The notes beneath the pieces are model-generated. The model saw only the letters and a list, made by a program, of their open reading frames with translations, had not been told where the DNA came from and made no database searches. From Flavobacterium channae (GTDB lineage Bacteria > Bacteroidota > Bacteroidia > Flavobacteriales > Flavobacteriaceae), in NCBI RefSeq assembly GCF_021172165.1, contig NZ_CP089096.1, forward strand, positions 868,001 to 932,000: 64,000 bases of DNA. Direction: 5' to 3'. Below are positions 1-64,000 of the stretch, piece after piece; positions within the stretch are counted from its first letter, which is position 1, and the number at the start of each line of letters is the position of its first letter. The position numbers and the translations under genes are program-made.

Positions 1-2
1 TT

Positions 3-1274
3 TTTTCGTTTGCTCAAGATTCAATTGTTTGGAAGTCAAAAAGAGATATAATTAAAATTCCTTTTGAACTTTCTCACAATCTGATGATAGTAGATGTTGT
101 TTTTAATGGAGTGAAATTGAAAATGATTGCCGATACTGGAGCGTCTAAAAGTATTGTTTTTAGTTTACCAGAAAATGATTCTTTAGAAGTTAAAGAAGCG
201 AATTTAATATCTATTTCAGGTGCTGGAATCAGTGAAAAAGTTGAAGGCTATTTGTCTAAAAAAAATACACTTCAAATTCATGGATTTCAAGACAATAACT
301 TTGAAGCAATATTTGTATTTAATCACGATATTAGTTTGGTAAATAAATTAGGTATTCCGATTAACGGAATTTTGGGAAGTTCTTTTTTTAAAAAGTATTT
401 GGTCGAAATTGATTATGAGAGAAAGAAGATATTCTTGCATAAATCAAAGCAAAAAAAGCTTAAAAAAATAGCCAATGATTATGTGGAATCAACAATTGAA
501 ATTAATAAATCAAGACCTTATATATTTTTAAAAACCAAGCTTGAGAATGAGATAGATGATTTAAAACTTTTGTTTGATACTGGCTTAGGAGATGGATTAT
601 GGTTGTTTGAAAACGATAAAATTAAAAGTAATTCCATCTTTTTTATTGATTATTTAGGGAAAGGTCTTTCAGGTGATATTTTTGGAAAAAAGTCTAGGGT
701 AGAAGAAGTAACTTTAGAAAATAATGTTCTTAAAGGAGTTTTAGTTTCATATCCTGATATTAATTATTTCGATAAGACGATGATTGTTGATAAGCGAAAC
801 GGATCTCTTGGAGGTGAAGTAATTAAAAGATTCAACTGGATTTTAGATTATGAAAACCAAAAGGTATATTTTAGAAAAAACACACTTTTTGATAAACCTT
901 TTAATTACAACATGGCCGGAATTGAAGTGCAACATAGTGGATTTCATGTTATAAGTGAAAAAATGGAGAATGCGTTTTCAACAAATGTTATTAATTTGGA
1001 CAACAGAGGTGTTGATTATTCTTCTGAGAGATTTATTTTCGAATTAAAACCAAATTTTGAAATTTATTCGGTAAGAAAAGATTCTCCAGGCGATAAGGCA
1101 GGACTTCTAATAGGTGATAAAATAATTGAAATTAACAATAGACCAGCTCATAAACTTTCTATCCAAAGTATAACCGACTTGTTTCAATCAGAAGAAGGTA
1201 AACCAATAACAATAGTTGTTGAACGAGAAGGTAAAATACTAACGTTCAAATTTAATTTAGAAAAAGTACTATAA
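3..1274 (+). CDS. Aspartyl protease family protein with C-terminal PDZ domain (5' end outside window)
   Basis: Retropepsin-like aspartyl protease, probably exported and acting in the periplasm or at the outer membrane. The first in-frame ATG is at 84, but the frame stays open to the window edge and reads FSFAQDS just before it. That looks like the end of a signal peptide with cleavage after AQ, so the true start is probably upstream of the window and this entry is 5'-partial. Counting from the ATG at 84, a DTGAS active-site loop sits near residue 18 and a second DTG (LLFDTGLGD) near residue 164, as expected for a two-lobed or duplicated retropepsin fold. The last ~70 residues form a PDZ-like domain (SVRKDSPGDKAGLLIGDKI). 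It converges on the DUF1573 gene and shares its terminator. The substrate cannot be read from sequence. The family call is firm. Confidence 0.85.
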   Translation, partial: FSFAQDSIVWKSKRDIIKIPFELSHNLMIVDVVFNGVKLKMIADTGASKSIVFSLPENDSLEVKEANLISISGAGISEKVEGYLSKKNTLQIHGFQDNNFEAIFVFNHDISLVNKLGIPINGILGSSFFKKYLVEIDYERKKIFLHKSKQKKLKKIANDYVESTIEINKSRPYIFLKTKLENEIDDLKLLFDTGLGDGLWLFENDKIKSNSIFFIDYLGKGLSGDIFGKKSRVEEVTLENNVLKGVLVSYPDINYFDKTMIVDKRNGSLGGEVIKRFNWILDYENQKVYFRKNTLFDKPFNYNMAGIEVQHSGFHVISEKMENAFSTNVINLDNRGVDYSSERFIFELKPNFEIYSVRKDSPGDKAGLLIGDKIIEINNRPAHKLSIQSITDLFQSEEGKPITIVVEREGKILTFKFNLEKVL

Positions 1275-1275
1275 A

Positions 1276-1304
1276 AAAAGTCCCAATTTAATTGGGACTT
1301 TTAT
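1276..1304. terminator. Bidirectional intrinsic terminator
   Basis: A perfect stem AAGTCCCAATT/AATTGGGACTT flanked by A-rich and T-rich tails lies between two convergent stop codons, so it can end transcription from both sides. Confidence 0.85.
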
Positions 1305-1733
1305 TTATGAATTTGGAAATGTTTTCTTTTTTACCAGAGGACTAACTTCTTCTTTAACAATTACAGTTCCTTTGATTCGTAATGGCACCATTCCGTTAGG
1401 TTTGTTAATTGCATTAGTTTCAATAGTAATTGTTTTACTTATCGGTCCTGGGTTCATGTTGTATTGTACTTTGATTTGGCTTTTAGCACCTGGAGCAATT
1501 GGTTCTTTTGGCCATTCTGGAACAGTACAACCGCAACTTGATTTTGCGTTTTTAATAATTAAAGGCTCATCACCAGTGTTTGTAAATTCGAAAACTCTAA
1601 TACCATCATCCTTTCCTTTTTCTACTTCTCCATAATTTATGGTTTCCTCTTTAAATTCAATCTTTGCGCCAGATTGAGCAAAGGAAGATATTCCGATTAA
1701 TACAGTTAAATAAACAAGTAATTTTTTCATCAT
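1305..1733 (-). CDS. DUF1573 domain-containing exported protein
   Basis: 142-residue exported protein of the DUF1573 family, which is abundant in Bacteroidetes and has no settled function. Residues 1-20 (two adjacent Met codons, then KKLLVYLTVLIGISSFAQ) form a typical signal peptide. The rest is an Ig/ASPM-like beta domain with the family core: FEFTNTGDEPLIIKNAKSSCGCTVP, split here as FEFTNTGDEPL near 50 and the hallmark SCGCT at about 66-70. It stands alone, convergent with the upstream aspartyl protease gene. Similar domains are found on surface or periplasmic proteins; a structural or adaptor role is inference only. Confidence 0.85.
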   Translation of the reverse strand: MMKKLLVYLTVLIGISSFAQSGAKIEFKEETINYGEVEKGKDDGIRVFEFTNTGDEPLIIKNAKSSCGCTVPEWPKEPIAPGAKSQIKVQYNMNPGPISKTITIETNAINKPNGMVPLRIKGTVIVKEEVSPLVKKKTFPNS

Positions 1734-1822
1734 CTTATAAATTAATAGGTTGTTGTAAAATTAATTAAATATAAGCAACCAACAAACTACTCCTAACATT
1801 TTTTTTATTTTCGTTATATAGT

Positions 1823-1830
1823 TACTTTTG
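1823..1830 (+). promoter_or_regulatory. Probable valS promoter (-7 element TACTTTTG)
   Basis: Matches the Bacteroidetes -7 consensus TAnnTTTG. No clear -33 TTG is present at the expected distance. It would give a leader of roughly 90 nt before valS. In that leader I see only AT-rich sequence with no clear T-box or attenuator. Confidence 0.4.
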
Positions 1831-1929
1831 CATTTAGTAATACAAAAAATATACCAAACTAAGTTTTGGAAAGTTAAATGAACAATTTAATAGTTCATTA
1901 ATTCAATAATTAAATAAGAAAAATATATA

Positions 1930-4557
1930 ATGATTCCTGCACAATTCAACGCAAAAGAAGTAGAACAGAAATGGTATGATTACTGGATGAAAAATGATTA
2001 TTTCACCTCTAAGCCAGACCATAGAACGCCTTATACCATTGTAATTCCGCCACCAAATGTTACCGGAGTTTTACACATGGGACATATGTTGAATAATACC
2101 ATTCAAGATGTATTAATTCGTCGTGCGCGTTTAAAAGGCTTCAACGCTTGTTGGGTGCCAGGAACAGACCATGCCTCAATTGCAACCGAAGCGAAAGTAG
2201 TAGCGAAGTTAAAAGAAGAAGGCATCAATAAAAACGATTTAACTCGTGAAGAATTCCTAAAACACGCTTGGGATTGGACCGAAAAATACGGTGGAACCAT
2301 CTTAGAACAATTAAAACAATTAGGTTGTTCTTGCGATTGGAGTCGTACAAAATTTACAATGGATGACGATATGTCTGCTTCTGTAATTAAATCGTTTGTA
2401 GATTTATATAACAAAGGAATGATTTATCGCGGTTACCGCATGGTAAACTGGGATCCAGAAGCAAAAACAACATTGTCTGATGAGGAAGTTATCTTCGAAG
2501 AACGTCAAGGGAAGTTATATTTCTTAAAATATAAAATTGAAGGTTCTGAAGATTTCTTAACGGTTGCCACTACACGCCCTGAAACTATTTTTGGAGATAC
2601 TGCAATCTGTATCAATCCAAATGATGAACGTTTTACACATTTAAAAGGGAAGAAAGCTATTGTTCCTATTTGTGGTAGAGTAGTGCCAATTATCGAAGAC
2701 GAATATGTAGATGTAGAATTTGGTACAGGATGTTTAAAAGTAACGCCTGCTCATGATACAAACGATAAAGTTTTAGGTGATAAACACAATTTAGAAATCA
2801 TCGATATTTTTAATGAAGATGCTTCTTTAAATTCTTTCGGGTTACACTATCAAGGAAAAGATAGATTTGTTGTTCGTGAAGAAATTGCTAAAGAACTAGA
2901 AACTATTGGAGCTTTAGCAAAAACAGAAACGCATTTAAATAAAGTAGGAACTTCTGAAAGAACAAAAGCGGTAATCGAACCAAGATTATCTGATCAATGG
3001 TTCTTAAAAATGGAAGAATTAGTTAAACCAGCTATCAAAGCCGTTTTAGAATCAGACGAAATCAAATTATATCCAAGTCGTTTTAACAATACCTATGCGC
3101 ATTGGTTAAACAACATTCGCGATTGGAACATTTCCCGTCAATTATGGTGGGGACAACAAATTCCGGCTTACTATTATGGTGATGGAAAAGAAGATTTTGT
3201 TGTTGCTGAATCAAAAGAAGAAGCTTTAGCTTTAGCGCAAGCAAAAACAAACAATAGTCAATTAACTGCAAATGACTTAACACAAGATGCTGATGCTTTA
3301 GACACATGGTTTTCATCATGGTTATGGCCAATGGCTGTTTTTGGAGGCGTTTTAAATCCTGAAAGTGAAGATTTTAAATATTATTATCCAACGAACGATT
3401 TAGTTACGGGTCCAGATATTTTATTCTTCTGGGTAGCGCGTATGATTATTGCAGGTTATGAATATGCAGGCGAAAAACCATTCTCAAATGTATATTTGAC
3501 AGGATTAGTACGTGATAAGCAAGGTCGTAAAATGTCGAAATCTTTAGGAAATTCTCCTGAACCATTGGGACTAATTGAAAAATTTGGTGCCGATGGTGTT
3601 CGTGTTGGATTATTACTAAGTGCTTCGGCAGGAAACGATATTTTATTCGACGAAGAATTATGCAACCAAGGAAAAGGTTTCTCTAACAAAATTTGGAATG
3701 CTTTCAAACTGATAAAAGGTTGGGAAGTTGCCGATATTGCACAACCAGAAGCATCTAAAGTTGCTATTGAATGGTACGAAGCGAAGTTGCAACAAACCTT
3801 AGCTGAAATCGAAGATAACTTTAGTAAATACAGATTGTCAGATGCTTTAATGGCAATTTACAAATTGGTTTGGGACGATTTCTGTTCGTGGTTCTTAGAA
3901 ATGATCAAACCAGGATATCAACAACCTATAGATCGTGCTACGTTTGATAAAGCAATTGAAATGTTAGAAAATAACTTGAAATTGTTACATCCGTTTATGC
4001 CATTCTTAACAGAAGAAATTTGGCATCACATTGCTGAGAGAACGCCAGAGCAAGCGTTAATAGTTTCTGAATGGGCAGTAATGAAATCGTATGACGAAAA
4101 ATTAATTACCGATTTTGATTTTGCTACCGAAGTTATTTCTGGAATTAGAACAATTAGAAAAGATAAAAACATTCCGTTTAAAGATACTATTGAGTTGAAA
4201 GTGGTGAACAATGAAAAAGCTTCTACATATTTTGATACGGTAATTATGAAATTAGGTAATGTTGTAGATTTAGTTTACGTTCAAGAAAAAGTAGATGGCG
4301 CATTATCATATCGTGTAAAATCTAACGAATATTTTATCCCAATTACGGGTAATATTGATGTTGAAGCCGAAGTTGCTAAATTAACCGAAGAGTTAAAATA
4401 TACGCAAGGTTTCTTACGCTCGGTGCAAGGGAAATTGTCTAACGAAAAATTTGTTAGCGGTGCACCAGAACAAGTAATTGCAAACGAACGCAAAAAAGAA
4501 GCCGATGCTTTAGCTAAAATTGCTACTTTAGAACAAAGTATTGCAAGTTTAAAATAG
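1930..4557 (+). CDS. valS: Valyl-tRNA synthetase
   Basis: Charges tRNA-Val with valine in the cytoplasm. 875 residues, normal for a bacterial ValRS. It carries the class I signatures HMGH at residues 49-52 and KMSKS at 534-538. The N-terminal [13 protein letters not shown] block is diagnostic of ValRS rather than IleRS or LeuRS. The editing domain lies between ([12 protein letters not shown], then [15 protein letters not shown]). The anticodon-binding domain follows KMSKS, and the last ~70 residues ([19 protein letters not shown] onward) form the coiled-coil tRNA arm typical of ValRS. It is a single gene with its own terminator. The start at 1930 fits the family N-terminus. Confidence 0.98.
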
Positions 4558-4574
4558 TATTTCAGAATCTAAAT

Positions 4575-4608
4575 AAAAAATCCCGAGTGTGAGCTCGGGA
4601 TTTTTTTA
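4575..4608 (+). terminator. valS intrinsic terminator
   Basis: Stem TCCCGAG(T) / (G)CTCGGGA followed by a run of T. The same stem type (TCCCGA...TCGGGA) with the same following sequence is found at 62755-62787, next to the second cassette locus. Confidence 0.85.
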
Positions 4609-4631
4609 TACTTTATAAATGGTGAGTAGCC
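4608..4631 (+). repeat. 24-bp junction repeat between terminator and cassette site (copy 1)
   Basis: This segment, ending AAATGGTGAGTAGCC, recurs at 62789-62812 (ending AAATGGCGAGTAGCC) in the same place: immediately after a TCCCGA-type terminator and before a TAACG cassette site. The two copies differ at two positions. It contains a small palindrome GGY-GAGTA-GCC. It marks the shared left boundary of both cassette loci. Confidence 0.7.
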
Positions 4632-4643
4632 TAGATGTCTTTT

Positions 4644-4774
4644 TAACGTTTTGTGGCTTGCTCTCAGTGGCGATGAACCAACACCAAGCCATTACAAATA
4701 TAACAAAACATTCCATTCAGCAGCGGATTTTCCGCAGGAAAATCCGGAAGTAGCCATTGAAGCAAACCGCTGTT
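4644..4774. repeat. attC-like recombination site, copy A1 (131 bp)
   Basis: Begins TAACG and ends CGCTGTT. It is 131 bp and matches 63824-63954 at all but five positions. The outer arms fold: GTGGCTTGCTCTCAGTGGC (4653-4671) pairs with GCCATTGAAGCAAACCGC (4753-4770), with G-T wobbles and one bulged C. A second perfect hairpin with arms CGGATTTTCC/GGAAAATCCG (4724-4746) sits inside. On the minus strand it directly follows the stop codon of the 4789-5688 gene. This is the position and architecture of an integron attC site (R'' arm, bulged helix, R' arm), although the box sequences are not the classical ones. Confidence 0.7.
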
Positions 4775-5699
4775 GCCCACAGTATTTTTCAATTTGTTAA
4801 TGTCATTTCTATTGCTAAAAGTCCAAATTTATTTATGTATTCTTTTGGGTGATTGGTTTTCGTATCAAAAGCCTTAACTTTTTCCCATTTCCCATTTTTA
4901 TAAGTCCAGCTATTCTCGTCTGTTTCACTCGGTAATAATCCAACTTTAGGTTCGTACATTATTTTTTCTATTCGCTTTTTAGAATCTTTTATTGGAAATG
5001 AAGGTTTGAATACATTTTCTGGTATAATTAACCACTCATAACTAATAAAAACTCCGTTTTTTGGGAACATAATATCTAATTCCGACAAATCCAGCTCGAT
5101 ATTTTCCGTTCCTTTTTTTACAATTCCAATAATGTTTTTATTGTAAATAGGATGTTTTGGTTCTCCATTTTCTCCTATAGAGTAAATTCTAACATTAAAT
5201 TTTGCATTTTTAATGTTACTGTAAATCCTAAATTTTAATTTATTAAGATAAGGTGTTTTTGAGTAACTTGAGTCAAATGGAAAATATCTTGCTTTTATTT
5301 CGGGTTTGTCAAAAGAGGCATAATAATAACCAACATCCAAATCATTAAATTTCCCAATTACGATTTCTTTTTGTTTTTTTGTTGAACTAATTATGACTTC
5401 ATTCAATTCTGTTATTTTAGGACTTAGAACTATTTTTTCTGAAATTGACGATATTTCAATTCTCTTTTTTTCGTATCCTAAACTTGATAATATTAAAAAT
5501 TTACCACTAGTAATATCTATTGAAAATTCGCCTTTTTCATTAGAAGTTGTTCCAATGTTTTCATTTTCAATCCAAATATTTACATAAGGTATAACCGATT
5601 TCGTTTCACTGTCAATAATTACTGCTCTTAATTGGCAAAAACTAAAATTTGAAATAAATAGGATTATGATTGCAAGTATTTTTTTCATATTGTGGGCAA
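4647..5699 (-). mobile_element. Integron-like single-gene cassette, locus 1
   Basis: On the minus strand the unit starts TTGCCCACAAT, then the ATG of an unknown gene. The gene ends with TGA, then exactly 7 nt, then TGTGGGCAAC, and then the attC-like site. The 10-mers GTTGCCCACA (5691-5700) and TGTGGGCAAC (minus strand, 4772-4781) are perfect inverted repeats. In integrons the cassette's leading TTRRRY and the first arm of its own attC are complementary in this same way, because both belong to one circular cassette. No integrase is present. The function of the site as a recombination target is inference. Confidence 0.6.
4789..5688 (-). CDS. Exported protein with CarboxypepD_reg-like domain, cassette-borne, function unknown
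   Basis: 299 residues. Residues 1-19 (MKKILAIIILFISNFSFCQ) are a signal peptide. Residues ~20-95 form a carboxypeptidase-regulatory-like beta domain (IPYVNIWIENENIGTTSNEKGEF), as found at the N-terminus of many TonB-linked and surface proteins of Bacteroidetes. The remaining ~200 residues are not recognised; no TonB-dependent barrel follows. The start codon lies only about 2 nt after the 10-bp boundary repeat of the cassette, and the stop lies 7 nt from the other boundary. The gene therefore fills the cassette completely. It was probably acquired horizontally, judging by the packaging rather than by base composition. Confidence 0.75.
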   Translation of the reverse strand: MKKILAIIILFISNFSFCQLRAVIIDSETKSVIPYVNIWIENENIGTTSNEKGEFSIDITSGKFLILSSLGYEKKRIEISSISEKIVLSPKITELNEVIISSTKKQKEIVIGKFNDLDVGYYYASFDKPEIKARYFPFDSSYSKTPYLNKLKFRIYSNIKNAKFNVRIYSIGENGEPKHPIYNKNIIGIVKKGTENIELDLSELDIMFPKNGVFISYEWLIIPENVFKPSFPIKDSKKRIEKIMYEPKVGLLPSETDENSWTYKNGKWEKVKAFDTKTNHPKEYINKFGLLAIEMTLTN

Positions 5700-5706
5700 C
5701 TTGTTT

Positions 5707-5791
5707 ATATGTATGACTGCGTCATACATATCTCTCTATTTTTGGGTAGATATGTATGATAAACATCATACATTATTTTTTCAAAAATAAT
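5707..5791. repeat. Cluster of three palindromes upstream of the cassette gene
   Basis: Perfect inverted repeats: ATATGTATGAC/GTCATACATAT (5707-5731, 3-nt loop), ATGTATGAT/ATCATACAT (5752-5773, 4-nt loop) and ATTATTTTT/AAAAATAAT (5772-5791). The first two share the ATGTATGA arm. They lie between the cassette boundary at 5700 and the hpf terminator, where a promoter, operator or integration site for the minus-strand cassette gene would be. Which of these is not decidable by eye. Confidence 0.6.
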
Positions 5792-5849
5792 GAAATAATC
5801 TTACAAATTATCTAACAGCGCACAGTTTCAATTGTGTTTTTTAATCATT

Positions 5850-5882
5850 AAAAATCCCAAGCTTAATGCTCGGGATTTTTTT
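5850..5882 (-). terminator. hpf intrinsic terminator
   Basis: Imperfect stem TCCCAAGC/GCTCGGGA with an A-run on the left, which is a T-run on the minus strand, downstream of the minus-strand gene ending at 5897. The T-run on the right may also allow plus-strand termination. Confidence 0.7.
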
Positions 5883-5896
5883 ATTTCAATAAAGAA

Positions 5897-6211
5897 TTAA
5901 TGTTCTTTAATTTTTTCTAATGTTGCATCTAAAGCACGTTCTATTTTTTCAAGAGCGGCAAAAAATACTTTTTCTGTTGTGTCTGCAAAAGCGGTTACAA
6001 CTAGTGGTTGTTTTTTTTCAACTCGAGCTTCAATTACACACTTTTTATCGTTTGTTCCTGGTTTACTTCCGTTTTCATCACTTATATGAACTTCAACTCT
6101 TGTTACTATAGCATCAAAACGCTCTAAGGTGTTGTTTATTTCTTCAGTAAAAAAGTCATTGAAACGGCTGCTTCCTTCAATATTTTTATCGGTGTTTATT
6201 TGAACTAACAT
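5897..6211 (-). CDS. hpf: Ribosome hibernation promoting factor (HPF/YfiA, short form)
   Basis: 104 residues, the size of the short HPF/RaiA family (sigma-54 modulation protein / S30AE). These proteins bind the 30S decoding region in stationary phase and keep ribosomes inactive. The fold is recognisable: initial strand VQINTDKNIEGSSRFNDF, acidic helix, VEVHISDENGSK, CVIEARVEKKQPLVVTAFADTTEKVFFAALEKI (quoted in parts) and a basic-acidic C-terminal helix. It lacks the long C-terminal dimerisation domain of long HPF. A single gene; not in an rpoN context. Confidence 0.9.
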   Translation of the reverse strand: MLVQINTDKNIEGSSRFNDFFTEEINNTLERFDAIVTRVEVHISDENGSKPGTNDKKCVIEARVEKKQPLVVTAFADTTEKVFFAALEKIERALDATLEKIKEH

Positions 6212-6271
6212 AAGAATTGGTTTTAAAAATTAATTGCACTTAAAGTTACGAAATTTCTTTCGATTTTGAAA

Positions 6272-6505
6272 TTAATTTATGTTAAATAACTCCTGATTGT
6301 TATCGTCTAAATATTCTAAAAGATCACCCGGCTGACAATCCAATACTTTGCAAATTGCAAGTAAAGTGCTAAATCGTATTGCTCTTGCTTTTCCGGTTTT
6401 AAGAATCGATAAGTTTACCAACGTAATTTCCACTTTTTCGGATAACTCGTTTAAAGACATTTTACGTTTGGCCATCATAACATCTAGGTTGACTACTATA
6501 GGCAT
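6272..6505 (-). CDS. Small XRE/Cro-CI-type HTH regulator (paralogue of 50738-50944)
   Basis: 77 residues, almost entirely a helix-turn-helix of the Cro/C1 (YozG-like) type: KRKMSLNELSEKVEITLVNL followed by LKTGKARAIRF and ICKVLDCQPGDLLEY. It is roughly 80% identical to the 68-residue regulator at 50738-50944, differing mainly in helix 3 (ITLVNL versus LTLSNL) and the C-terminus. The other copy is coupled to a DUF2975 membrane protein; this one has no such partner. It is preceded by a ~400-base stretch without a gene. Targets unknown. Short regulators of this type often control their own operon and the membrane partner. Confidence 0.85.
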   Translation of the reverse strand: MPIVVNLDVMMAKRKMSLNELSEKVEITLVNLSILKTGKARAIRFSTLLAICKVLDCQPGDLLEYLDDNNQELFNIN

Positions 6506-6877
6506 ATTTTATAAATTTGGTTTCAGTTAAAATTTCCCGAACCTCTCTTTAAAATTTAGAATAAAAAAATACTCATAAACAATAAATTTTTAATCAAAAT
6601 CACTAAATAAATTAAAAAACGCTGCATTTCTATTAGTTTTATTATGTTGCTTTAATAAGAAAGAGGGGGTAAGGATCACTTCTAAAAAGACAAGTGCAAA
6701 TTACAAGAAAGCCAGAAAAGTGTTGCTGTAGTTTTTCTGCAGTTTTTGTTAAAGTTTGAATTTGGGTAATAAAAAAATCCTGCAATCAAGCACGCATTTT
6801 TCTATTCTTTTTATAAGTTTTGAAAATCAAATATTTAAATAAAAAATAGTTTTCCTATAAAGTACTTGATGTTTTTC
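6506..6877. other. Intergenic stretch without a recognised gene
   Basis: About 370 AT-rich bases before the next promoter. I see no ORF of note on either strand, no tRNA-like segment and no DUF2975 remnant. A weak stem CAGAAAA (6713-6719) / TTTTCTG (6733-6739) followed by TTTTTG could be a plus-strand terminator or part of a small RNA. GAGGGGGTAAGGATCAC near 6663 is the only G-rich patch. Nothing can be named. Confidence 0.4.
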
Positions 6878-6885
6878 TATCTTTG
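6878..6885 (+). promoter_or_regulatory. Promoter -7 element TATCTTTG
   Basis: Perfect TAnnTTTG match 21 nt before the ATG at 6907. It shows that the upstream in-frame TTG at 6883 cannot be the start. Confidence 0.6.
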
Positions 6886-6906
6886 GTAAAAATTAAATTA
6901 CTCAAA

Positions 6907-7479
6907 ATGAAAACTAGAATTCTAATCATTGCATTATTTTTATTTCAATCTTTTACACTTTTAGCACAAGATATGGCTTCATTAAAAGTAGAAGCATTAA
7001 AGTCTTACAAGGCAAGTGTAACTATGAATTTTGATGCGATTTTTGAAACTACATATCCAAAAGTTTTTGATATTATTCCGCAAGATCAAATGAAAGAAAT
7101 GTTTGGCCAAATGATGGATAATGAACAATTCTCTATTAAATTGGTTGAAGTTGAACCAAATTTTTCTTTTGGCGAAATTAAAAAGATTGAAGGCAAATCC
7201 TTTTGTTTAGTAGATTACAATAATGTAATGACCATGAAGTTTAAAGAACCAATGGAAGATCCTGAATCTATGGTAGATATTTTCAAATCGTCTATGGCTG
7301 CAGATAAAGTTACTTATGATAAATTAACGGGTACTTTCAGAATCGAATTGCGTGCAACGCTTATTGCTGTGGCAGATGAATTGACTAAGAATAAATGGAA
7401 GTTTTTAAATAAAGACAAAAGCAATCAATTATTTTCGATGATTTTCAATGATAATATTAAAAAAGGATTAGGATTGTAA
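6907..7479 (+). CDS. Exported protein of unknown function
   Basis: 190 residues from the ATG at 6907. The reading frame extends to a TTG at 6883, but that lies inside the -7 element. Residues 1-21 (MKTRILIIALFLFQSFTLLAQ) are a signal peptide. The mature part is a mixed alpha/beta domain (VEALKSYKASVTMNFDAIFE; KLTGTFRIELRATLIAVADEL) with no motif I can assign. It resembles small exported proteins common in flavobacterial genomes. One base separates its stop from the next ATG, so the two genes are co-transcribed and probably translationally coupled. Confidence 0.8.
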   Translation: MKTRILIIALFLFQSFTLLAQDMASLKVEALKSYKASVTMNFDAIFETTYPKVFDIIPQDQMKEMFGQMMDNEQFSIKLVEVEPNFSFGEIKKIEGKSFCLVDYNNVMTMKFKEPMEDPESMVDIFKSSMAADKVTYDKLTGTFRIELRATLIAVADELTKNKWKFLNKDKSNQLFSMIFNDNIKKGLGL

Positions 7480-7480
7480 T

Positions 7481-7873
7481 ATGAATGAGAATACGATTGT
7501 TTATACCGAATTTTTCAATCACGTAAGAGATAGTATTGTAAATAAAACTTTTGCAAAGCTTACATTGGCTAAAACTATTGGAAAACCAGAATTGCAAAAT
7601 ATTTATGTAAGAACACTTGCGCAAGATGGTGTTTTGAAACTTTCGGTAACGTTTAAAATTTACAATGAAGGTTTGCAAGAAGTGGAAAAAATCATCAAAA
7701 TGGAAGATATGGAAGCCGAGTTAACGCCTTACATTGCTAATCCGTTTATGTCGGTTTTACTTTTTACTACAGAAGCCGATATTACTATGAAAATAAACAA
7801 AAAAAGAAATGCTAGCATTATTGAACAACCACCAACGTTCAAAAATGCAGATCAAAATTTAATTGATTTCTAA
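7481..7873 (+). CDS. Conserved hypothetical cytoplasmic protein
   Basis: 130 residues, no signal peptide or membrane segment. It reads as an alpha/beta domain (YTEFFNHVRDSIVNKTFAKL; LKLSVTFKIYNEGLQEVEKII) with a disordered C-terminal tail. I do not recognise the family. It directly follows the exported protein gene (1-nt gap), forming a two-gene operon that ends at a strong terminator. A functional link between the two is inferred only from this coupling. Confidence 0.75.
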   Translation: MNENTIVYTEFFNHVRDSIVNKTFAKLTLAKTIGKPELQNIYVRTLAQDGVLKLSVTFKIYNEGLQEVEKIIKMEDMEAELTPYIANPFMSVLLFTTEADITMKINKKRNASIIEQPPTFKNADQNLIDF

Positions 7874-7885
7874 AATATCTGAAAT

Positions 7886-7914
7886 AAAAAAGGCACTTTT
7901 AAGTGCCTTTTTTA
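7886..7914. terminator. Bidirectional intrinsic terminator
   Basis: Stem AAAAAGGCACTT/AAGTGCCTTTTT between convergent genes. Confidence 0.85.
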
Positions 7915-9312
7915 TTATTCTCCATCAGGGAAAATCTTTCCAGGATTCAATACATTATTTGGATCAAAAATGGCTTTAATGCGTTCCATAAGTTCCAAAT
8001 GTACTTTTGAAAACGCAATATCCATGTAGTTTTTTTGAACCAAGCCAATACCGTGTTCGCCAGAGAGTGTTCCTTTTAAACTAACCGTCAATTCAAAAAT
8101 TTCACGAATTCCTTTAGGAACTTCTGTTTTCCAATTATCATCGGTCATATTGCCTTTGATGATGTTGATGTGTAAATTACCATCGCCAGCGTGTCCATAA
8201 CACACCGATTGAAAACCATATTTTGCACCAATTTCTTTAATGCCTTTTAATAATTTAGGTAATTCATATCTTGGAACAACCGTATCTTCTTCTTTATAAA
8301 TCGAATTTGTTTTCACGGCTTCCGCTACTGAACGACGCATTTTCCAAAGTGCATTTTTTTGGTCATCTGTGTCGGCAAATAATACTTCGTCAATTTCAAA
8401 TTGTTCTACAACAGCTAAAATTTGTTCGGCTTCTTGCATTAAAATTTCCGGATAATTACCATCCACTTCAATTAATAAATGCGCTTGAACATTGTCTTTT
8501 ACCTCTACATTCAATCCATCTACAAATTTCAAAGACCAATCAATAGCATCACGTTCCATGAACTCTAACGCACTTGGTACAATTCCGGCTCTAAATATGG
8601 CCGAAACTGCTTCACAGGCTTGTTCGGCTTTGTAAAACGGAACTAAAAGCAAAACGTTATGTTTGTTTTGAGGTAATAATTTCAATACAATTTTAGTAAC
8701 AATTCCTAATGTTCCTTCGCTACCCACCATTAATTGCGTTAAATTATAACCAGTCGAATTTTTCAAGGTATTAGCACCTGTCCAAATGATATCACCTGTT
8801 GGTAAAACCACTTCTAAATTTAAGACATAATCTTTGGTAACACCATATTTCAAAGCTCTTGCGCCACCTGAATTTTCTGCGATATTGCCACCAATAAAAC
8901 AACTTCCCATACTGCTTGGATCTACGGGATAGAACAAGCCTTTTTCAGCCACAGCTTCTCGTAAAACTTGTGTGATTACACCTGGTTCGGTAGTAACTTG
9001 TAAATTTTGTTCATCAATTTCAATAATTTGATTGAAGCGTTCCATTGAAATCGCAATGCCACCATAAATCGATAAAGCGCCACCACTCAAACCAGTTCGA
9101 GCTCCAATTGGAGTTGTTGGAATTTTATAAGTGTTTGAAATTTTTAAAATATGGGCTACTTCTTCAGTATTAGCAGGTTTCACCACAACATGAGGCGGAA
9201 AACTCAAATCTTCCGTTTCATCGTGACCATACGTTTTTCGAGTAGCTTCATCAGTAAAGATATAAGCCGAACCAACAATGTTTTCTAACGCAAGTAATAT
9301 TTCAGGATTCAT
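7915..9312 (-). CDS. FAD-linked oxidase, GlcD / D-lactate dehydrogenase type
   Basis: 465-residue flavoprotein of the VAO family that oxidises a 2-hydroxy acid such as glycolate or D-lactate, passing electrons to a downstream acceptor. The FAD_binding_4 domain covers about residues 38-175 (PTTPIGARTGLSGGALSIYG; DPSSMGSCFIGGNIAENSGG). The C-terminal FAD-oxidase domain follows, with CYGHAGDGNLHINII near 370 and LSGEHGIG near 420, both diagnostic. There is no iron-sulfur partner (GlcE/GlcF) nearby, so a stand-alone single-subunit enzyme is likely. The exact substrate cannot be decided from sequence. The next gene on the same strand is a carrier of the AEC family, which may move an organic acid. 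Confidence 0.88.
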   Translation of the reverse strand: MNPEILLALENIVGSAYIFTDEATRKTYGHDETEDLSFPPHVVVKPANTEEVAHILKISNTYKIPTTPIGARTGLSGGALSIYGGIAISMERFNQIIEIDEQNLQVTTEPGVITQVLREAVAEKGLFYPVDPSSMGSCFIGGNIAENSGGARALKYGVTKDYVLNLEVVLPTGDIIWTGANTLKNSTGYNLTQLMVGSEGTLGIVTKIVLKLLPQNKHNVLLLVPFYKAEQACEAVSAIFRAGIVPSALEFMERDAIDWSLKFVDGLNVEVKDNVQAHLLIEVDGNYPEILMQEAEQILAVVEQFEIDEVLFADTDDQKNALWKMRRSVAEAVKTNSIYKEEDTVVPRYELPKLLKGIKEIGAKYGFQSVCYGHAGDGNLHINIIKGNMTDDNWKTEVPKGIREIFELTVSLKGTLSGEHGIGLVQKNYMDIAFSKVHLELMERIKAIFDPNNVLNPGKIFPDGE

Positions 9313-9337
9313 AATCTAAAATTGAATTGTAAAGATA

Positions 9338-10249
9338 TTAAAAACTACTCAAAACATAATACCAAAAAGCCACTGTAAACAGCGATAATGGAATTCCTAT
9401 TCCAATCATCATACTACTTAATTTTGGTTTTAAACCGTAGTTTGAGGCTAAAATTGCACCAGTAATCATGGGTGCCATTGCAGATTCCATAATTGAAACA
9501 TCGATTTCCAATCCTTTTCCATCAAGTAATACTTTGTAGAGTAGGAAAAAAAATGTGGGCATTATGAAGAGTTTGAAGAATAGCCCTAAAGTTAAAAAAG
9601 ACCAATGTTTACTTCGGATATCTATTTTTAGCTGTAATCCAACGGCTACCAAAGCAACTGGAGTTACGGTGTTTCCAATTCGTAAGAAAGAGTTTTGCAA
9701 TGCTTCAGGAAATTCCAATGTAAATATTGTACAGAAAAGCGCAATTGAAAAAGCAATAAATGGCGGAAATTTTACAATTTTTAATAGTATTTCAGAAGTA
9801 CTTAAATTGCCTCTTGAAAAACTAGCTGCGACTAAAATTCCTAAAGTGGTTACGACTACGAATGAACCTGGTTGATCAACAATGATAGCGGTTTTTAATC
9901 CATCTGCACCATATAAAGCTTCGATAATGGGAAACCCTACAAATGAAGTATTACTTAATCCTCCAGTTAAAATCAAACAACCAATAAGTTTTTTTGACCA
10001 TTTGAAATAACTTCCAATTGTATAAAAAAACACAAATGATAATCCAAAACCTAACCAAGCAATTCCTAACGGGTAAAGCAAAGCAAGAGAAATGGTTATT
10101 TTAGGAATATAATATAATGCTAATGCAGGTAGCGAAACATAAATCACGTATTGATTTAAACTTTGATAGGCGTTTTTAGGAATTTGTGGTACTCTTTGAA
10201 GCCCAATTCCGATTAATAAACACAAAAATAAAAGTAAAATGTTTTCCAT
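9338..10249 (-). CDS. AEC (auxin efflux carrier) family transporter
   Basis: 303 residues with about ten hydrophobic segments in two halves; a polar break with glycine, proline and asparagine (LTGGLSNTSFVGFPIIEALYG) lies near residue 105, typical of AEC permeases. The frame runs to an ATG at 10270, but that overlaps a -7 promoter element. The ATG at 10249 (MENILLLFLCLLIG) is the better start and opens directly into the first membrane helix. AEC proteins move organic anions such as malate; the neighbour is a 2-hydroxy acid oxidase. The gap to that gene is 25 nt, so the two are probably one transcript. Confidence 0.85.
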   Translation of the reverse strand: MENILLLFLCLLIGIGLQRVPQIPKNAYQSLNQYVIYVSLPALALYYIPKITISLALLYPLGIAWLGFGLSFVFFYTIGSYFKWSKKLIGCLILTGGLSNTSFVGFPIIEALYGADGLKTAIIVDQPGSFVVVTTLGILVAASFSRGNLSTSEILLKIVKFPPFIAFSIALFCTIFTLEFPEALQNSFLRIGNTVTPVALVAVGLQLKIDIRSKHWSFLTLGLFFKLFIMPTFFFLLYKVLLDGKGLEIDVSIMESAMAPMITGAILASNYGLKPKLSSMMIGIGIPLSLFTVAFWYYVLSSF

Positions 10250-10267
10250 GTGGCAAGATCGATAACG

Positions 10268-10275
10268 CAAAGGTA
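10268..10275 (-). promoter_or_regulatory. Promoter -7 element (TACCTTTG on minus strand)
   Basis: Perfect TAnnTTTG match on the minus strand, 18 nt upstream of the preferred AEC start at 10249. Confidence 0.55.
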
Positions 10276-10294
10276 ATTAAACAGAAAGATTTCG

Positions 10295-11434
10295 ATGTTT
10301 TATATTCCTACATTTTTTGTATTTTTACACAAAGCAAAATTCCTTTTGAAAACACCAAATAAAAAATCGGCTCTTTCTGAAATTCACGGTGTAGAACAAC
10401 CTGAAACATTGAGTAATGTTGTGGCTTCTCAAATTCAACAATTCAGAAGAAAACAACCTTCGGCAGAAGAATTGATTTCTGGAATTGTTAAAGGAGATAA
10501 AACGGCTTTAAGTCGTGCTATTACTTTGGTTGAAAGTACGAATCCTGATCATTTATCAAAAGCGAACGAAGTAATCAAAGGTTGTTTACCACATGCAAAT
10601 AATTCGGTTCGAATTGGGATTACAGGCGTTCCAGGTGTAGGAAAAAGTACTTTTATTGAAGCTTTTGGAAAATACCTAACTTCAATTGGTAAAAAAGTTG
10701 CGGTTTTGGCGGTTGACCCAAGTTCGTCTATTAGTCATGGAAGTATTTTGGGTGATAAAACCCGGATGGAAGAATTGGTAAAAGATGAAAACGCCTATAT
10801 TCGACCAAGTGCTTCGGGAGATACATTAGGTGGCGTTGCTAGAAAAACGCGAGAAACTATTATTTTGTGTGAAGCTTGTGGATTTGATACAATTATCATT
10901 GAAACGGTTGGAGTAGGGCAAAGTGAAACAGCTGTGCACAGTATGGTTGATTTCTTTTTGTTATTGAAAATTGCTGGTGCTGGTGATGAATTACAAGGTA
11001 TCAAACGCGGTATTATGGAAATGGCGGATACTATCGTAATTAATAAAGCGGATGGCGATAATGTTGCAAAAGCCAAGTTAGCAAAAACTGAATTCAATAG
11101 AGCATTGCATTTATTTCCAGCTAAATCTTCTGGTTGGATTCCAAAAGTAACCACTTGTAGTGCTTTTGAAAAATCAGGAATTGATGGCATTTGGGAAATT
11201 ATTTCGGAATATTTTGAAATGGTGAAAGCCAATCACTATTTTGAAGAAAAGCGTCAAAATCAAAACCAATTTTGGATGATGGAAACCATTAATGAACAAT
11301 TGAAAAATCATTTTTATAATCACCCGGATATCATGCAACTCTTAGAAGAAAACAAAAAAGCCGTGCAAAATAATGAAGTATCACCTTTTGCAGCGGCTAT
11401 GCATTTGTTGGAACAGTATTTTAATGAAGAGTGA
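10295..11434 (+). CDS. meaB: Methylmalonyl-CoA mutase-associated GTPase MeaB (ArgK family)
   Basis: G-protein chaperone that gates cobalamin loading and protects methylmalonyl-CoA mutase. P-loop GITGVPGVGKST at about residues 108-119; DPSS(S) and the DKTRM switch region follow; ETVGVGQSE and NKADGDN (G4) are present. 379 residues from the first ATG. The first ~17 residues are odd (MFYIPTFFVFLHKAKFL), and a promoter-like TATTTTTA lies inside them at 10320-10327. A TTG at 10346 giving LKTPNKKSALSEI is a likely true start (about 362 residues). No mutase gene is in the window, but a propionyl-CoA carboxylase-type operon is at 35.9-39.4 kb. The stop codon lies at the edge of a dispersed repeat. 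Confidence 0.93.
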   Translation: MFYIPTFFVFLHKAKFLLKTPNKKSALSEIHGVEQPETLSNVVASQIQQFRRKQPSAEELISGIVKGDKTALSRAITLVESTNPDHLSKANEVIKGCLPHANNSVRIGITGVPGVGKSTFIEAFGKYLTSIGKKVAVLAVDPSSSISHGSILGDKTRMEELVKDENAYIRPSASGDTLGGVARKTRETIILCEACGFDTIIIETVGVGQSETAVHSMVDFFLLLKIAGAGDELQGIKRGIMEMADTIVINKADGDNVAKAKLAKTEFNRALHLFPAKSSGWIPKVTTCSAFEKSGIDGIWEIISEYFEMVKANHYFEEKRQNQNQFWMMETINEQLKNHFYNHPDIMQLLEENKKAVQNNEVSPFAAAMHLLEQYFNEE

Positions 11435-11466
11435 TTAGTGAAAAGTGATTAGTAATTAGTAATTAG
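11430..11466. repeat. Dispersed AGTGATTAGT/AGTAATTAG repeat
   Basis: GAGTGATTAGTGAAAAGTGA followed by TTAGTAATTAGTAATTAG; related copies at 14911-14940 (direct), 14948-14975 (inverted) and 41804-41830 (inverted). Here the meaB stop codon TGA lies inside the repeat. Confidence 0.7.
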
Positions 11467-11508
11467 CTTTTATTCTAAATCTGAACACTTTTTGTTTAAC
11501 ACAGAACA

Positions 11509-11739
11509 CTATTCTTGCTCGTATCTTTCAATTTCTCTATCGTAGAATTCTCCAGCAATAGTAATTAAATGTTCCATTTCAGATTCCAATTCTTTTTCAT
11601 CTTCTTCTTCAATGTCTTCTAAAAATTCCACTTCGTCATCTTTTAAATTGATAACAAATCTTGGATATTCTAAATGGATAACGAAAATATCTTCTGGAAA
11701 ATCAGTATTATCACCGATTACAAATTTTGGTAAGTTCAT
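11509..11739 (-). CDS. Small acidic conserved protein, function unknown
   Basis: 76 residues, strongly acidic in the second half (FLEDIEEEDEKELESEMEHL). No signal peptide or membrane segment. The N-terminal part (PKFVIGDNTDFPEDIFVIHL) reads as a small beta domain. Coding is plausible: it has a clean start and sits 27 nt downstream of the MATE gene on the same strand, as the last gene of that transcript. I do not recognise the family and assign no function. Confidence 0.7.
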   Translation of the reverse strand: MNLPKFVIGDNTDFPEDIFVIHLEYPRFVINLKDDEVEFLEDIEEEDEKELESEMEHLITIAGEFYDREIERYEQE

Positions 11740-11765
11740 GTTTTTATGATTTTAATTTCTTCTTT

Positions 11766-13163
11766 TTATTGTAATTGAACTTGTTCTTGAGTTTGTCCTT
11801 GAACTAGTTTTTTAGTCAAATAATTAAAGCGAATATACAAAAATAATGCGGCAGCTGTTAATCCGGATAAAAGCCCAATCCAAACGCCTACTGCTTTTAA
11901 TTCAGTTTCTAATCCCAAATAAATAGAAATAGGAAAACCAATCACCCAATAAGCGATAAAGGTAATATACATCGGAATTTTTGCATCTTGTAAACCACGA
12001 AGTGCTCCTAAAACTACTACTTGTAATCCATCGGAAATTTGAAAAATAGCTGCAACCAAAAGTAAATTGGCTGAAATAGCAATTACTTCAAGGTTTTTGG
12101 TTAGGTTTTCTACATCATTAATATCAACAAAGATGTATGGTAAAACACTATGAAGCGCAACAAATAATAATGCAAAAACGACTTCAATTATAATTGTTAA
12201 TAGAAAAATCGAAATAGCTACTTTTCGAAGTTTTACATAATCTCCTAATCCTTTTTGATTACCAATTCGAATCATTGCTGTAACGCTTAATCCCATAGCA
12301 AACATAAAAGTTAGAGAAGCTAGGCTTAGCGCAATTTGATTAGCCGCTTGACTCGTTGTTCCAATCATTCCAGAAAGCCAAATTGCACCTGTAAACAATG
12401 CTACTTCAAAAAACATTTGCATAGCAGAAGGCGAACCTAATTTTATGATTTTTGAATTGACTTCTTTCTTAATTTCTTTAAAGCTAAAACCTTTAAAATA
12501 GGGATGAAATTTTGGTTTTAAATTCATCATATAATGCATAAAACCAAGCATAACAAAACGCGAAGCAATTGTTCCTATTGCAGCTCCAATAATTCCCATT
12601 TTTGGAAAAATCCAAATACCATAAATTAAGAAATAATTGATAACTACATTGGTAATATTTCCAATAATGGTTGCCCACATCGAATATTTAGTTTCGCTTA
12701 AACCATCCGCAAATTGTTTGTACGCTTGGTACATAATTAACGGAATCAACGAAAAACCAACGATATCTAAATACGGTTTTGCCATTTGCACTACAGCTTC
12801 GGGTTGTCCCATAAAAGCAATTAATGGTTTTGCAAAAAAGATTAATGTAAATAACGCTACACCTAAAATTGTACATAAGTACAATCCATGATGAAAAGCA
12901 GAACGACCACCAGCTACATCATTTTTTCCATCAGATTCTGCTACTAAAGGTGTAATAGCTGTAGAAAAGCCAATTCCTAATGACATGGCAATAAAAACAA
13001 AACTATTTCCTAATGAAACTGCAGCTAATTCTGTAGGTCCTAATTTCCCAACCATAATATTGTCAACAATTCCAACAATAGTATGACCAAGCATACCCAA
13101 AATAATCGGGTAAGCCAATTTTAAATTATATGAAAACTCTTTAGTGTATTCTGAAAAAATCAT
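11766..13163 (-). CDS. MATE family efflux transporter (NorM-like)
   Basis: 465-residue inner-membrane multidrug/sodium antiporter with 12 predicted helices in two six-helix halves. Typical sequences are ILGMLGHTIVGIVDNIMVG in helix 1-2, TELAAVSLGNS, and SAMQMFFEVALFTGAIWL at the start of the second half. Substrates are usually cationic drugs or dyes, with Na+ or H+ as coupling ion; none can be named here. The last ~14 residues (LVQGQTQEQVQLQ) are glutamine-rich and come from a short nucleotide repeat that also appears in the gene at 14066-14905. A promoter with both boxes lies just upstream. Confidence 0.9.
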   Translation of the reverse strand: MIFSEYTKEFSYNLKLAYPIILGMLGHTIVGIVDNIMVGKLGPTELAAVSLGNSFVFIAMSLGIGFSTAITPLVAESDGKNDVAGGRSAFHHGLYLCTILGVALFTLIFFAKPLIAFMGQPEAVVQMAKPYLDIVGFSLIPLIMYQAYKQFADGLSETKYSMWATIIGNITNVVINYFLIYGIWIFPKMGIIGAAIGTIASRFVMLGFMHYMMNLKPKFHPYFKGFSFKEIKKEVNSKIIKLGSPSAMQMFFEVALFTGAIWLSGMIGTTSQAANQIALSLASLTFMFAMGLSVTAMIRIGNQKGLGDYVKLRKVAISIFLLTIIIEVVFALLFVALHSVLPYIFVDINDVENLTKNLEVIAISANLLLVAAIFQISDGLQVVVLGALRGLQDAKIPMYITFIAYWVIGFPISIYLGLETELKAVGVWIGLLSGLTAAALFLYIRFNYLTKKLVQGQTQEQVQLQ

Positions 13164-13180
13164 TCTGAAAAATTAGTTGG

Positions 13181-13209
13181 CAAAGGTAGTTATTTTACTA
13201 GGATTACAA
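13181..13209 (-). promoter_or_regulatory. MATE gene promoter
   Basis: On the minus strand: TTG (13207-13209), 18-nt spacer, TACCTTTG (13181-13188). Both boxes fit the Bacteroidetes consensus, and the start codon follows 18 nt downstream. Confidence 0.65.
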
Positions 13210-13210
13210 T

Positions 13211-13245
13211 AAAAAAACCTGTCGAGATGTAATATCAAGACAGGC
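13211..13245 (-). terminator. Terminator after LolD-like ATPase gene
   Basis: Minus-strand stem CCTGTC/GACAGG with an inner loop and a following T-run, 24 nt past the stop codon. Confidence 0.6.
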
Positions 13246-13268
13246 TTATAATTTATATATTTTAAAAA

Positions 13269-13970
13269 TTATTTCTTAAAAGCAGGATTTTGTGAATCGC
13301 TTTCAATAAGTCCATCTCGTAATCGGATAATTCTGTGTGCGTGAGCCGCAATATCTTCTTCGTGTGTTACCAAGATTACCGTATTTCCGTTAGCGTGAAT
13401 TTCGTTAAATAAATTCATGATTTCCACAGAAGTTTTACTGTCTAAGTTTCCTGTAGGCTCATCGGCTAAAATGATAGATGGTTTGTTGACCAAAGCTCTT
13501 GCAACTGCTACACGCTGACGTTGACCACCGGATAATTGATTCGGTTTGTGATCCATACGGTCTTGAAGTCCCACTTGTGTCAATACTTCGGTAGCTCTTT
13601 CAACTCGTTCCGATTTAGAATGACCCGCGTATACCATTGGTAAAGCCACATTATCCAAAGCCGTTGTTCTTGGCATTAAGTTGAACGTTTGAAAAACGAA
13701 TCCAATTTCTTTATTACGAATTCCTGCCAATTCATCGTCTTGCATTTCACTTACATGTTTTCCGTTCAAAACATAAGTTCCAGAAGTAGGCGTATCTAAA
13801 CAGCCTAAAATATTCATTAAAGTTGATTTTCCTGAACCTGATGGCCCCATTAAAGCAACATATTCTCCTTTATTAATTTCTAAATTGATGCCTTTTAAAA
13901 CGTAAACAATTTCGTTTCCTAAAGGGAAATCTCTTTTGATATTTGAAATTTGAATTAGCGGATTTGCCAT
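13269..13970 (-). CDS. ABC transporter ATP-binding protein, LolD/MacB type
   Basis: 233-residue ATPase. Walker [10 protein letters not shown] at residues 42-50, signature [15 protein letters not shown], Walker [16 protein letters not shown], and a switch histidine in [15 protein letters not shown]. The GNLDSKTS ending of Walker B and the overall length put it with LolD/MacB/FtsE-like ATPases, which drive lipoprotein release or mechanotransmission rather than import. No permease is adjacent, so the partner is encoded elsewhere. lolD is a reasonable but not certain name. Confidence 0.88.
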
Positions 13971-14065
13971 TTTGAATGTCGAATGATGATTAACGAATAA
14001 TGATTTCAGAAGTTTTTAATTCTGGAATTCTATTATAAGTAGAAAAAGAAAGGAATTTGTTACAA

Positions 14066-14905
14066 CTAAAAACGAATTCTTTCAAACAAGTGCGAACTAA
14101 TCGTTTTATTCGGATTAATAACAAAATGTTCTTTTTGTTGTTCGGCTCTGAAAAAGACTATTCCCCACTGAAAAGTATCAATGGTAACGGTAACTTTCGG
14201 ATGGTTTTTGATAGTTTCCCAAGCTTCTTCCATATCAGCTGACCAATGAATGTCATCAAAAATCCAAACAGAATCATTTGTAATAGTAGGAAGTAAGGCT
14301 TCAAAATAATCTAAAGTTGCTTTTTTAGAATGATTGCCATCGAAATAAATTAGGTGATGGGTAATGGGTGAAAGGTGAAGGGTTTTGAAATAGCTTGAAA
14401 ATTCAGTATTGACAAATTCAATATTTTGAAAACTTGAATTTGTCCCGAAACTTTGGGATTGTAATTGAACTTGTGCTTGCTTTTGCGTATTTGGACAACC
14501 TTCCAAAGTGATAATTTTTGCTTTTTCAGTTCCTAATGAAAGGGCAGAAGTTGCCAATCCTAACGAAGTTCCAATTTCTAAAACGCTTTTTGGTTGAAAG
14601 TAACGAACAATTCTAAAAAGCAACTCTGCATTTTTTGGAGTAATTCCTGCGGTTTGCGCAATTTTAGCAATTTCTCTTGTGTTGGATTTAAAAACACGTG
14701 AACCAGCTCCAAAATCGGTAACTTCAATCGTGTTTTTATTATTTAAAAGTGATTTTCTATAGTTTTTTAAAACTTTGTATTCTGGATAATCTGAAGTGTT
14801 ATAAAAGCATTTGGTAACCAAATCAAACACAAAAGGCGAATGCACTCCATGTTCGTTTTTGGAATGTAAAAGGAATTTTATGTAAGCTTTTATAATGTGT
14901 TGCAT
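14066..14905 (-). CDS. Class I SAM-dependent methyltransferase with repeat-derived inserts
   Basis: 279 residues. The methyltransferase core starts near residue 105 (PKSVLEIGTSLGLATSALSL), with an acidic loop ITLEGCPNTQKQA, then LIYFDGNHSKKATLDYFEAL and WIFDDIHWSADMEEAW. This is the O-methyltransferase-like Methyltransf_24 group. The substrate is unknown. Two stretches look like inserted nucleotide repeats read in frame: QVQLQSQSFGTNSS (DNA ~14440-14475) and LHLSPITHHL (14354-14383, matching the GGTGATGGGTAATGGGT repeat found at 21940-22005). Neither disrupts a core motif. It lies between the LolD-like ATPase and the ABC-F gene, separated from the latter by an AGTAATTAG hairpin. Confidence 0.82.
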   Translation of the reverse strand: MQHIIKAYIKFLLHSKNEHGVHSPFVFDLVTKCFYNTSDYPEYKVLKNYRKSLLNNKNTIEVTDFGAGSRVFKSNTREIAKIAQTAGITPKNAELLFRIVRYFQPKSVLEIGTSLGLATSALSLGTEKAKIITLEGCPNTQKQAQVQLQSQSFGTNSSFQNIEFVNTEFSSYFKTLHLSPITHHLIYFDGNHSKKATLDYFEALLPTITNDSVWIFDDIHWSADMEEAWETIKNHPKVTVTIDTFQWGIVFFRAEQQKEHFVINPNKTISSHLFERIRF

Positions 14906-14910
14906 TTTAT

Positions 14911-14975
14911 AGTGATTAGTGAAAAGTGACTAGTAATTAGTTTGTCTATTCACTAATTACTATTCACTAATTACT
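14911..14975. repeat. AGTGATTAGT-type repeat, direct and inverted copies
   Basis: A direct copy (14911-14940) and an inverted copy (14948-14975) of the family also seen at 11430. Together they can fold with AGTAATTAG/CTAATTACT arms between two minus-strand genes. Confidence 0.65.
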
Positions 14976-14979
14976 TTTG

Positions 14980-16842
14980 TTAATCCATTTTAGAACTCAA
15001 CTCAAACCAACGCTCTTCTTTTTCTTCTAAGGTCTGAATTATTTTTTGTAATTCGTTTGCTTTGGTTTCTATTTTTTCATCAGCTACTTTTCCGTCCGCG
15101 AATTCTTGTTCGATAGCTTTCTTTTGAATTTCTAAATCTTTGATTTCTCTTTCAATTTTATTGAATTCTTTTTGCTCATTAAAACTCAAACCAGTTGAAG
15201 TCGTTTGTTTTTCCTTCCAATTTGTTTTTTCAGTACTTACCGAATTTAAAACTTTTGGTTCCGCCGAATCTTCATACGCTCTAAAATCAGAATAATTTCC
15301 TGGGAAATCTTCAATTTCGCCTTCGCCTCTAAAAACAAATAAGTGGTCTACAATTTTATCCATAAAATACCTGTCGTGACTCACCACTAACAAACAGCCA
15401 GGATAATCTAAAAGGAAACTTTCTAAAACGTTCAGCGTTACAATATCCAAATCATTTGTTGGCTCATCTAAAATCAAGAAATTCGGATTTTGAATTAAAA
15501 CTGTACACAAATACAAACGTTTTAATTCGCCACCACTTAATTTTTCAACAAAATCGTATTGCTTTTTTGCATCAAATAAAAAGCGTTCCAATAATTGTGA
15601 AGCCGAGATAATTTTTCCTTTCGTTAACGGAATATATTCGCCATATTCTTTAATGATGTCGATTACTTTTTGACCTGGTTTTGGGTTGATTCCACTTTGT
15701 GTATAATACCCAATTTTAATTGTATCACCTATAATTACTTTACCCGAATCAGGCTGCATGGTTTGCGTTAAAATATTCAAGAAAGTAGATTTTCCTGTTC
15801 CGTTTTTACCAATTATTCCAATGCGCTCACCACGTTGAAATGAGTAAGAAAAGTCATTTAAAATGGTTCTGTCAGGGAATTTTTTATTCACTTTTACCAT
15901 TTCGATAATCTTGCTTCCCATGCGTTCCATGTTGATTTCGAGCTCCACTACATTTTCTTTTCTTCGACTCTCAGCAACCGCTTTGATTTTGTAAAAATCA
16001 TCTTGACGTGATTTCGATTTGGTCGTTCTAGCTTTTGGTTGACGACGCATCCAAGCTAATTCTTTTACAAATAAGTTTTGCGCTTTATCGATGGTTGCAT
16101 TTTCAGAAGCAATTCGTTCTTCTTTTTTTTCTAAATAATACGAATAGTTGCCTTTATATTGGTATATTTTTCCGTTGTCTAATTCTATGATTTCGTTACA
16201 AACACGCTCTAAAAAGAAACGGTCGTGTGTTACCATGAATAGCGTAATATTTTCTTTTGCAAAGTAATCTTCTAACCATTCAATCATCTCTAAATCCAAG
16301 TGATTGGTTGGCTCGTCTAAAATCAATAAATCAGGTTTACTAATTAAGATTATGGCTAACGAAAGACGCTTTTTTTGTCCACCCGACATGTTTTTGACTT
16401 TCATTTTCAAGTCTTCCAACTTCAGTTTGTACAAAATTTGCTTGAATTGCGTTTCAAAATCCCAAGCATTATGGCGGTCCATATCGTCAAAAGCTCTTTG
16501 ATAAGTTTCTACGTCTTTAGGGTTTTCAAGTGCTTTTTCGTAGCGTTCAATTACTTTCAGAATTTCATTATCAGAAGCGAAAATATTTTCTTCAATAGTT
16601 AATTCGTCTTGTAAATTATTGTTTTGCGATAAAAAAGCCATATTAATATCTTTTCTTATCACAACCTGACCAGTATCGGGTTCGTCAATACCATTAATCA
16701 TGTTCATGATGGTGGTTTTTCCCGAACCATTTTTTGCAATAAATGCTATTTTTTGGTCTTTATTAATTCCAAACGAAACGTCTTTAAAAAGAATACGTTC
16801 GCCATACGATTTTGAAATATTTTCTACTGAAAGGTAATTCAC
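14980..16842 (-). CDS. ABC-F family ATPase (Uup-like)
   Basis: 620-residue soluble tandem ABC protein that acts on ribosomes or translation rather than transport. There are no membrane segments. Two nucleotide-binding domains: Walker A AKNGSGKTT and GKNGTGKST; signatures MSGGQKKRLSLAIIL and LSGGELKRLYLCTVL; Walker B LLILDEPTNHLDLEMI and FLILDEPTNDLDIVTL. The inter-domain linker is charged and helical. The C-terminus (FNEQKEFNKIEREIKDLEIQ onward, ~75 residues) is a coiled coil as in Uup. Which ABC-F subgroup it belongs to, and whether it protects against antibiotics, cannot be read directly. A TACTTTTG -7 element precedes it. Confidence 0.93.
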   Translation of the reverse strand: MNYLSVENISKSYGERILFKDVSFGINKDQKIAFIAKNGSGKTTIMNMINGIDEPDTGQVVIRKDINMAFLSQNNNLQDELTIEENIFASDNEILKVIERYEKALENPKDVETYQRAFDDMDRHNAWDFETQFKQILYKLKLEDLKMKVKNMSGGQKKRLSLAIILISKPDLLILDEPTNHLDLEMIEWLEDYFAKENITLFMVTHDRFFLERVCNEIIELDNGKIYQYKGNYSYYLEKKEERIASENATIDKAQNLFVKELAWMRRQPKARTTKSKSRQDDFYKIKAVAESRRKENVVELEINMERMGSKIIEMVKVNKKFPDRTILNDFSYSFQRGERIGIIGKNGTGKSTFLNILTQTMQPDSGKVIIGDTIKIGYYTQSGINPKPGQKVIDIIKEYGEYIPLTKGKIISASQLLERFLFDAKKQYDFVEKLSGGELKRLYLCTVLIQNPNFLILDEPTNDLDIVTLNVLESFLLDYPGCLLVVSHDRYFMDKIVDHLFVFRGEGEIEDFPGNYSDFRAYEDSAEPKVLNSVSTEKTNWKEKQTTSTGLSFNEQKEFNKIEREIKDLEIQKKAIEQEFADGKVADEKIETKANELQKIIQTLEEKEERWFELSSKMD

Positions 16843-16858
16843 TTTGCTTTATTTTTTG

Positions 16859-16866
16859 CAAAAGTA
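16859..16866 (-). promoter_or_regulatory. ABC-F gene promoter -7 element
   Basis: TACTTTTG on the minus strand, 17 nt upstream of the start codon at 16842. No convincing -33 box at standard spacing. Confidence 0.5.
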
Positions 16867-16902
16867 ACATTTTCAAATTTTCAAACTATTACAATTTCGC
16901 AT

Positions 16903-16910
16903 TATATTTG
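16903..16910 (+). promoter_or_regulatory. -7 element directly before glycosyltransferase ATG (leaderless mRNA likely)
   Basis: Perfect TATATTTG, with the ATG only 4 nt further on (16915). Transcription would start at or next to the ATG. The protein N-terminus (MQLSVIILNYN) leaves no room for a later start. Confidence 0.55.
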
Positions 16911-16914
16911 CTAA

Positions 16915-18045
16915 ATGCAACTATCCGTAATCATTCTCAACTATAATGTGCGCTATTTTTTAGAGCAATGTGTACTTAGTGTTCAAAAAGCTTTAGAAAA
17001 TATTGAAGGTGAAATTATTGTTATAGATAATGCTTCTTCTGATGATAGTTGCGAAATGATGAAAACCAAGTTTCCTCAAATAAAACTTATTGAAAATAAG
17101 GATAATTTAGGTTTTCCCAAAGGAAATAATATTGGAGTAGCTGAAGCAAAAGGCGAATACATTTGCATCTTAAATCCTGATACGGTTGTTGCAGAAGATA
17201 CTTTTTTAAAAGTCATTGCGAGGTACGAAGCAATCTCTAGTAATACTGGCATCATCGGTTGTAAATTAATTGATGGCTCTGGAAATTTTCTTCCTGAGAG
17301 TAAACGAGGTGTTCCAACTCCTTGGGTGGCTTTTACAAAGATTTTTGGATTGTATAAAATCTTTCCCAAAGTGAATTTATTCAATAAGTATTATGCTCAG
17401 CACATCACTGAAAATGAATCTGGAAATGTTGATATTTTAGTTGGTGCTTTTATGATGATGAAGCGCGACTTATATCTTGAAGTTGGTGGTTTTGATGAAA
17501 ACTGTTTTATGTATTCCGATGATATCGATTTGAGTTATTTGGTTTTAAAAACAGGAAAAAAGAATTATTATTTTCATGAAACTTCGGTAATTCATTATAA
17601 AGGAGAAAGTACTGTTCGAGATGGAACATATATGAAACGTTTTCGAGAAGCAATGCAATTTTTTTATAAGAAGCATTTTAAAAAATCTTTCGTTTTTGAT
17701 GTAATGATGCAAGTTGGAAGTTTTGCTTTTAGCCTTTTGAAGAAAAATCAACAGAAGAATAGTGTTCGGGAAATAGATACGTATTTTGTGTTTACAAAGT
17801 CAAATTTAGAATTGAAATTATCTAAAAAAGCAACATATTTATCTGATTTTAATGATTTTGTAAATCAACCTCAAAAAAGTATTGAAATAATATTTGATAC
17901 AACCACTTTTAGTTTTACTGAAATTATTACTTTTATGCAGTCAAACAAGAGTAATAATCTTAGTTTCAAGAATTATTTAGCTAGTTCGGAATTTATAATT
18001 GGAAGTAATAATTCTAATGATAGAGGACAAATTATTTTATTGTAA
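16915..18045 (+). CDS. Family 2 glycosyltransferase
   Basis: 376-residue GT-A fold enzyme that transfers a sugar from a nucleotide donor, likely in cell-surface polysaccharide synthesis. Motifs: SVIILNYN at the N-terminus, IVIDNASSDDS near 39, NLGFPKGNNIG near 65, the metal-binding ILNPDTVV near 84 and the acceptor-side MYSDDIDLSYLV near 200. The C-terminal ~110 residues are outside the GT core and not recognised. Residues VIARYEAISSN (near 100) are encoded by TCATTGCGAGGTACGAAGCA and following bases, a dispersed repeat seen in many Bacteroidetes genomes, apparently inserted in frame. It stands alone between two unrelated genes. Confidence 0.9.
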   Translation: MQLSVIILNYNVRYFLEQCVLSVQKALENIEGEIIVIDNASSDDSCEMMKTKFPQIKLIENKDNLGFPKGNNIGVAEAKGEYICILNPDTVVAEDTFLKVIARYEAISSNTGIIGCKLIDGSGNFLPESKRGVPTPWVAFTKIFGLYKIFPKVNLFNKYYAQHITENESGNVDILVGAFMMMKRDLYLEVGGFDENCFMYSDDIDLSYLVLKTGKKNYYFHETSVIHYKGESTVRDGTYMKRFREAMQFFYKKHFKKSFVFDVMMQVGSFAFSLLKKNQQKNSVREIDTYFVFTKSNLELKLSKKATYLSDFNDFVNQPQKSIEIIFDTTTFSFTEIITFMQSNKSNNLSFKNYLASSEFIIGSNNSNDRGQIILL

Positions 18046-18084
18046 AAAATTATTGAATTGTTTAAAAAACGAACTAAAAATTAT

Positions 18085-18092
18085 TATTTTTG
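18085..18092 (+). promoter_or_regulatory. -7 element TATTTTTG for the E2 gene
   Basis: Matches TAnnTTTG, 37 nt upstream of the start codon. TTG at 18058-18060 has a longer than usual 24-nt spacer. Confidence 0.45.
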
Positions 18093-18129
18093 CAAACCAA
18101 ATAGAAAAACACAACTTTAGTTTAAAGAT

Positions 18130-19440
18130 ATGGCAAAGTTTGAATTGAAATTACCTAAAATGGGTGAAAGTGTTGCAGAAGCAACAGTTACTAACTGGTT
18201 AAAAAAAGTTGGTGATAAAATTGAAATGGATGAAGCAGTACTTGAAATTGCTACTGATAAAGTAGATAGCGAAGTGCCTTCTGAAGTAGCAGGAACACTT
18301 GTCGAGATTCTTTTTAATACCGATGATGTTGTTCAGGTAGGTCAAACAATTGCAATTATTGAAACAGAAAGTGGAGCTGAGGTGGCTACTTCTGAAGTAA
18401 AAGTAGAAGCGCCAGTTGCTGTTGCTGAAGTTGCAAAAGCAGTTGAAGTTGCAAAAGAAACTGTTGCGCCAGCCGATTTTTCAGCTTCAGATAAATTCTT
18501 TTCACCATTAGTAAAAAACATTGCTAAAGAAGAAGGAATTTCATTGGCGGAATTAGAATCAATTTCAGGTTCTGGTAAAGATGGTCGTGTAAACAAAGAA
18601 GATTTATTAAATTATATCAAAAATAGAGGAAGTCAACCAGTTGCTCAACCAGTAACTAGTGCTCCAAAAGTAGAAGCTCCAGCTGTTGCTTCTCAACCTT
18701 CAACTCAAGCGGTTCCAGTTTCTGTGAATGGTGGAGATGAAATCGTTGAGATGGACAGAATGCGTAAACTGATTTCTAAATATATGGTAGAATCAGTTCA
18801 AACTTCAGCTCACGTTCAATCGTTTATTGAGGTTGATGTTACGAATATCGTAAAATGGAGAGATAAAGTTAAGAATGCTTTTGAAAAGAGAGAAGGTGAG
18901 AAATTAACTTTTACACCAATTTTCATGGAAGCAGTTGCGAAAGCTTTGAAAGATTTCCCAGGAATGAATATTTCAGTTGATGGAGAATACATCATTAAAC
19001 GTAAAAATATCAACTTAGGAATGGCAGCAGCTTTACCAAACGGAAACTTAATTGTTCCTGTAATTAAAAATGCAGATCAATTAAACTTAGTGGGTATGGC
19101 AAAAGCAGTTAACGATTTAGGAAACCGTGCAAAAGCTGGTAAATTAAAACCAGACGATACTCAAGGTGGAACTTATACAGTTACAAATGTTGGAACTTTT
19201 GGTTCTGTTTTTGGAACGCCAATCATTAACCAGCCACAAGTAGGTATATTAGCTTTAGGCGCTATTAGAAAAGTGCCTGCGGTTATCGAAACTCCAGAAG
19301 GTGACTTCATCGGAATCCGTCAAAAAATGTTCTTATCGCACTCATACGATCATAGAGTTGTTGATGGAGCTTTAGGAGGAAGTTTTGTAAAACGTGTTGC
19401 AGATTACTTAGAAGCTTGGGATATCAATAGAGATATATAA
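18130..19440 (+). CDS. Dihydrolipoamide acyltransferase (E2) of a 2-oxo acid dehydrogenase complex
   Basis: 436 residues with the three E2 parts in order. Lipoyl domain 1-77, lipoyl lysine K44 in ATDKVDSEVPS. A flexible Ala/Pro/Val linker. Peripheral subunit (E3)-binding domain about 120-160 (FSPLVKNIAKEEGISLAELE). A second linker, then the catalytic domain ending in DHRVVDGALGG with the active-site H408 and D412. It moves the acyl group from the E1-bound intermediate to CoA. The TDKVDSEVPS form is common in branched-chain 2-oxo acid dehydrogenase E2s of Bacteroidetes, so BCKDH is likely; 2-oxoglutarate or pyruvate complexes are alternatives. E1 and E3 are not in the window. Confidence 0.9.
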   Translation: MAKFELKLPKMGESVAEATVTNWLKKVGDKIEMDEAVLEIATDKVDSEVPSEVAGTLVEILFNTDDVVQVGQTIAIIETESGAEVATSEVKVEAPVAVAEVAKAVEVAKETVAPADFSASDKFFSPLVKNIAKEEGISLAELESISGSGKDGRVNKEDLLNYIKNRGSQPVAQPVTSAPKVEAPAVASQPSTQAVPVSVNGGDEIVEMDRMRKLISKYMVESVQTSAHVQSFIEVDVTNIVKWRDKVKNAFEKREGEKLTFTPIFMEAVAKALKDFPGMNISVDGEYIIKRKNINLGMAAALPNGNLIVPVIKNADQLNLVGMAKAVNDLGNRAKAGKLKPDDTQGGTYTVTNVGTFGSVFGTPIINQPQVGILALGAIRKVPAVIETPEGDFIGIRQKMFLSHSYDHRVVDGALGGSFVKRVADYLEAWDINRDI

Positions 19441-19482
19441 ATTTTCTCATTCTGAACTTGGTTCAGAATCTAAATAATAATT

Positions 19483-19514
19483 AAAACCCGATACTGTAAA
19501 GTGTCGGGTTTTTT
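19483..19514 (+). terminator. E2 gene terminator
   Basis: Stem AAAACCCGATACT/AGTGTCGGGTTTT with one G-T wobble and a T-run. Just before it, TCTGAACTTGGTTCAGAATC (19451-19470) is a dispersed Bacteroidetes-type repeat; its last half (TTCAGAATCTAAATAA) also follows valS at 4561. Confidence 0.8.
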
Positions 19515-19516
19515 GT

Positions 19517-19524
19517 TATTTTTG
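19517..19524 (+). promoter_or_regulatory. -7 element TATTTTTG
   Basis: Matches TAnnTTTG immediately after the preceding terminator and 19 nt before the ATG at 19544. Confidence 0.5.
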
Positions 19525-19543
19525 GTTCAATAAAACAAATCAT

Positions 19544-20497
19544 ATGAAATTATTCTACCAATTGTTGTGTATCTTATTTTTGACAATTTCTTGTAAAGAA
19601 GCAATAAAAAATGAAGTGAAATTTAAAGCCGAACAAACTTTTGAAGAAATTCAATTTGTAGAACCAAAAGTTAATAATAGCTTGGTTGTAAATACAAAGG
19701 AAGACTTGTTAGGCTATTGGGTTGGCGATTTTAAAGCAAATTTATCTGATGAAGAGTTAGATTCAATTTATAGTAATGATAATGGATTAGTGAATTATTT
19801 ATATAGAAGAATTACATTTTCAATAGATGAAATCAAAGGCGATTCTATAATTGGGCATTCTATTTCTGCCGGTAATATTAGTCCTTTTAAAGGAGTTTTA
19901 GTTGAAAATGCTTCGAATTTTGAAATGAAAGTTAATGAATTTAAAAAAGAAAGAACCGATGGTAATTTTGCAATCCGAATAAAGAAAGCCGATTCTATTA
20001 TGAAAGGTGATTGGGTTGCTTACCATCCTCAAGAAGTGAAAATTTCATCTCGAATTTTTGACTTAAAGAAAAAGTTGTTTGTTTATGATAAAGATCAAAA
20101 AATTGAAATGACATTTTTTGATACAGACAAATCAAAAGAGTTTGTTTATACAACTGATACTATTGATGGAAAAGTTGAAGAATATATTGATACTGAATAT
20201 TTTTCTACTACAGATAAACTTTTCGAAAAGAATGCTTCAAGCGAAGAATTAACTGCTGAATTTGCTGCTAATTTAACGAAAGCCGATATTTTTATTCTTA
20301 GAAATTCTATTTTTGCGCGTCACGGATTTGCTTTTCGCGATAAGCAATTGCGTATGTATTTCGAACAATTCGATTGGTATATGCCTGTTTTTGGCGATGT
20401 AAAAGATGATTTAACTGAAATAGAAAGGAAAAATATCGAATTACTACTTCGTTATGAGCAAAATGCTGAAGAATACTATGATACATTCGGAAGATAA
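19544..20497 (+). CDS. Lipoprotein with YARHG domain
   Basis: 317 residues. The signal peptide ends in a lipobox (FLTISC, lipidated C17), so the protein is probably anchored to a membrane facing the periplasm or cell surface. The C-terminal ~75 residues form a YARHG-type domain, here with IFARHGFAFRDKQLRMYFEQ near residue 255 and the FDWYMP that follows. This extracellular domain family is of unknown function and common in Bacteroidetes and Firmicutes. The middle part has several strands and no motif I can name. Its stop overlaps the ATG of the DUF2306 gene by one base (TAATG), so the two are translationally coupled. Confidence 0.82.
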   Translation: MKLFYQLLCILFLTISCKEAIKNEVKFKAEQTFEEIQFVEPKVNNSLVVNTKEDLLGYWVGDFKANLSDEELDSIYSNDNGLVNYLYRRITFSIDEIKGDSIIGHSISAGNISPFKGVLVENASNFEMKVNEFKKERTDGNFAIRIKKADSIMKGDWVAYHPQEVKISSRIFDLKKKLFVYDKDQKIEMTFFDTDKSKEFVYTTDTIDGKVEEYIDTEYFSTTDKLFEKNASSEELTAEFAANLTKADIFILRNSIFARHGFAFRDKQLRMYFEQFDWYMPVFGDVKDDLTEIERKNIELLLRYEQNAEEYYDTFGR

Positions 20498-21129
20498 TGT
20501 GGCTTAAATATTCTAAATATTTTTTGTGGTTGGCTTATGCTTACTTTTCATATTTACTGTTTTTAATTACACTTCAGTATATTCCTTATCATACGGATGT
20601 GGCTTTTTTAAGAATTAAACAAGATGTGATAGTTCTCAATCACTATAAAGTTGCCTTTTTTACGCATGTGTATACGAGTATTTTTTTAATGGTTTTTGGA
20701 GCAATTCAGTTTTCAAAATACATTCAAAAGAACTATATAAAATTGCATAGAGTTTCTGGAAGGTTGTATGTTGCTATTCTTTTGTTACTATCGGGACCAA
20801 GTGGCTTAATAATGTCGTATTATGCAAACGGAGGTTTGGTTGCACAAATTTCATTTTTATTATTGTCTAGTTTTTGGATGTTGTTTACATTTTTGTCTTT
20901 TTATTTTATACTTAAAAGGCAAGTTGTAAAACATCAAAAATTTGCAATCAGAAGTTTTGCATTAACACTTTCTGCAATTTCATTACGCTTGTTTAAGTAT
21001 TTGTTGGTTTTATTTTTCGAACCTTTTCCGATGGATGCTTATCGAATAGCAGCTTGGTCAGGTTGGACTTTTAATCTGTTAATTGCAAAATTAATTATTT
21101 ACTATAAATTTTCAAGAATTAGTAAATAA
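20497..21129 (+). CDS. DUF2306 family membrane protein
   Basis: 210 residues with six or seven hydrophobic helices and no signal peptide. Family features: HVYTSIFLMVFGAIQF followed by KLHRVSGRLYV, and KHQKFAIRSFALTLSAISLR. The conserved histidines (HVYTS, LHR, KHQ) are reminiscent of heme- or metal-binding membrane proteins, but that is inference. It is coupled by a one-base overlap to the YARHG lipoprotein gene. No terminator separates it from the next gene, which has its own -7 element. Confidence 0.8.
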   Translation: MWLKYSKYFLWLAYAYFSYLLFLITLQYIPYHTDVAFLRIKQDVIVLNHYKVAFFTHVYTSIFLMVFGAIQFSKYIQKNYIKLHRVSGRLYVAILLLLSGPSGLIMSYYANGGLVAQISFLLLSSFWMLFTFLSFYFILKRQVVKHQKFAIRSFALTLSAISLRLFKYLLVLFFEPFPMDAYRIAAWSGWTFNLLIAKLIIYYKFSRISK

Positions 21130-21142
21130 AAAAATCTTCATT

Positions 21143-21150
21143 TATCTTTG
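21143..21150 (+). promoter_or_regulatory. -7 element TATCTTTG
   Basis: Perfect TAnnTTTG match 18 nt before the ATG at 21169. It overlaps the upstream in-frame TTG (21148), ruling that out as a start. Confidence 0.6.
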
Positions 21151-21168
21151 TATTATTATATAAACGCT

Positions 21169-21939
21169 ATGGAATTAAAATTAACACGCCCAATTTGTTT
21201 TTTTGACCTTGAAACTACTGGAATTGATGTAGCTAGAGATCGAATCGTAGAAATATCTATTTATAAAGTATATCCTAACGGAAATAAAGAAAGTAAAACT
21301 TGGTTAGTTAATCCTACAATTCCAATTCCGCCTCAAACAACTGCTGTTCATGGAATAACTGATGAAAAGGTTGCAAATGAACCTACGTTTAAAGAATTAG
21401 CATCACAAGTTCACAATATGATTAAAGATTCTGATTTGGCTGGATTCAATTCGGACAGATTTGATATTCCGTTGTTAGCAGAAGAATTATTACGTGCTGA
21501 GGTTGATTTTGATATGAAAAATAGAGTTTCTGTAGATGTGCAAACTATTTTTCATAAAATGGAAGAGCGTACTTTGAGTGCGGCATATAAATTTTATTGC
21601 GGACAAAGTTTGGAGAATGCGCATAGTGCACAGGCTGATACTATGGCTACTTATGAAATTTTAAAAGCACAATTGGATCGATATGAGAATTTAGAAAATG
21701 ATATGAAATCGTTATCTGAATTTACAACAAGAAAAAAATCAGTTGATTTTGCAGGATTTATCGCTTTAAATAACGAAGGAAAAGAAATTTTTACCTTTGG
21801 TAAACATAAAGGAGCATTAGTTGATGATGTTTTTGAGAAAGAACCTGGTTATTTTGGATGGATTCAAAATGCAGATTTTCCGTTATACACTAAAAAAGTA
21901 CTAACTGGAATTAAATTAAGAAAGTTAAACACAAAATAA
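21169..21939 (+). CDS. DEDD-type 3'-5' exonuclease (DnaQ/Pol III epsilon-like) with C-terminal FGKHKG motif
   Basis: 256 residues from the ATG at 21169. Exonuclease motifs: ExoI CFFDLETTGID (metal ligands D and E) near residue 11, HGITDEKV, ExoII GFNSDRFDIPLLAEEL, and ExoIII HSAQADTMATYEIL, making it a DEDDh enzyme. It trims 3' ends of DNA, or possibly RNA. After a linker, the last ~45 residues carry FTFGKHKGALVDDV and a PGYFGWIQNADFP block. This short GKHKG...P-Y-W-I module also occurs in the DUF3820 family. It is not the replicative epsilon subunit by context. It is followed by a repeat tract, then the FAH-family gene. Confidence 0.88.
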   Translation: MELKLTRPICFFDLETTGIDVARDRIVEISIYKVYPNGNKESKTWLVNPTIPIPPQTTAVHGITDEKVANEPTFKELASQVHNMIKDSDLAGFNSDRFDIPLLAEELLRAEVDFDMKNRVSVDVQTIFHKMEERTLSAAYKFYCGQSLENAHSAQADTMATYEILKAQLDRYENLENDMKSLSEFTTRKKSVDFAGFIALNNEGKEIFTFGKHKGALVDDVFEKEPGYFGWIQNADFPLYTKKVLTGIKLRKLNTK

Positions 21940-22008
21940 GATGAAAGGTAATGGGTAATAGGTAAAAGGTCTTGCCCATCACCCTTAACCATTCACCCTT
22001 AACCTAAA
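21940..22008. repeat. GGTAATGGGTAATAGGT / ACCCTTAACC repeat tract
   Basis: Imperfect palindrome between two genes, built from GGTAATGGGTAATAGGT and its near reverse complement (CACCCTTAACC, ATTCACCCTTAACC). A related 30-bp piece lies inside the coding sequence at 14354-14383. Confidence 0.65.
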
Positions 22009-22012
22009 AAAG

Positions 22013-22624
22013 ATGAAAATAATTTGTATTGGGCGTAATTACGCTGATCATATATCAGAACTTAATAACGAAAGACCAACTGAACCGGTTATTTTTTTAA
22101 AGCCAGATTCGTCGATTTTACCAAATAAAAATCCGTTTGTAATTCCAGCTTTTAGTAATGATATTCATCATGAAGTGGAGATTTTGGTTAAGATTTGTAA
22201 AGTAGGGAAGCATATTGATGCTAAGTTTGCTCATAAGTATTATGAAGAGATTGGCTTGGGTATCGATTTTACTGCTCGTGATGTTCAAAGTAAGCTGAAA
22301 GAGAAAGGTTTGCCTTGGGAAAAAGCAAAGGCATTTGACCATTCAGCGGTTATTGGACACTTTACATCGAAAAAAAATTATTCTTCATTAGAAAATATTA
22401 ACTTTGAGTTAAAATCAAATGGCGTTACTGTTCAAGAAGGTAATACTAATTTAATGTTGTGGAAAATAGATGAGTTAATTGCTTATGTATCACAATATTT
22501 TACGTTAAAAATAGGTGACATTATTTTTACTGGAACGCCAAAAGGTGTTGCAAGAGTTACAGAAGGTGATGTTTTGGAAGGTTTTATAGAAGGGAAATCA
22601 ATGTTTAAAATTCAAATCAGGTAG
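22013..22624 (+). CDS. Fumarylacetoacetate hydrolase (FAH) family protein
   Basis: 203 residues, the compact FAHD1-like form. Motifs: MKIICIGRNYADHI at the N-terminus; the divalent-metal E-x-E in IHHEVEILVKI (near residue 46) with the third acidic ligand in GIDFTARDVQ; and GDIIFTGTPKGVARV near the C-terminus. Such proteins hydrolyse or decarboxylate 2-oxo acids (acylpyruvase or oxaloacetate decarboxylase). The exact activity is not readable. The Hpt gene starts 2 nt after the stop, so they share a transcript. Confidence 0.88.
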   Translation: MKIICIGRNYADHISELNNERPTEPVIFLKPDSSILPNKNPFVIPAFSNDIHHEVEILVKICKVGKHIDAKFAHKYYEEIGLGIDFTARDVQSKLKEKGLPWEKAKAFDHSAVIGHFTSKKNYSSLENINFELKSNGVTVQEGNTNLMLWKIDELIAYVSQYFTLKIGDIIFTGTPKGVARVTEGDVLEGFIEGKSMFKIQIR

Positions 22625-22626
22625 TT

Positions 22627-22971
22627 ATGGCTTTACAATATAATTTAGCAAAGGTTTATGAAATTTCTGAAAACGATATTGAGTTTGCATTGCAAATAGT
22701 AACCTTATTTCTTGAGGAAGTTCCAGCTGAAATAAAATCAATAAAAGTCACAATCGAAGAAAAAGATTATACAAGAACCTATTCTTCATGTCATAAAATA
22801 AAACCAACTTTAGATTTATTAGGGATGGATTTAGCTTATGAAGAAAACCTTCAAATTATGACTTGGGCTAAAGCGGAAGGCAAAAGAAAAGAAATCAAAG
22901 AAGTTTTCAAATCTTTAAAAGCCAGAATAGATTTAGCTGTAAAAGAAATTAAAAAAGATTTCAAGTTATAA
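22627..22971 (+). CDS. Histidine phosphotransfer (Hpt) domain protein
   Basis: 114-residue all-helical protein with the Hpt signature [14 protein letters not shown]; the histidine at about residue 57 would carry the phosphoryl group. It is a stand-alone Hpt. These usually sit between a hybrid kinase receiver domain and a response regulator. No regulator is adjacent. A hybrid kinase ending in a receiver domain is encoded at 33.7-35.8 kb and could be a partner, but this is speculation. Confidence 0.8.
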
Positions 22972-23009
22972 TTCAATTTCCCATTTCCCTAAATTCTTAT
23001 AATTATAAA

Positions 23010-24257
23010 ATGAAAGCTGCTATAGTTACTATTGGAGATGAAATTCTTATTGGTCAAGTTGTTGATACAAACTCGTCTTATATTGCCAAAGCTTTAGATA
23101 AAATAGGAATTGCAACACATGAAATGTTGTCAATTTCGGATGACAAACAACATATTTTAGATACATTAAATGCACTTCAAAACAATGTTGATGTTGTTAT
23201 CGTGACTGGTGGTTTGGGTCCAACTAAAGACGATATTACTAAGAAAACATTTTGCGAATATTTTGATGATGAATTGATAGAGAATGAAACAGTTTTGTTG
23301 CATGTAAAATCAATCATTGAAGGCATTTATAAAAGACCAATAACTCAAATTAATAGAGATCAAGCATTAGTACCTACTAAAGCAAAAGTACTTTTTAATC
23401 AAGTGGGAACTGCTCCAGGAATGTGGATGGAAAAAGAAAACACGGTTTTTATTTCTTTGCCAGGTGTTCCTTATGAGATGAAATGTTTGGTTGATAATGA
23501 GGTGATTCCAAATTTAGTTCAAAAATTCAAGCGACCATATATTGTTCATCAAACCATAATGACTTATGGAAGAGGTGAAAGTATGTTGGCGGAACAAATA
23601 GAGAATTGGGAAGATAATTTACCCGATTTTATAAAATTGGCTTATTTGCCTAGTCCTGGAAAAGTACGATTGCGATTAACAGCTAGAGGTGATAATGAAG
23701 AGGTTTTAAAAAATGAAATCGCACGTCAAGTTGAGAAGTTAGATTTGTTAATTCATGATGTAATTGTGGGTTATAATGAAGATGAACCAATTGAAGTAGT
23801 TTTAGGTAGATTGTTAGCCGAAAAAGGATTGACAATTGCTACTGCTGAAAGTTGTACAGGTGGAAAAATAGCGTCAACTTTGTCTGCTGTTTCAGGTGCA
23901 TCTAAGTATTTTAAAGGAAGTGTTGTTAGTTATGCAACTCAGGTGAAAAATGAAGTGTTAGAAATACCAAATCTATTGATTGAAAAGAATGGTGTTGTAA
24001 GCGCAGAAGTTGCAGAAGCTATGGTTACATCTGTTCAAAAAATAATGGCTTCCGATTTTGCAATTGCAACAACAGGAAATGCGGGTCCAACAAAAGGCGA
24101 TGAAGATGCGGAATTAGGAACAGTTTTTATTGGAATCGCAACTCCAAATGAGGTTTTTGTAGAAGAATTTAATTTTGGTCAACCACGTGAAAAGGTTATA
24201 GATAGAGCCGTTAGTAAAGCGTTGGAATTGATTTATAAAGAAATTTTAAAAAAATAA
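23010..24257 (+). CDS. cinA: CinA family protein (NMN deamidase / competence-damage type)
   Basis: 415 residues with both CinA parts. The N-terminal MoCF-like domain ([40 protein letters not shown]) has ADP-ribose pyrophosphatase-type function in studied members. The C-terminal domain has nicotinamide mononucleotide deamidase motifs [25 protein letters not shown] and [10 protein letters not shown]. Together they recycle pyridine nucleotides. The full two-domain length is normal. The next gene, rpmB, has its own promoter. Confidence 0.93.
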
Positions 24258-24267
24258 TAAAAGATAG

Positions 24268-24298
24268 TTGTGTATATGAAATCGTTTTTGTTTCTTTG
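24268..24298 (+). promoter_or_regulatory. rpmB operon promoter
   Basis: TTG (24268-24270), 20-nt spacer, TTTCTTTG (24291-24298). The -7 element deviates from TAnnTTTG at one base. The rpmB ATG follows at 24337. Confidence 0.55.
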
Positions 24299-24336
24299 CA
24301 CCCTGATTTTAGATAACGAAATAAAGATTAGAAATA

Positions 24337-24579
24337 ATGTCAAGAGTTTGTGAACTTACAGGTAAAAGAGCGATGGTAGGAAACAATGTTTCTCACGCCA
24401 TGAACAAAACAAAGAGAAAATTCTCTGTTAACTTAGTTAAAAAACGTTTTTATATTCCTGAAGAAGATAGATGGGTAACGTTGAAAATTTCAACCGCTGC
24501 TTTAAAAACGATTAATAAAAATGGAATTGCTGCTGTATTGAAAAATGCAAAAGCTAACGGATTTGTTAAATCTGTATAA
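24337..24579 (+). CDS. rpmB: 50S ribosomal protein L28
   Basis: 80 residues, basic. N-terminus SRVCELTGKRAMVGNNVSHA is the L28 signature, with HAMNKTKRKFSVNL following. It opens the L28-L33-DUF4295 cluster, an arrangement typical of Bacteroidetes. Confidence 0.97.
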   Translation: MSRVCELTGKRAMVGNNVSHAMNKTKRKFSVNLVKKRFYIPEEDRWVTLKISTAALKTINKNGIAAVLKNAKANGFVKSV

Positions 24580-24599
24580 TCCTTAAAACATAGAATAAA

Positions 24600-24782
24600 A
24601 TGGCAAAGAAAGGTAATAGAATCCAAGTTATTTTAGAGTGTACAGAGCACAAAACTTCAGGAGTTCCTGGAACATCTCGTTACATTACTACAAAAAATAA
24701 AAAAAACACTCCAGATAGATTAGAGATTAAAAAATTTAATCCAATCTTAAAAAGAGTAACTGTTCACAAAGAAATTAAATAA
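24600..24782 (+). CDS. rpmG: 50S ribosomal protein L33
   Basis: 60 residues, basic. [15 protein letters not shown] and [20 protein letters not shown] are typical of L33. It has one cysteine instead of the CxxC pairs of zinc-binding forms, so it is a zinc-independent (C-minus) type. It lies between rpmB and the DUF4295 gene with ~20 and 8 nt gaps. Confidence 0.97.
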
Positions 24783-24790
24783 GATAAGTC

Positions 24791-24943
24791 ATGGCAAAGA
24801 AAACCGTAGCAACTTTACAAACAGCTTCTAAAAGATTAACTAAAGCTATCAAAATGGTTAAGTCTCCAAAAACTGGTGCTTATACTTTCGTTGAATCAGT
24901 TATGACTCCAGAAGAAGTTGATGAATTCTTGAAAAAGAAATAA
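24791..24943 (+). CDS. DUF4295 family small basic protein
   Basis: 50 residues, short and very basic, starting MAKKTVATLQTASKRLTKAI and ending EEVDEFLKKK. It sits 8 nt after rpmG and before ftsY. In Bacteroidetes a DUF4295 protein consistently follows L28-L33; a ribosome-associated role is likely from context and charge. It is shorter than usual ORF cut-offs and easily missed. Confidence 0.9.
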   Translation: MAKKTVATLQTASKRLTKAIKMVKSPKTGAYTFVESVMTPEEVDEFLKKK

Positions 24944-24964
24944 TTCATTTTACATTATATAGAT

Positions 24965-24998
24965 AAGCTACTTTCGTTTGAAAGTAGCTTTTTTATTT
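24965..24998 (+). terminator. Terminator of the rpmB-rpmG-DUF4295 operon
   Basis: Stem AAGCTACTTTC/GAAAGTAGCTT with loop GTTT, followed by a T-run. Its loop supplies the -33 TTTG of the next promoter. Confidence 0.85.
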
Positions 24999-25007
24999 TT
25001 ACATTTG
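24977..25007 (+). promoter_or_regulatory. ftsY promoter nested in the preceding terminator
   Basis: TTTG (24977-24980), 19-nt spacer, TACATTTG (25000-25007): a perfect Bacteroidetes promoter. The -33 box lies in the terminator loop region. Confidence 0.75.
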
Positions 25008-25067
25008 TCTGATAATTGGTTTTGTAGCCAAAAAGACAATTAATAAAACTTACCCCACAGCATTAGT

Positions 25068-26048
25068 ATGAGTTTTTTTAAAAAAATTTTCTCTTCAGAT
25101 AAGAAAGAGCAACAAATAAGTGAAGAGGCAAAGCAAACTTTAGATAAAGGTTTAGAAAAATCGAAAACATCTTTTTTTTCTAAGCTTACAAAAGCTGTTG
25201 CTGGAAAATCTAAAGTAGATGCAGAAGTACTGGATAATTTAGAGGAGATTCTAGTTTCTTCAGATGTTGGTGTAAATACAACGTTAAAAATTATTGAGCG
25301 AATAGAAGAACGTGTTTCAAGAGATAAGTATTTAGGAACTGAAGAATTAAATGGTATTCTTCGTGAGGAAATTGCAGGATTATTATCTGAAACGAATTCT
25401 GGAGAAGGAACTCAGTTTGAAATTCCTGCGAACACAAAACCATATGTTATTATGGTTGTCGGTGTAAATGGAGTTGGTAAAACAACTACAATAGGTAAAT
25501 TAGCATATCAATTCAAAAAGGCTGGTTATAATGTGGTTTTAGGAGCTGCTGATACTTTTAGAGCTGCTGCTATCGATCAGTTACAAATTTGGGCAGATAG
25601 AGTAGGTGTGCCTATTGTAAAACAACAAATGGGTAGTGATCCAGCTTCTGTGGCATTTGATACATTACAAAGTGCTGTAGCACAAAATGCCGATGTTGTA
25701 ATAATTGATACGGCTGGACGTTTACATAATAAAGTAGGTTTGATGAACGAACTTTCTAAAGTTAAAAAAGTAATGCAAAAAGTGGTTGGAAATACACCTA
25801 ATGATGTACTTTTGGTTTTAGATGGATCTACAGGTCAAAATGCTTTTGAACAAGCAAAACAATTTACAGCCGCTACTGAGGTTTCTTGTTTAGCTGTTAC
25901 AAAATTAGACGGAACGGCAAAAGGTGGTGTTGTAATTGGAATTTCAGATCAGTTTCAAATTCCTGTTAAGTACATTGGAGTTGGAGAAGGTATTGAAGAT
26001 TTACAAGTTTTCAATAAATATGAATTTGTAGATTCATTTTTTAAATAA
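25068..26048 (+). CDS. ftsY: Signal recognition particle receptor FtsY
   Basis: 326-residue SRP GTPase docking ribosome-SRP complexes at the inner membrane. NG domain: helical N region (KVDAEVLDNLEEILVSSDVG), P-loop GVNGVGKTTTIGKLAYQ near 133, DTFRAAAIDQL, DTAGRLHNK, TKLDGTAKGG, and C-terminal GVGEGIEDLQVF. The N-terminal acidic extension is short, as in many Bacteroidetes. It is followed 18 nt later by a small membrane protein gene. Confidence 0.97.
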   Translation: MSFFKKIFSSDKKEQQISEEAKQTLDKGLEKSKTSFFSKLTKAVAGKSKVDAEVLDNLEEILVSSDVGVNTTLKIIERIEERVSRDKYLGTEELNGILREEIAGLLSETNSGEGTQFEIPANTKPYVIMVVGVNGVGKTTTIGKLAYQFKKAGYNVVLGAADTFRAAAIDQLQIWADRVGVPIVKQQMGSDPASVAFDTLQSAVAQNADVVIIDTAGRLHNKVGLMNELSKVKKVMQKVVGNTPNDVLLVLDGSTGQNAFEQAKQFTAATEVSCLAVTKLDGTAKGGVVIGISDQFQIPVKYIGVGEGIEDLQVFNKYEFVDSFFK

Positions 26049-26066
26049 GAAATAGTAAGTTACGAG

Positions 26067-26246
26067 ATGGAACTTTTAAAATATAGAACGGTACAGCTTT
26101 TTTTGTTAGCTGTTGGAATGACCTTAGTTGCTATCCCTTTTAGTGATTATGATTATATTTATCTTACACTAAGATTAGCTTCTTTTGCTATTTTTATGTA
26201 TTTATTAATAAAATTTACTAGTAGGAAAAAGAAAACTAAAAAATAA
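26067..26246 (+). CDS. Small membrane protein (59 residues), unknown
   Basis: MELLKYRTVQLFLLAVGMTL then VAIPFSDYDYIYLTLRLASF and a basic tail TSRKKKTKK: two transmembrane segments with the short linker FSDYDY. It starts 18 nt after ftsY and ends at a strong terminator, so it is probably the last gene of the ftsY transcript. No family recognised. It is below the usual ORF cut-off, so coding is inferred from the clean hydrophobic pattern and the position. Confidence 0.6.
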   Translation: MELLKYRTVQLFLLAVGMTLVAIPFSDYDYIYLTLRLASFAIFMYLLIKFTSRKKKTKK

Positions 26247-26248
26247 AA

Positions 26249-26283
26249 TAAATGCTGTTAGTTAATAACAGCATTTATTTTTT
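26249..26283. terminator. Bidirectional terminator overlapping a stop codon
   Basis: Stem AAATGCTGTTA/TAACAGCATTT with loop GTTAA, T-run to the right and A-run to the left. The stop codon of the minus-strand serine hydrolase (26258-26260) lies inside the left arm. Confidence 0.85.
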
Positions 26284-27316
26284 GCCATAACGTTTCGTCG
26301 AAATCTGATAAGGCGAAGTTAGTTCCGTCTGCGGCATCACCCATTCGAACAATCACAATTTTTCTACTAGGAATTACATATATTTTTTGATCGTTTTTTC
26401 CTAATGCACAATACATTTCACTTGGCGCAGAAGGTATTAATGTTCCTGAAAATTGATATTGTGTTTGCGGTAAATGATAGCTTGTTTTTCCATTTAACCA
26501 CCATAAATAGCCATAAGCCAAATTAATATTTTGGGACGTAGTAGTAGCATTTATCATATAATTTGCTGGTACAATTTGAGTGTTTTCCCATTTCCCTTCA
26601 TTTAAAGCAAGTAATCCAAATCGCGCCATGCTTCTAGTATTGCTGCTATAAACACTTAATCCTTGATAAGGTAGCCAAATACCTGTCATCCCAATTTTAT
26701 CTCTTAATTTTGCATTAAAATAGGCAGACCAAGTTTGACCTGTTGATTGAGATATAACGTCTTGTAATTTTACATAAACATTATGGTAAGCCCATCGTGT
26801 TCCTGCATCTGCAATATATTGTAGATTTGCAGGAGAAACATCATCTCCTCTAGTGTCATCTAAACCAGAAGTCATGGTTAAAAGATGTTTGTTGGTAATC
26901 AAATTTTCTTTTGCTAATGGTGCACTCGTCCAACCAGTTCCTAAATAATCAGATACTTTGTTATTGATATTGATGTAGCCTTCTTGTTCTGCAATTCCTG
27001 AAACTGTAGCTGTTAATGTTTTTCCAGCACTTGCCCAATAAGTTGCAGCAGTAGCACTGTGTCCATTAAAGTAATTTTCTAATACAATTCTACCATTTTG
27101 TAAAACGATAAATCCTTTTGTGTGTTTTTCTTCTAAATAATCTAATAATGGTTGTACTTGTGATTCATTCCAACCTAATGAAGAAACTGTTTTGGTTTCC
27201 CATGTTGATGAACCAATTGGAGGAAAATACATGTTTTCTGTAGCGTTTGAATTTTCATCTTCAGAATTACAACCAAAGAACAAAACAGTGAATAAGAGTA
27301 GCGCAATTTTTTTCAT
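26258..27316 (-). CDS. Serine hydrolase lipoprotein (class C beta-lactamase fold)
   Basis: 352 residues. The signal peptide ends in a lipobox-like LFFGC (C16). The penicillin-binding-protein fold is shown by S96-A-G-K99 (SxxK nucleophile and base) in YWASAGKTLTATVSG and Y177-H-N179 (YxN motif). DTRGDDVSP and LAYGYLWWLNG are typical of the family. Such proteins act as esterases, peptidases or D-aminopeptidases; antibiotic resistance should not be assumed. It is divergent from a small lipoprotein gene across a ~107-bp spacer. Confidence 0.88.
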   Translation of the reverse strand: MKKIALLLFTVLFFGCNSEDENSNATENMYFPPIGSSTWETKTVSSLGWNESQVQPLLDYLEEKHTKGFIVLQNGRIVLENYFNGHSATAATYWASAGKTLTATVSGIAEQEGYININNKVSDYLGTGWTSAPLAKENLITNKHLLTMTSGLDDTRGDDVSPANLQYIADAGTRWAYHNVYVKLQDVISQSTGQTWSAYFNAKLRDKIGMTGIWLPYQGLSVYSSNTRSMARFGLLALNEGKWENTQIVPANYMINATTTSQNINLAYGYLWWLNGKTSYHLPQTQYQFSGTLIPSAPSEMYCALGKNDQKIYVIPSRKIVIVRMGDAADGTNFALSDFDETLWQKINAVIN

Positions 27317-27423
27317 TGATGCGATTAGTTTAGAATCAGTACAAGTTAGACAATAAAATTAGTGAATAGTTTAATTCAAATAATATTAATTGTAATTTTA
27401 TAGTCTAAATGGTTTAAAAAAGT

Positions 27424-27840
27424 ATGAAGCGAATATTTTTATTTATTGTTTTATTTGGTATTGTTTCGTGTAAACAAAATATTACAGAGTCAGATGTCTC
27501 AAATTTAAATGGTTATTGGGAAATTGAAGAAGTTATTCTTCCGGATGGCGATAAGAAAGAATATAAAGTAAATGAAACAATAGATTATTTTAAGATTGAA
27601 AATAATAAAGGTTTTAGGAAAAAAGTAATGCCTCAATTGAATGGTACTTATTTAACGAATGATATTAAAGAAGATGTTTTTGTTGAAATAAAAGATGGGA
27701 ACGCAAATATTCAGTACAAAACGAATTATGCGAGTTGGAAAGAAGAAATTCTTGAATTGACTAATGAGAAGTTAGTGATAAAAAATCAGCAAGAATTAGA
27801 ATATCATTATAGAAGACCTGCAAAATTTTCAGTGAAGTAA
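27424..27840 (+). CDS. Small lipoprotein, lipocalin-like
   Basis: 138 residues. Signal peptide with lipobox FGIVSC (C16). The mature part begins LNGYWEIEEVILPDGDKKEY and ends in alternating strands, as in small lipocalin-like DUFs of Bacteroidetes, but I cannot name the family. The next ATG lies 2 nt after the stop. The pairing with a DciA-like gene may be only positional. Confidence 0.75.
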   Translation: MKRIFLFIVLFGIVSCKQNITESDVSNLNGYWEIEEVILPDGDKKEYKVNETIDYFKIENNKGFRKKVMPQLNGTYLTNDIKEDVFVEIKDGNANIQYKTNYASWKEEILELTNEKLVIKNQQELEYHYRRPAKFSVK

Positions 27841-27842
27841 TT

Positions 27843-28139
27843 ATGGCGAAGCGATTTAATGAAGAAAGTCCAATAGGAGATGTGTTGAAACAATTTATTT
27901 CTCAAAACAAGTTAGAAGCAGGAATGGATGTTGTAAATGTTCGCGATGCTTGGAAGAACGTTATGGGAAATGGAGTTAACAATTACACTACCGAAATTCA
28001 ATTAAAGGGAACGACACTTTATGTTGTTCTTTCTTCTGCTGTATTGCGAGAAGAGTTGAGTTATGGAAAGGAAAAAATCATTAAGATGATTAACGAAGAG
28101 ATACGGAAAGATTTAATTACTAGTCTCGTTTTAAGATAA
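27843..28139 (+). CDS. DUF721 / DciA-like protein
   Basis: 98 residues. The N-terminal SPIGDVLKQFISQNKLEAGM and the WKNVMG core match DUF721, the family that includes the replicative-helicase loader DciA. The C-terminal half (LKGTTLYVVLSSAVLREEL) is the KH-like beta-alpha region. The role in helicase loading is known for DciA of other phyla and inferred here. It lies 2 nt behind the small lipoprotein gene and ends at a terminator. Confidence 0.85.
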   Translation: MAKRFNEESPIGDVLKQFISQNKLEAGMDVVNVRDAWKNVMGNGVNNYTTEIQLKGTTLYVVLSSAVLREELSYGKEKIIKMINEEIRKDLITSLVLR

Positions 28140-28174
28140 AAAAAGCCGATTTGAATTTCAAATCGGCTTTTTAA
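28139..28174. terminator. Bidirectional intrinsic terminator
   Basis: Stem AAAAAGCCGATTTGAA/TTCAAATCGGCTTTTT between convergent genes. Confidence 0.85.
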
Positions 28175-28209
28175 TTATGTCAATTGTTCAATTAAGAACA
28201 TTGCTTTTT

Positions 28210-28629
28210 TTAGAATTGCTCTCTTCCTGCAAAGTGGAAAGCACCTTCGATAGCAGCATTTTCATCAGAATCTGAACCGTGAACAGCATTTTCTCCAATT
28301 GAAGTAGCATATTTTTTACGGATAGTTCCTTCAGCAGCATCAGCTGGGTTTGTAGCACCAATTAAAGTTCTGAAATCTTCAACTGCATTATCTTTTTCTA
28401 AGATAGCTGCAACGATAGGACCTCTTGTCATGAATTCTACTAATTCTCCAAAGAAAGGTCTCTCTGCATGTACTGCATAAAATTTTTGAGCGTCAGCTAC
28501 AGTTAATTGCGTTAATTTCATTGCTACAATTCTGAAACCACCTTCAGTAATCATATTTAAAATTCCACCGATGTGTCCGTTCTCAACAGCATCTGGTTTA
28601 ATCATTGTAAAAGTTCTGTTTGTTGCCAT
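28210..28629 (-). CDS. ndk: Nucleoside diphosphate kinase
   Basis: 139 residues. Swaps the gamma phosphate between nucleoside triphosphates and diphosphates through phosphohistidine H117 in [29 protein letters not shown] at the N-terminus and [13 protein letters not shown] are typical. Full length, single gene, with a strong promoter just upstream. Confidence 0.97.
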
Positions 28630-28645
28630 TTTTTTAAATTTTTTG

Positions 28646-28675
28646 CAAAGGTACTATTATAAATAGGTTTTGCAA
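28646..28675 (-). promoter_or_regulatory. ndk promoter
   Basis: Minus strand: TTG (28673-28675), 19-nt spacer, TACCTTTG (28646-28653). A perfect consensus 16 nt before the ndk start. Confidence 0.75.
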
Positions 28676-28688
28676 GGTAGTTTTTAAA

Positions 28689-29516
28689 TTATTTTACAAT
28701 TGTTCTAGCAATTCTAAAGCCGTAAAACTCGTGAGTTTTGTTCGGTTCAGTTGAAATTCTGTTAGCAGGTCTAACATAGTTTGGATGACTATCCCAAGAA
28801 CCACCTCTTACATTTCTTCTTTCTCCTCTTTCTGGTCCTCTTGGATTATTTCCTTTTTCTAATTTGTAAAAATCTTTATTGTACCAATCCCAACACCATT
28901 CCCAAACATTTCCACTCATATCATAGATGCCTAATTCGTTTGGTAATTTTGTACCAACAGTATGAGGAGTTCCTTTGCTATTTCCTTTATGCCAAGCAAT
29001 TTCATCTAAAGTATTTCCGCCGCTGTATTTGAATGATTTTGTTTGAAAACCACCTCTCGCAGCAAATTCCCACTCAGCTTCTGTAGGTAATCTATATCCA
29101 TTTGCTTTAAAATTGCAAATAAAGTTTGGTCCTTTTTTCGAATAAACAGGTTGTAATTTTTCTTTTGTACTTAACCAATTACAATATGCAATTGCTTCAT
29201 TCCATGTTATTCCATTAATTGGATAATTATCTTGCCATCCCCAAGAAGGTTTTTCTGGCATTTTCATTTTGTTTGCTTTTATGAATTGTTTCCATTCCCA
29301 AACGGTAACTTCAAATTTGCTTATTTCAAAAGTATTTAATTCAACTGCATGTTCTTTTTGTTCATCGATGTCAGCTAGACCATCTGAGTCTTTAGAACCC
29401 ATTTTGAAAGTGCCTCCTTGGATTTTTATTAAATCGGTGTCAATCAAGTTGTTTTTAAATGCAAAAAATGATAAAAGGGTAATTAATAATGTAGAATAAA
29501 ATGTAATTTTTTTCAT
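28689..29516 (-). CDS. Formylglycine-generating enzyme (SUMF1/FGE) domain exported protein
   Basis: 275 residues from the ATG at 29516; the frame extends further upstream to 29564, but MKKITFYSTLLITLLSFFAF is the natural signal peptide. The FGE-sulfatase domain starts at MVKI-like DLIKIQGGTFKMGSKDSDG and contains FEISKFEVTVWEWKQF, NGITWNEAIAYCNWL, YRLPTEAEWEFAARGG, GNVWEWCWDWY and NVRGGSWDSHPNYVRPANR (quoted in parts). The paired cysteines needed for true FGE copper chemistry are not evident, so a structural or gliding/secretion-associated role, as for GldJ/GldK-like proteins, is possible. It is downstream of no other gene; bshC follows on the same strand further upstream. Confidence 0.85.
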   Translation of the reverse strand: MKKITFYSTLLITLLSFFAFKNNLIDTDLIKIQGGTFKMGSKDSDGLADIDEQKEHAVELNTFEISKFEVTVWEWKQFIKANKMKMPEKPSWGWQDNYPINGITWNEAIAYCNWLSTKEKLQPVYSKKGPNFICNFKANGYRLPTEAEWEFAARGGFQTKSFKYSGGNTLDEIAWHKGNSKGTPHTVGTKLPNELGIYDMSGNVWEWCWDWYNKDFYKLEKGNNPRGPERGERRNVRGGSWDSHPNYVRPANRISTEPNKTHEFYGFRIARTIVK

Positions 29517-29667
29517 AAGATTTGTTATTAATTTAGGTGTGTAAATATAGTAATTTTGTAACATTTTATACTTAAAATGTTACAAAACTGAATTTTAAAC
29601 ATAAATTTTTGTTAAAAAATTAAATATATAGCTTTTAATCGAAAAAAAGTGTTTTTAGTCGATTATT

Positions 29668-31263
29668 TTAGATAATAACAATAGAAAAATTTTGTGTAAG
29701 AGGTTGTAATTGAGTCTTTAAAAGTGAGAAAAAAGCCTCAAAATTATTTATCTCATTATAAAAAAGCGCGAAATTTGCTTTTCTCTCTTGTAAAGTTTGA
29801 TTGGGAAATAACTCATTTTGAATTTGAATTATTCGTTCTAGTTTTTCAGAATGATTTCTTTTTTCTGCTTTAAGAAGTCTTTTTTCTAATTTGTCAAGAC
29901 CTTTTAATTGTTTTGCTTCTTGAGCTTTAACTGCGCCTAAAAAAGATTTATCGGTTTTGTTGGCAATTTCATACATCAATTTAAATTGCTCTTCTAATGT
30001 TTTCTTTTGGTTACTAAAGTCAATAGTAAAACTAGAAAATTCTTCAGTTTTCTTATTGATTAGGTTATCTTGTTTTTCAAATACCTCTGCCCAAGAAAGA
30101 TTCAATTTAGTCATTTTCTCTTCTTGTTTTTTTGTTGCAATTAAAACAGAGTTTCTCAATAGCAGAATAGGGAAAGTAACATTGTTCTCTTCAAAATTAG
30201 ATTTCAATTCTAGCCAATACGCGATTTCTCCACCACCACCTATGTAACATAAATTTGGTAAAATTACTTCTTGATATAGTGGTCGTAATATGACATTTGG
30301 GCTAAAATTTTCAGGTCTATTTTCAAGTTCTGTAAGTATTTCTCTTTCTGAAAAAGTTAAAGAAGAATTATTTATTTTATAATTTCCATTTTCAAAAATG
30401 ATGCGTTCTCTTAAATTATCTTGAATGTAAAACAAGTTAATTTCTCTCGGATTTACCTGAACATCATAATCTTGTAATAAAGGTAAAGTGTCAGTTACTT
30501 TTTTATATGATGTTTGATGAATTAATTCATTTTTAACGTATGGAATAAATAGTTTTTTTAAATTTTTATCGTCACCATCTATTATTACTAATCCATTATT
30601 TTTAAATAATTCGTTTGTTAAGTAACGAGTAGCATCTGCAAGATTATTGTGTTCTAAATAGGATTTTTTAAATAATTCTTTAAGATAAAAAGCATTGTCA
30701 CCAAGTCCTAATTCGTTAGAAAATACTTCAAAAACTTCATCTAATCCTGATGTGTTTAGTCTTCCAACTGGTCCGCTACTTTCTTTTTTCCACTGTATTT
30801 TCTTGTTCTTAAAATTGAAAAAATTAATTTCATCAAAATCATGATCTTCAGTTGCCATCCAATAGACAGGAACAAAGTTATAATCAGGATATTCAGCTTT
30901 TAGTTCCTTAGTTAAGTTGATAACTGAGATGATTTTGTAAAGAAAATATAAAGGACCTGTAAATAGATTTAATTGATGGCCAGTGGTTATTGTAAAAGTG
31001 TTGGATTGATTTAATAAATCTATGTGATTTAATGTTTCTTCAGAAACAATAAATTTTTCATATTGCTTTTTCAATGCATCTACTAAAATAGCTCTATTTT
31101 CAATAGGGAAGTTGTTATTCTTCTCTTCAATTTGAAGTTTAAAGTTGTTTATAGTAGGAAATCTATTGTATAAAGATTTTAATTCAGTTTTTTGGTCTAA
31201 GTAATCTACAATTAGTCTAGAAAAATATCCTGAATTTTGGTACGTAATACAGTCGTTTGGCAT
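29668..31263 (-). CDS. bshC: Bacillithiol biosynthesis cysteine-adding enzyme BshC
   Basis: 531 residues. Adds cysteine to glucosaminyl-malate in the last step of bacillithiol synthesis. Recognised by TTGHQLNLFTGPLYFLYKI near residue 95, PVYWMATEDHDFDEI, the internal NPREINLFYIQDNLRERI and GGGGEIAYWLELKSNF, and a long C-terminal coiled coil (EEQFKLMYEIANKTDKSFLG onward). Length is normal. bshA and bshB are not in the window. It predicts that the cell makes bacillithiol as a low-molecular-weight thiol. It is divergent from the radical SAM gene. Confidence 0.93.
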   Translation of the reverse strand: MPNDCITYQNSGYFSRLIVDYLDQKTELKSLYNRFPTINNFKLQIEEKNNNFPIENRAILVDALKKQYEKFIVSEETLNHIDLLNQSNTFTITTGHQLNLFTGPLYFLYKIISVINLTKELKAEYPDYNFVPVYWMATEDHDFDEINFFNFKNKKIQWKKESSGPVGRLNTSGLDEVFEVFSNELGLGDNAFYLKELFKKSYLEHNNLADATRYLTNELFKNNGLVIIDGDDKNLKKLFIPYVKNELIHQTSYKKVTDTLPLLQDYDVQVNPREINLFYIQDNLRERIIFENGNYKINNSSLTFSEREILTELENRPENFSPNVILRPLYQEVILPNLCYIGGGGEIAYWLELKSNFEENNVTFPILLLRNSVLIATKKQEEKMTKLNLSWAEVFEKQDNLINKKTEEFSSFTIDFSNQKKTLEEQFKLMYEIANKTDKSFLGAVKAQEAKQLKGLDKLEKRLLKAEKRNHSEKLERIIQIQNELFPNQTLQERKANFALFYNEINNFEAFFSLLKTQLQPLTQNFSIVII

Positions 31264-31355
31264 TTTGGCAATTATTTTCTGCTAAAATACAGAATTTTCA
31301 TTTTTTAGGATTCTTTAATTAGCTAAATAATAGTTAAAAACATTCTTTTTAATTT

Positions 31356-31363
31356 TACCTTTG
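31356..31363 (+). promoter_or_regulatory. -7 element TACCTTTG for the radical SAM gene
   Basis: Perfect TAnnTTTG that overlaps the upstream in-frame TTG at 31361, so translation must start later. Confidence 0.6.
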
Positions 31364-31378
31364 CAAAAATCCTACGAC

Positions 31379-33571
31379 TTGAAAGACATTTTTTTAATCA
31401 CGCCTCCTTTTACACAGCTGAATACACCGTATCCAGCAACTGCTTATTTAAAAGGTTTTTTGAATACCAAAAACATTTCGGCTTTCCAAATGGATTTGGG
31501 TATCGAAGTGATTTTAGAATTGTTTTCAAAAGAAGGATTAACTTCAGTTTTTAATGAAATTTATTCAAACAAAGTAGAAACTAATTCTAATTCTGAAAGA
31601 ATCTACTTTTTGAAAAATGATTACATCAAAACTATTGATTCTGTAATTGCATTTCTTCAAGGAAATAATCCATCGCTTGCTAGGCAAATTTGTTCTGGTA
31701 ATTTTCTTCCGGAAGCTTCTCGTTTTGAACAACTCGACGATATGGATTGGGCTTTTGGAAATATGGGAATGCAAGACAAAGCTAAACATTTGGCTACTCT
31801 GTATCTTGAAGATTTATCGGATTTTATAGTGGAATGTATTGATGAAAATTTTGGATTTAGTCGATACGCGGAACGTTTAGGAAGAAGTGCTAATTCTTTT
31901 GATGAGATTTACGATAATTTGCAAAGAGACTTATCTTTTATTGATAAAATCACGATTAAAACTTTAAGCAAACGCATCGAAGTAATTCAACCCAAATTGG
32001 TTTTGATTTCGGTGCCATTTCCAGGAAATTTATTTAGTGCTTTTCGTTGCGCTCAGTTTCTAAAGGCGAACTATCCCAATATTAAAATTGCAATGGGCGG
32101 TGGTTTTCCAAATACAGAATTACGTGATTTAAAAGACCAACGCGTTTTTGAATTCTTCGATTTTATCACACTTGACGATGGTGAGTTACCAGTTGAGTTA
32201 TTGTATCGCAATATTTGTCAAACTGAGCCTGTCGAAGTCCAATTTAAAAGAACTTTTCTTCTCGAAAATAACCAAGTAGTTTACAAAAACAATACAACAT
32301 CACACGATTATAAACAATCGGAAGTTGGAACGCCCGATTATTCTGATTTGCTTTTAGATCAATACATTTCGGTTATTGAAATTGCAAATCCTATGCATAG
32401 TTTGTGGAGTGATGGTCGATGGAATAAGCTTACTATGGCGCACGGATGTTATTGGGGAAAATGCACGTTTTGTGATATTTCATTAGATTATATAAAAGTT
32501 TACGAACCCATTCATGCTAAGATTTTAGTTGATAGAATGGAGGAGATTATGACGCAAACCAATGAAAATGGATTTCATTTTGTTGATGAAGCTGCGCCTC
32601 CAGCTTTAATGCGAGAATTGGCTTTGGAGATTATCAAACGAAAATTAGTAATTACTTGGTGGACTAATATTCGTTTTGAGAAAAGTTTTACGGCTGATTT
32701 GTGTTTGCTTCTGAAAGAATCGGGTTGTATTGCGGTTTCTGGAGGATTAGAAGTGGCTTCTGACCGACTTTTAGAATTAATCAAAAAAGGAGTTACCGTT
32801 GAACAAGTTGCGCAAGTAACTCGAAATTTTACCGAAAGTGGGATTATGGTGCATGCCTATTTGATGTATGGTTATCCAACACAAACTATTCAAGAAACTG
32901 TTGATAGTTTGGAAATGGTGCGTCAAATGTTTGAATTGGGTATTTTACAAAGTGGATTTTGGCATCAATTTGCCATGACAGCGCATAGTCCCGTTGGGTT
33001 AAATCCGGAAGAGTTTGGTGTAATTCCAGATGTAAAAGAAATTTCGTTTGCTAATAACGATATCAATTTTAAAGATAAAACTGGAATCGATCACGACAAG
33101 TTTAGTTTTGGATTAAAAAAATCGTTGTTCAATTATATGCACGGAATTTGTTTTGATTACGATTTGCAAGATTGGTTCGATTTTAAAATTCCAAAGACAA
33201 AAATCCCTTCTGATTTTATATACAACTGTTTGGAAAAAGATAATGTTTTCTCAACAAAACCTAACGCTAAAATTGTTTGGTTAGGAGGAAAGCCTCAAAC
33301 TGAAGTTTTTGTAAAATCTAAAAAAGGAAGATCTTGGGAAATGATGAAATTGATTTTTCATAATAAAACCCAAACTTTTGATATTACTTTGAATGTTGAT
33401 GAAGGAAAATGGTTGGTTACTGCTTTAGAACAACTTTCAGTTTACAACGATTCTAAGACAACTTTCTCTCAATTAAAGTCTGATTTTGAACAAAATTTTG
33501 AAGATTTTGAACTGTTTTGGTACAGTAAACCAATTCAAAGTCTAAGAAATTATTCGTTATTGGTATTGTAA
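31379..33571 (+). CDS. B12-binding-domain radical SAM protein
   Basis: About 730 residues if it starts at the TTG at 31379 (LKDIFLITPPFTQ); the TTG at 31361 is inside the promoter and no early in-frame ATG exists. The N-terminal part resembles a degenerate cobalamin-binding Rossmann domain (PKLVLISVPFPGNLFSAFRC; IKIAMGGGFPNTELRDL). The radical SAM core has the cluster ligands in HGCYWGKCTFCDIS (CX4CX2C spacing) near residue 360. The target molecule is unknown. Residues CQTEPVEVQFK (DNA 32218-32243) are encoded by CTGAGCCTGTCGAAGT, a dispersed Bacteroidetes repeat inserted in frame before the core domain. It stands alone. Confidence 0.85.
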   Translation: MKDIFLITPPFTQLNTPYPATAYLKGFLNTKNISAFQMDLGIEVILELFSKEGLTSVFNEIYSNKVETNSNSERIYFLKNDYIKTIDSVIAFLQGNNPSLARQICSGNFLPEASRFEQLDDMDWAFGNMGMQDKAKHLATLYLEDLSDFIVECIDENFGFSRYAERLGRSANSFDEIYDNLQRDLSFIDKITIKTLSKRIEVIQPKLVLISVPFPGNLFSAFRCAQFLKANYPNIKIAMGGGFPNTELRDLKDQRVFEFFDFITLDDGELPVELLYRNICQTEPVEVQFKRTFLLENNQVVYKNNTTSHDYKQSEVGTPDYSDLLLDQYISVIEIANPMHSLWSDGRWNKLTMAHGCYWGKCTFCDISLDYIKVYEPIHAKILVDRMEEIMTQTNENGFHFVDEAAPPALMRELALEIIKRKLVITWWTNIRFEKSFTADLCLLLKESGCIAVSGGLEVASDRLLELIKKGVTVEQVAQVTRNFTESGIMVHAYLMYGYPTQTIQETVDSLEMVRQMFELGILQSGFWHQFAMTAHSPVGLNPEEFGVIPDVKEISFANNDINFKDKTGIDHDKFSFGLKKSLFNYMHGICFDYDLQDWFDFKIPKTKIPSDFIYNCLEKDNVFSTKPNAKIVWLGGKPQTEVFVKSKKGRSWEMMKLIFHNKTQTFDITLNVDEGKWLVTALEQLSVYNDSKTTFSQLKSDFEQNFEDFELFWYSKPIQSLRNYSLLVL

Positions 33572-33659
33572 TTCTTTTGTTAAGGTTTTATTATTTTATC
33601 GATAAATATTTAATTTTTGATTTTAAAAAGCATATATTTAACAAATTATTTGATAAAAT

Positions 33660-35768
33660 TTGCGATTATTTTTACTCAGAAATACCGATTCTACTTACGC
33701 AAAAGTAATTAGTTTACTTTCGCTTATGTCTCTTGCGCTATTAATTCTAGTAGCTTCCTTGTATTATTATATGAAGGTGCAAGAGAAGAATATTTACGAT
33801 TCTAGTAATAAAATATATAGAAACGAAATTAATTCTTTGATAAAATTAGATTCGGAAAATTATTCTTCATTAGCGGCTGACGTTACTTATTGGGATGAAT
33901 TTGTCGATTTTATTGCAACTAAAGATTTAAAATGGTTCAATACTTCTATTGCTATTATTTTAGATACTTACAAGTCGGAATATATTTGTGTGTATGATGC
34001 AAAAGGGAATTTTATTACTAAGGTTTCAACTCCAAAAATAAAAACCGTTCAATTTATTCCTAAAGCTGCAATTAACAAATTATTAACAAAAAAAGCAGAC
34101 AGATTTTATTTAAAAATTCCAGAAGGTGTTGTGGAGGTTTATGGAGCTACAATTCATCCATCTGATGATCCTTATAAAAACAAGACCAAACCTTCGGGAT
34201 GTTTCTTTATGGTTCGTTTATTAGATAATGATTATTTTGCCAATTTTGAAAAAATAAGCACTTCTAATATTGCATTTTATAAATCATCTGTTGTTGATTC
34301 AAAAGCAGTACATTTTACTTTACCGTTAAAAGATTATCAAAATAATGTTGTTGAAAAGTTAGTTTATAAAAGAGCTTATGATATCGATTTTTGGATAACA
34401 AAATTTATTTTAATCGTTGTTGCAATTGCCATAATGGTTTCTTGGGTTGTATACTATTACTATGCTAATAAATGGTCGCGTTTGCCTTTGAGTTTTATTA
34501 AAAAGATTTTAAAAAATGGCGATCAAAATGCAATTCAGTCTCTAAAAAATATTCGAGGTGAATTTCGTTACATTGGTAAATTGTTTGAAGAAAATCAAAT
34601 CAAGGCAAAGGAACTTGAAATTGCTAAAAATAAAGCAGAAGAAAGCGATAAACTCAAATCAGCTTTCTTAATGAATTTGTCACATGAGATTAGAACACCA
34701 ATGAATGCGATTTTGGGGTTTTCGGATTTGTTATCAAATTCAAATTTAACTGAAGAAGATAAAAACGAATACATAAAAGTGATTCAACAAAGTGGTCAAA
34801 ATCTTATAGAAATAATAGATGATTTAGTTGAAATGTCTAAAATTGATTCGCAATTAATAAAACCAAATCTGCAATCTTTTGATTTGGATGAGTTTGTGAA
34901 ACAAATTTTTACTTCTTATGAGAAATTGTATAACAGCGAAAAAGTTGTTTTTAAATTATCTGCTCCTGATGAAAAATTAGAACAAAATATACTTTCTGAT
35001 AAAGTGAAATTGGGAGAAGTGATTACAAACCTTTTGAATAATGCATATAAGTTTACAGAAGAAGGATTTATCATTTTAGATTATTCGTTGGATAAAGAAA
35101 CCAATACAATTTCATTTAGTATAAAAGATTCTGGAATTGGTATTCCTAATGCTTTTCAAGAAAATATATTTAAAAGATTTAGTAAAATAAACGCAAAAGG
35201 AATTTCTGCAAATGAAGGACTTGGTTTGGGCTTAGCAATTTCTAAAGCGTATGTTGAGATTTTAGGCGGAACAATTGGATTTAATTCGCAAGAAGGTGTT
35301 GGTTCTACTTTCTATTTTTCAATTCCTTTAAATTATTCTGTTACTGATGTTGAGGATAGTTTAGAAAATTCGGATACTGTTTTGCCGATAGATTTAGGTG
35401 AAGAAGAAATTATTTTAATTGCAGAAGACGATAATATCAATTATTTATTGATTGAAAAAATGGTAAAAAGTTGCAACTTTAAGATTATCAGAGCGCATGA
35501 TGGTCTTGAAGCTGTAGAACATTGTAAAACAAATAAGGAAATCGATTTGGTTTTAATGGACATTAAAATGCCAAATATGAATGGTTATGATGCTTTTATC
35601 GCTATAAGAGAATTTAATAAAAATATCCCAATCATTGCTCAAACTTCATATAGCTTTGAAGAAGAACTTCTTAAAATTAAAGACTTAGGATTCACAGATT
35701 TTATTTCAAAACCTATTAAAAAAGAAAAGTTATTCGCTTTAATTAAAAAATATATGAAAAGGGAATAG
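33660..35768 (+). CDS. Hybrid sensor histidine kinase with CHASE4-like sensor and C-terminal receiver
   Basis: 702 residues from a TTG start at 33660 (start uncertain). TM1 at about 15-40 and TM2 near 244-266 bracket an extracytoplasmic sensor with the CHASE4 look (AADVTYWDEFVDFIATKDLKW; short motif YWDEF). HisKA follows with phosphoacceptor H342 in NLSHEIRTPMNAI. HATPase boxes: NLLNNAYKF (N), DSGIGIP (G1) and GLGLGLAISKAY (G2). The receiver domain ends the protein: D634 in VLMDIKMPNMNGYD and the conserved K in FISKPIKKEK. As a hybrid kinase it needs an Hpt partner; one stand-alone Hpt gene is at 22.6 kb. No response regulator is adjacent. Confidence 0.9.
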   Translation: MRLFLLRNTDSTYAKVISLLSLMSLALLILVASLYYYMKVQEKNIYDSSNKIYRNEINSLIKLDSENYSSLAADVTYWDEFVDFIATKDLKWFNTSIAIILDTYKSEYICVYDAKGNFITKVSTPKIKTVQFIPKAAINKLLTKKADRFYLKIPEGVVEVYGATIHPSDDPYKNKTKPSGCFFMVRLLDNDYFANFEKISTSNIAFYKSSVVDSKAVHFTLPLKDYQNNVVEKLVYKRAYDIDFWITKFILIVVAIAIMVSWVVYYYYANKWSRLPLSFIKKILKNGDQNAIQSLKNIRGEFRYIGKLFEENQIKAKELEIAKNKAEESDKLKSAFLMNLSHEIRTPMNAILGFSDLLSNSNLTEEDKNEYIKVIQQSGQNLIEIIDDLVEMSKIDSQLIKPNLQSFDLDEFVKQIFTSYEKLYNSEKVVFKLSAPDEKLEQNILSDKVKLGEVITNLLNNAYKFTEEGFIILDYSLDKETNTISFSIKDSGIGIPNAFQENIFKRFSKINAKGISANEGLGLGLAISKAYVEILGGTIGFNSQEGVGSTFYFSIPLNYSVTDVEDSLENSDTVLPIDLGEEEIILIAEDDNINYLLIEKMVKSCNFKIIRAHDGLEAVEHCKTNKEIDLVLMDIKMPNMNGYDAFIAIREFNKNIPIIAQTSYSFEEELLKIKDLGFTDFISKPIKKEKLFALIKKYMKRE

Positions 35769-35854
35769 CTATACTTATTTTCCAAATTTATGAGAATTAT
35801 CATTTACGAAAACGTTTTCTTTTTGTAAGTTTACGTCCACTAAAATAATCTCAT

Positions 35855-36340
35855 ATGAGCACAAATTATAAACTTTTAGTAAATAACGCTGCTTCGTTTG
35901 AAGTAACTGAGGAAAGTCTTCAAAATTTAGATGCAGTTAAATTAGATGCGTCTAATTTTCATGTACTAAAAGACAATAAACCTTACAAGGCAGAAATTGT
36001 TTCAGCCGATTTTATTTCTAAAAAATACACAGTTAAAGTAAACAACAATTCTTACGAAGTAAACATTTCTGATGCTTTAGATGAATTAATCAAAAACATG
36101 GGAATTGAAAGAGGTAAAACCAAAGTGGTTAATGCTATAAAAGCGCCTATGCCTGGTTTAATTTTAGAGATTAATGTTACTGTAGGACAAGAAGTAAAAG
36201 AAAATGATCCTTTATTAATTTTAGAAGCCATGAAAATGGAAAACAGTTTCCTTTCTCCTAGAGATGGTGTTATAAAATCTATTGCTGTAGAAAAAGGAAA
36301 TGCAGTTGATAAAGGTCAATTATTAATTGAATTCGAATAA
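35855..36340 (+). CDS. Biotin carboxyl carrier subunit of an acyl-CoA carboxylase
   Basis: 161 residues. The C-terminal biotinyl domain carries biotin on K127 in LEAMKMENSF and starts after the Ala/Pro-type hinge VVNAIKAPMPGLILEI. The N-terminal half (LLVNNAASFEV onward) is a beta domain found in separate-chain propionyl- or acetyl-CoA carboxylase carriers of Bacteroidetes. It shuttles the carboxyl group between the two enzymes encoded directly downstream. The biotin carboxylase ATG follows one base after the stop. Confidence 0.92.
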   Translation: MSTNYKLLVNNAASFEVTEESLQNLDAVKLDASNFHVLKDNKPYKAEIVSADFISKKYTVKVNNNSYEVNISDALDELIKNMGIERGKTKVVNAIKAPMPGLILEINVTVGQEVKENDPLLILEAMKMENSFLSPRDGVIKSIAVEKGNAVDKGQLLIEFE

Positions 36341-36341
36341 A

Positions 36342-37790
36342 ATGAAAGAAATTAAAAAAATATTAGTTGCCAATCGCGGTGAAATTGCCATTAGGGTAAT
36401 GAAAACTGCAAAAAAAATGGGAATAAAAACGGTAGCAGTTTATTCTTCTGCCGATAGAAATGCATTGCATGTTAAGTATGCCAATGAAGCCGTTTTAATT
36501 GGTGAAGCAGCATCAAGTCAGTCATATTTGCGTGGTGATAAAATTATAGAAGTTTGTAAAGAATTAGGAGTTGATGCGGTGCATCCAGGATATGGATTTT
36601 TGAGTGAAAATTCCACTTTTGCAGAAGCTTGTGAAAAGAACAATATTATTTTCATTGGTCCAAAATCTAAAGCTATTGAAATGATGGGAAGTAAGTTAGC
36701 AGCAAAAGAAGCTGTTAAACATTACAATATTCCTATGGTTCCAGGAACTGAAGATGCTATTACAGATATTGAAGCGGCTAAGAAAATTGCAACTGATATT
36801 GGTTTTCCAATTTTAATTAAAGCATCTGCCGGTGGTGGAGGTAAAGGAATGCGCGTTGTGGAAAAAGCTGAAGATTTTGTTTCTCAAATGGATAGAGCAA
36901 TTTCAGAAGCTACAAACGCATTTGGTGATGGGTCGGTTTTCATCGAAAAATATGTAACAAAACCTCGCCATATCGAAATACAAGTTATGGCTGATAGTCA
37001 TGGAAATATTGTTTATGTTTTTGAAAGAGAATGTAGTATTCAACGTCGTCATCAAAAAGTAGTTGAAGAAGCACCATCTGCAATTTTAACACCTGAGAAG
37101 AGAAAAGAAATGGGTGAGGCTGCTGTAAAAGTGGCTAAAGCTTGTGATTATCTTGGAGCAGGAACAGTTGAGTTTTTGATGGATGCCGACCATAATTTCT
37201 ACTTTTTAGAAATGAACACCCGTTTGCAAGTAGAACATCCAGTTTCAGAATTAATTTCGGGATTGGATTTAGTGGAATTGCAAATTCGTATTGCACGTGG
37301 CGAAGCATTACCAATGAAACAAGAAGATTTACAAATCAAAGGTCACGCCATGGAACTTCGTGTATATGCGGAAGATCCAATGAATGATTTCTTGCCAAAC
37401 GTAGGATTCTTGAGTACTTATAAATTACCAGAAGGAGAAGGAATCCGCGTAGATAACGGAATTGAAGAAGGAATGGACGTGCCAATTTACTACGATCCAA
37501 TGCTTTCCAAATTGATTACGTATGGAAACACCCGTGAAGAATCAATCGAATTGATGATTAAAGCAATTGACAATTACATAGTAGAAGGTGTTGCAACAAC
37601 ATTACCTTTTGGAAAATTTGTAATGGAACACGATGCATTCCGTTCAGGTGATTTTGATACAGGATTTGTGAAAGCGTATTACGATGCTGAAAAATTAAAA
37701 TCAAAATTAGATACTGAAGCAGAAATTGCTGCTATGATTGCATTTCAGCAATATGTGGAAGATCAAAAAGTACTTAGATTACCAAACTAA
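36342..37790 (+). CDS. Biotin carboxylase subunit of an acyl-CoA carboxylase
   Basis: 482 residues from the ATG at 36342, right behind the carrier gene's stop. ATP-dependently carboxylates biotin on the carrier. Motifs: KILVANRGEIAIRVMKTAKK at the N-terminus, the glycine-rich KASAGGGGKGMRVV, IQRRHQKVVEEAPS, and the catalytic region EMNTRLQVEHPVSELISGLD. Without a fused biotinyl domain it is about 480 residues, between AccC and PccA forms. An in-frame TTG at 36327 would overlap the carrier and is rejected. With the next gene it most likely forms propionyl-CoA carboxylase (AccC is the alternative). Confidence 0.93.
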   Translation: MKEIKKILVANRGEIAIRVMKTAKKMGIKTVAVYSSADRNALHVKYANEAVLIGEAASSQSYLRGDKIIEVCKELGVDAVHPGYGFLSENSTFAEACEKNNIIFIGPKSKAIEMMGSKLAAKEAVKHYNIPMVPGTEDAITDIEAAKKIATDIGFPILIKASAGGGGKGMRVVEKAEDFVSQMDRAISEATNAFGDGSVFIEKYVTKPRHIEIQVMADSHGNIVYVFERECSIQRRHQKVVEEAPSAILTPEKRKEMGEAAVKVAKACDYLGAGTVEFLMDADHNFYFLEMNTRLQVEHPVSELISGLDLVELQIRIARGEALPMKQEDLQIKGHAMELRVYAEDPMNDFLPNVGFLSTYKLPEGEGIRVDNGIEEGMDVPIYYDPMLSKLITYGNTREESIELMIKAIDNYIVEGVATTLPFGKFVMEHDAFRSGDFDTGFVKAYYDAEKLKSKLDTEAEIAAMIAFQQYVEDQKVLRLPN

Positions 37791-37824
37791 TTGACAAATC
37801 GTCTAATTGACTCATTGAAAGAAA

Positions 37825-39366
37825 ATGGAAGATAAAATTAAAATATTAAACGATAAAATAGCTTTAGCTAAATTAGGCGGAGGCGAAAAAAGAATTGCAT
37901 CACTTCATGCAAAAAAACGTTTAACAGCAAGAGAGCGTGTCGAATATTTATTAGATGAAGGTTCGTTTGAAGAAATCGGAATGTTGGTTACACATCGTAC
38001 AACCGATTTTGGAATGGAAAAAGAAATCATTTATGGTGATGGAGTTGTTACTGGTTACGGAACTATAAATGGAAGATTAGTCTATGTTTTTGCACAAGAT
38101 TTCACCGTTTTTGGTGGTTCACTTTCTGAAACTCATGCTGAAAAAATTTGTAAAGTAATGGATATGGCGGTTAAGAATGGAGCACCAATGATTGGATTGA
38201 ATGATTCTGGTGGAGCTCGTATTCAAGAAGGTGTACGTTCACTTGGTGGATATGCTGATATTTTCTACCGAAATGTTCAGGCTTCTGGTGTTATTCCGCA
38301 AATTTCTGCAATTATGGGACCTTGTGCTGGTGGGGCAGTTTATTCTCCAGCAATGACCGATTTTACCATGATGGTAGAAAACAACAGTTATATGTTTGTT
38401 ACGGGGCCAAATGTTGTAAAAACAGTAACAAATGAAGAGGTAACTTCTGAAGAATTAGGTGGAGCAGCAACTCATGCTTCAAAATCGGGAGTTTGTCATA
38501 TTACATCTCCAAACGGGGTTGAATGTTTGGAGGATATCAAACGATTGTTAAGTTATATTCCGCAGAACAATAGAGAAACTACTCCGAAATTACCATTCGT
38601 TTTTCAAGAAGAAATTCGCGAAAAATTAGATACTATTGTTCCAGATAGTGCAAACAAGCCTTATGATATGCATGAAGTAATTGGTGGAATTATAGATGAA
38701 GATTCATTTTTTGAAATTCATAAAGATTTTGCCGATAACATTATTGTAGGTTTTGCTCGTTTAGGAGGAAGAAGTATCGGAATTGTAGCTAATCAGCCTA
38801 TGGTTTTAGCAGGATGTTTAGATGTAAATAGTTCTATTAAAGCAGCTCGATTTGTTCGTTTTTGTGATTGTTTCAATATTCCTCTTTTAGTTTTAGAAGA
38901 TGTACCAGGATTTTTACCAGGAACAGATCAAGAATGGAACGGAATCATTACACATGGAGCAAAATTATTATATGCATTTAGCGAAGCTACTGTTCCAAGA
39001 GTTACTGTAATTACGCGTAAAGCTTATGGTGGAGCTTATGATGTAATGAATTCAAAACATATTGGAGCTGATATGAATTTTGCTTGGCCAAGCGCTGAAA
39101 TCGCTGTAATGGGAGCAAAAGGAGCATCGGAAATTATCTTCAAAAAAGAGATTGGTGAAGCAGCAGATCCTGTGGCTAAATTAGCAGAAAAAGAAGCAGA
39201 ATATGCAGAGTTATTTGCAAATCCATATACAGCGGCGCAACGCGGATTTATTGATGAGGTTATTTTACCAAGAGATACCAGAAGAAAACTGATAAAAGCT
39301 TTTAGCATGTTGGAAAATAAAGTAGTCGACACTCCAAAACGCAAACACGGAAATATTCCTTTATAA
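37825..39366 (+). CDS. Acyl-CoA carboxylase carboxyltransferase (beta) subunit, propionyl-CoA type
   Basis: 513 residues, one chain with both crotonase-like halves, as in PccB/AccD5, unlike the split AccA/AccD of fatty acid synthesis. Motifs: [74 protein letters not shown], and the acyl-CoA site [13 protein letters not shown] (quoted in parts). It transfers CO2 from biotin to propionyl-CoA (or acetyl-CoA). Last gene of the operon, ended by a terminator. MeaB encoded at 10.3 kb supports a methylmalonyl-CoA route in the same cell. Confidence 0.93.
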
Positions 39367-39367
39367 T

Positions 39368-39403
39368 AAGAAAGACCGACTATTTAGTCGGTCTTTTTAT
39401 TTA
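39368..39403. terminator. Bidirectional intrinsic terminator
   Basis: Stem AAAGACCGACTA/TAGTCGGTCTTT with A-run and T-run between convergent genes; the minus-strand stop codon (39384-39386) lies within it. Confidence 0.85.
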
Positions 39404-39719
39404 GTTGAGCATCTATATATTTTCCTATAAATCCTAATTTCATTCGATCTAGCATTTTCTTTTCAAATTCCCAGAAGAATGTAAATTGTCCAAAAATAGT
39501 ACCTATTATAACCAATAAAACTTGATAAGCTGGGAATATTATAAGTAATCGTATAGGCCAATACAACCAAAGCGATAGATTTTCTTTAGTAATTCCTAGT
39601 AAATTTGTTAATGGTTTAGAAAGATAAGCTGCAGTCGACCCAGTTATTGCAAATACAATGAAAATAATAATTAACTGCCAGTTTGATTTTATATTCCAGC
39701 GTTCTTTTAGTTTGTTCAT
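39384..39719 (-). CDS. DUF6787-like small membrane protein
   Basis: 111 residues with two or three membrane helices (WQLIIIFIVFAITGSTAAYL; PIRLLIIFPAYQVLLVIIGTIF, quoted in part) and a charged tail EKKMLDRMKLGF. Similar flavobacterial proteins are often labelled as prolipoprotein diacylglyceryl transferase-like without evidence; I see no catalytic motif of that enzyme. It is 4 nt downstream of the DUF6146-like lipoprotein gene and on the same strand. Confidence 0.7.
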   Translation of the reverse strand: MNKLKERWNIKSNWQLIIIFIVFAITGSTAAYLSKPLTNLLGITKENLSLWLYWPIRLLIIFPAYQVLLVIIGTIFGQFTFFWEFEKKMLDRMKLGFIGKYIDAQLNKKTD

Positions 39720-39723
39720 AAAA

Positions 39724-40155
39724 TTAAATTCTTGGGGTAAATCCTCCTAATCTTTGATTATTTTTGAGTTGAAAGTAAACTAAGTAATTGTATAGCATGT
39801 AGTTTACTTCGTAACCATAATCAATGCTTTGCTCATAGTTAATTGACATTTCATATAAATTAGGATTGTATTGTGAAGATAACATTGTTCTTCTGTTCCA
39901 TTCAATTACCCAAATTCTATTTCTAGATTCTAAAAAAGATTGCGAATAATAATTTCTAGGTTTTGCATTGCTATTGAACCATGACGAAAATCCAGGATCA
40001 AAAATTAAAACTTCGTATTCAATTTCGTCATTTGCAATACGAATAGTGTCGCTTTCTAGTTTTGGTTTATCATCAAAACTCTTTCTGTTCTGAGTAGAAT
40101 TACAAGCTATCAGGATAAAAAGTGTAGCAATTAAAAGTAATAATATACGTTTCAT
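39724..40155 (-). CDS. DUF6146-like lipoprotein
   Basis: 143 residues. Signal peptide with lipobox FILIAC (C18). The mature domain has conserved aromatic blocks EYEVLIFDPGFSSWF and NRIWVIEWNRRTML, then a Tyr-rich C-terminus (INYEQSIDYGYEVNYMLYNY). The family is common in Flavobacteriaceae and has no known function. Probably co-transcribed with the small membrane protein gene that follows by 4 nt. Confidence 0.72.
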   Translation of the reverse strand: MKRILLLLIATLFILIACNSTQNRKSFDDKPKLESDTIRIANDEIEYEVLIFDPGFSSWFNSNAKPRNYYSQSFLESRNRIWVIEWNRRTMLSSQYNPNLYEMSINYEQSIDYGYEVNYMLYNYLVYFQLKNNQRLGGFTPRI

Positions 40156-40185
40156 AGCTTAAGTTTTGAAAGTATAAAGATAAAA

Positions 40186-40215
40186 AAAAGCATCGACAAA
40201 GTCGATGCTTTTAAC
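40186..40215 (-). terminator. Terminator of the DUF937-like gene
   Basis: AAAAGCATCGAC/GTCGATGCTTTT with a 3-nt loop and an A-run to the left (T-run on the minus strand). Confidence 0.8.
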
Positions 40216-40231
40216 TTTAATATAGGAAATA

Positions 40232-40786
40232 CTATTTTCCGAAAAGTTTACCTAATAAACCTCCTAAACCTCCTTTTTTAGAAACAGCAGAAGTAATATC
40301 TCCCATGTCTACTTTTCCGTCATTATTTTGGTCCAATCCAAATTGCCCTCCATATTTTGAAACGGCATCCATAAGTCCACCGCCTTGACCACCAGAAATA
40401 GCACTAACTAAATCACTCATGTTAAATCCTGGCTGATTTGGATCTTTGGCTTTATTAACCAATCCTCCTAAAATCTGAGGAATTAAACCACCTGCAACAC
40501 TTCCTGCAGCATCAGATGATAAACCAAATTTTTCACCTAAGTTTCCTGTAACTTTATCTGTCAATTGTTTTACAACAGGATTGTTTGCATTAATAGCAGA
40601 ATTTCCACTTAATAATCCAGATAAATCATTAATGTTACCATTTGCTACCATATCTTTTAAACCCGAAAGAATAGAGCTTCCGGCTTCATTCATTACAGCG
40701 TCATTTTGTTCATTTGGAACTGCAGGATTATTCACTACAGCATCATTACCAAATTGTTTTACTAATTCTGAAAGTTGATCAAACAT
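40232..40786 (-). CDS. DUF937-like protein with C-terminal EF-hand-like motif
   Basis: 184 residues, low-complexity, rich in Gly, Ala and Asn. The N-terminal and middle regions (LSELVKQFGNDAVVN; FGLSSDAAGSVAGGLIPQIL) match DUF937. Near residue 155 DQNNDGKVDMGDI is a calcium-loop (EF-hand or dockerin-type) sequence. It ends in the glycine-rich KKGGLGGLLGKLFGK. No signal peptide. Function unknown; calcium binding is a prediction from the loop. It follows serA on the same strand but has its own terminator. Confidence 0.75.
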   Translation of the reverse strand: MFDQLSELVKQFGNDAVVNNPAVPNEQNDAVMNEAGSSILSGLKDMVANGNINDLSGLLSGNSAINANNPVVKQLTDKVTGNLGEKFGLSSDAAGSVAGGLIPQILGGLVNKAKDPNQPGFNMSDLVSAISGGQGGGLMDAVSKYGGQFGLDQNNDGKVDMGDITSAVSKKGGLGGLLGKLFGK

Positions 40787-40825
40787 AATTTTAGTTTATT
40801 TGTTGAATCTACTAATGTACAAAAA

Positions 40826-41782
40826 TTAATTGTTTTTTAAAAGGCTAATGATTTGATCGGCTAATTCTGTTCCAATTCTATCTTGCGCTTCTAATGTAGC
40901 AGCACCAATATGTGGAGTTAAAGAAATTTTCGGGTGCATTAAAATTCTAATTTCAGGAGTAGGTTCGTTTTCAAAAACATCTAAACCAGCAAACAATACT
41001 TTTTCTTCGTCTAAAGCTTCAACTAATGCTACTTCATCAATTACACCACCTCTAGCACAGTTGATGATTCCAACGTTTTCTTTCATTAATTTTAATTCTT
41101 CTCTACCAATTACATAACCATCTTGAGCTGGAACGTGTAATGTAATAAAGTCAGAATGTTTGATTACATCTTCTAAAGATTCTGTAACAATTTCTACATT
41201 AATAAATTGTCCGTTATAGAAATCTACACGAATAACCGCTTCGTTTACATATTTATCAGCAGCAATTACTTTCATTCCAAGTCCTAAAGCCATTTTTGCT
41301 ACAGCTTGACCAATACGACCAAAACCAATAATACCAATAGTTTTTCCTCTAAGTTCAATACCATTTGCATAAGCTTTCTTTAAACCATCAAAATTAGTAT
41401 CGCCTTCTAAAGGCATATTTCTGTTTGCGTCATGTAAGAAACGAACACCTGTAAATAAATGAGCAAAAACTAATTCTGCAACACTTTCAGATGATGAAGC
41501 TGGTGTATTAATTACATGTAATCCTTTGCTGCGAGCATATTCTACATCAATATTGTCCATTCCAACACCACCACGACCAATGATTTTTAATCCAGGACAT
41601 GCATCAATAATATCCTGACGAACTTTAGTTGCGCTTCTAACTAAAATTACTTTTACGTCGTGAGTATTAATAAAATTGGCAATTTGTTCTTGTGCTACTT
41701 TTGTAGTGATTACTTCAAAACCACCTTTTTCTAAAGCTTTAATACCGCTTTTAGAAATCCCATCATTTGCTAAAACTTTCAT
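40826..41782 (-). CDS. serA: D-3-phosphoglycerate dehydrogenase
   Basis: 318 residues, short form without the C-terminal ACT domain, so feedback inhibition by serine through that domain is absent. D-2-hydroxyacid dehydrogenase fold: NAD-binding GKTIGIIGFGRIGQAVA near residue 145, the catalytic Arg in NCARGGVIDE, Glu in FENEPTPE, and His in LTPHIGAAT. It catalyses the first step of serine synthesis and lies right behind serC, the second step, as one transcript. Confidence 0.93.
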   Translation of the reverse strand: MKVLANDGISKSGIKALEKGGFEVITTKVAQEQIANFINTHDVKVILVRSATKVRQDIIDACPGLKIIGRGGVGMDNIDVEYARSKGLHVINTPASSSESVAELVFAHLFTGVRFLHDANRNMPLEGDTNFDGLKKAYANGIELRGKTIGIIGFGRIGQAVAKMALGLGMKVIAADKYVNEAVIRVDFYNGQFINVEIVTESLEDVIKHSDFITLHVPAQDGYVIGREELKLMKENVGIINCARGGVIDEVALVEALDEEKVLFAGLDVFENEPTPEIRILMHPKISLTPHIGAATLEAQDRIGTELADQIISLLKNN

Positions 41783-41803
41783 TCTAATTTTATATTTTAT
41801 TTT

Positions 41804-41830
41804 GCTAGTTTACTAGTCACTAATTACTAA
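41804..41830. repeat. AGTGATTAGT-type repeat at the serC end
   Basis: Inverted copy of the repeat at 11430 and 14911 (CTAGTCACTAATTACTAAA). The serC stop codon (41827-41829) is within it. Confidence 0.6.
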
Positions 41831-42897
41831 ATGTTTTTCTCTAATTCTTGCATTACATCAACTAAAACTTGTATACTTTCGATAGGTAAAGCATTGTACA
41901 TTGATGCACGATAACCGCCTACAGAACGGTGACCAGCTAATCCGGAAATTCCAGCTGCTTTCCACATAGCATCAAATTTTTCTTGATGTGCTTCATTTTC
42001 TAATAAGAAAGTTACATTCATGTTACTTCTGTCTTCTTTTGAAGCAGTTCCTTTAAATAATGGATTTCTGTCGATTTCGTTATATAACAAATTCGCTTTA
42101 GCTTCATTAATTTTTTCTATTGCAGCAATTCCACCTAATTTTTTCAACCATTGTAAAGTTAATAAAGAAGCATAAACAGGGAATACTGGTGGTGTATTGT
42201 ACATACTCTCTTTTGCAACGTGTTGTTGGTAATCTAACATGCTTGGAATTGTCCTCCCTGTTTTTCCAAGAACTTCTGTTTTTACAACTACTAATGTTGT
42301 TCCAGCAGGTCCCATATTTTTTTGAGCTCCAGCATAAATTATATCAAATTTGGAAAAATCTAATACACGTGAGAAAATATCAGAACTCATATCACAAACA
42401 ACTGGAATACCAACTTCTGGAAATGATTTCATTTGTGTTCCAAAAATAGTGTTGTTACTCGTGCAGTGAAAGTAATCTGCATCTGCAGGAATCGTGTAAC
42501 CTTTTGGAATGTGGTTGTAATTTTCAGACTTTGAAGAGGCAACTACAACTGTTTCTCCAAAATGTTTTGCTTCTTTAATAGCTCCGCTTGCCCAAGTTCC
42601 TGTATCTAAATAAGCAGCTTTACCATTTTCTTTCATTAAATTATAAGGAACCATTAAGAATTCTAAACTGGCACCACCACCTAAAAATAATACTTCGTAA
42701 CCTTTTCCTTCTAAGTTTAAAAGTTCTAATACTAAAGCTCTAGCTTCGTCCATAACGGCAACGAAATCTTTACTTCTATGTGAAATTTCTAAAATAGATA
42801 ATCCTGAGTTGTTGAAATCTAAAATAGCTTGTGCCGATTTTTCGAAAACTTCTTGAGGAAGTATACATGGACCGGCACTGTAATTGTGTTTTTTCAT
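41827..42897 (-). CDS. serC: Phosphoserine aminotransferase
   Basis: 356 residues from the ATG at 42897 (MKKHNYSAGPCILPQEV). An ATG at 42930 in the same frame would add an unlikely MFFYNKITTTT. PLP enzyme converting 3-phosphohydroxypyruvate to phosphoserine. Motifs: SAGPCILPQEV, HRSKDFVAVMDEA, PLP lysine in DIIYAGAQKNMGPAG and the C-terminal GLAGHRSVGGYRASMYNA. Its stop lies inside a dispersed repeat; serA follows 45 nt later. Confidence 0.95.
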   Translation of the reverse strand: MKKHNYSAGPCILPQEVFEKSAQAILDFNNSGLSILEISHRSKDFVAVMDEARALVLELLNLEGKGYEVLFLGGGASLEFLMVPYNLMKENGKAAYLDTGTWASGAIKEAKHFGETVVVASSKSENYNHIPKGYTIPADADYFHCTSNNTIFGTQMKSFPEVGIPVVCDMSSDIFSRVLDFSKFDIIYAGAQKNMGPAGTTLVVVKTEVLGKTGRTIPSMLDYQQHVAKESMYNTPPVFPVYASLLTLQWLKKLGGIAAIEKINEAKANLLYNEIDRNPLFKGTASKEDRSNMNVTFLLENEAHQEKFDAMWKAAGISGLAGHRSVGGYRASMYNALPIESIQVLVDVMQELEKNI

Positions 42898-43034
42898 TGT
42901 TGTTGTAGTTATTTTGTTATAAAAAAACAAATTTCGTGATTCTTACACAAAAAACAGAAGTCAAATAACCTTAAATTATTAGAGGTTATTAACGAAAACG
43001 TTTGCGTAAATGAAAAATTTTAGGAAAAAACGAA

Positions 43035-44093
43035 TTAAATTTTAGATAAAAAATCCAAAGTATCCACATTATCTGCGTAATCCCAAAGTTGAGGTTGCTG
43101 TGTTTGTCCAAATGAAACTGAGTTAGGAATCAAATTATTCGATACAATACATTGAATTTGTTCAGAATCTTGATTTAGTCTTGTTTGTATTTCTTCTAAG
43201 ACTTCGTAAAACTCATAAAAAACAGATGAAATAGGAGAGGAATAGCTCGTGTCTTCTTTAATAGTCATGAATTCGTTATCCAATAATTGGAAATTACTCA
43301 TCAAGAAGACCGCTTTGTTATAGTCATAATTATTTGCATATTTCTCGTATTGAATTACGTCGCGATATTCGTACATTGCTTTGAAGAAATTATCAAAGTT
43401 GTAACCTTTTGGAACAAATAGTTTTGAAACATTTCGACAACCTAATCCAAAATATCTAAAAATGTCTTCACCTAAATTTACTAAATCTTCTAAAGATTCT
43501 TTTCCATTTAAAACAGCTACAGAATTTCTATTTTTACGAATAATACTTGGTTTATCTTTAAAATAGTATTCAAAATAGCGAGCGGTATTATTACTTCCTG
43601 TTGCAATTACGGCATCAAAACCTTCTAATTTTCCTTCTACAAAAGTTATTTTGGAAGTAAGTTTTGGTTCAACCGAAATTAAATAATTAGCTAAAAATTT
43701 CAATAAATGTTGATCGTTTGAAGACGTTTTAATTAAAACATCATGACCTGAAATTAAAACCGAAAGAAAATCATGAAAACCTACTAATGGAATGTTTCCT
43801 GCTAAAACTAGTCCAACTTTTTTAGTTTCAGTTTTAGAAAAATCATAATTGGAAAGCCATTGCGTTAAATTTTCATATGATAAGGCTTTTGCCCAAGCTT
43901 GAATACTAAAACAGACTTGTTCTGGAGTAAACCAACCGTTATGCGATTGCGATAATTCGATTAAATTTACGAAGTTATCAAAGTACAAATCGTTTTGTAA
44001 AACCGATGACGATTTAACGTTTCCGTCTACTGAAAATTGGTGTAAAAATTTTCCTAATTCAATAAAACTCGATTTAATTTCACTTTGTAACAT
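43035..44093 (-). CDS. Acyl-CoA reductase, LuxC-like
   Basis: 352 residues. Aldehyde-dehydrogenase-like fold of the acyl-CoA reductase (LuxC) group: LVLAGNIPLVGFHDFLSVLI with ISGHDVLIKTSSND, the ATGSNNTARYFEYYF block, and LGCRNVSKLFVPKG, whose cysteine would be the acyl-thioester nucleophile. Expected reaction: NADPH-dependent reduction of acyl-CoA to aldehyde. It is divergent from a 2[4Fe-4S] ferredoxin gene and upstream of serC, a neighbourhood typical of Flavobacteriaceae. The physiological substrate is unknown. Confidence 0.85.
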   Translation of the reverse strand: MLQSEIKSSFIELGKFLHQFSVDGNVKSSSVLQNDLYFDNFVNLIELSQSHNGWFTPEQVCFSIQAWAKALSYENLTQWLSNYDFSKTETKKVGLVLAGNIPLVGFHDFLSVLISGHDVLIKTSSNDQHLLKFLANYLISVEPKLTSKITFVEGKLEGFDAVIATGSNNTARYFEYYFKDKPSIIRKNRNSVAVLNGKESLEDLVNLGEDIFRYFGLGCRNVSKLFVPKGYNFDNFFKAMYEYRDVIQYEKYANNYDYNKAVFLMSNFQLLDNEFMTIKEDTSYSSPISSVFYEFYEVLEEIQTRLNQDSEQIQCIVSNNLIPNSVSFGQTQQPQLWDYADNVDTLDFLSKI

Positions 44094-44100
44094 TTGTAAC

Positions 44101-44131
44101 TTGTTTATATTTGGTATACGTTGTATTTTTG
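44101..44131 (+). promoter_or_regulatory. Ferredoxin gene promoter
   Basis: TTG (44101-44103), 20-nt spacer, TATTTTTG (44124-44131). The leader that follows contains the heptanucleotide repeat. Confidence 0.65.
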
Positions 44132-44175
44132 CACAAAAATAATCATTTAGTTAGACTAAAAGTAGATTTTTATAA

Positions 44176-44222
44176 AACTTCTAACTTCTAACTTCTAACT
44201 TCTAACTTCTAACTTCTAACTT
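44176..44222. repeat. Heptanucleotide tandem repeat (AACTTCT, six copies plus AACTT)
   Basis: Six perfect AACTTCT copies (44176-44217) then AACTT, lying in the 5' leader 9 nt before the ferredoxin ATG. The 7-bp unit makes slippage likely; copy number could alter leader length and spacing. Confidence 0.95.
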
Positions 44223-44230
44223 TTGAAGAT

Positions 44231-44581
44231 ATGGCAATTATAATAACAGACGAATGTATCAACTGTGGTGCTTGTGAACCAGAATGTCCTAATACAGCTA
44301 TTTATGAAGGTGCTGACGATTGGAGATGGAAAGATGGTACAAAATTAAGTGGGAAATTAATTTTACCTGATGGAACTGAAGTGGATGCAGATGCTGCTCA
44401 AACTCCAATTTCTGACGATATTTATTATATTGTTCCTGGTAAATGTACAGAGTGTAAAGGTTTTCATGAAGAGCCACAATGTGCTGCTGTTTGCCCTGTT
44501 GATTGTTGTGTTCCTGATGATAATCATGTTGAAAGCGAAGAAACATTGTTAAACAGACAATCGTTTTTACATAACGAATAA
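44231..44581 (+). CDS. 2[4Fe-4S] ferredoxin
   Basis: 116 residues. First cluster motif C9-x2-C12-x2-C15-x3-C19-P ([12 protein letters not shown]). Second motif [22 protein letters not shown] with an eight-residue insertion between its cysteines, as in FdI/FdxN-type two-cluster ferredoxins; a ~50-residue insert separates the motifs. Low-potential electron carrier. Divergent from the acyl-CoA reductase gene, with which it may or may not work. A 7-bp tandem repeat sits in its leader. Confidence 0.92.
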
Positions 44582-44603
44582 GATATTTTTTTATAAATAT
44601 CAA

Positions 44604-44642
44604 AAAAGAGAGCTTTCTTGTGAAAGTTCTCTTTTTTTGTTT
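44604..44642 (+). terminator. Ferredoxin gene terminator
   Basis: AGAGAGCTTTC/GAAAGTTCTCT stem (one G-T pair) and a T-run. Confidence 0.8.
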
Positions 44643-44683
44643 TTTAACACTACTGAATTTTATTAAATATAATTTAAAATCAT

Positions 44684-44691
44684 TATATTTG
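44684..44691 (+). promoter_or_regulatory. -7 element TATATTTG
   Basis: Perfect TAnnTTTG 18 nt upstream of the ATG at 44710. Confidence 0.55.
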
Positions 44692-44709
44692 GTTGATAAT
44701 CGGTATTTT

Positions 44710-45909
44710 ATGATAAAAAAACTTACTTTTTTATTATTGTTTTTAAATTCAATTGTCTTTTCTCAAAGCCTCGAGTTTACGGTAATTGTAAAAGACTATG
44801 ATACCGATTTGCCTATAGAAGAAGTAACTATTACTTCTTTACGAAGTCGTCAAGGTTTTTTAACTAATAAAGAGGGTAAGGCTTTTATAAGTTTGTCAAA
44901 ATCTTCAGATTTAGAATTTGTACATTCAACCTACAAGTCCGTTATCGTAAAAATTTCCACACTAAATAAAAAAGAGAATGTTGTGTATATGGAACCATAT
45001 ACGCAAGAGTTAGAAGAATACATCATAACAAAAGATCATCCACAAGAAATATTAAAACGTGTTATTGAAAATTCAAAAAGTAAAATAACGATCCCTATTA
45101 ATCTCAAAGTTTATTTACGGGAGTTTTACAAGCAAGACAATCAAATTGTTTTTTTTAATGATGGATTAATCAATTTTCAAATTTTAGGAAGTGAAAAGAA
45201 TATAAAAACTGATATTTTAGTTGAGCAAAACAGATCTGTTGGGGTTTTAGATGGTGATATTACGCCTGATGTTTTGGGTTATAATTTGAATAACATTATT
45301 GAAAATTATTACCAATTTAAATATTTGGATGAGATTTTGGATTCAAGAGCAAAGAAAACCTATGATTTTTCGGTTAAAACTTATCCTTCAAATGAAGATT
45401 ATTTAGTAATTAAAGTTGTTCCGCTACCAGAATCGAAAGGAATATTGTCTGATTTTATTGTGGTTTATGATAGTAATAAAAAAATCATAGTTGAAGTAAG
45501 TTCTTATGTTTCATCTGCTCGTCTTCAAGAGTATAAAGAAAGTTTGTTTTCGAGTCGAAAGGTTTACAAATTGGAATTTAAAAATATTTTCCGTCAAGAA
45601 GGAAGTTATTATTATTTGGCCAATTCAAAAGAAGTTATTGGTTTTGAAAAACAATTTAAAAATAAAGGAAGACGAATTGAGGTAAAAAATCACATGGTAA
45701 TTACTGATTTTGATAAAAAAACATTCGAATATAGCGATAGAAATGTTTTTAAAGACAAGTCCTTAATTAATAAAAAAACGTCATTTTTTACTAATTATTG
45801 GGATGTTGAGTCCGGATTTGTTTCTACTTCTGAAGAAAAAGGCATAATTGAAAGATTGGCAAAAGGACCAGATGTTGACCCTGATGAAAAGGAAAGCCCA
45901 ACAGAATAA
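44710..45909 (+). CDS. Exported CarboxypepD_reg-like domain protein, function unknown
   Basis: 399 residues from the ATG at 44710 (MIKKLTFLLLFLNSIVFSQ, a clean signal peptide). The frame is open to 44620, but the -7 element and the preceding terminator lie inside that extension, so the longer form is rejected. Residues ~20-100 form a carboxypeptidase-regulatory-like beta domain (LEFTVIVKDYDTDLPIEEV; short core DTDLPIEEVTI). The rest (~300 residues) has no TonB-dependent barrel and is unrecognised; such proteins are widespread in Bacteroidetes envelopes. The C-terminus is acidic (GPDVDPDEKESPTE). Confidence 0.8.
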   Translation: MIKKLTFLLLFLNSIVFSQSLEFTVIVKDYDTDLPIEEVTITSLRSRQGFLTNKEGKAFISLSKSSDLEFVHSTYKSVIVKISTLNKKENVVYMEPYTQELEEYIITKDHPQEILKRVIENSKSKITIPINLKVYLREFYKQDNQIVFFNDGLINFQILGSEKNIKTDILVEQNRSVGVLDGDITPDVLGYNLNNIIENYYQFKYLDEILDSRAKKTYDFSVKTYPSNEDYLVIKVVPLPESKGILSDFIVVYDSNKKIIVEVSSYVSSARLQEYKESLFSSRKVYKLEFKNIFRQEGSYYYLANSKEVIGFEKQFKNKGRRIEVKNHMVITDFDKKTFEYSDRNVFKDKSLINKKTSFFTNYWDVESGFVSTSEEKGIIERLAKGPDVDPDEKESPTE

Positions 45910-46130
45910 TTCCAACTCTTTTATATCTCGTTGGTGTTATTGTTATAAACGTCTGTTCGAGTGTTTTTTGTGTAATAAAATGAAACAAAAAATGTATCGA
46001 GAACTTTTTTTTGAATAACATTTTTCTTGTTTTCGATACAATTTTCTTTCAGAAAATCACTCAAACTGACGAAAAACGAAAACAATAATTAATTTCACCT
46101 AAGGGGTTCTTTTATACCTTTATTTAATTC
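45910..46130. other. Intergenic stretch before ychF with an inverted repeat
   Basis: No ORF or RNA gene recognised. It holds a 12-bp inverted repeat TGTATCGAGAAC (45993-46004) / GTTTTCGATACA (46029-46040), matching at 11 of 12 positions. The TCGATACA motif is of the kind dispersed in many Bacteroidetes genomes. The ychF promoter follows. Confidence 0.5.
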
Positions 46131-46161
46131 TTTGATACTATTCAAGTTTGAAGTATATTTG
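46131..46161 (+). promoter_or_regulatory. ychF promoter
   Basis: TTTG (46131-46134), 19-nt spacer, TATATTTG (46154-46161): perfect consensus, giving a leader of about 70 nt. Confidence 0.75.
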
Positions 46162-46236
46162 CACACTTTTTAAAAATATACATTCATAATGAAACGCTTT
46201 GCGTTGCATATCACTTAATAAAAATATCAAATAGAT

Positions 46237-47331
46237 ATGAAAGCAGGAATTGTAGGATTGCCAAATGTTGGAAAATCAACTTTATTTAATTGTTTATCAA
46301 ATGCTAAAGCACAAAGTGCAAACTTCCCGTTTTGTACTATTGAGCCAAATATTGGAGTAGTAAACGTTCCAGATCCACGTATTGCTCGTTTAGAGGAATT
46401 GGTTAAACCAGAGCGTGTGCAAATGGCAACTGTTGATATTGTTGATATTGCAGGTTTAGTAAAAGGAGCAAGTAAAGGAGAAGGTTTAGGGAATCAATTC
46501 TTAGGAAACATTAGAGAGTGTAACGCAATTATTCACGTTTTACGTTGTTTTGATAACGATAATATTGTTCACGTAGATGGAAATGTAAATCCAATTAGAG
46601 ATAAAGAAACTATCGATATTGAATTGCAATTAAAAGATTTAGAAACGGTTGAAAAACGTTTAGAAAAAACAAATCGTGCTGCAAAAACAGGAAACAAAGA
46701 AGCACAAGCAGAAAAAGCTTTGTTAGATAGAATTCGTGAAACTTTATTAGAAGGAAAATCAGCTCGTACAGTGGTTCCTCAAAATCAAGATGAGGAAGTA
46801 ATGTTGGAAAGTTTCCAATTAATTACTACAAAACCAGTTTTATATGTTTGTAATGTTGATGAAGCTTCGGCTGTAAACGGAAACAAATATGTAGACCAAG
46901 TTCGTGAAATGGTAAAAGATGAAAATGCTGAGGTTATTGTGCTTTCAGTAGGAGCAGAAGCTGATATTACCGAATTAGAAAGCTACGAAGAGCGTCAAAT
47001 GTTCTTACAAGATATGGGATTAACAGAGCCAGGTTCGGCAGTGTTAATTCGTGCAGCTTATAAATTATTAAATCTACAAACATATTTCACAGCAGGTGTT
47101 AAAGAAGTTCGTGCTTGGACTATTAACATTGGAGATACTGCGCCAAAAGCAGCTGGTGTAATTCATACTGATTTTGAAAAAGGATTCATTAGAGCTGAAG
47201 TAATTGCTTTTGATGATTATTCAAGCTTTGGTTCAGAAGCAAAAGTAAAAGAAGCTGGAAAATTAAGAGTAGAAGGAAAAGAATACATTGTAAAAGATGG
47301 TGATGTAATGCATTTCCGTTTTAATGTGTAA
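46237..47331 (+). CDS. ychF: Redox-regulated ATPase YchF (OLA1 family)
   Basis: 364 residues. Obg-like translation factor that prefers ATP. P-loop GLPNVGKSTLFN from residue 7, switch region NFPFCTIEPNIGVV, VDIAGLVKGASKGEGLGN, YVCNVDEASAVNG at the usual NKxD position (NVDE, the reason for ATP specificity), and a C-terminal TGS-like domain (RAWTINIGDTAPKAAGVIHT; DFEKGFIRAEVI). Full length, monocistronic with its own promoter. Confidence 0.96.
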   Translation: MKAGIVGLPNVGKSTLFNCLSNAKAQSANFPFCTIEPNIGVVNVPDPRIARLEELVKPERVQMATVDIVDIAGLVKGASKGEGLGNQFLGNIRECNAIIHVLRCFDNDNIVHVDGNVNPIRDKETIDIELQLKDLETVEKRLEKTNRAAKTGNKEAQAEKALLDRIRETLLEGKSARTVVPQNQDEEVMLESFQLITTKPVLYVCNVDEASAVNGNKYVDQVREMVKDENAEVIVLSVGAEADITELESYEERQMFLQDMGLTEPGSAVLIRAAYKLLNLQTYFTAGVKEVRAWTINIGDTAPKAAGVIHTDFEKGFIRAEVIAFDDYSSFGSEAKVKEAGKLRVEGKEYIVKDGDVMHFRFNV

Positions 47332-47439
47332 TTTTTAGAGCAAAGAAATTAGAATAAAGAAAATAGATATAACCGTTGAAGCAATTCAGCGGTTTTTTTG
47401 TGGCACAACATTTGCGTTTGCAAAACAAAACAAACTACC

Positions 47440-48105
47440 ATGAAAAAATATCTTATTCTAGCCTCATTTGCTTTGGCTATGGTTTCTTGTAAAGATTCAG
47501 GATTAAATAACAGTTTTATATATTTTTCTGAAGCACAACCCACAAATGTGGATGAGATAGATGAATTTCCAAAGAGGTTTGTTAGAACGTATTCCATGGA
47601 TTATTCACACCGTTTAGTAGTACAATCCAAATGTGCATATATTCTAGAAATTGAAACTTTAACTGCTTTAAAATCGGAATTAGATTCTATTCCAGAATTT
47701 GAATTGCGTAACAATCAAGTTTTTGATAAGTCGGAAAATAAAGCTTATAAAACGTTTGTAAAAGGCGATACGATAGCTTTTGAAATCGAACGTTTGGATA
47801 CCATTTTTTCCTTCGCCAAAAACGAAATCGCTAAACAATATAAATCTTCAATTGTTTTAAATAAGGAAGTAGATGGAAAATACCAAACAAGTATTTTAAA
47901 ATTATCTACTATTGGAGCAAAACACATTCAACTAGGAACCAAAAAGGATTTCAAGAAGTTAAATTCAGAACTAAAAATTCCATTCGCAACTAAAATGAAT
48001 GAAAATGACACACTTCATGTTACTTTAACTCCTTCGAGAGCTCATTTTAGAAAACTTTTACGAAAAGATGGATTCGAATACGAAAGCAATTATTTATTTA
48101 AATAA
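47440..48105 (+). CDS. Lipoprotein of unknown function
   Basis: 221 residues from the ATG at 47440 (MKKYLILASFALAMVSC, lipobox ending in C17). The frame extends back to 47398 but would spoil the signal peptide. The mature protein has alternating strands and helices with no recognised motif (YFSEAQPTNVDEIDEFPKRF; TKMNENDTLHVTLTPSRAHF). It converges on the EptA-like gene with only 5 nt between the stops and no obvious hairpin. Confidence 0.78.
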   Translation: MKKYLILASFALAMVSCKDSGLNNSFIYFSEAQPTNVDEIDEFPKRFVRTYSMDYSHRLVVQSKCAYILEIETLTALKSELDSIPEFELRNNQVFDKSENKAYKTFVKGDTIAFEIERLDTIFSFAKNEIAKQYKSSIVLNKEVDGKYQTSILKLSTIGAKHIQLGTKKDFKKLNSELKIPFATKMNENDTLHVTLTPSRAHFRKLLRKDGFEYESNYLFK

Positions 48106-48110
48106 TTGGG

Positions 48111-49637
48111 TTATTTCTTTTCGTAAAGACTCATGTTTTTATCATAAATAGGACTTTCGATATCTAGAAAATCCAAAACGCTATGAAATACATTGTGTTG
48201 TTCCGCGTTTTTTACATTCTTTAAAGTTCTAGATTTTTCTGAAGCCCAAACAATAAATGGAATATCAAATTGCTCTTTTGGGGCAATGCTTACTGGTAAT
48301 CCATGCATGTATAAATTGTTTTCACCTAACGATTCACCATGATCGGATATATACATCATAGAAGATTTGAAATCTTTTAATTGCGTAAGTTCATCAATAA
48401 TAGTGGCAAGTAAATAATCAGTATACAAAATGGTATTATCGTATGAGTTTATAAGCTCAGCTTGAGTACATTTTGCAACTTCAACGTTTTTACATTCAGG
48501 TTTAAATTTACTAAACTGAGATGGGTATTTTTTGTAATAGGTTGGACCATGACTAGTACTTGTATGTAAAACTATTAGAATCTTATCCTTTTTACAAGAT
48601 GCGATTTGTTCTTTTAGTCCATTAAGTAAAACTTCGTCGTATTCGCAATTAGCGTTGTTACAATTCTTTTCAAGATCACTTTTACTAAAGTAGTTTTTAA
48701 TTTTAACTTTAGGTTCTCCAGAATTTGTTGTTCTCCAAATAACATCTACGCCATTTCTATCTAAATAGTTGGGTAAAGTTTCATATAATTCATTAGAGTT
48801 TTTATATTCTAAAATACATTTTACGCCTGCAGTGGTATAAGTAGCACAAGATTGGGTTTTGTAAGCATGAACATTTGAAATTTCAGCTAGCAATGGATTC
48901 GTGTTTTTATTATAACCATATAACGAAAAATTCTGACTTCTCGCAGATTCTCCAATTACAAGCACAACAATAGACTTTTCTTTGTTTTTTATAGTTGCAT
49001 CAGGTAGTAAAATTTGTTGTTTGTTTTCTTTGTTTTTCTTTTGATAGTATCTGCAAGTATTTACCACATAAGACCAAGGCATAACTAAAGAGCCTAATGT
49101 TTTAGAATTGTTGTCAATCCATAACCAGTTAGTAGCATTGGCATAAATCAATGACAATAAGAATACTAAAGTAAGCGAAAAACTAATTAAGAAAGTTTTT
49201 AATTTTATTTGAATATATGATGTTTTTAAAACAAAAAAAGCGGGAATTATTCCTAAAAAAACAAGATATAAAATCATCGAAACCGATAAAAAACTACTCG
49301 ACTCTTCAAAATTGGTATTGAAAACATTACCAATCATTGTTCGGTCTATTAATATGTTATAAGTGTTTACAAAATATAACGCAACCGAATTCAATACAAA
49401 CAATAAGGCAATTAACCATTTCCCAATTTTACGTAATAGAAAAAGCAATAGAAAAAATACAAAAGCATTTAAAACAATTGCTAAAATAATTAAACTAAAG
49501 AATAATAAAATCCCATTAAAGCTTTTGATATCAATAGAATCAATAACAAAATTAAAAAAAGGAATGTTGTATAAAATTATATTTACAACGCTAAATACTA
49601 ATACTAAATAGCCTAATTTAATTTTTTCTTTTAACAT
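48111..49637 (-). CDS. Phosphoethanolamine transferase (EptA/sulfatase family)
   Basis: 508 residues. Five N-terminal membrane helices (residues ~8-170), then a periplasmic alkaline-phosphatase-fold domain. VIGESARSQNFSLYGYNKN carries the zinc-binding Glu; CATYTTAGVKCILEY carries the catalytic Thr; HTSTSHGPTYYKKYP and SDHGESLGENNLYMHG carry the remaining metal ligands. Cysteines in pairs suggest disulfides, as in EptA. Transfers phosphoethanolamine from phosphatidylethanolamine, typically to lipid A, which lowers binding of cationic peptides. It overlaps the upstream PAP2 gene by 20 nt. Confidence 0.9.
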   Translation of the reverse strand: MLKEKIKLGYLVLVFSVVNIILYNIPFFNFVIDSIDIKSFNGILLFFSLIILAIVLNAFVFFLLLFLLRKIGKWLIALLFVLNSVALYFVNTYNILIDRTMIGNVFNTNFEESSSFLSVSMILYLVFLGIIPAFFVLKTSYIQIKLKTFLISFSLTLVFLLSLIYANATNWLWIDNNSKTLGSLVMPWSYVVNTCRYYQKKNKENKQQILLPDATIKNKEKSIVVLVIGESARSQNFSLYGYNKNTNPLLAEISNVHAYKTQSCATYTTAGVKCILEYKNSNELYETLPNYLDRNGVDVIWRTTNSGEPKVKIKNYFSKSDLEKNCNNANCEYDEVLLNGLKEQIASCKKDKILIVLHTSTSHGPTYYKKYPSQFSKFKPECKNVEVAKCTQAELINSYDNTILYTDYLLATIIDELTQLKDFKSSMMYISDHGESLGENNLYMHGLPVSIAPKEQFDIPFIVWASEKSRTLKNVKNAEQHNVFHSVLDFLDIESPIYDKNMSLYEKK

Positions 49638-50472
49638 AAATGGTAATCATTAAGTATAATGTAATAAGCAACGCAACAATAGAAAGGTAAAAAACAACTA
49701 AATTGTTTTCAAAGATTTTTTTAGTAAGACTTGCAATGAAAATTATAAAAAGTAAAATAAAAACAGGATAGAATTTTAAGTTACCAATCCAATTTAGCCA
49801 TTTTTTTTTCTCGTTGATGATGATTCCTAAAACAGCAACTGAATAGCCAATCAAACATCCAATAATAACATCAAGTGGGTAATGAGCTCCTACGCCAACT
49901 CTAGAAAAGGCAAATAAAAGTCCTAAACTAAGAATGAGCAAAGTCCAGAACACTTTATATTTATTTTTACTTGGCATAAAAGCATATAAAAGCAAAGTAA
50001 TTACCATAAAAATAGTCATCGAATGTCCAGATGGCAAAGATGTTGCGCCTGTTAGTTTTTTTCCAATTATTATAAACTCGTCCGTGTTAAAAACCGCTGC
50101 AGGTCTTGGCATTGCAAATATTCTTTTTAATACTGCTGAAACAATTAAAGAAAGTAATGAAGAAGCCAAAAGTGCTTGCCAAAATTTCGGAGCATAAGCA
50201 AATAATAAAGACAAAAATGAAAATGCGATTAAAGCGTCTCCTAATTGCGTAATGTTAAATTGAAAACTCGGAAATTGAGATAATTTATGATTTAAAAAAT
50301 AAAATAAATCTTTTTGGACAGCACTATAGTTTTTGATAAAATTACCTTCTAATACGAAAGAAAAATATAAAAAGATAGCTAGTAAAATCAAGAACGGAAA
50401 GACTAAAAACCAAAAGTTAATTTTTGTAAAATTATGAGTTACTTTATTGTTCAATTCCTTAAGTTGTAACAT
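49618..50472 (-). CDS. PAP2-family membrane phosphatase (LpxE-like candidate)
   Basis: 284 residues. Cytoplasmic start, about six membrane helices, and the PAP2 phosphatase motifs: KRIFAMPRPAAVF (KX6RP), TSLPSGHSMTIFMVI (PSGH) and SRVGVGAHYPLDVIIGCLIG (SRX5HX3D). Dephosphorylates a lipid phosphate on the outer face of the inner membrane. It overlaps an EptA-like gene by 20 nt; in Helicobacter the adjacent pair LpxE-EptA removes the lipid A 1-phosphate and replaces it with phosphoethanolamine. That function is inference here; undecaprenyl-PP phosphatase or PgpB activity is the alternative. Confidence 0.88.
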   Translation of the reverse strand: MLQLKELNNKVTHNFTKINFWFLVFPFLILLAIFLYFSFVLEGNFIKNYSAVQKDLFYFLNHKLSQFPSFQFNITQLGDALIAFSFLSLLFAYAPKFWQALLASSLLSLIVSAVLKRIFAMPRPAAVFNTDEFIIIGKKLTGATSLPSGHSMTIFMVITLLLYAFMPSKNKYKVFWTLLILSLGLLFAFSRVGVGAHYPLDVIIGCLIGYSVAVLGIIINEKKKWLNWIGNLKFYPVFILLFIIFIASLTKKIFENNLVVFYLSIVALLITLYLMITIYVKRKN

Positions 50473-50507
50473 TCTTATTTTGCTTTTAGAGTTTTGAGAG
50501 ATAAGTG

Positions 50508-50515
50508 CAAATATA
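50508..50515 (-). promoter_or_regulatory. -7 element for the PAP2-EptA pair
   Basis: TATATTTG on the minus strand, 36 nt upstream of the PAP2 start codon; no clear -33 box. Confidence 0.45.
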
Positions 50516-50737
50516 GATATTTTTATTTTGATTAAAGTTCGATTTTTAATTCATAAATTGACTTGTCTTTTGTTGAACTATTTTAATAAAAACACTTTGT
50601 ATTTAGGACTTAAATTTGGAAATAAATGTAAATTTGTAGAAAATTAAAACTTAGTATACCGTGGACAAGACAGCATGAGTTGTGTTCTCTTAATTTGAAA
50701 GGCTGTATAGTGATTTTCTTTAGGCATTATAACTAAA

Positions 50738-50944
50738 TTAGTCTTCCTTATACTCTAAAATATCTCCTGGTTGACATTCTAATACTTTGCAAATCATTTC
50801 TAACGTATTAAAACGAATCGCTTTTGCTTTTCCAGTTTTTAAAATAGATAAATTAGACAATGTTAAACCAACTTTTTCAGAAAGTTCGTTTAAAGACATT
50901 TTTCGTTTTGCCATCATTACATCTAGGTTTACTATAATTGGCAT
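50738..50944 (-). CDS. Small XRE/Cro-CI-type HTH regulator
   Basis: 68 residues, close paralogue of the regulator at 6272-6505. KRKMSLNELSEKVGLTLSNL followed by LKTGKAKAIRFNTLEMICKV and ECQPGDILEY. It is the downstream gene of a two-gene operon: its ATG lies only 3 nt after the stop of the DUF2975 gene. HTH plus DUF2975 pairs are common and suggest the membrane protein and the regulator act together, but the signal is unknown. Confidence 0.87.
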   Translation of the reverse strand: MPIIVNLDVMMAKRKMSLNELSEKVGLTLSNLSILKTGKAKAIRFNTLEMICKVLECQPGDILEYKED

Positions 50945-50947
50945 AAT

Positions 50948-51478
50948 TTATACGGTTAAGTCGTTTTCTTCCTGAATTTCTGTTCCTTTTTGCATAATCA
51001 CTGCTATTATGTAAATTAAACCAGCAAAAAACAACATTTCATTTGTATTCCATTCAATTGGTACATTTTGAATTTTATGACTAACGAAAGTTGCTTGTGA
51101 TTTTGCAACTGAACTAAAAATACCCGCTGTAAAAGTAAAATAACTTATATCAAAAATGCTTTTTGTGCTTTTTGCATTAAAAGGTTTGTCAAACTTTAAA
51201 AAAGTAAACAATTTTATTACTCTATATGATATGAAAACCTTTAAAAAGGAGAATATTAAGTAAGACGACATAATTACATGGTATCTCAAAATATCCTTTT
51301 TGTATAAAATACTTAAGTCTAATTTATTGTATAAATTATAAGTTGCTTCTGGATTAATGAATACACTATAAAAGTAGTTAACTAATATAGCTCCAGTTTC
51401 GATACTCAATCCAATGAATATTATCCAAAATAATACATTCATTATAGTTACAATTATTTTTGTTGTTTGATTGTTCAT
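50948..51478 (-). CDS. DUF2975 family membrane protein
   Basis: 176 residues with four hydrophobic helices (IIVTIMNVLFWIIFIGLSIE; VIMSSYLIFSFLKVFISYRV; FTFTAGIFSSVA; MLFFAGLIYIIAVIMQKGTE), the DUF2975 topology, ending in an acidic tail EIQEENDLTV. First gene of the pair with the small HTH regulator. Probably a membrane partner that modulates that regulator; direct evidence is lacking. Confidence 0.85.
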   Translation of the reverse strand: MNNQTTKIIVTIMNVLFWIIFIGLSIETGAILVNYFYSVFINPEATYNLYNKLDLSILYKKDILRYHVIMSSYLIFSFLKVFISYRVIKLFTFLKFDKPFNAKSTKSIFDISYFTFTAGIFSSVAKSQATFVSHKIQNVPIEWNTNEMLFFAGLIYIIAVIMQKGTEIQEENDLTV

Positions 51479-51640
51479 ATTGAATTAGTTTTAAAATTTA
51501 TTCAAAAATAAAAAATATTTATTATAAAACAATAAATTTTATTTTTTTTAATTGTTACTTTTATTGTCAATAACTTCTGGTTTTATTACTTTCATTCTTT
51601 TAAGATATATGTTATATTGCACAAAATCCAAAATCTGTCT

Positions 51641-53494
51641 ATGTTAGAGCAAAATCAGTATACCGAAGACAACATACGTTCTCTCGATTGGAAAGAACAT
51701 ATTCGTATGCGTCCCGGAATGTATATCGGAAAATTAGGAGATGGTTCGTCGCCCGATGATGGTATTTATATTCTGTTAAAAGAGGTAATGGACAACTGTA
51801 TCGATGAATTCGTTATGGGGGCCGGAAAAACCATTGAAGTTACTATCAAAGATAAATTGGTAACCGTTCGCGATTATGGTCGTGGCATTCCGCTTGGAAA
51901 AGTAGTCGATGTTGTTTCCAAAATGAATACAGGTGGAAAATACGATTCCAAAGCCTTCAAAAAATCTGTTGGTTTAAATGGTGTCGGAACAAAAGCAGTT
52001 AATGCGCTTTCAAATTACTTCCGAGTAGAATCCGTTCGTGATAACCAACAAAAAGCAGCGGAGTTTTCTGCAGGAAATCTGACACTTGAAGAAGACGTTC
52101 AAGAAACAACAAAACGTAAAGGAACAAAAGTTTCTTTCGTTGCCGATGATACGATTTTCAAAAACTACAAATACCGAAACGAGTACATCATCAAAATGCT
52201 TAAAAACTATTGTTATTTAAATCGTGGTTTAACGATTTATTACAATGGCGAAAAGTATGTTTCGGACTATGGATTGAAAGATTTATTAGAAGAGAATATT
52301 TCGGCAGAAGATATGGTGTATCCAATCATTCACTTAGAAGGAGACGATATCGAGGTAGCCATTACGCACAGTAAATCGCAATATTCAGAAGAGTACCATT
52401 CGTTTGTTAATGGTCAAAATACAACACAAGGAGGAACGCATTTAGGGGCTTTCCGTGAAGCGATTGTAAAAACTATCAAAGAGTTTTATAACAAACCTTT
52501 CGAAGCTTCTGATATTCGTAAATCGATTGTTTCTGCAGTTTCAGTGAAAGTGGAAGAACCTGTTTTCGAATCGCAAACCAAAACCAAATTAGGTTCAACC
52601 GATATCGGTCCGAATGGTCCAACGGTTCGTACGTTTGTTAATGATTTCATCAAAACGAATTTAGATAACTTCTTACATAAAAATCCAGAAGTAGCCGATG
52701 CGTTATTGCGTAAGATTTTACAAGCCGAACGCGAACGTAAAGAACTTTCAGGAATTCGAAAATTAGCCAAAGAACGTGCTAAAAAAGCAAGTTTACACAA
52801 TAAAAAATTACGCGATTGTCGTGTCCATTTAACCGATGCTAAAAATCCAAGAAGTTTAGAAAGTACGCTTTTTATTACCGAGGGAGATTCGGCTTCGGGT
52901 TCGATTACCAAAAGTCGCGATGTAAATACACAAGCGGTGTTCAGTTTACGTGGAAAGCCTCTGAATTCTTATGGAATGACGAAAAAAATCGTCTACGAGA
53001 ACGAAGAATTCAACTTATTGCAAGCCGCATTAGACATTGAAGAATCGATGGAAGATTTGCGCTATAACAATATCGTAATCGCCACCGATGCCGACGTGGA
53101 TGGTATGCACATTCGCTTGTTGTTAATTACGTTTTTCTTGCAGTTTTTCCCTGAGTTAATCAAAGACGGACATTTGTATATTCTACAAACGCCATTATTC
53201 CGTGTACGAAACAAAAAAGAAACGATATATTGTTACAGCGAAGAAGAACGAGTTAACGCCATCGAAAAACTAAAACCAAAACCAGAAATCACCCGATTCA
53301 AAGGATTAGGAGAAATTTCGCCAGATGAGTTTAAGCATTTTATCGGGCAAGACATTCGTTTAGATCCAGTCATGTTAGATAAAGCCACAACGATTGAAAC
53401 GTTGTTAGAGTTCTACATGGGTAAAAATACCCCAGACCGACAAGATTTCATCATCAATAATTTGAAAGTGGAGTTGGATGTTGTTGAGAAGTAA
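51641..53494 (+). CDS. parE: DNA topoisomerase IV subunit B
   Basis: 617 residues from the ATG at 51641; an in-frame TTG at 51617 falls in a -7-like sequence. GHKL ATPase: [10 protein letters not shown] (catalytic Glu and Asn), [20 protein letters not shown]. Transducer domain, then [32 protein letters not shown], and [13 protein letters not shown] for Mg. The short length (vs ~640-800 for GyrB) and the parC gene downstream support ParE. Decatenates daughter chromosomes. The two subunit genes are separated by a GxxExxY gene with repeats. Confidence 0.93.
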
Positions 53495-53500
53495 TGGTAG

Positions 53501-53591
53501 CACGAAGTTTCACAATGTAATGCACAAAGTCACACAAAGATATTTTTAACATTGCGAAACTTAGTGAAAACTTTGAGTAACATAGTGTAAC
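53501..53591. repeat. Left repeat block flanking the GxxExxY gene
   Basis: Contains unit A (CACAATGTAATGCACAAAGT then CACACAAA, 53501-53539) and unit B (AACATTGCGAAACTTAGTGA to CATAGTGTAAC, 53548-53591). Both units recur to the right of the gene. Confidence 0.85.
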
Positions 53592-53603
53592 AAAAAAATA
53601 AAT

Positions 53604-53978
53604 ATGACTGAAGAAAACGAAATAAGCCGAATAATTTTAGATTGTGCCTATAAAGTTCATACAAAGTTAGGTCCAGGATTGTTGGAAAAAGTGTACAGAG
53701 AATGTTTAGCTTATGAGTTAACAAAATGCGGATTAGAAGTTAAACAAGAATATCCATTTCCAGTTATTTATGAAGATATTAAAATGGATTGTGGATATAG
53801 AGTTGATATTCTAGTAAATAATAAAGTTATAGTTGAATTAAAAGTGGTTGAAGAGTTTACATTAGAGCATACAGCGCAATGTCTAACATATATGCGACTT
53901 TCAGAATGCAGATTAGGATTACTTTTAAATTTTTATAAGAAATCATTAAAAGACGGAATAAAAAGATTAATATTATAA
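53604..53978 (+). CDS. GxxExxY family protein (PD-(D/E)XK nuclease-like)
   Basis: 124 residues. Family signature GPGLLEKVY (G-x2-E-x2-Y type) near residue 22, then YRECLAYELTKCGLEVKQEY, a catalytic-type D in YRVDILVNNKVIVELKVVEE (D-x-ELK, quoted in part), and a helical end. The VDI...ELK pattern is that of PD-(D/E)XK nucleases, but no substrate is known. It sits between parE and parC within blocks of dispersed repeats and looks inserted into that operon. It may be a selfish or DNA-repair-associated element; this is inference. Confidence 0.87.
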   Translation: MTEENEISRIILDCAYKVHTKLGPGLLEKVYRECLAYELTKCGLEVKQEYPFPVIYEDIKMDCGYRVDILVNNKVIVELKVVEEFTLEHTAQCLTYMRLSECRLGLLLNFYKKSLKDGIKRLIL

Positions 53979-53992
53979 CATTGATTTTATTG

Positions 53993-54166
53993 GTACACAA
54001 AGTATCACAATGTAAAGCACAAAGTCACACAAATTAATTTTAAAACATTGAGTTACTTCGTGAAAAACTTTGATAAACATAGTGCTACAAATATAAAAAA
54101 AGACAAAGTAGAAATATAAACATTGTGAAACTTAGTGTATAACTTTGAGAAACATAGTGCTACAAA
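53993..54166. repeat. Right repeat blocks flanking the GxxExxY gene
   Basis: Unit A (ATCACAATGTAAAGCACAAA then GTCACACAAA, 53993-54033) and two copies of unit B (54044-54090 and 54119-54166), the last ending 3 nt before the parC start codon. The units match those at 53501-53591. Confidence 0.85.
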
Positions 54167-54169
54167 AAC

Positions 54170-56884
54170 ATGAAAGACGAAGAAGATAACATCATCCCAG
54201 AAGACGACAATTTAGAAAATCAAGACCAACATCAAAAAGAGGAAGGTTTTGAGGATATTCATGTATCAACGGGACATCATTTTTACGAAAACAACGAAAA
54301 TCCAGAAGATACCATTACTAAAGTTACAGGAATGTACAAAGATTGGTTTTTGGATTACGCTTCCTATGTAATTTTAGAGCGTGCTGTTCCTGCGATTGAA
54401 GACGGTTTTAAACCGGTACAACGTCGTATCATGCACTCCATGAAGGAGTTGGATGACGGTCGTTACAACAAAGTTGCGAATATCATAGGGCACACCATGC
54501 AGTATCATCCTCACGGAGATGTGAGTATTGGTGACGCTATGGTGAACATCGGGCAAAAAGATTTGTTGATTGATTGTCAAGGAAACTGGGGAAATATTCT
54601 AACTGGTGACGGAGCCGCAGCACCTCGTTACATCGAAGCTCGAATTTCAAAATTTGGTCACGATGTATTGTTTTCGCCAAAAGTTACCCAATGGCAATTG
54701 AGTTATGATGGTCGTAAAAACGAACCTGTTCATTTGCCTGTAAAATTCCCATTATTGTTAGCACAAGGTGGAGAAGGAATTGCGGTAGGTTTATCAACCA
54801 AGATTTTACCTCACAATTTCAATGAATTAATCGATGCGTCAATTAAAATTTTAAAAGGAAAACCATTCACTTTATTCCCAGATTTCCCAACAGCTGGAAT
54901 TGCCGATGTTTCCAACTATAATGATGGAATGCGAGGTTCTCGTGTGCGCGTGAGAGCTAAAATTGCGCCTTTAGATAAAAATACTTTGGTGATTACCCAA
55001 ATTCCGTTTTCAACTGATACTACCAAATTAATTGATAGTATCTTGAAAGCCAATGAAAAAGGGAAAATCAAAATCAAGAAAATTGAGGATAACACCGCTG
55101 CTGAGGTTGAAATCGTAATTCACCTACAACCGGGAACTTCGCCAGACAAAATGATTGATGCGCTATATGCGTTTACCGATTGTGAATTGTCCATTGCGCC
55201 TTTAGGCTGTGTTATCGAAAATTGTAACAAGCCATTGTTTATTGGTGTTTCCGATATTTTGAAGATTTCTACGAATCGTACGTTGAATATTTTAAAACGA
55301 GAATTAGAAATTCAATTGGACGAACTCGAAGCGAAGTGGCATTTCGCAAATTTAGAGAAGATTTTCATCCGTGAAGAAATGTACATCGACTTCAAATTGT
55401 ATTCGGATAGAGAGTCGCTTTACAACTACATGTACGACCGATTTGAGCCTTTCAAAACCATTTTAATTCGAGAAATTGAAGATGAAGATTTACAACGTTT
55501 GACACAAATTCCAATGATTCGTATCACACGATTTGACTCAGATAAAGCCGATGATGCGATTGCAAAATTGGAAGCTGAAATCGAGCAAGTGAAACATCAT
55601 TTAGATCATTTGATTGATTACGCGGTAGATTATTTCACCAATTTAAAAGACAAATACGGAAAAGGAAGAGAACGCTTAACCGAATTACGTAATTTCGATA
55701 ATATTCAAGCGACGAAAGTAGTATTGCGTAACCAAAAGTTCTATGTGAATAGAGAAGAAGGTTTCGTAGGAATGGGCTTGAAAAAAGACGAATACGTGGG
55801 CGAATGTTCCGATATAGATGACATTATCGTTTTCTTACGCGATGGAAAAATGATGGTTACGAAAATCGATGATAAAAAATTCATTGGTAAAGATATTATT
55901 CACGTTGCTGTTTTCGATAAAAACGACAAACGTACCATTTATAACATGATGTATCGCGATGGTAAAAATGGCTCTACGTTTATCAAGCGTTTCAATGTTT
56001 CTGGAGTTACTCGTGATAAATTCTATGATTTAACGCAAGAAAAACCAGGTTCAATGGTGTCGTATTTTTCAGCAAATCCAAATGGAGAAGCAGAAGTGGT
56101 GACTATTTTATTGCGTCAAGTAGGAAGTGTGAAAAAACTGAAATGGGATGTCGATTTTTCAGATATTGCTATCAAAGGAAGAGCTTCTAGAGGAAATACC
56201 GTAACCAAATATCCAATCAAGAAAATTGAACTGAAAGAGAAAGGTATTTCGACTTTACGTCCGAGAAAAGTTTGGTTTGATGATACAGTGCAACGTTTGA
56301 ATGTGGATGGAAGAGGTGAGTTGCTAGGCGAATTTAAACCAAATGATCGTTTATTAATCATCAATCAATCAGGAAAAGTAAAAACGATAATTCCAGAACT
56401 TTCTACACATTTTGATGAAGACATGATTGTGTTGGAAAAATGGAATCCTAATAAACCTATTTCTTGTATTTATTACGATGGAGAAAAAGACCGTTACTTT
56501 GTAAAACGTTTCTTAATTGAAAACGAAAACAAAGAAGAAATCTTCATATCTGAACATGAAAAATCGCAATTAGAAATTGTTTCAACAGATTGGCGACCAG
56601 TTGCTGAGGTAATTTTTGCTAAAGTAAAAGGAGTTCAAAAAGAAAATCAAGTGGTTGATTTAGAGCAATTCATTTCAGTAAAAGGAATTAAAGCGTTGGG
56701 AAATCAATTGACTACAGATAAATTGAAGCAAATAAATTTACTTGATTCATTACCATATGAAGAAGTGTTAGACGAACCAGAAACGGTTAATTCAGCCTCT
56801 TCAGAAGAATCTGATGGTGTAGATATTCAAGATTTTAATATCGAATTAGACGACGACGGACAAATAACGCTTTCGTTAGAGTAA
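54170..56884 (+). CDS. parC: DNA topoisomerase IV subunit A
   Basis: 904 residues. Winged-helix and tower regions with RAVPAIEDGFKPVQRRIMHS near residue 68, the QRR and PHGD motifs (TMQYHPHGDVSIGDA), and catalytic Tyr in APRYIEARIS near 153. The C-terminal half has beta-pinwheel blades (VRNQ-type GFVGMGLKKDEYVGECSDID; ASRGNTVTKYPIKKIEL). No canonical GyrA-box (QRRGGKG) is visible, supporting ParC rather than GyrA. Acidic N- and C-termini. The GxxExxY gene and repeat blocks separate it from parE; the native operon is probably still read through. Confidence 0.93.
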   Translation: MKDEEDNIIPEDDNLENQDQHQKEEGFEDIHVSTGHHFYENNENPEDTITKVTGMYKDWFLDYASYVILERAVPAIEDGFKPVQRRIMHSMKELDDGRYNKVANIIGHTMQYHPHGDVSIGDAMVNIGQKDLLIDCQGNWGNILTGDGAAAPRYIEARISKFGHDVLFSPKVTQWQLSYDGRKNEPVHLPVKFPLLLAQGGEGIAVGLSTKILPHNFNELIDASIKILKGKPFTLFPDFPTAGIADVSNYNDGMRGSRVRVRAKIAPLDKNTLVITQIPFSTDTTKLIDSILKANEKGKIKIKKIEDNTAAEVEIVIHLQPGTSPDKMIDALYAFTDCELSIAPLGCVIENCNKPLFIGVSDILKISTNRTLNILKRELEIQLDELEAKWHFANLEKIFIREEMYIDFKLYSDRESLYNYMYDRFEPFKTILIREIEDEDLQRLTQIPMIRITRFDSDKADDAIAKLEAEIEQVKHHLDHLIDYAVDYFTNLKDKYGKGRERLTELRNFDNIQATKVVLRNQKFYVNREEGFVGMGLKKDEYVGECSDIDDIIVFLRDGKMMVTKIDDKKFIGKDIIHVAVFDKNDKRTIYNMMYRDGKNGSTFIKRFNVSGVTRDKFYDLTQEKPGSMVSYFSANPNGEAEVVTILLRQVGSVKKLKWDVDFSDIAIKGRASRGNTVTKYPIKKIELKEKGISTLRPRKVWFDDTVQRLNVDGRGELLGEFKPNDRLLIINQSGKVKTIIPELSTHFDEDMIVLEKWNPNKPISCIYYDGEKDRYFVKRFLIENENKEEIFISEHEKSQLEIVSTDWRPVAEVIFAKVKGVQKENQVVDLEQFISVKGIKALGNQLTTDKLKQINLLDSLPYEEVLDEPETVNSASSEESDGVDIQDFNIELDDDGQITLSLE

Positions 56885-56918
56885 TAAAAAAAGCCCCGAA
56901 TTCGGGGCTTTTTATTTT
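56885..56918. terminator. Bidirectional intrinsic terminator
   Basis: Stem AAAAAGCCCCGAA/TTCGGGGCTTTTT between convergent parC and terC-family genes. Confidence 0.9.
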
Positions 56919-56926
56919 AAAACATA

Positions 56927-57697
56927 TTATTGTTTCTTGCGCATTTTCATGTTTAAAAATTCAACTGCTAACGAAAATGCAATTGCAAAGTACAGATAGC
57001 CTTTTGGAACTGCCCCTACGTGTTGACCAGCTAATTCAGCATTAGATAAATGCATACTTTCTGTAATTAACATAAACCCAATTAAGATCAAGAATGCCAA
57101 ACCTAAAATTTGAATCGAAGGATTTGCATTTACAAAATTACCAACAGGAACTGCAAATAACATCATAATTCCTACAGAAATCACAACGGCAGTAATCATA
57201 ATGGTTAGTGCGCCTTCCACACCATTTGTCATACCAACAGCTGTTAAAATACTGTCTACTGAAAAGATTAAATCGATTAAAAGGATTTGACCAATTACGC
57301 TTGCGAATGATTTTGAAGACGAAATTTTCAATTCTTTTTCTTCTTCACCTTTATGATCTACTTTTTCGTGAATTTCTTTGGTACTCTTATAAATTAAGAA
57401 CAAACCTCCAAGCAAAAGTATCATAGCTTGTCCGGTAATATCAGCTGAAAACCAACCAAAATCGAAACTAAACCATGGTTTTTTCATTGCAATTAGTAGT
57501 GTAATTCCAAAAAGCAATGCAATTCTCATAAACATGGCTAAGAATAAACCTATTCTTGTCGCTTTCTTTCTATCTTCTTGAGGTAGTTTACCTGTTACAA
57601 TCGAAATAAAGATAATGTTGTCAATTCCTAAAACAATTTCTAAAAATGTTAAAGTTAGCAAAGCAATCCAAGCATCCGGGTTTAAAAAGATTTCCAT
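56927..57697 (-). CDS. TerC family integral membrane protein
   Basis: 256 residues with seven to eight helices. The two family repeats are visible: EIVLGIDNIIFISIVTGKLP near residue 20 and IDLIFSVDSILTAVGMTNG near 140, whose acidic residues in the membrane are the hallmark. A histidine- and acidic-rich cytoplasmic loop (HEKVDHKGEEEKELKISSSK) lies between. TerC/Alx-like proteins are linked to manganese homeostasis or tellurite resistance; the exact role here is unknown. Monocistronic. Confidence 0.9.
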   Translation of the reverse strand: MEIFLNPDAWIALLTLTFLEIVLGIDNIIFISIVTGKLPQEDRKKATRIGLFLAMFMRIALLFGITLLIAMKKPWFSFDFGWFSADITGQAMILLLGGLFLIYKSTKEIHEKVDHKGEEEKELKISSSKSFASVIGQILLIDLIFSVDSILTAVGMTNGVEGALTIMITAVVISVGIMMLFAVPVGNFVNANPSIQILGLAFLILIGFMLITESMHLSNAELAGQHVGAVPKGYLYFAIAFSLAVEFLNMKMRKKQ

Positions 57698-57730
57698 TTA
57701 TGATAGGTTTTAAAACTAGTTATACGATTA

Positions 57731-58102
57731 CTAATTTAGTTTTGTTACAGTACCACGTTGTTTTTTTGAATCGCCAACAAAAGAATATTCAAAAGTGTAA
57801 GAATTGGCATTTGTAGTTAAAATTTTCATTTGAACTGCCTTTTTTTCTTCTCTGTTTTTAGGATGAATATTTTGCATTACATATTCGCAATCATTTGTCC
57901 AACGCACTTTGAAAGTATCTATTTTTCCTTCGTAAGTTTCTATTTGAATCGAATCGTTTCTTTCAAAAGTACTGGTGTATTTTTTGCCTTCAATTTCAGT
58001 TTCAGAAGAGAATTTTCCTGTTTTAAAATCGGTACAATTACGTTCTTGTTGGTAGCAAGAAGTTAGTAAAGTAGCAAAAAGTAAATAAAAGATTGTTTTC
58101 AT
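57731..58102 (-). CDS. Small lipoprotein, function unknown
   Basis: 123 residues from the ATG at 58102 (MKTIFYLLFATLLTSC, lipobox ending in C16). The frame is open upstream into the next gene, but that would bury the signal peptide. The mature domain is a small beta-rich fold with paired cysteines (NCTDFKTGKFSS; TNDCEYVM). Flavobacterial relatives are often mislabelled as topoisomerase IV; nothing supports that here. Third gene of a minus-strand run with two other small proteins. Confidence 0.75.
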   Translation of the reverse strand: MKTIFYLLFATLLTSCYQQERNCTDFKTGKFSSETEIEGKKYTSTFERNDSIQIETYEGKIDTFKVRWTNDCEYVMQNIHPKNREEKKAVQMKILTTNANSYTFEYSFVGDSKKQRGTVTKLN

Positions 58103-58103
58103 A

Positions 58104-58343
58104 TTATGAATTTGAATTTTTATCTCCATCAAACATACTTTTAACCAAGGTGTTAATTCCTTTGTAAATTAAAAACATAGCGGCTAAAGCAATTATGATT
58201 CCCAATGCCAAAACATAAGGATATAATGGATGCTTTTCGTTTTTAAAAGCACTATTGATGATTATAGGACCAAGAAATAAAAGTGGTAACGAACCAGAAA
58301 GGTATTTTATCCCTTTTGCTAATAAATTTTTATCTGTAGCCAT
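58104..58343 (-). CDS. DUF6095-like small membrane protein
   Basis: 79 residues with two helices (YLSGSLPLLFLGPIIINSAF; LYPYVLALGIIIALAAMFLI) separated by a short polar turn FKNEKHP, and a charged C-terminal tail. Its start codon overlaps the stop of the upstream gene (shared base at 58343), so the genes are translationally coupled. Function unknown. Confidence 0.75.
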   Translation of the reverse strand: MATDKNLLAKGIKYLSGSLPLLFLGPIIINSAFKNEKHPLYPYVLALGIIIALAAMFLIYKGINTLVKSMFDGDKNSNS

Positions 58344-58807
58344 TAGAAATTAATTCGAAGTCCAACACCGTTAGAATTATTCACAATATTCAATTCAAAA
58401 TTATCACCCAATGTTTTTTGTTGTTCAGGTAAACCTGAGTTATATATTTCAATACTTTTTTCAACCATTTTCTTTCTTCCTGATAAAATAGGAATCGAAA
58501 CCGCCATTAAACCAATTCCAGCGTAAGTAATTCCTGAAGGGTATTTTACATCGGAAGTTAATCCCATAACCAAGTCAGCAACTGTTCCACCAATTCCTAA
58601 TCCTAGAATTAATCCTCCAAGCGATTCTTTAGTTTTTGCTTTTTTAAATAAATGCAATGCTTTTAAATCGGAAGCCAATACTTTTTTAGTTTCAAATGAA
58701 GATAATTGTTCTCCATCTTGATAAATTTTTCCATTATTGTATTCCAATTTTTGAGCAAAAGTTATTGAAAAACCTAACATTGCTAAGATTAAAAGAAATT
58801 GTTTCAT
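58343..58807 (-). CDS. Exported or membrane protein, function unknown
   Basis: 154 residues. Signal peptide MKQFLLILAMLGFSITFAQ. The mature part has two hydrophobic stretches (LGGLILGLGIGGTVADLVMG; GITYAGIGLMAVSIPILSG) and a C-terminal FELNIVNNSNGVGLRINF strand pair. It could be a small outer-membrane-associated protein. Co-transcribed with murQ, 8 nt upstream, and the DUF6095-like gene downstream. Confidence 0.72.
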   Translation of the reverse strand: MKQFLLILAMLGFSITFAQKLEYNNGKIYQDGEQLSSFETKKVLASDLKALHLFKKAKTKESLGGLILGLGIGGTVADLVMGLTSDVKYPSGITYAGIGLMAVSIPILSGRKKMVEKSIEIYNSGLPEQQKTLGDNFELNIVNNSNGVGLRINF

Positions 58808-58815
58808 TGTATTTT

Positions 58816-59634
58816 TTATTTGTTGTTATTGTAAAAGTTTACTGCATTTCTAACACTTCCGTGCGTTTCTAAAAGTTTTCCTGCTTCTTCATAGCTAACC
58901 GGAATTTCATCCATTATCATTCGAGTTCCTCGATCAATTAATTTGGTGTTGCTCAATTGCATGTCTACCATTTTGTTTCCTTTCACTCTTCCTAACTGAA
59001 TCATAGTTGCGGTAGAAATCATGTTTAAAACTAATTTCTGCGCTGTTCCTGCTTTCATTCTCGAACTTCCTGTAACGAATTCTGGTCCAACTACAACATC
59101 AATAGGAAATTGTGCTGTTTTTGAAAGCGGACTTTCAGCATTACAACTAATACTTCCAGTACTAATATTATTTTGATTGCATTTTTCTAATCCACCAATT
59201 ACATATGGAGTTGTTCCCGAAGCGGCAATTCCAACTACAACATCATTCTCATTGATGTTCCATTGTTGTAAATCTTTCCAAGCTTGCTCTCTGTCGTCTT
59301 CTGCAAATTCAACCGCTTTTCTAATTGCCGTATCGCCGCCTGCAATAATTCCGATGACCAAATCAAATGGTACACCAAAAGTTGGAGGACATTCAGAAGC
59401 ATCAACAATTCCTAATCTACCAGAAGTTCCAGCTCCAATATAAAACAAACGACCGCCTTGTTTCATTTTTGAGACAATTTCGGTAACCAAATTTTCAATT
59501 TGTGGTAATGCTTTTTCAACAGCTAATGGAACAGATTTATCTTCATTGTTAATGTTTGCTAACAAATCAGAAACTGACATTTTTTCTAAATGTTCGTATT
59601 TTGAAGATTGCTCGGTAGTTTTGGTAAAGTTCAT
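58816..59634 (-). CDS. murQ: N-acetylmuramic acid 6-phosphate etherase
   Basis: 272 residues. Cleaves the lactyl ether of MurNAc-6-P to GlcNAc-6-P in cell-wall recycling. SIS-domain motifs: FYIGAGTSGRLGIVDASECPP (quoted in part as GAGTSGRLGIVDASE) near residue 60, GIAASGTTPYVIGGL near 135, and VVGPEFVTGSSRMKAGTAQK with catalytic residues. It heads a run of three small-protein genes with tight spacing. A TAACTTTG -7-like element lies at 59661-59668. Confidence 0.95.
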   Translation of the reverse strand: MNFTKTTEQSSKYEHLEKMSVSDLLANINNEDKSVPLAVEKALPQIENLVTEIVSKMKQGGRLFYIGAGTSGRLGIVDASECPPTFGVPFDLVIGIIAGGDTAIRKAVEFAEDDREQAWKDLQQWNINENDVVVGIAASGTTPYVIGGLEKCNQNNISTGSISCNAESPLSKTAQFPIDVVVGPEFVTGSSRMKAGTAQKLVLNMISTATMIQLGRVKGNKMVDMQLSNTKLIDRGTRMIMDEIPVSYEEAGKLLETHGSVRNAVNFYNNNK

Positions 59635-59696
59635 TTTTTAGTTGTAAAGTAGCTAAGTTACAAAGTTATTCTCAATTGGACTGAATTTGTGAGACA

Positions 59697-60431
59697 TTAA
59701 TGTGAATGTCCCATTTCGATAATATAAGCCAAAACAAAACCAAAAACAATCATTGTTATTTTAGCCAAATTAAACTTATGTCCTTCATTACTTTCAAAAA
59801 TAATGGTAGATGAAATATGGAATAAAATTCCAACAACAACTGCCGAAATTTCCTTAGAATAATGTTGGGCAAAATGCATTTGTTCTGCTAATAATGTTCC
59901 AAGTGGCGTCATTAAGGCAAATGAAAACATAAAGGCAAAAACCATTAGTTTATTCATTTTAGCATTTACAAAAAACAAAGTAAGAATGATTGCAATAGGG
60001 AAGTGGTGAACCGCAATTCCGTAAGCTAAGCTATTGTTGTTATGAATAGGAAATCCTTCTAGCAATGCGTGAATACACAAACTGATGAATAATAGCCATG
60101 GAATATGGTGCAATTCGTTATGTTCGTCTGTATGCACATGAACGTGACCGTGTTCTGCTCCTTTTGAGAAAAACTCCAAAAGAATTTGAAACAAAATCCC
60201 TATCATGATAAAAACACCAACAGGCAAAGTGATATGCGCTTCTTCTCCTTCATGAACATGATGATGTCCTTCGCTAAATAATTCAGGAAGTAAATGCAAA
60301 ACAGTTAATGATAATAAGAAAGCACCACTAAAAGCCAAAAGCAATTTGATGTTTTTCTTTTTTTGAGGTTTTAAAAGTAACGCGAATAAAAAGCCTAAAA
60401 TTACGGCTGAAAACGTGATGATATATTGCAT
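59697..60431 (-). CDS. ZIP family metal transporter
   Basis: 244 residues with about eight helices. ZIP signature pair in helices IV-V: CIHALLEGFPIHNN (H, E) and YGIAVHHFPIAIILTL (HH). Long histidine-rich loops (EGHHHVHEGEEAHI; AEHGHVHVHTDEHNELHHIPW, quoted in part) are typical of zinc transporters of this family. Probably zinc or iron import. Its stop is near the murQ start; its own start overlaps by one base with the stop of the SAM methyltransferase gene upstream. Confidence 0.9.
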   Translation of the reverse strand: MQYIITFSAVILGFLFALLLKPQKKKNIKLLLAFSGAFLLSLTVLHLLPELFSEGHHHVHEGEEAHITLPVGVFIMIGILFQILLEFFSKGAEHGHVHVHTDEHNELHHIPWLLFISLCIHALLEGFPIHNNNSLAYGIAVHHFPIAIILTLFFVNAKMNKLMVFAFMFSFALMTPLGTLLAEQMHFAQHYSKEISAVVVGILFHISSTIIFESNEGHKFNLAKITMIVFGFVLAYIIEMGHSH

Positions 60432-61195
60432 TATTTAAAAATCATAATTAAACGTTCTGATTGATTTTTGTAGAATTTTCGCAATTTGTAATCGCCAAAA
60501 ATATCCAATAAGAAAATCCCAGCATCTTCCATTATTTGCTCAAAATCTTCTAATCGGAGTGCTTGCACTCTTTCTGTAAAATGGAATTGCTGACCTTCGT
60601 CTTCAAAAGAAATTTCTTTAAAAATGTGTCCATCTTTGTAATAACGTTTGATGTGAAAATCAATGCCATCAACCGATTTTACTTCGTCGGCAACCAAATT
60701 TTCTAAAACATAATCTGCATTCATAAAATCAATTACTGCAAAACCAGTTTCAGTTAAGCTGTTATGAATTGCTTTTATGGTTTTGTAATTATCTGCATCG
60801 TCTTCGAAATAACCAAAACTAGTGAACAAATTAAAAATTGCATCGTACTTTTCATTACAAGTTTCACGCATATCGTGAACTTTAAAATGCAATTTTTCAT
60901 TTGAAAATTTTGAAGCTTCTAGTATGCTATTTTCAGATAAATCGGCACCAGTAACGTCAAAACCTAATGAGTTAAGGTAAATAGCATGACGACCTTTTCC
61001 ACAAGCCAAATCTAGTATTTTAGCATCTTCAGGTAAATTTAAATAATGCGTTAAATTGTCCATTAACAATTGCGCTTCTTCATCATTTCGCTCTTTGTAT
61101 AAAATATGGTAATATTTAGTATCAAACCAAGATTCAAACCAGTTTGAGGTTGATTGACTATTTATTGTTGACTGTTTATTGTTGTTTTCTGACAT
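60431..61195 (-). CDS. Class I SAM-dependent methyltransferase with repeat-derived N-terminus
   Basis: 254 residues. Methyltransferase core: KILDLACGKGRHAIYLNSLG (motif I) near residue 60, GADLSENSI, YDAIFNLFTSFGYF, and FIVIDFMNADY-like segment AVIDFMNADYVLENL. Substrate unknown. The N-terminus MSENNNKQSTINSQSTSN is encoded by a dispersed repeat of the AACAATAAACAGTCAACAAT type (61151-61184), so the start region may have been created or extended by the repeat; the true core begins near WFESWFDTKYYHIL. Coupled by a one-base overlap to the ZIP gene. Confidence 0.87.
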   Translation of the reverse strand: MSENNNKQSTINSQSTSNWFESWFDTKYYHILYKERNDEEAQLLMDNLTHYLNLPEDAKILDLACGKGRHAIYLNSLGFDVTGADLSENSILEASKFSNEKLHFKVHDMRETCNEKYDAIFNLFTSFGYFEDDADNYKTIKAIHNSLTETGFAVIDFMNADYVLENLVADEVKSVDGIDFHIKRYYKDGHIFKEISFEDEGQQFHFTERVQALRLEDFEQIMEDAGIFLLDIFGDYKLRKFYKNQSERLIMIFK

Positions 61196-61234
61196 TTAAA
61201 AGAGATTGATATCTTTGAACTTGCAAATTTAATG

Positions 61235-61242
61235 TATTTTTG
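61235..61242 (+). promoter_or_regulatory. -7 element TATTTTTG for the RlmL-like gene
   Basis: Matches TAnnTTTG; TTTG at 61214-61217 lies 17 nt upstream. A minus-strand -7 candidate (TAAATTTG, 61224-61231) overlaps it and may serve the divergent methyltransferase gene. Confidence 0.5.
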
Positions 61243-61304
61243 CACAAGAATACCGTATTATCGATATTGCATTTGAATTTTGCAATTGAACTTGAATTTG
61301 AATA

Positions 61305-62465
61305 ATGGAAAATTTTAAAATGACGGCCAAAACCTTTTTTGGCTTTGAGGAAATATTAGCTAAAGAGTTACAAATGCTAGGAGCTCAACAAGTGGAAATT
61401 GGTACACGTGTTGTAAGTTTTAAAGGAGATAAAGGTTTTATGTATAAAGCCAATTTAGCTCTACGAACAGCACTAAAAATTTTAAAACCAATTAAGACTT
61501 TTAGAGCTTATAACGAAAAAACATTGTATGATGGAATCAGATCGATTGATTGGTCAGATTACCTAACAGAACACAATACATTTTTAGTTGAAACTACTTT
61601 ACATTCAGAAAATTTCAATCACAGTCAGTTTGTTGCATTAAAGACAAAAGACGCTATTGTTGATCAATTTAGAGATTTAAATGGAAAACGTCCAAGTATC
61701 GATAAAGATTTTCCAGATTTACAAATTCACGTGCATATTGACAGAGATAATGTAACAGTTTCCTTAGATTCTTCGGGAGCTTCGTTGCACCATAGAGGAT
61801 ACAGAAGTGCTACTAATATTGCCCCAATTAATGAAGTATTAGCAGCAGGAATGTTAATCATGTCAGGTTGGGATGGAAAAAGTCATTTCTTAGATCCAAT
61901 GTGTGGTTCTGGAACTATATTAGCTGAAGCCGCGATGATTGCTTGTAATATTCCGACTAACATTAATAGAAAAGAGTTTGCGTTTGAAAAATGGAACGAT
62001 TGGGATGCAGAATTATTTGATGACATTTTAGAATCGTTGTTGAAGAAAACACGCGAATTTCATTATACAATTAAAGGCTACGATAAAGCGCCAAGTGCTG
62101 TTTCTAAAGCAAAAGATAATGTTAGAAATGCCAATTTAGATGAATACATTAGTATTTCAAATGAAAACTTTTTCGATTCTAAAAAAGAAACAGAAGGTCC
62201 GTTGCATATGGTATTTAATCCACCTTATGGAGAACGTTTGGATATTGATATGGAACGTTTTTATAGAGAAATTGGCGATACATTGAAACAAAATTATTCT
62301 AATACCAATGCATGGTTCATAACAGCTAATTTAGATGCGTTGAAATATGTTGGTTTAAAACCAAGTAGAAAAATTAAACTTTTCAATGGTAAGCTAGAAG
62401 CACGTTTGGTAAAATACGAAATGTATGAAGGAAGTAAAAAAGGAAAGTATTTAAATGATAAGTAA
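61305..62465 (+). CDS. THUMP-domain RNA methyltransferase (RlmL-like)
   Basis: 386 residues. N-terminal ferredoxin-like/THUMP region (MTAKTFFGFEEILAKELQML; GDKGFMYKANLALRTALKIL) that recognises RNA, then the UPF0020 methyltransferase domain with DPMCGSGTILAEAAMIACNI and the catalytic HMVFNPPYGERLD (NPPY). Likely methylates guanine N2 in 23S rRNA, as in RlmL/K; the single domain here corresponds to RlmL (RlmK absent). Leader of a two-gene set with the small membrane protein gene. Confidence 0.92.
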   Translation: MENFKMTAKTFFGFEEILAKELQMLGAQQVEIGTRVVSFKGDKGFMYKANLALRTALKILKPIKTFRAYNEKTLYDGIRSIDWSDYLTEHNTFLVETTLHSENFNHSQFVALKTKDAIVDQFRDLNGKRPSIDKDFPDLQIHVHIDRDNVTVSLDSSGASLHHRGYRSATNIAPINEVLAAGMLIMSGWDGKSHFLDPMCGSGTILAEAAMIACNIPTNINRKEFAFEKWNDWDAELFDDILESLLKKTREFHYTIKGYDKAPSAVSKAKDNVRNANLDEYISISNENFFDSKKETEGPLHMVFNPPYGERLDIDMERFYREIGDTLKQNYSNTNAWFITANLDALKYVGLKPSRKIKLFNGKLEARLVKYEMYEGSKKGKYLNDK

Positions 62466-62517
62466 AAAGTAGAAAGTTTAAAGTAAAAAGTAATTTCAAC
62501 AATAAAACATTAATACA

Positions 62518-62751
62518 ATGAGCAAAAAGGTAAAAGCATTTTTATATAATTTATTAGGGTTTGTAATTATTTATTTACCAACGTTATATTTAGTTGATAA
62601 GTACACCCATTTAAATGGATTGTGGATTCCAATGACGGCATTTATGGTAGCATTGATTTTGGCACCAAAATTTCAAGCAATTAAAACCCACAACGGTGAA
62701 AAAATCTACATGAAGTGGTTCTTTATAAAAGGCGTTAAAGAAGTAAAATAA
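62518..62751 (+). CDS. Small conserved membrane protein
   Basis: 77 residues with two helices (AFLYNLLGFVIIYLPTLYLV; GLWIPMTAFMVALILAPKFQ) and a basic tail. Downstream of the RlmL-like gene. No family name that I can support. It ends at a TCCCGA-type terminator, beyond which the second cassette locus begins. Confidence 0.78.
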   Translation: MSKKVKAFLYNLLGFVIIYLPTLYLVDKYTHLNGLWIPMTAFMVALILAPKFQAIKTHNGEKIYMKWFFIKGVKEVK

Positions 62752-62754
62752 TAA

Positions 62755-62787
62755 AATCCCGAATGTGAGTTCGGGATTTTTTTTCTT
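62755..62787 (+). terminator. Terminator before the second cassette locus
   Basis: AAATCCCGAA/TTCGGGATTT stem with T-run, the same type as at 4575-4608, followed by the same 24-bp junction sequence. Confidence 0.85.
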
Positions 62788-62788
62788 T

Positions 62789-62812
62789 ATACTTTAAAAA
62801 TGGCGAGTAGCC
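62789..62812 (+). repeat. 24-bp junction repeat (copy 2)
   Basis: Ends AAATGGCGAGTAGCC; matches 4608-4631 with two differences and holds a TGGC-GAGTA-GCCA palindrome. See the copy 1 entry. Confidence 0.7.
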
Positions 62813-62838
62813 ATAAACAACTTTTTGAGTTTTGAGAT

Positions 62839-62994
62839 TAACGTCCCGCCGGCTTTATGAAGTGGCGGATTTTTATTACTGATGTTTACAAATATACCGA
62901 AAAGACTGAAAGAAAAAACCTCTTTCGGAGAAAGAAAAATATTCACTGACCATTACCGAAAAAAACTGAACTAAGCCATTTTATAAAACCGCTG
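62839..62994. repeat. attC-like site B (156 bp)
   Basis: Begins TAACGTCCC and ends AACCGCTG(TT). The arms GCCGGCTTTATGAAGTGGC (62848-62866) and GCCATTTTATAAAACCGC (62975-62992) pair along 18 bp with G-T wobbles and one bulged C, the same size and one-bulge layout as site A (19 against 18 nt). The inner sequence differs from site A, so arms and ends are conserved but the centre is not, as in integron attC sites. It directly follows the stop of the 63011-63781 gene on the minus strand. Confidence 0.68.
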
Positions 62995-63826
62995 TTACCA
63001 GATGTTTCTTTCATTTGTAATTTTGACTTTCGAGGGAAATATAATCTTTTAAATTTTCAAATTTTCTATCGATACTAATTAACATCATAAAGAAATTAGT
63101 GATTGTGAAAAACAGAACTATAGAACTCCATTCTTTACCATCACTTAAATCGTATTTATTTCTCTTAAATTCCATTTCTGCATTCGGACCGCCATGAATA
63201 TATGAAGATAAAGTATTGTATTTTCCAAGTAAAATAGGAATTAACTCCTTGTTCACTTTGTTGAAATGATTGTCTGGTAATGGATTTTTGATTAAAAAAT
63301 TTTGTATTTTTTTTATATCAAATTGTTTGCCTTCTCGATTAAAATTGTCGTATTCAGTTTGAGTCAAATCATCAAAATCAGGAGATAATTTCTTTTTTAA
63401 ATTTTCAAAAGTAGCATTATTAGCTTCGCCTGTTAGCATTCCGTCGACACCAAGTTGATACATGTCTTTTTTAAAGCATTCAGTAACAAAATAATCGGTA
63501 TAATATTTTTTTCCAACGTCATCATTATTATCAAGGTGAAAGCGATAAAAAATATAATAGCTTACGAGAAAATGTTCAACAATAGTTCTTAAAAGACAAT
63601 TTGCTGTATAATTAGATTTTATATTTTGTATGTCAGATTGAAGAGCTTTAATCTTTTCAATAAAATTTAATGTTGCAGATAATACTTTTGGGTATTTTGA
63701 ATTATTTATATAATCCTCTAAATTTTCGATTCCATCTAGTTGTTTTTCTACAATTATGATATGTTTTTCTGTAATCATCATTAGGAAGATTGGTTTGTCG
63801 TGCAGTTTTTTTGAAATATCTGGTAA
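62842..63826 (-). mobile_element. Integron-like single-gene cassette, locus 2
   Basis: On the minus strand: TTACCAGAT, leader, ORF, TGA, 7 nt, ATCTGGTAAC, then site B. The boundary 10-mers GTTACCAGAT (62994-63003 on plus) and ATCTGGTAAC (63818-63827 on plus) are perfect inverted repeats private to this cassette. The neighbouring site A copy lies directly to its right. Confidence 0.6.
63011..63781 (-). CDS. Cassette-borne protein of unknown function (DUF5677-like resemblance)
   Basis: 256 residues (start could be either of two adjacent Met codons). Mostly helical, no signal peptide: CLLRTIVEHFLVSYYIFYRF near residue 64 and LLGKYNTLSSYIHGGPNAEM near 190 resemble the R-x2-E-H...Y-x3-HG pattern of DUF5677-like proteins. 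One hydrophobic segment near the C-terminus (SSIVLFFTITNFFMMLISID) could be a membrane or buried helix. It fills the locus 2 cassette; the stop is 7 nt from the boundary repeat. Function unknown. Confidence 0.7.
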   Translation of the reverse strand: MMITEKHIIIVEKQLDGIENLEDYINNSKYPKVLSATLNFIEKIKALQSDIQNIKSNYTANCLLRTIVEHFLVSYYIFYRFHLDNNDDVGKKYYTDYFVTECFKKDMYQLGVDGMLTGEANNATFENLKKKLSPDFDDLTQTEYDNFNREGKQFDIKKIQNFLIKNPLPDNHFNKVNKELIPILLGKYNTLSSYIHGGPNAEMEFKRNKYDLSDGKEWSSIVLFFTITNFFMMLISIDRKFENLKDYISLESQNYK

Positions 63827-63954
63827 CGTTCTGTGGCTTGCTCTCAGTGGCGTTGCACCAACACCAAGCCATTACAAATATAACAAAACATTCCATTCAG
63901 CAGAGGATTTTCCGTAGGAAAATCCGGAAGTAGCCATTGAAGCAAACCGCTGTT
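63824..63954. repeat. attC-like recombination site, copy A2 (131 bp)
   Basis: Near-identical to 4644-4774 (five substitutions, 96%). Arms GTGGCTTGCTCTCAGTGGC (63833-63851) and GCCATTGAAGCAAACCGC (63933-63950); internal hairpin GGATTTTCC/GGAAAATCC (63905-63925). On the minus strand it should close the next cassette, whose gene would lie to the right of the window. Confidence 0.72.
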
Positions 63955-63958
63955 ATCT

Positions 63959-64000
63959 CTATAATAATTCCGCAAGTACCCTTTTGCACTTAAAGTACTG
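63959..64000 (-). CDS. Possible 3' end of the next cassette gene (runs off window)
   Basis: On the minus strand the bases read QYFKCKRVLAELL then TAG, ending at 63959 inside the expected 10-bp boundary (TAGAGATAAC). Fourteen codons are too few to prove coding. The entry is kept because the cassette model predicts a stop here. Confidence 0.3.
   Translation of the reverse strand, partial: QYFKCKRVLAELL

Follow-up and report, generated by a model that had tools for sequence, protein, structure and literature searches.

The locus examined here raises the question of whether a minus-strand gene of Flavobacterium channae, flanked by two structured DNA sites, is a cassette of an integron-like system and, if it is, which recombinase the sites would serve. 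The window, that is the whole stretch of 64,000 nucleotides that was analysed, corresponds to C1:868001-932000 of a single-contig 2.81-Mb genome. The features needed for the argument are given below, in window coordinates except where C1 is named.

4644..4774, minus strand: third attC-like site of the window, solitary and far from any array (sequence match)
61305..62790, plus strand: conserved chromosomal flank (ORFs, inverted repeat, DNA of relatives)
61305-62465, plus strand: RlmL-like methyltransferase gene, part of the flank
62518-62751, plus strand: 77-aa ORF, part of the flank
62744-62789, plus strand: terminator-like inverted repeat, part of the flank
62839..62996, minus strand: attC-like site 1, distal end of the cassette (sequence; cassette with matching R boxes; BLAST relatives elsewhere in the genome)
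62994..63003, minus strand: private R'' box of the window cassette, GTTACCAGAT on the plus and ATCTGGTAAC on the minus strand (inverted repeat)
63011..63781, minus strand: window cassette gene, 256 aa (ORF list)
63818..63827, minus strand: private R' box of the window cassette, ATCTGGTAAC on the plus and GTTACCAGAT on the minus strand (inverted repeat)
63824..63954, minus strand: attC-like site 2 (near copies elsewhere in the genome)
63955..64000 and on to C1:~935000, no strand assigned: repeated mobile element that begins here and encodes a 405-aa tyrosine recombinase (same junction at C1:1615278 and 1722004)
C1:975435-976520, minus strand: platform A recombinase ORF, 361 aa, conserved part 347 aa (genome reading)
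C1:1681287-1682327, plus strand: platform B recombinase, 88% identical to that of platform A (genome reading)

Most of what the original prediction said of the two sites holds. Both begin with TAACG, at 62839 and 63824, and both end in CGCTGTT, at 63954 for site 2; the end of site 1 had been placed at 62994, which is the G of the G|TT junction, and lies at 62996. The perfect 10-bp inverted repeat said to bracket the gene is present, the two private boxes being exact reverse complements, and the stop of the gene does lie 7 nt from it. The arms pair over about 18-20 positions, in keeping with the 18 bp or so that had been claimed, but with two or three mismatches or wobbles in addition to the single bulged base. 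When site 1 is read in integron orientation, it consists of R'' CTGGTAAC, a 1-nt spacer, an imperfect stem in which position 15 after AAC is A.C, a variable loop, a 5-nt spacer and GTT. In 150-nt pieces, single-strand folding of site 2 beats that of shuffles (z -2.32 and -2.74), and that of site 1 does not (z -0.84 and -1.17). The TAACG..CGCTGTT pattern occurs twice in the window, where 0.11 was expected, and at 105-135 nt it gives 13 matches in the whole genome against 4 for a reversed control; BLAST of the 1,249-base stretch against its own genome returned 22 matches, its own place included. An Rfam search of 61000-64000 gave three sub-threshold matches, none of them relevant. The cassette protein matches DUF5677 weakly (22.9 bits, cut-off 27.1) and has eight relatives with E <= 0.001 among 5.8 billion proteins, itself included. 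It was also seen that 62752-62835, the terminator and the sequence behind it, has further copies, 81% identical, at C1:872577 and 1723704, next to or close to other sites.

Near copies of site 2 lie mostly at C1 0.96-0.99 Mb and 1.59-1.72 Mb, and the genome holds two full platforms, each with a tyrosine recombinase gene, an attI-like point roughly 100 nt behind it (the GTT being about 94 and 103 nt from the stop) and then sites. The recombinase that the original prediction proposed to look for beside an array is thus present at the head of both. In platform A, same-strand genes with intervening sites run down to 961.03 kb and include 14 supported sites and the attI-like point, a site being called supported when its R box equals that of a neighbour in at least 6 of 7 positions; in platform B, 10 supported sites are spread over 1.683-1.699 Mb. 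The pair in the window shares its strand with platform A, stands 43 kb from the recombinase of that platform, and is an outlier rather than the start of a cassette array, as had been supposed; the strand of the system has likewise to be corrected, since gene, sites and platform A recombinase agree in reading on the minus strand of the window. A 4.2-kb repeat (95%) at C1:1593158-1597356 and 1700147-1704296 has at its end one half of an attC-like site, located behind a gene.

Whether neighbouring sites share private boxes was examined with sites found by AAC, paired arms and GTT only, at 45-230 nt (a minimum of 70 nt misses most of the short Rufibacter sites), the R boxes being compared afterwards, 7 nt after the GTT of one site against 7 nt before the AAC of the next. 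The chance of a random pair at 6 of 7 is 22/16384, which non-neighbouring sites of the same arrays exceed (about 3-4%), so that the non-neighbour rate is the fairer background. In the two arrays of F. channae, neighbours agreed at 6 or more of 7 positions in 11 of 18 and 9 of 10 cases, the best of 20,000 shuffles being 7 each; these arrays together with the downstream sides of an 80-locus set of recombinase relatives gave 48/74 neighbours against 26/602 non-neighbours. The survey was then carried to the 20 best-scoring single-contig genomes of the same family besides its own, chosen without looking at arrays and read at one place each, 20 kb either side of the recombinase. Downstream neighbours matched in 71/141 (top scan) and 135/194 (bottom scan) cases, non-neighbours in 45/1772 and 90/3022, and upstream neighbours in 6/23 and 3/24, all of the last in G196 and G221. 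Supported downstream pairs were found in 15 of the 20 genomes, 13 of which have at least seven supported sites; the other two, G021 and G124, have one such pair only, a number attainable by chance. The five genomes with zero supported downstream pairs (G122, G130, G196, G221 and G235), of which G196 and G221 have their pairs upstream, are a counterpoint to the reading preferred below. As a positive control, ten canonical IntI loci of the phylum were read in the same way: three were clear (11/15, 8/14 and 10/10), two weak (3/4 and 4/7) and five had at most one pair per strand, so the test misses real integrons too. The private-box logic first suggested for the window gene, in which the leading bases of a cassette are complementary to an arm of its own site, is general across these arrays, and their cassettes are bounded, as in integrons, by attC-like sites that have AAC/GTT as their core and carry a private R box.

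Evidence on where cassettes end comes from duplications. In the compared regions of the F. channae genome there are eight repeated pairs of at least 220 bp, of which three are cassettes (720 bp at 100%, 1,112 bp at 99.7% and about 400 bp at 92.6%), and in all three the match starts and stops exactly at AAC|G, the predicted crossover. This is the check for clean G|TT junctions that had been proposed, made here within one genome. The remaining five repeats are pieces of the mobile element or the 4.2-kb repeat, and one of them, the copy pair 931824 / 1722126, also ends at AACGTTA. Cassette contents follow the integron pattern of mostly one gene per cassette in one direction: 142 of the 149 cassette ORFs of at least 40 aa are co-oriented with the recombinase, the 159 supported cassettes have a median body of 689 bp, and the longest ORF takes up a median 91% of the body in co-oriented cassettes. 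Families named in array A include MepB-like, erythromycin-esterase-like, glyoxalase and DMP19, as predictions of function from family names only, and PADLOC matched one of seven cassette proteins. Because the recombinase gene is co-directional with the cassettes, read-through from it into them would be possible.

An attI-like point beside the integrase gene, as integrons have, was found in most of the arrays. In 9 of the 15 array genomes, a GTT matching the R'' of the first cassette lies 26-205 nt behind the recombinase stop, and in G100 the site finder took the attI-like point itself, 47 nt behind the stop, as a site; in the other five, no such point was found within 205 nt of the stop. Several of these points follow a near-perfect palindrome, as judged by eye.

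The recombinase itself differs from the integrases of known integrons. Its best NCBIfam match is NF040815 ('site-specific tyrosine recombinase/integron integrase'; 223.1 bits, cut-off 220), its score against TIGR02249 is 200.3 bits, below the cut-off of 265, and its best solved-structure matches are XerC-like and XerA. Alignment with the IntI4 structure 2a3v leaves residues 181-246 unmatched. The spacing from box I to (L)RH has a median of 87 residues in 32 new rows, compared with 129 in IntI (7 of the 15 IntI rows, those in which the motifs could be located) and with 92 in XerC and 93 in XerD (one row); the insert of about 42 residues that makes up the I2 region of IntI is absent, and the enzyme is not an IntI-type integrase. 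Phage-integrase and SAM-like core domains match all 15 aligned members. Over the N-terminal 70 or so residues no Pfam family exceeded its cut-off, and the one PDB match there is a designed repeat protein, which looks spurious; a stretch of about this length (..RWS....W/FHLP..) occurs in most of the new recombinases. The nearest named record is from Flavobacterium sp. UBA7663 (L092, 98% identical), which was excluded from protein work because its frame is broken. In an 80-row tree built by a quick method with SH-aLRT support only, a clade with a support of 100 unites the 15 IntI rows with a single Calditrichia row, and the 32 new rows are placed elsewhere, distributed over several branches (4 changes of label). 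A wider group, also at 100, takes in IntI, the new rows and 13 other relatives and is distinct from XerC and XerD. Branching inside this group is unresolved, so that loss and ancestral absence of the insert both fit.

The sites, too, depart from known attC sites. By one method, a bulge on the R''-L'' arm is present in 43/48 canonical sites, 10/165 family sites and 0/24 of the sites in F. channae, and on the other arm in 5/48, 53/165 and 6/24; the extrahelical base expected of integron sites on the R''-L'' arm is thus mostly missing. The position table is restricted to sites whose arms pair in an ungapped register (115 of 130 distinct family sites and 17 of 21 own sites), and a canonical table was dropped as a control because the bulge breaks that register (7 of 35 distinct sites usable). 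Among the family sites, positions 4-9 and 12-13, counted from the R box, pair in 90-99%, with several pair types at positions 5, 6, 9, 12 and 13. An A.C mismatch stands at position 15 in 90/115 family and 15/17 own sites and at position 10 in 81/115 family sites, and what is A.C on the top strand is a T.G wobble on the bottom strand. The bottom strand pairs better in 96/102 family sites from the top scan and in 65/66 from the bottom scan only. In F. channae the bottom strand is the better paired in about half of the supported sites and the top strand in several; the advantage is not clear there because T.G at position 6, present in 13/17 own sites, acts the opposite way. It had also been predicted that the classical boxes do not fit, and GTTRRRY is indeed present as the R' box in only 7/168 family sites; this says little, because for canonical IntI arrays from this phylum the fit is just 11/32. 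The differences that count are the extrahelical base, mostly missing, and the missing IntI insert. A promoter motif, TANNTTTG, occurs on the gene strand in 14/24 own sites and on the other strand in 1/24. The idea of a promoter inside each attC fails in the family set, with 7 against 15 of 168, and was dropped.

The window gene is probably an outlying cassette of an integron lineage that would run on a tyrosine recombinase lacking I2. As the sequence shows, behind the recombinase gene come an attI-like point and then an array of cassettes, most of them with one gene and oriented like the recombinase. Each cassette is bounded at G|TT, and its two ends usually have one private R box in common. 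With recombinase-headed arrays, a general R-box rule and breaks at G|TT, the original prediction of integron-like cassettes with an unrecognised attC class in Flavobacteriia is borne out. The recombinase would cut at AAC/GTT, cassettes would be excised as circles in which the two R boxes are joined, and circles would be inserted at the attI-like point behind the recombinase's own gene. Less surely, the attC would act as one folded strand, with strand choice perhaps coming from the asymmetry of A.C (top) and T.G (bottom) in place of extrahelical bases. That all this belongs to a widespread lineage which recombines single-stranded sites with neither I2 nor extrahelical bases, taking its polarity from A.C/T.G, and which is either a pre-I2 descendant or a parallel invention, is a more tentative proposal, to which we give slightly less than an even chance. 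The platform can be regarded as an integron in architecture and logic, and since it fails two of the defining features of known integrons that were tested, it is not filed as an IntI integron.

An unlikely alternative keeps the same platform and recombinase and supposes that the AAC/GTT sites are used double-stranded, as by Xer, the hairpin being a by-product of inverted binding boxes with no strand choice. It would suit an enzyme without I2 whose best family and structure matches are Xer-like, the near-perfect palindromes of several attI-like points, and the want of a clear strand preference among the sites of F. channae. It does not readily account for a long stem that is kept beyond the R boxes with changing pairs, for a one-sided A.C mismatch kept at position 15, or for better pairing of the bottom strand in 161 of 168 family sites (66 of these 168 from the bottom scan only).

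The distribution of enzyme and sites bears on which recombinase is at work. At E <= 1e-60 the recombinase is matched in 143 of 249 family genomes (20 of which were examined for arrays, with 15 positive) and in 109 of 199 genus genomes, mostly once per genome, with some matches interrupted by stops. In draft genomes many matches, as judged by eye, are only a few kb away from the end of a contig, which is what repeated sites nearby would lead one to expect. The strict site pattern occurs in 79/199 genus genomes, with 0 control matches among those listed, and is more frequent with the recombinase (58/109 genomes, 285 sites) than without a match to it (21/90 genomes, 65 sites; Fisher p 2e-5 for genomes). 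Sites in genomes without a recombinase match look like integrase-less clusters. The 21 genomes of this kind, and the presence of both XerC and XerD in F. channae, are what speaks for host XerC/XerD as the true users of the sites, as in Xer-dependent mobile elements, with the neighbouring recombinase incidental; this is very improbable, given that in one genome both recombinase copies stand at the head of an array and have an attI-like point, and that arrays lie 3' of the recombinase in 15/20 genomes.

Orthologous loci were read by eye in the five best-matching genomes, the window's own included. DNA of the RlmL-like gene region is matched in 61/61 genus genomes, and no site follows the 77-aa ORF in G555 (85% identical), G563 (80%) or the more distant G570; G544 (83%) has different cassettes at the locus, again with matching private boxes. 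Fixation of gene and sites in all relatives, which the original prediction had named as counting against it, was not what was found: of the three closest loci two are site-free and the third holds other cassettes. The array of G544 (L263, C1:902327-906858) belongs to a genome in which the recombinase is not matched at E <= 1e-60. A 6.8-kb piece of array A has matches in 27/199 genus genomes, mostly single sites of 120-200 bp, and in five genomes one array gene was matched without its site, so that these matches give no cross-species test of whole cassettes. Sites that are better conserved between species than the intervening genes, together with near-identical copies that are dispersed and in some cases isolated, would also be seen if the sites were structured repeats of MITE or REP type near genes and had no part in cassette recombination. 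Such a view has hardly any probability left, because private R boxes are shared between neighbours and not between other sites, duplicated units stop precisely at the crossover, and the arrays have a recombinase at their head.

Of 296 genomes from the phylum, taken in the GTDB sense, 84 carry a canonical IntI that scores above the TIGR02249 cut-off, and among the matches listed all but one are outside the class of the window, so that integrons as such are not new to the phylum and it is the insert-less kind that appears new. Ordinary integrase-less clusters (CALIN) served in trans by one of these canonical enzymes would have the same architecture as integron arrays, and are the least probable reading of all, as F. 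channae has no TIGR02249 match at E <= 1e-55 and the sites mostly lack the canonical extrahelical base. When arrays outside Bacteroidota were sought in 80 loci, 9 had at least two supported pairs on one strand, all 9 labelled Bacteroidota or one of its groups; many of the 80 are short contigs. In L130 the supported pairs come before the recombinase. A Bacteroidetes contig with a more distant insert-less recombinase (L132) has an array too, with 4/4 neighbouring pairs matched, and this kind of cassette platform may be wider than the recombinase family studied.

The integron-like platform proposed here is most like the sedentary chromosomal integrons, with which it shares a tyrosine recombinase gene, an adjoining attI-like point, co-oriented and mostly one-gene cassettes, the AAC/GTT crossover, an R box inverted at the cassette ends and unequal arm spacers. 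It differs in its recombinase, which has no IntI insert and is placed outside the IntI clade, in its attC sites, which are mostly without the R''-L'' bulge and have conserved A.C mismatches, and in its arrays, which lie 3' of the recombinase gene. Treponema chromosomal integrons also have a co-directional integrase, according to an excerpt of the source (PMC3607928), but are described as intI integrons, and the recombinase here is not IntI. Known Xer enzymes resolve chromosome dimers. XerA and XerC-like recombinases are the best NCBIfam and solved-structure matches of the new recombinase, which differs from them in heading a cassette array and in its extra N-terminal stretch of about 70 residues. 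An integron-like subgroup of simple tyrosine recombinases has been reported in which the insertion is not fully conserved; the accessible part of that report calls the insertion essential for integron function and gives no arrays for insert-less members (PMC8138268). I2 is described, in passages of one source, as needed for cassette capture and absent from any other protein, with intermediates lacking (PMC7790495), and the domain is also treated in PMC4792948. Extrahelical bases have been stated to direct strand choice, and attC x attC recombination by known integrases to fail when they are missing (excerpt of PMC2727003).

For Bacteroidetes, the text available of PMC9024848 gives only In0 from earlier work and, with IntegronFinder 2.0, one complete integron in Bacteroidetes proper, in Salinibacter. 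Elsewhere, in passages of the sources, Bacteroidota are placed among the integron-bearing phyla (PMC8618304, PMC9668308), intI is reported from the Bacteroidetes/Chlorobi group with the intI patch as criterion (PMC2426708), taxon-specific attC models are named with none for Bacteroidota (PMC8352920), and IntegronFinder found none in a Tenacibaculum (PMC10013915). No description of such a platform was found in the open-licence PMC literature, preprints excluded, represented mostly by titles and the beginnings of abstracts. Cassette platforms of this family are common, their recombinase has no I2-like insert and their sites mostly have no extrahelical bases, so that living enzymes are on hand with which to test how integrons, and strand choice, arose. 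The sites around the window gene belong to a gene-collecting system of integron-like build that is widespread in one large bacterial family and that seems to use an enzyme of another kind, with sites marked differently.

The mobile element that begins directly behind site 2 adjoins an attC-like site in three places, as if it used the site as its attachment point. Two of its copies share the whole attC-like site, and one shares only the last ~28 nt.
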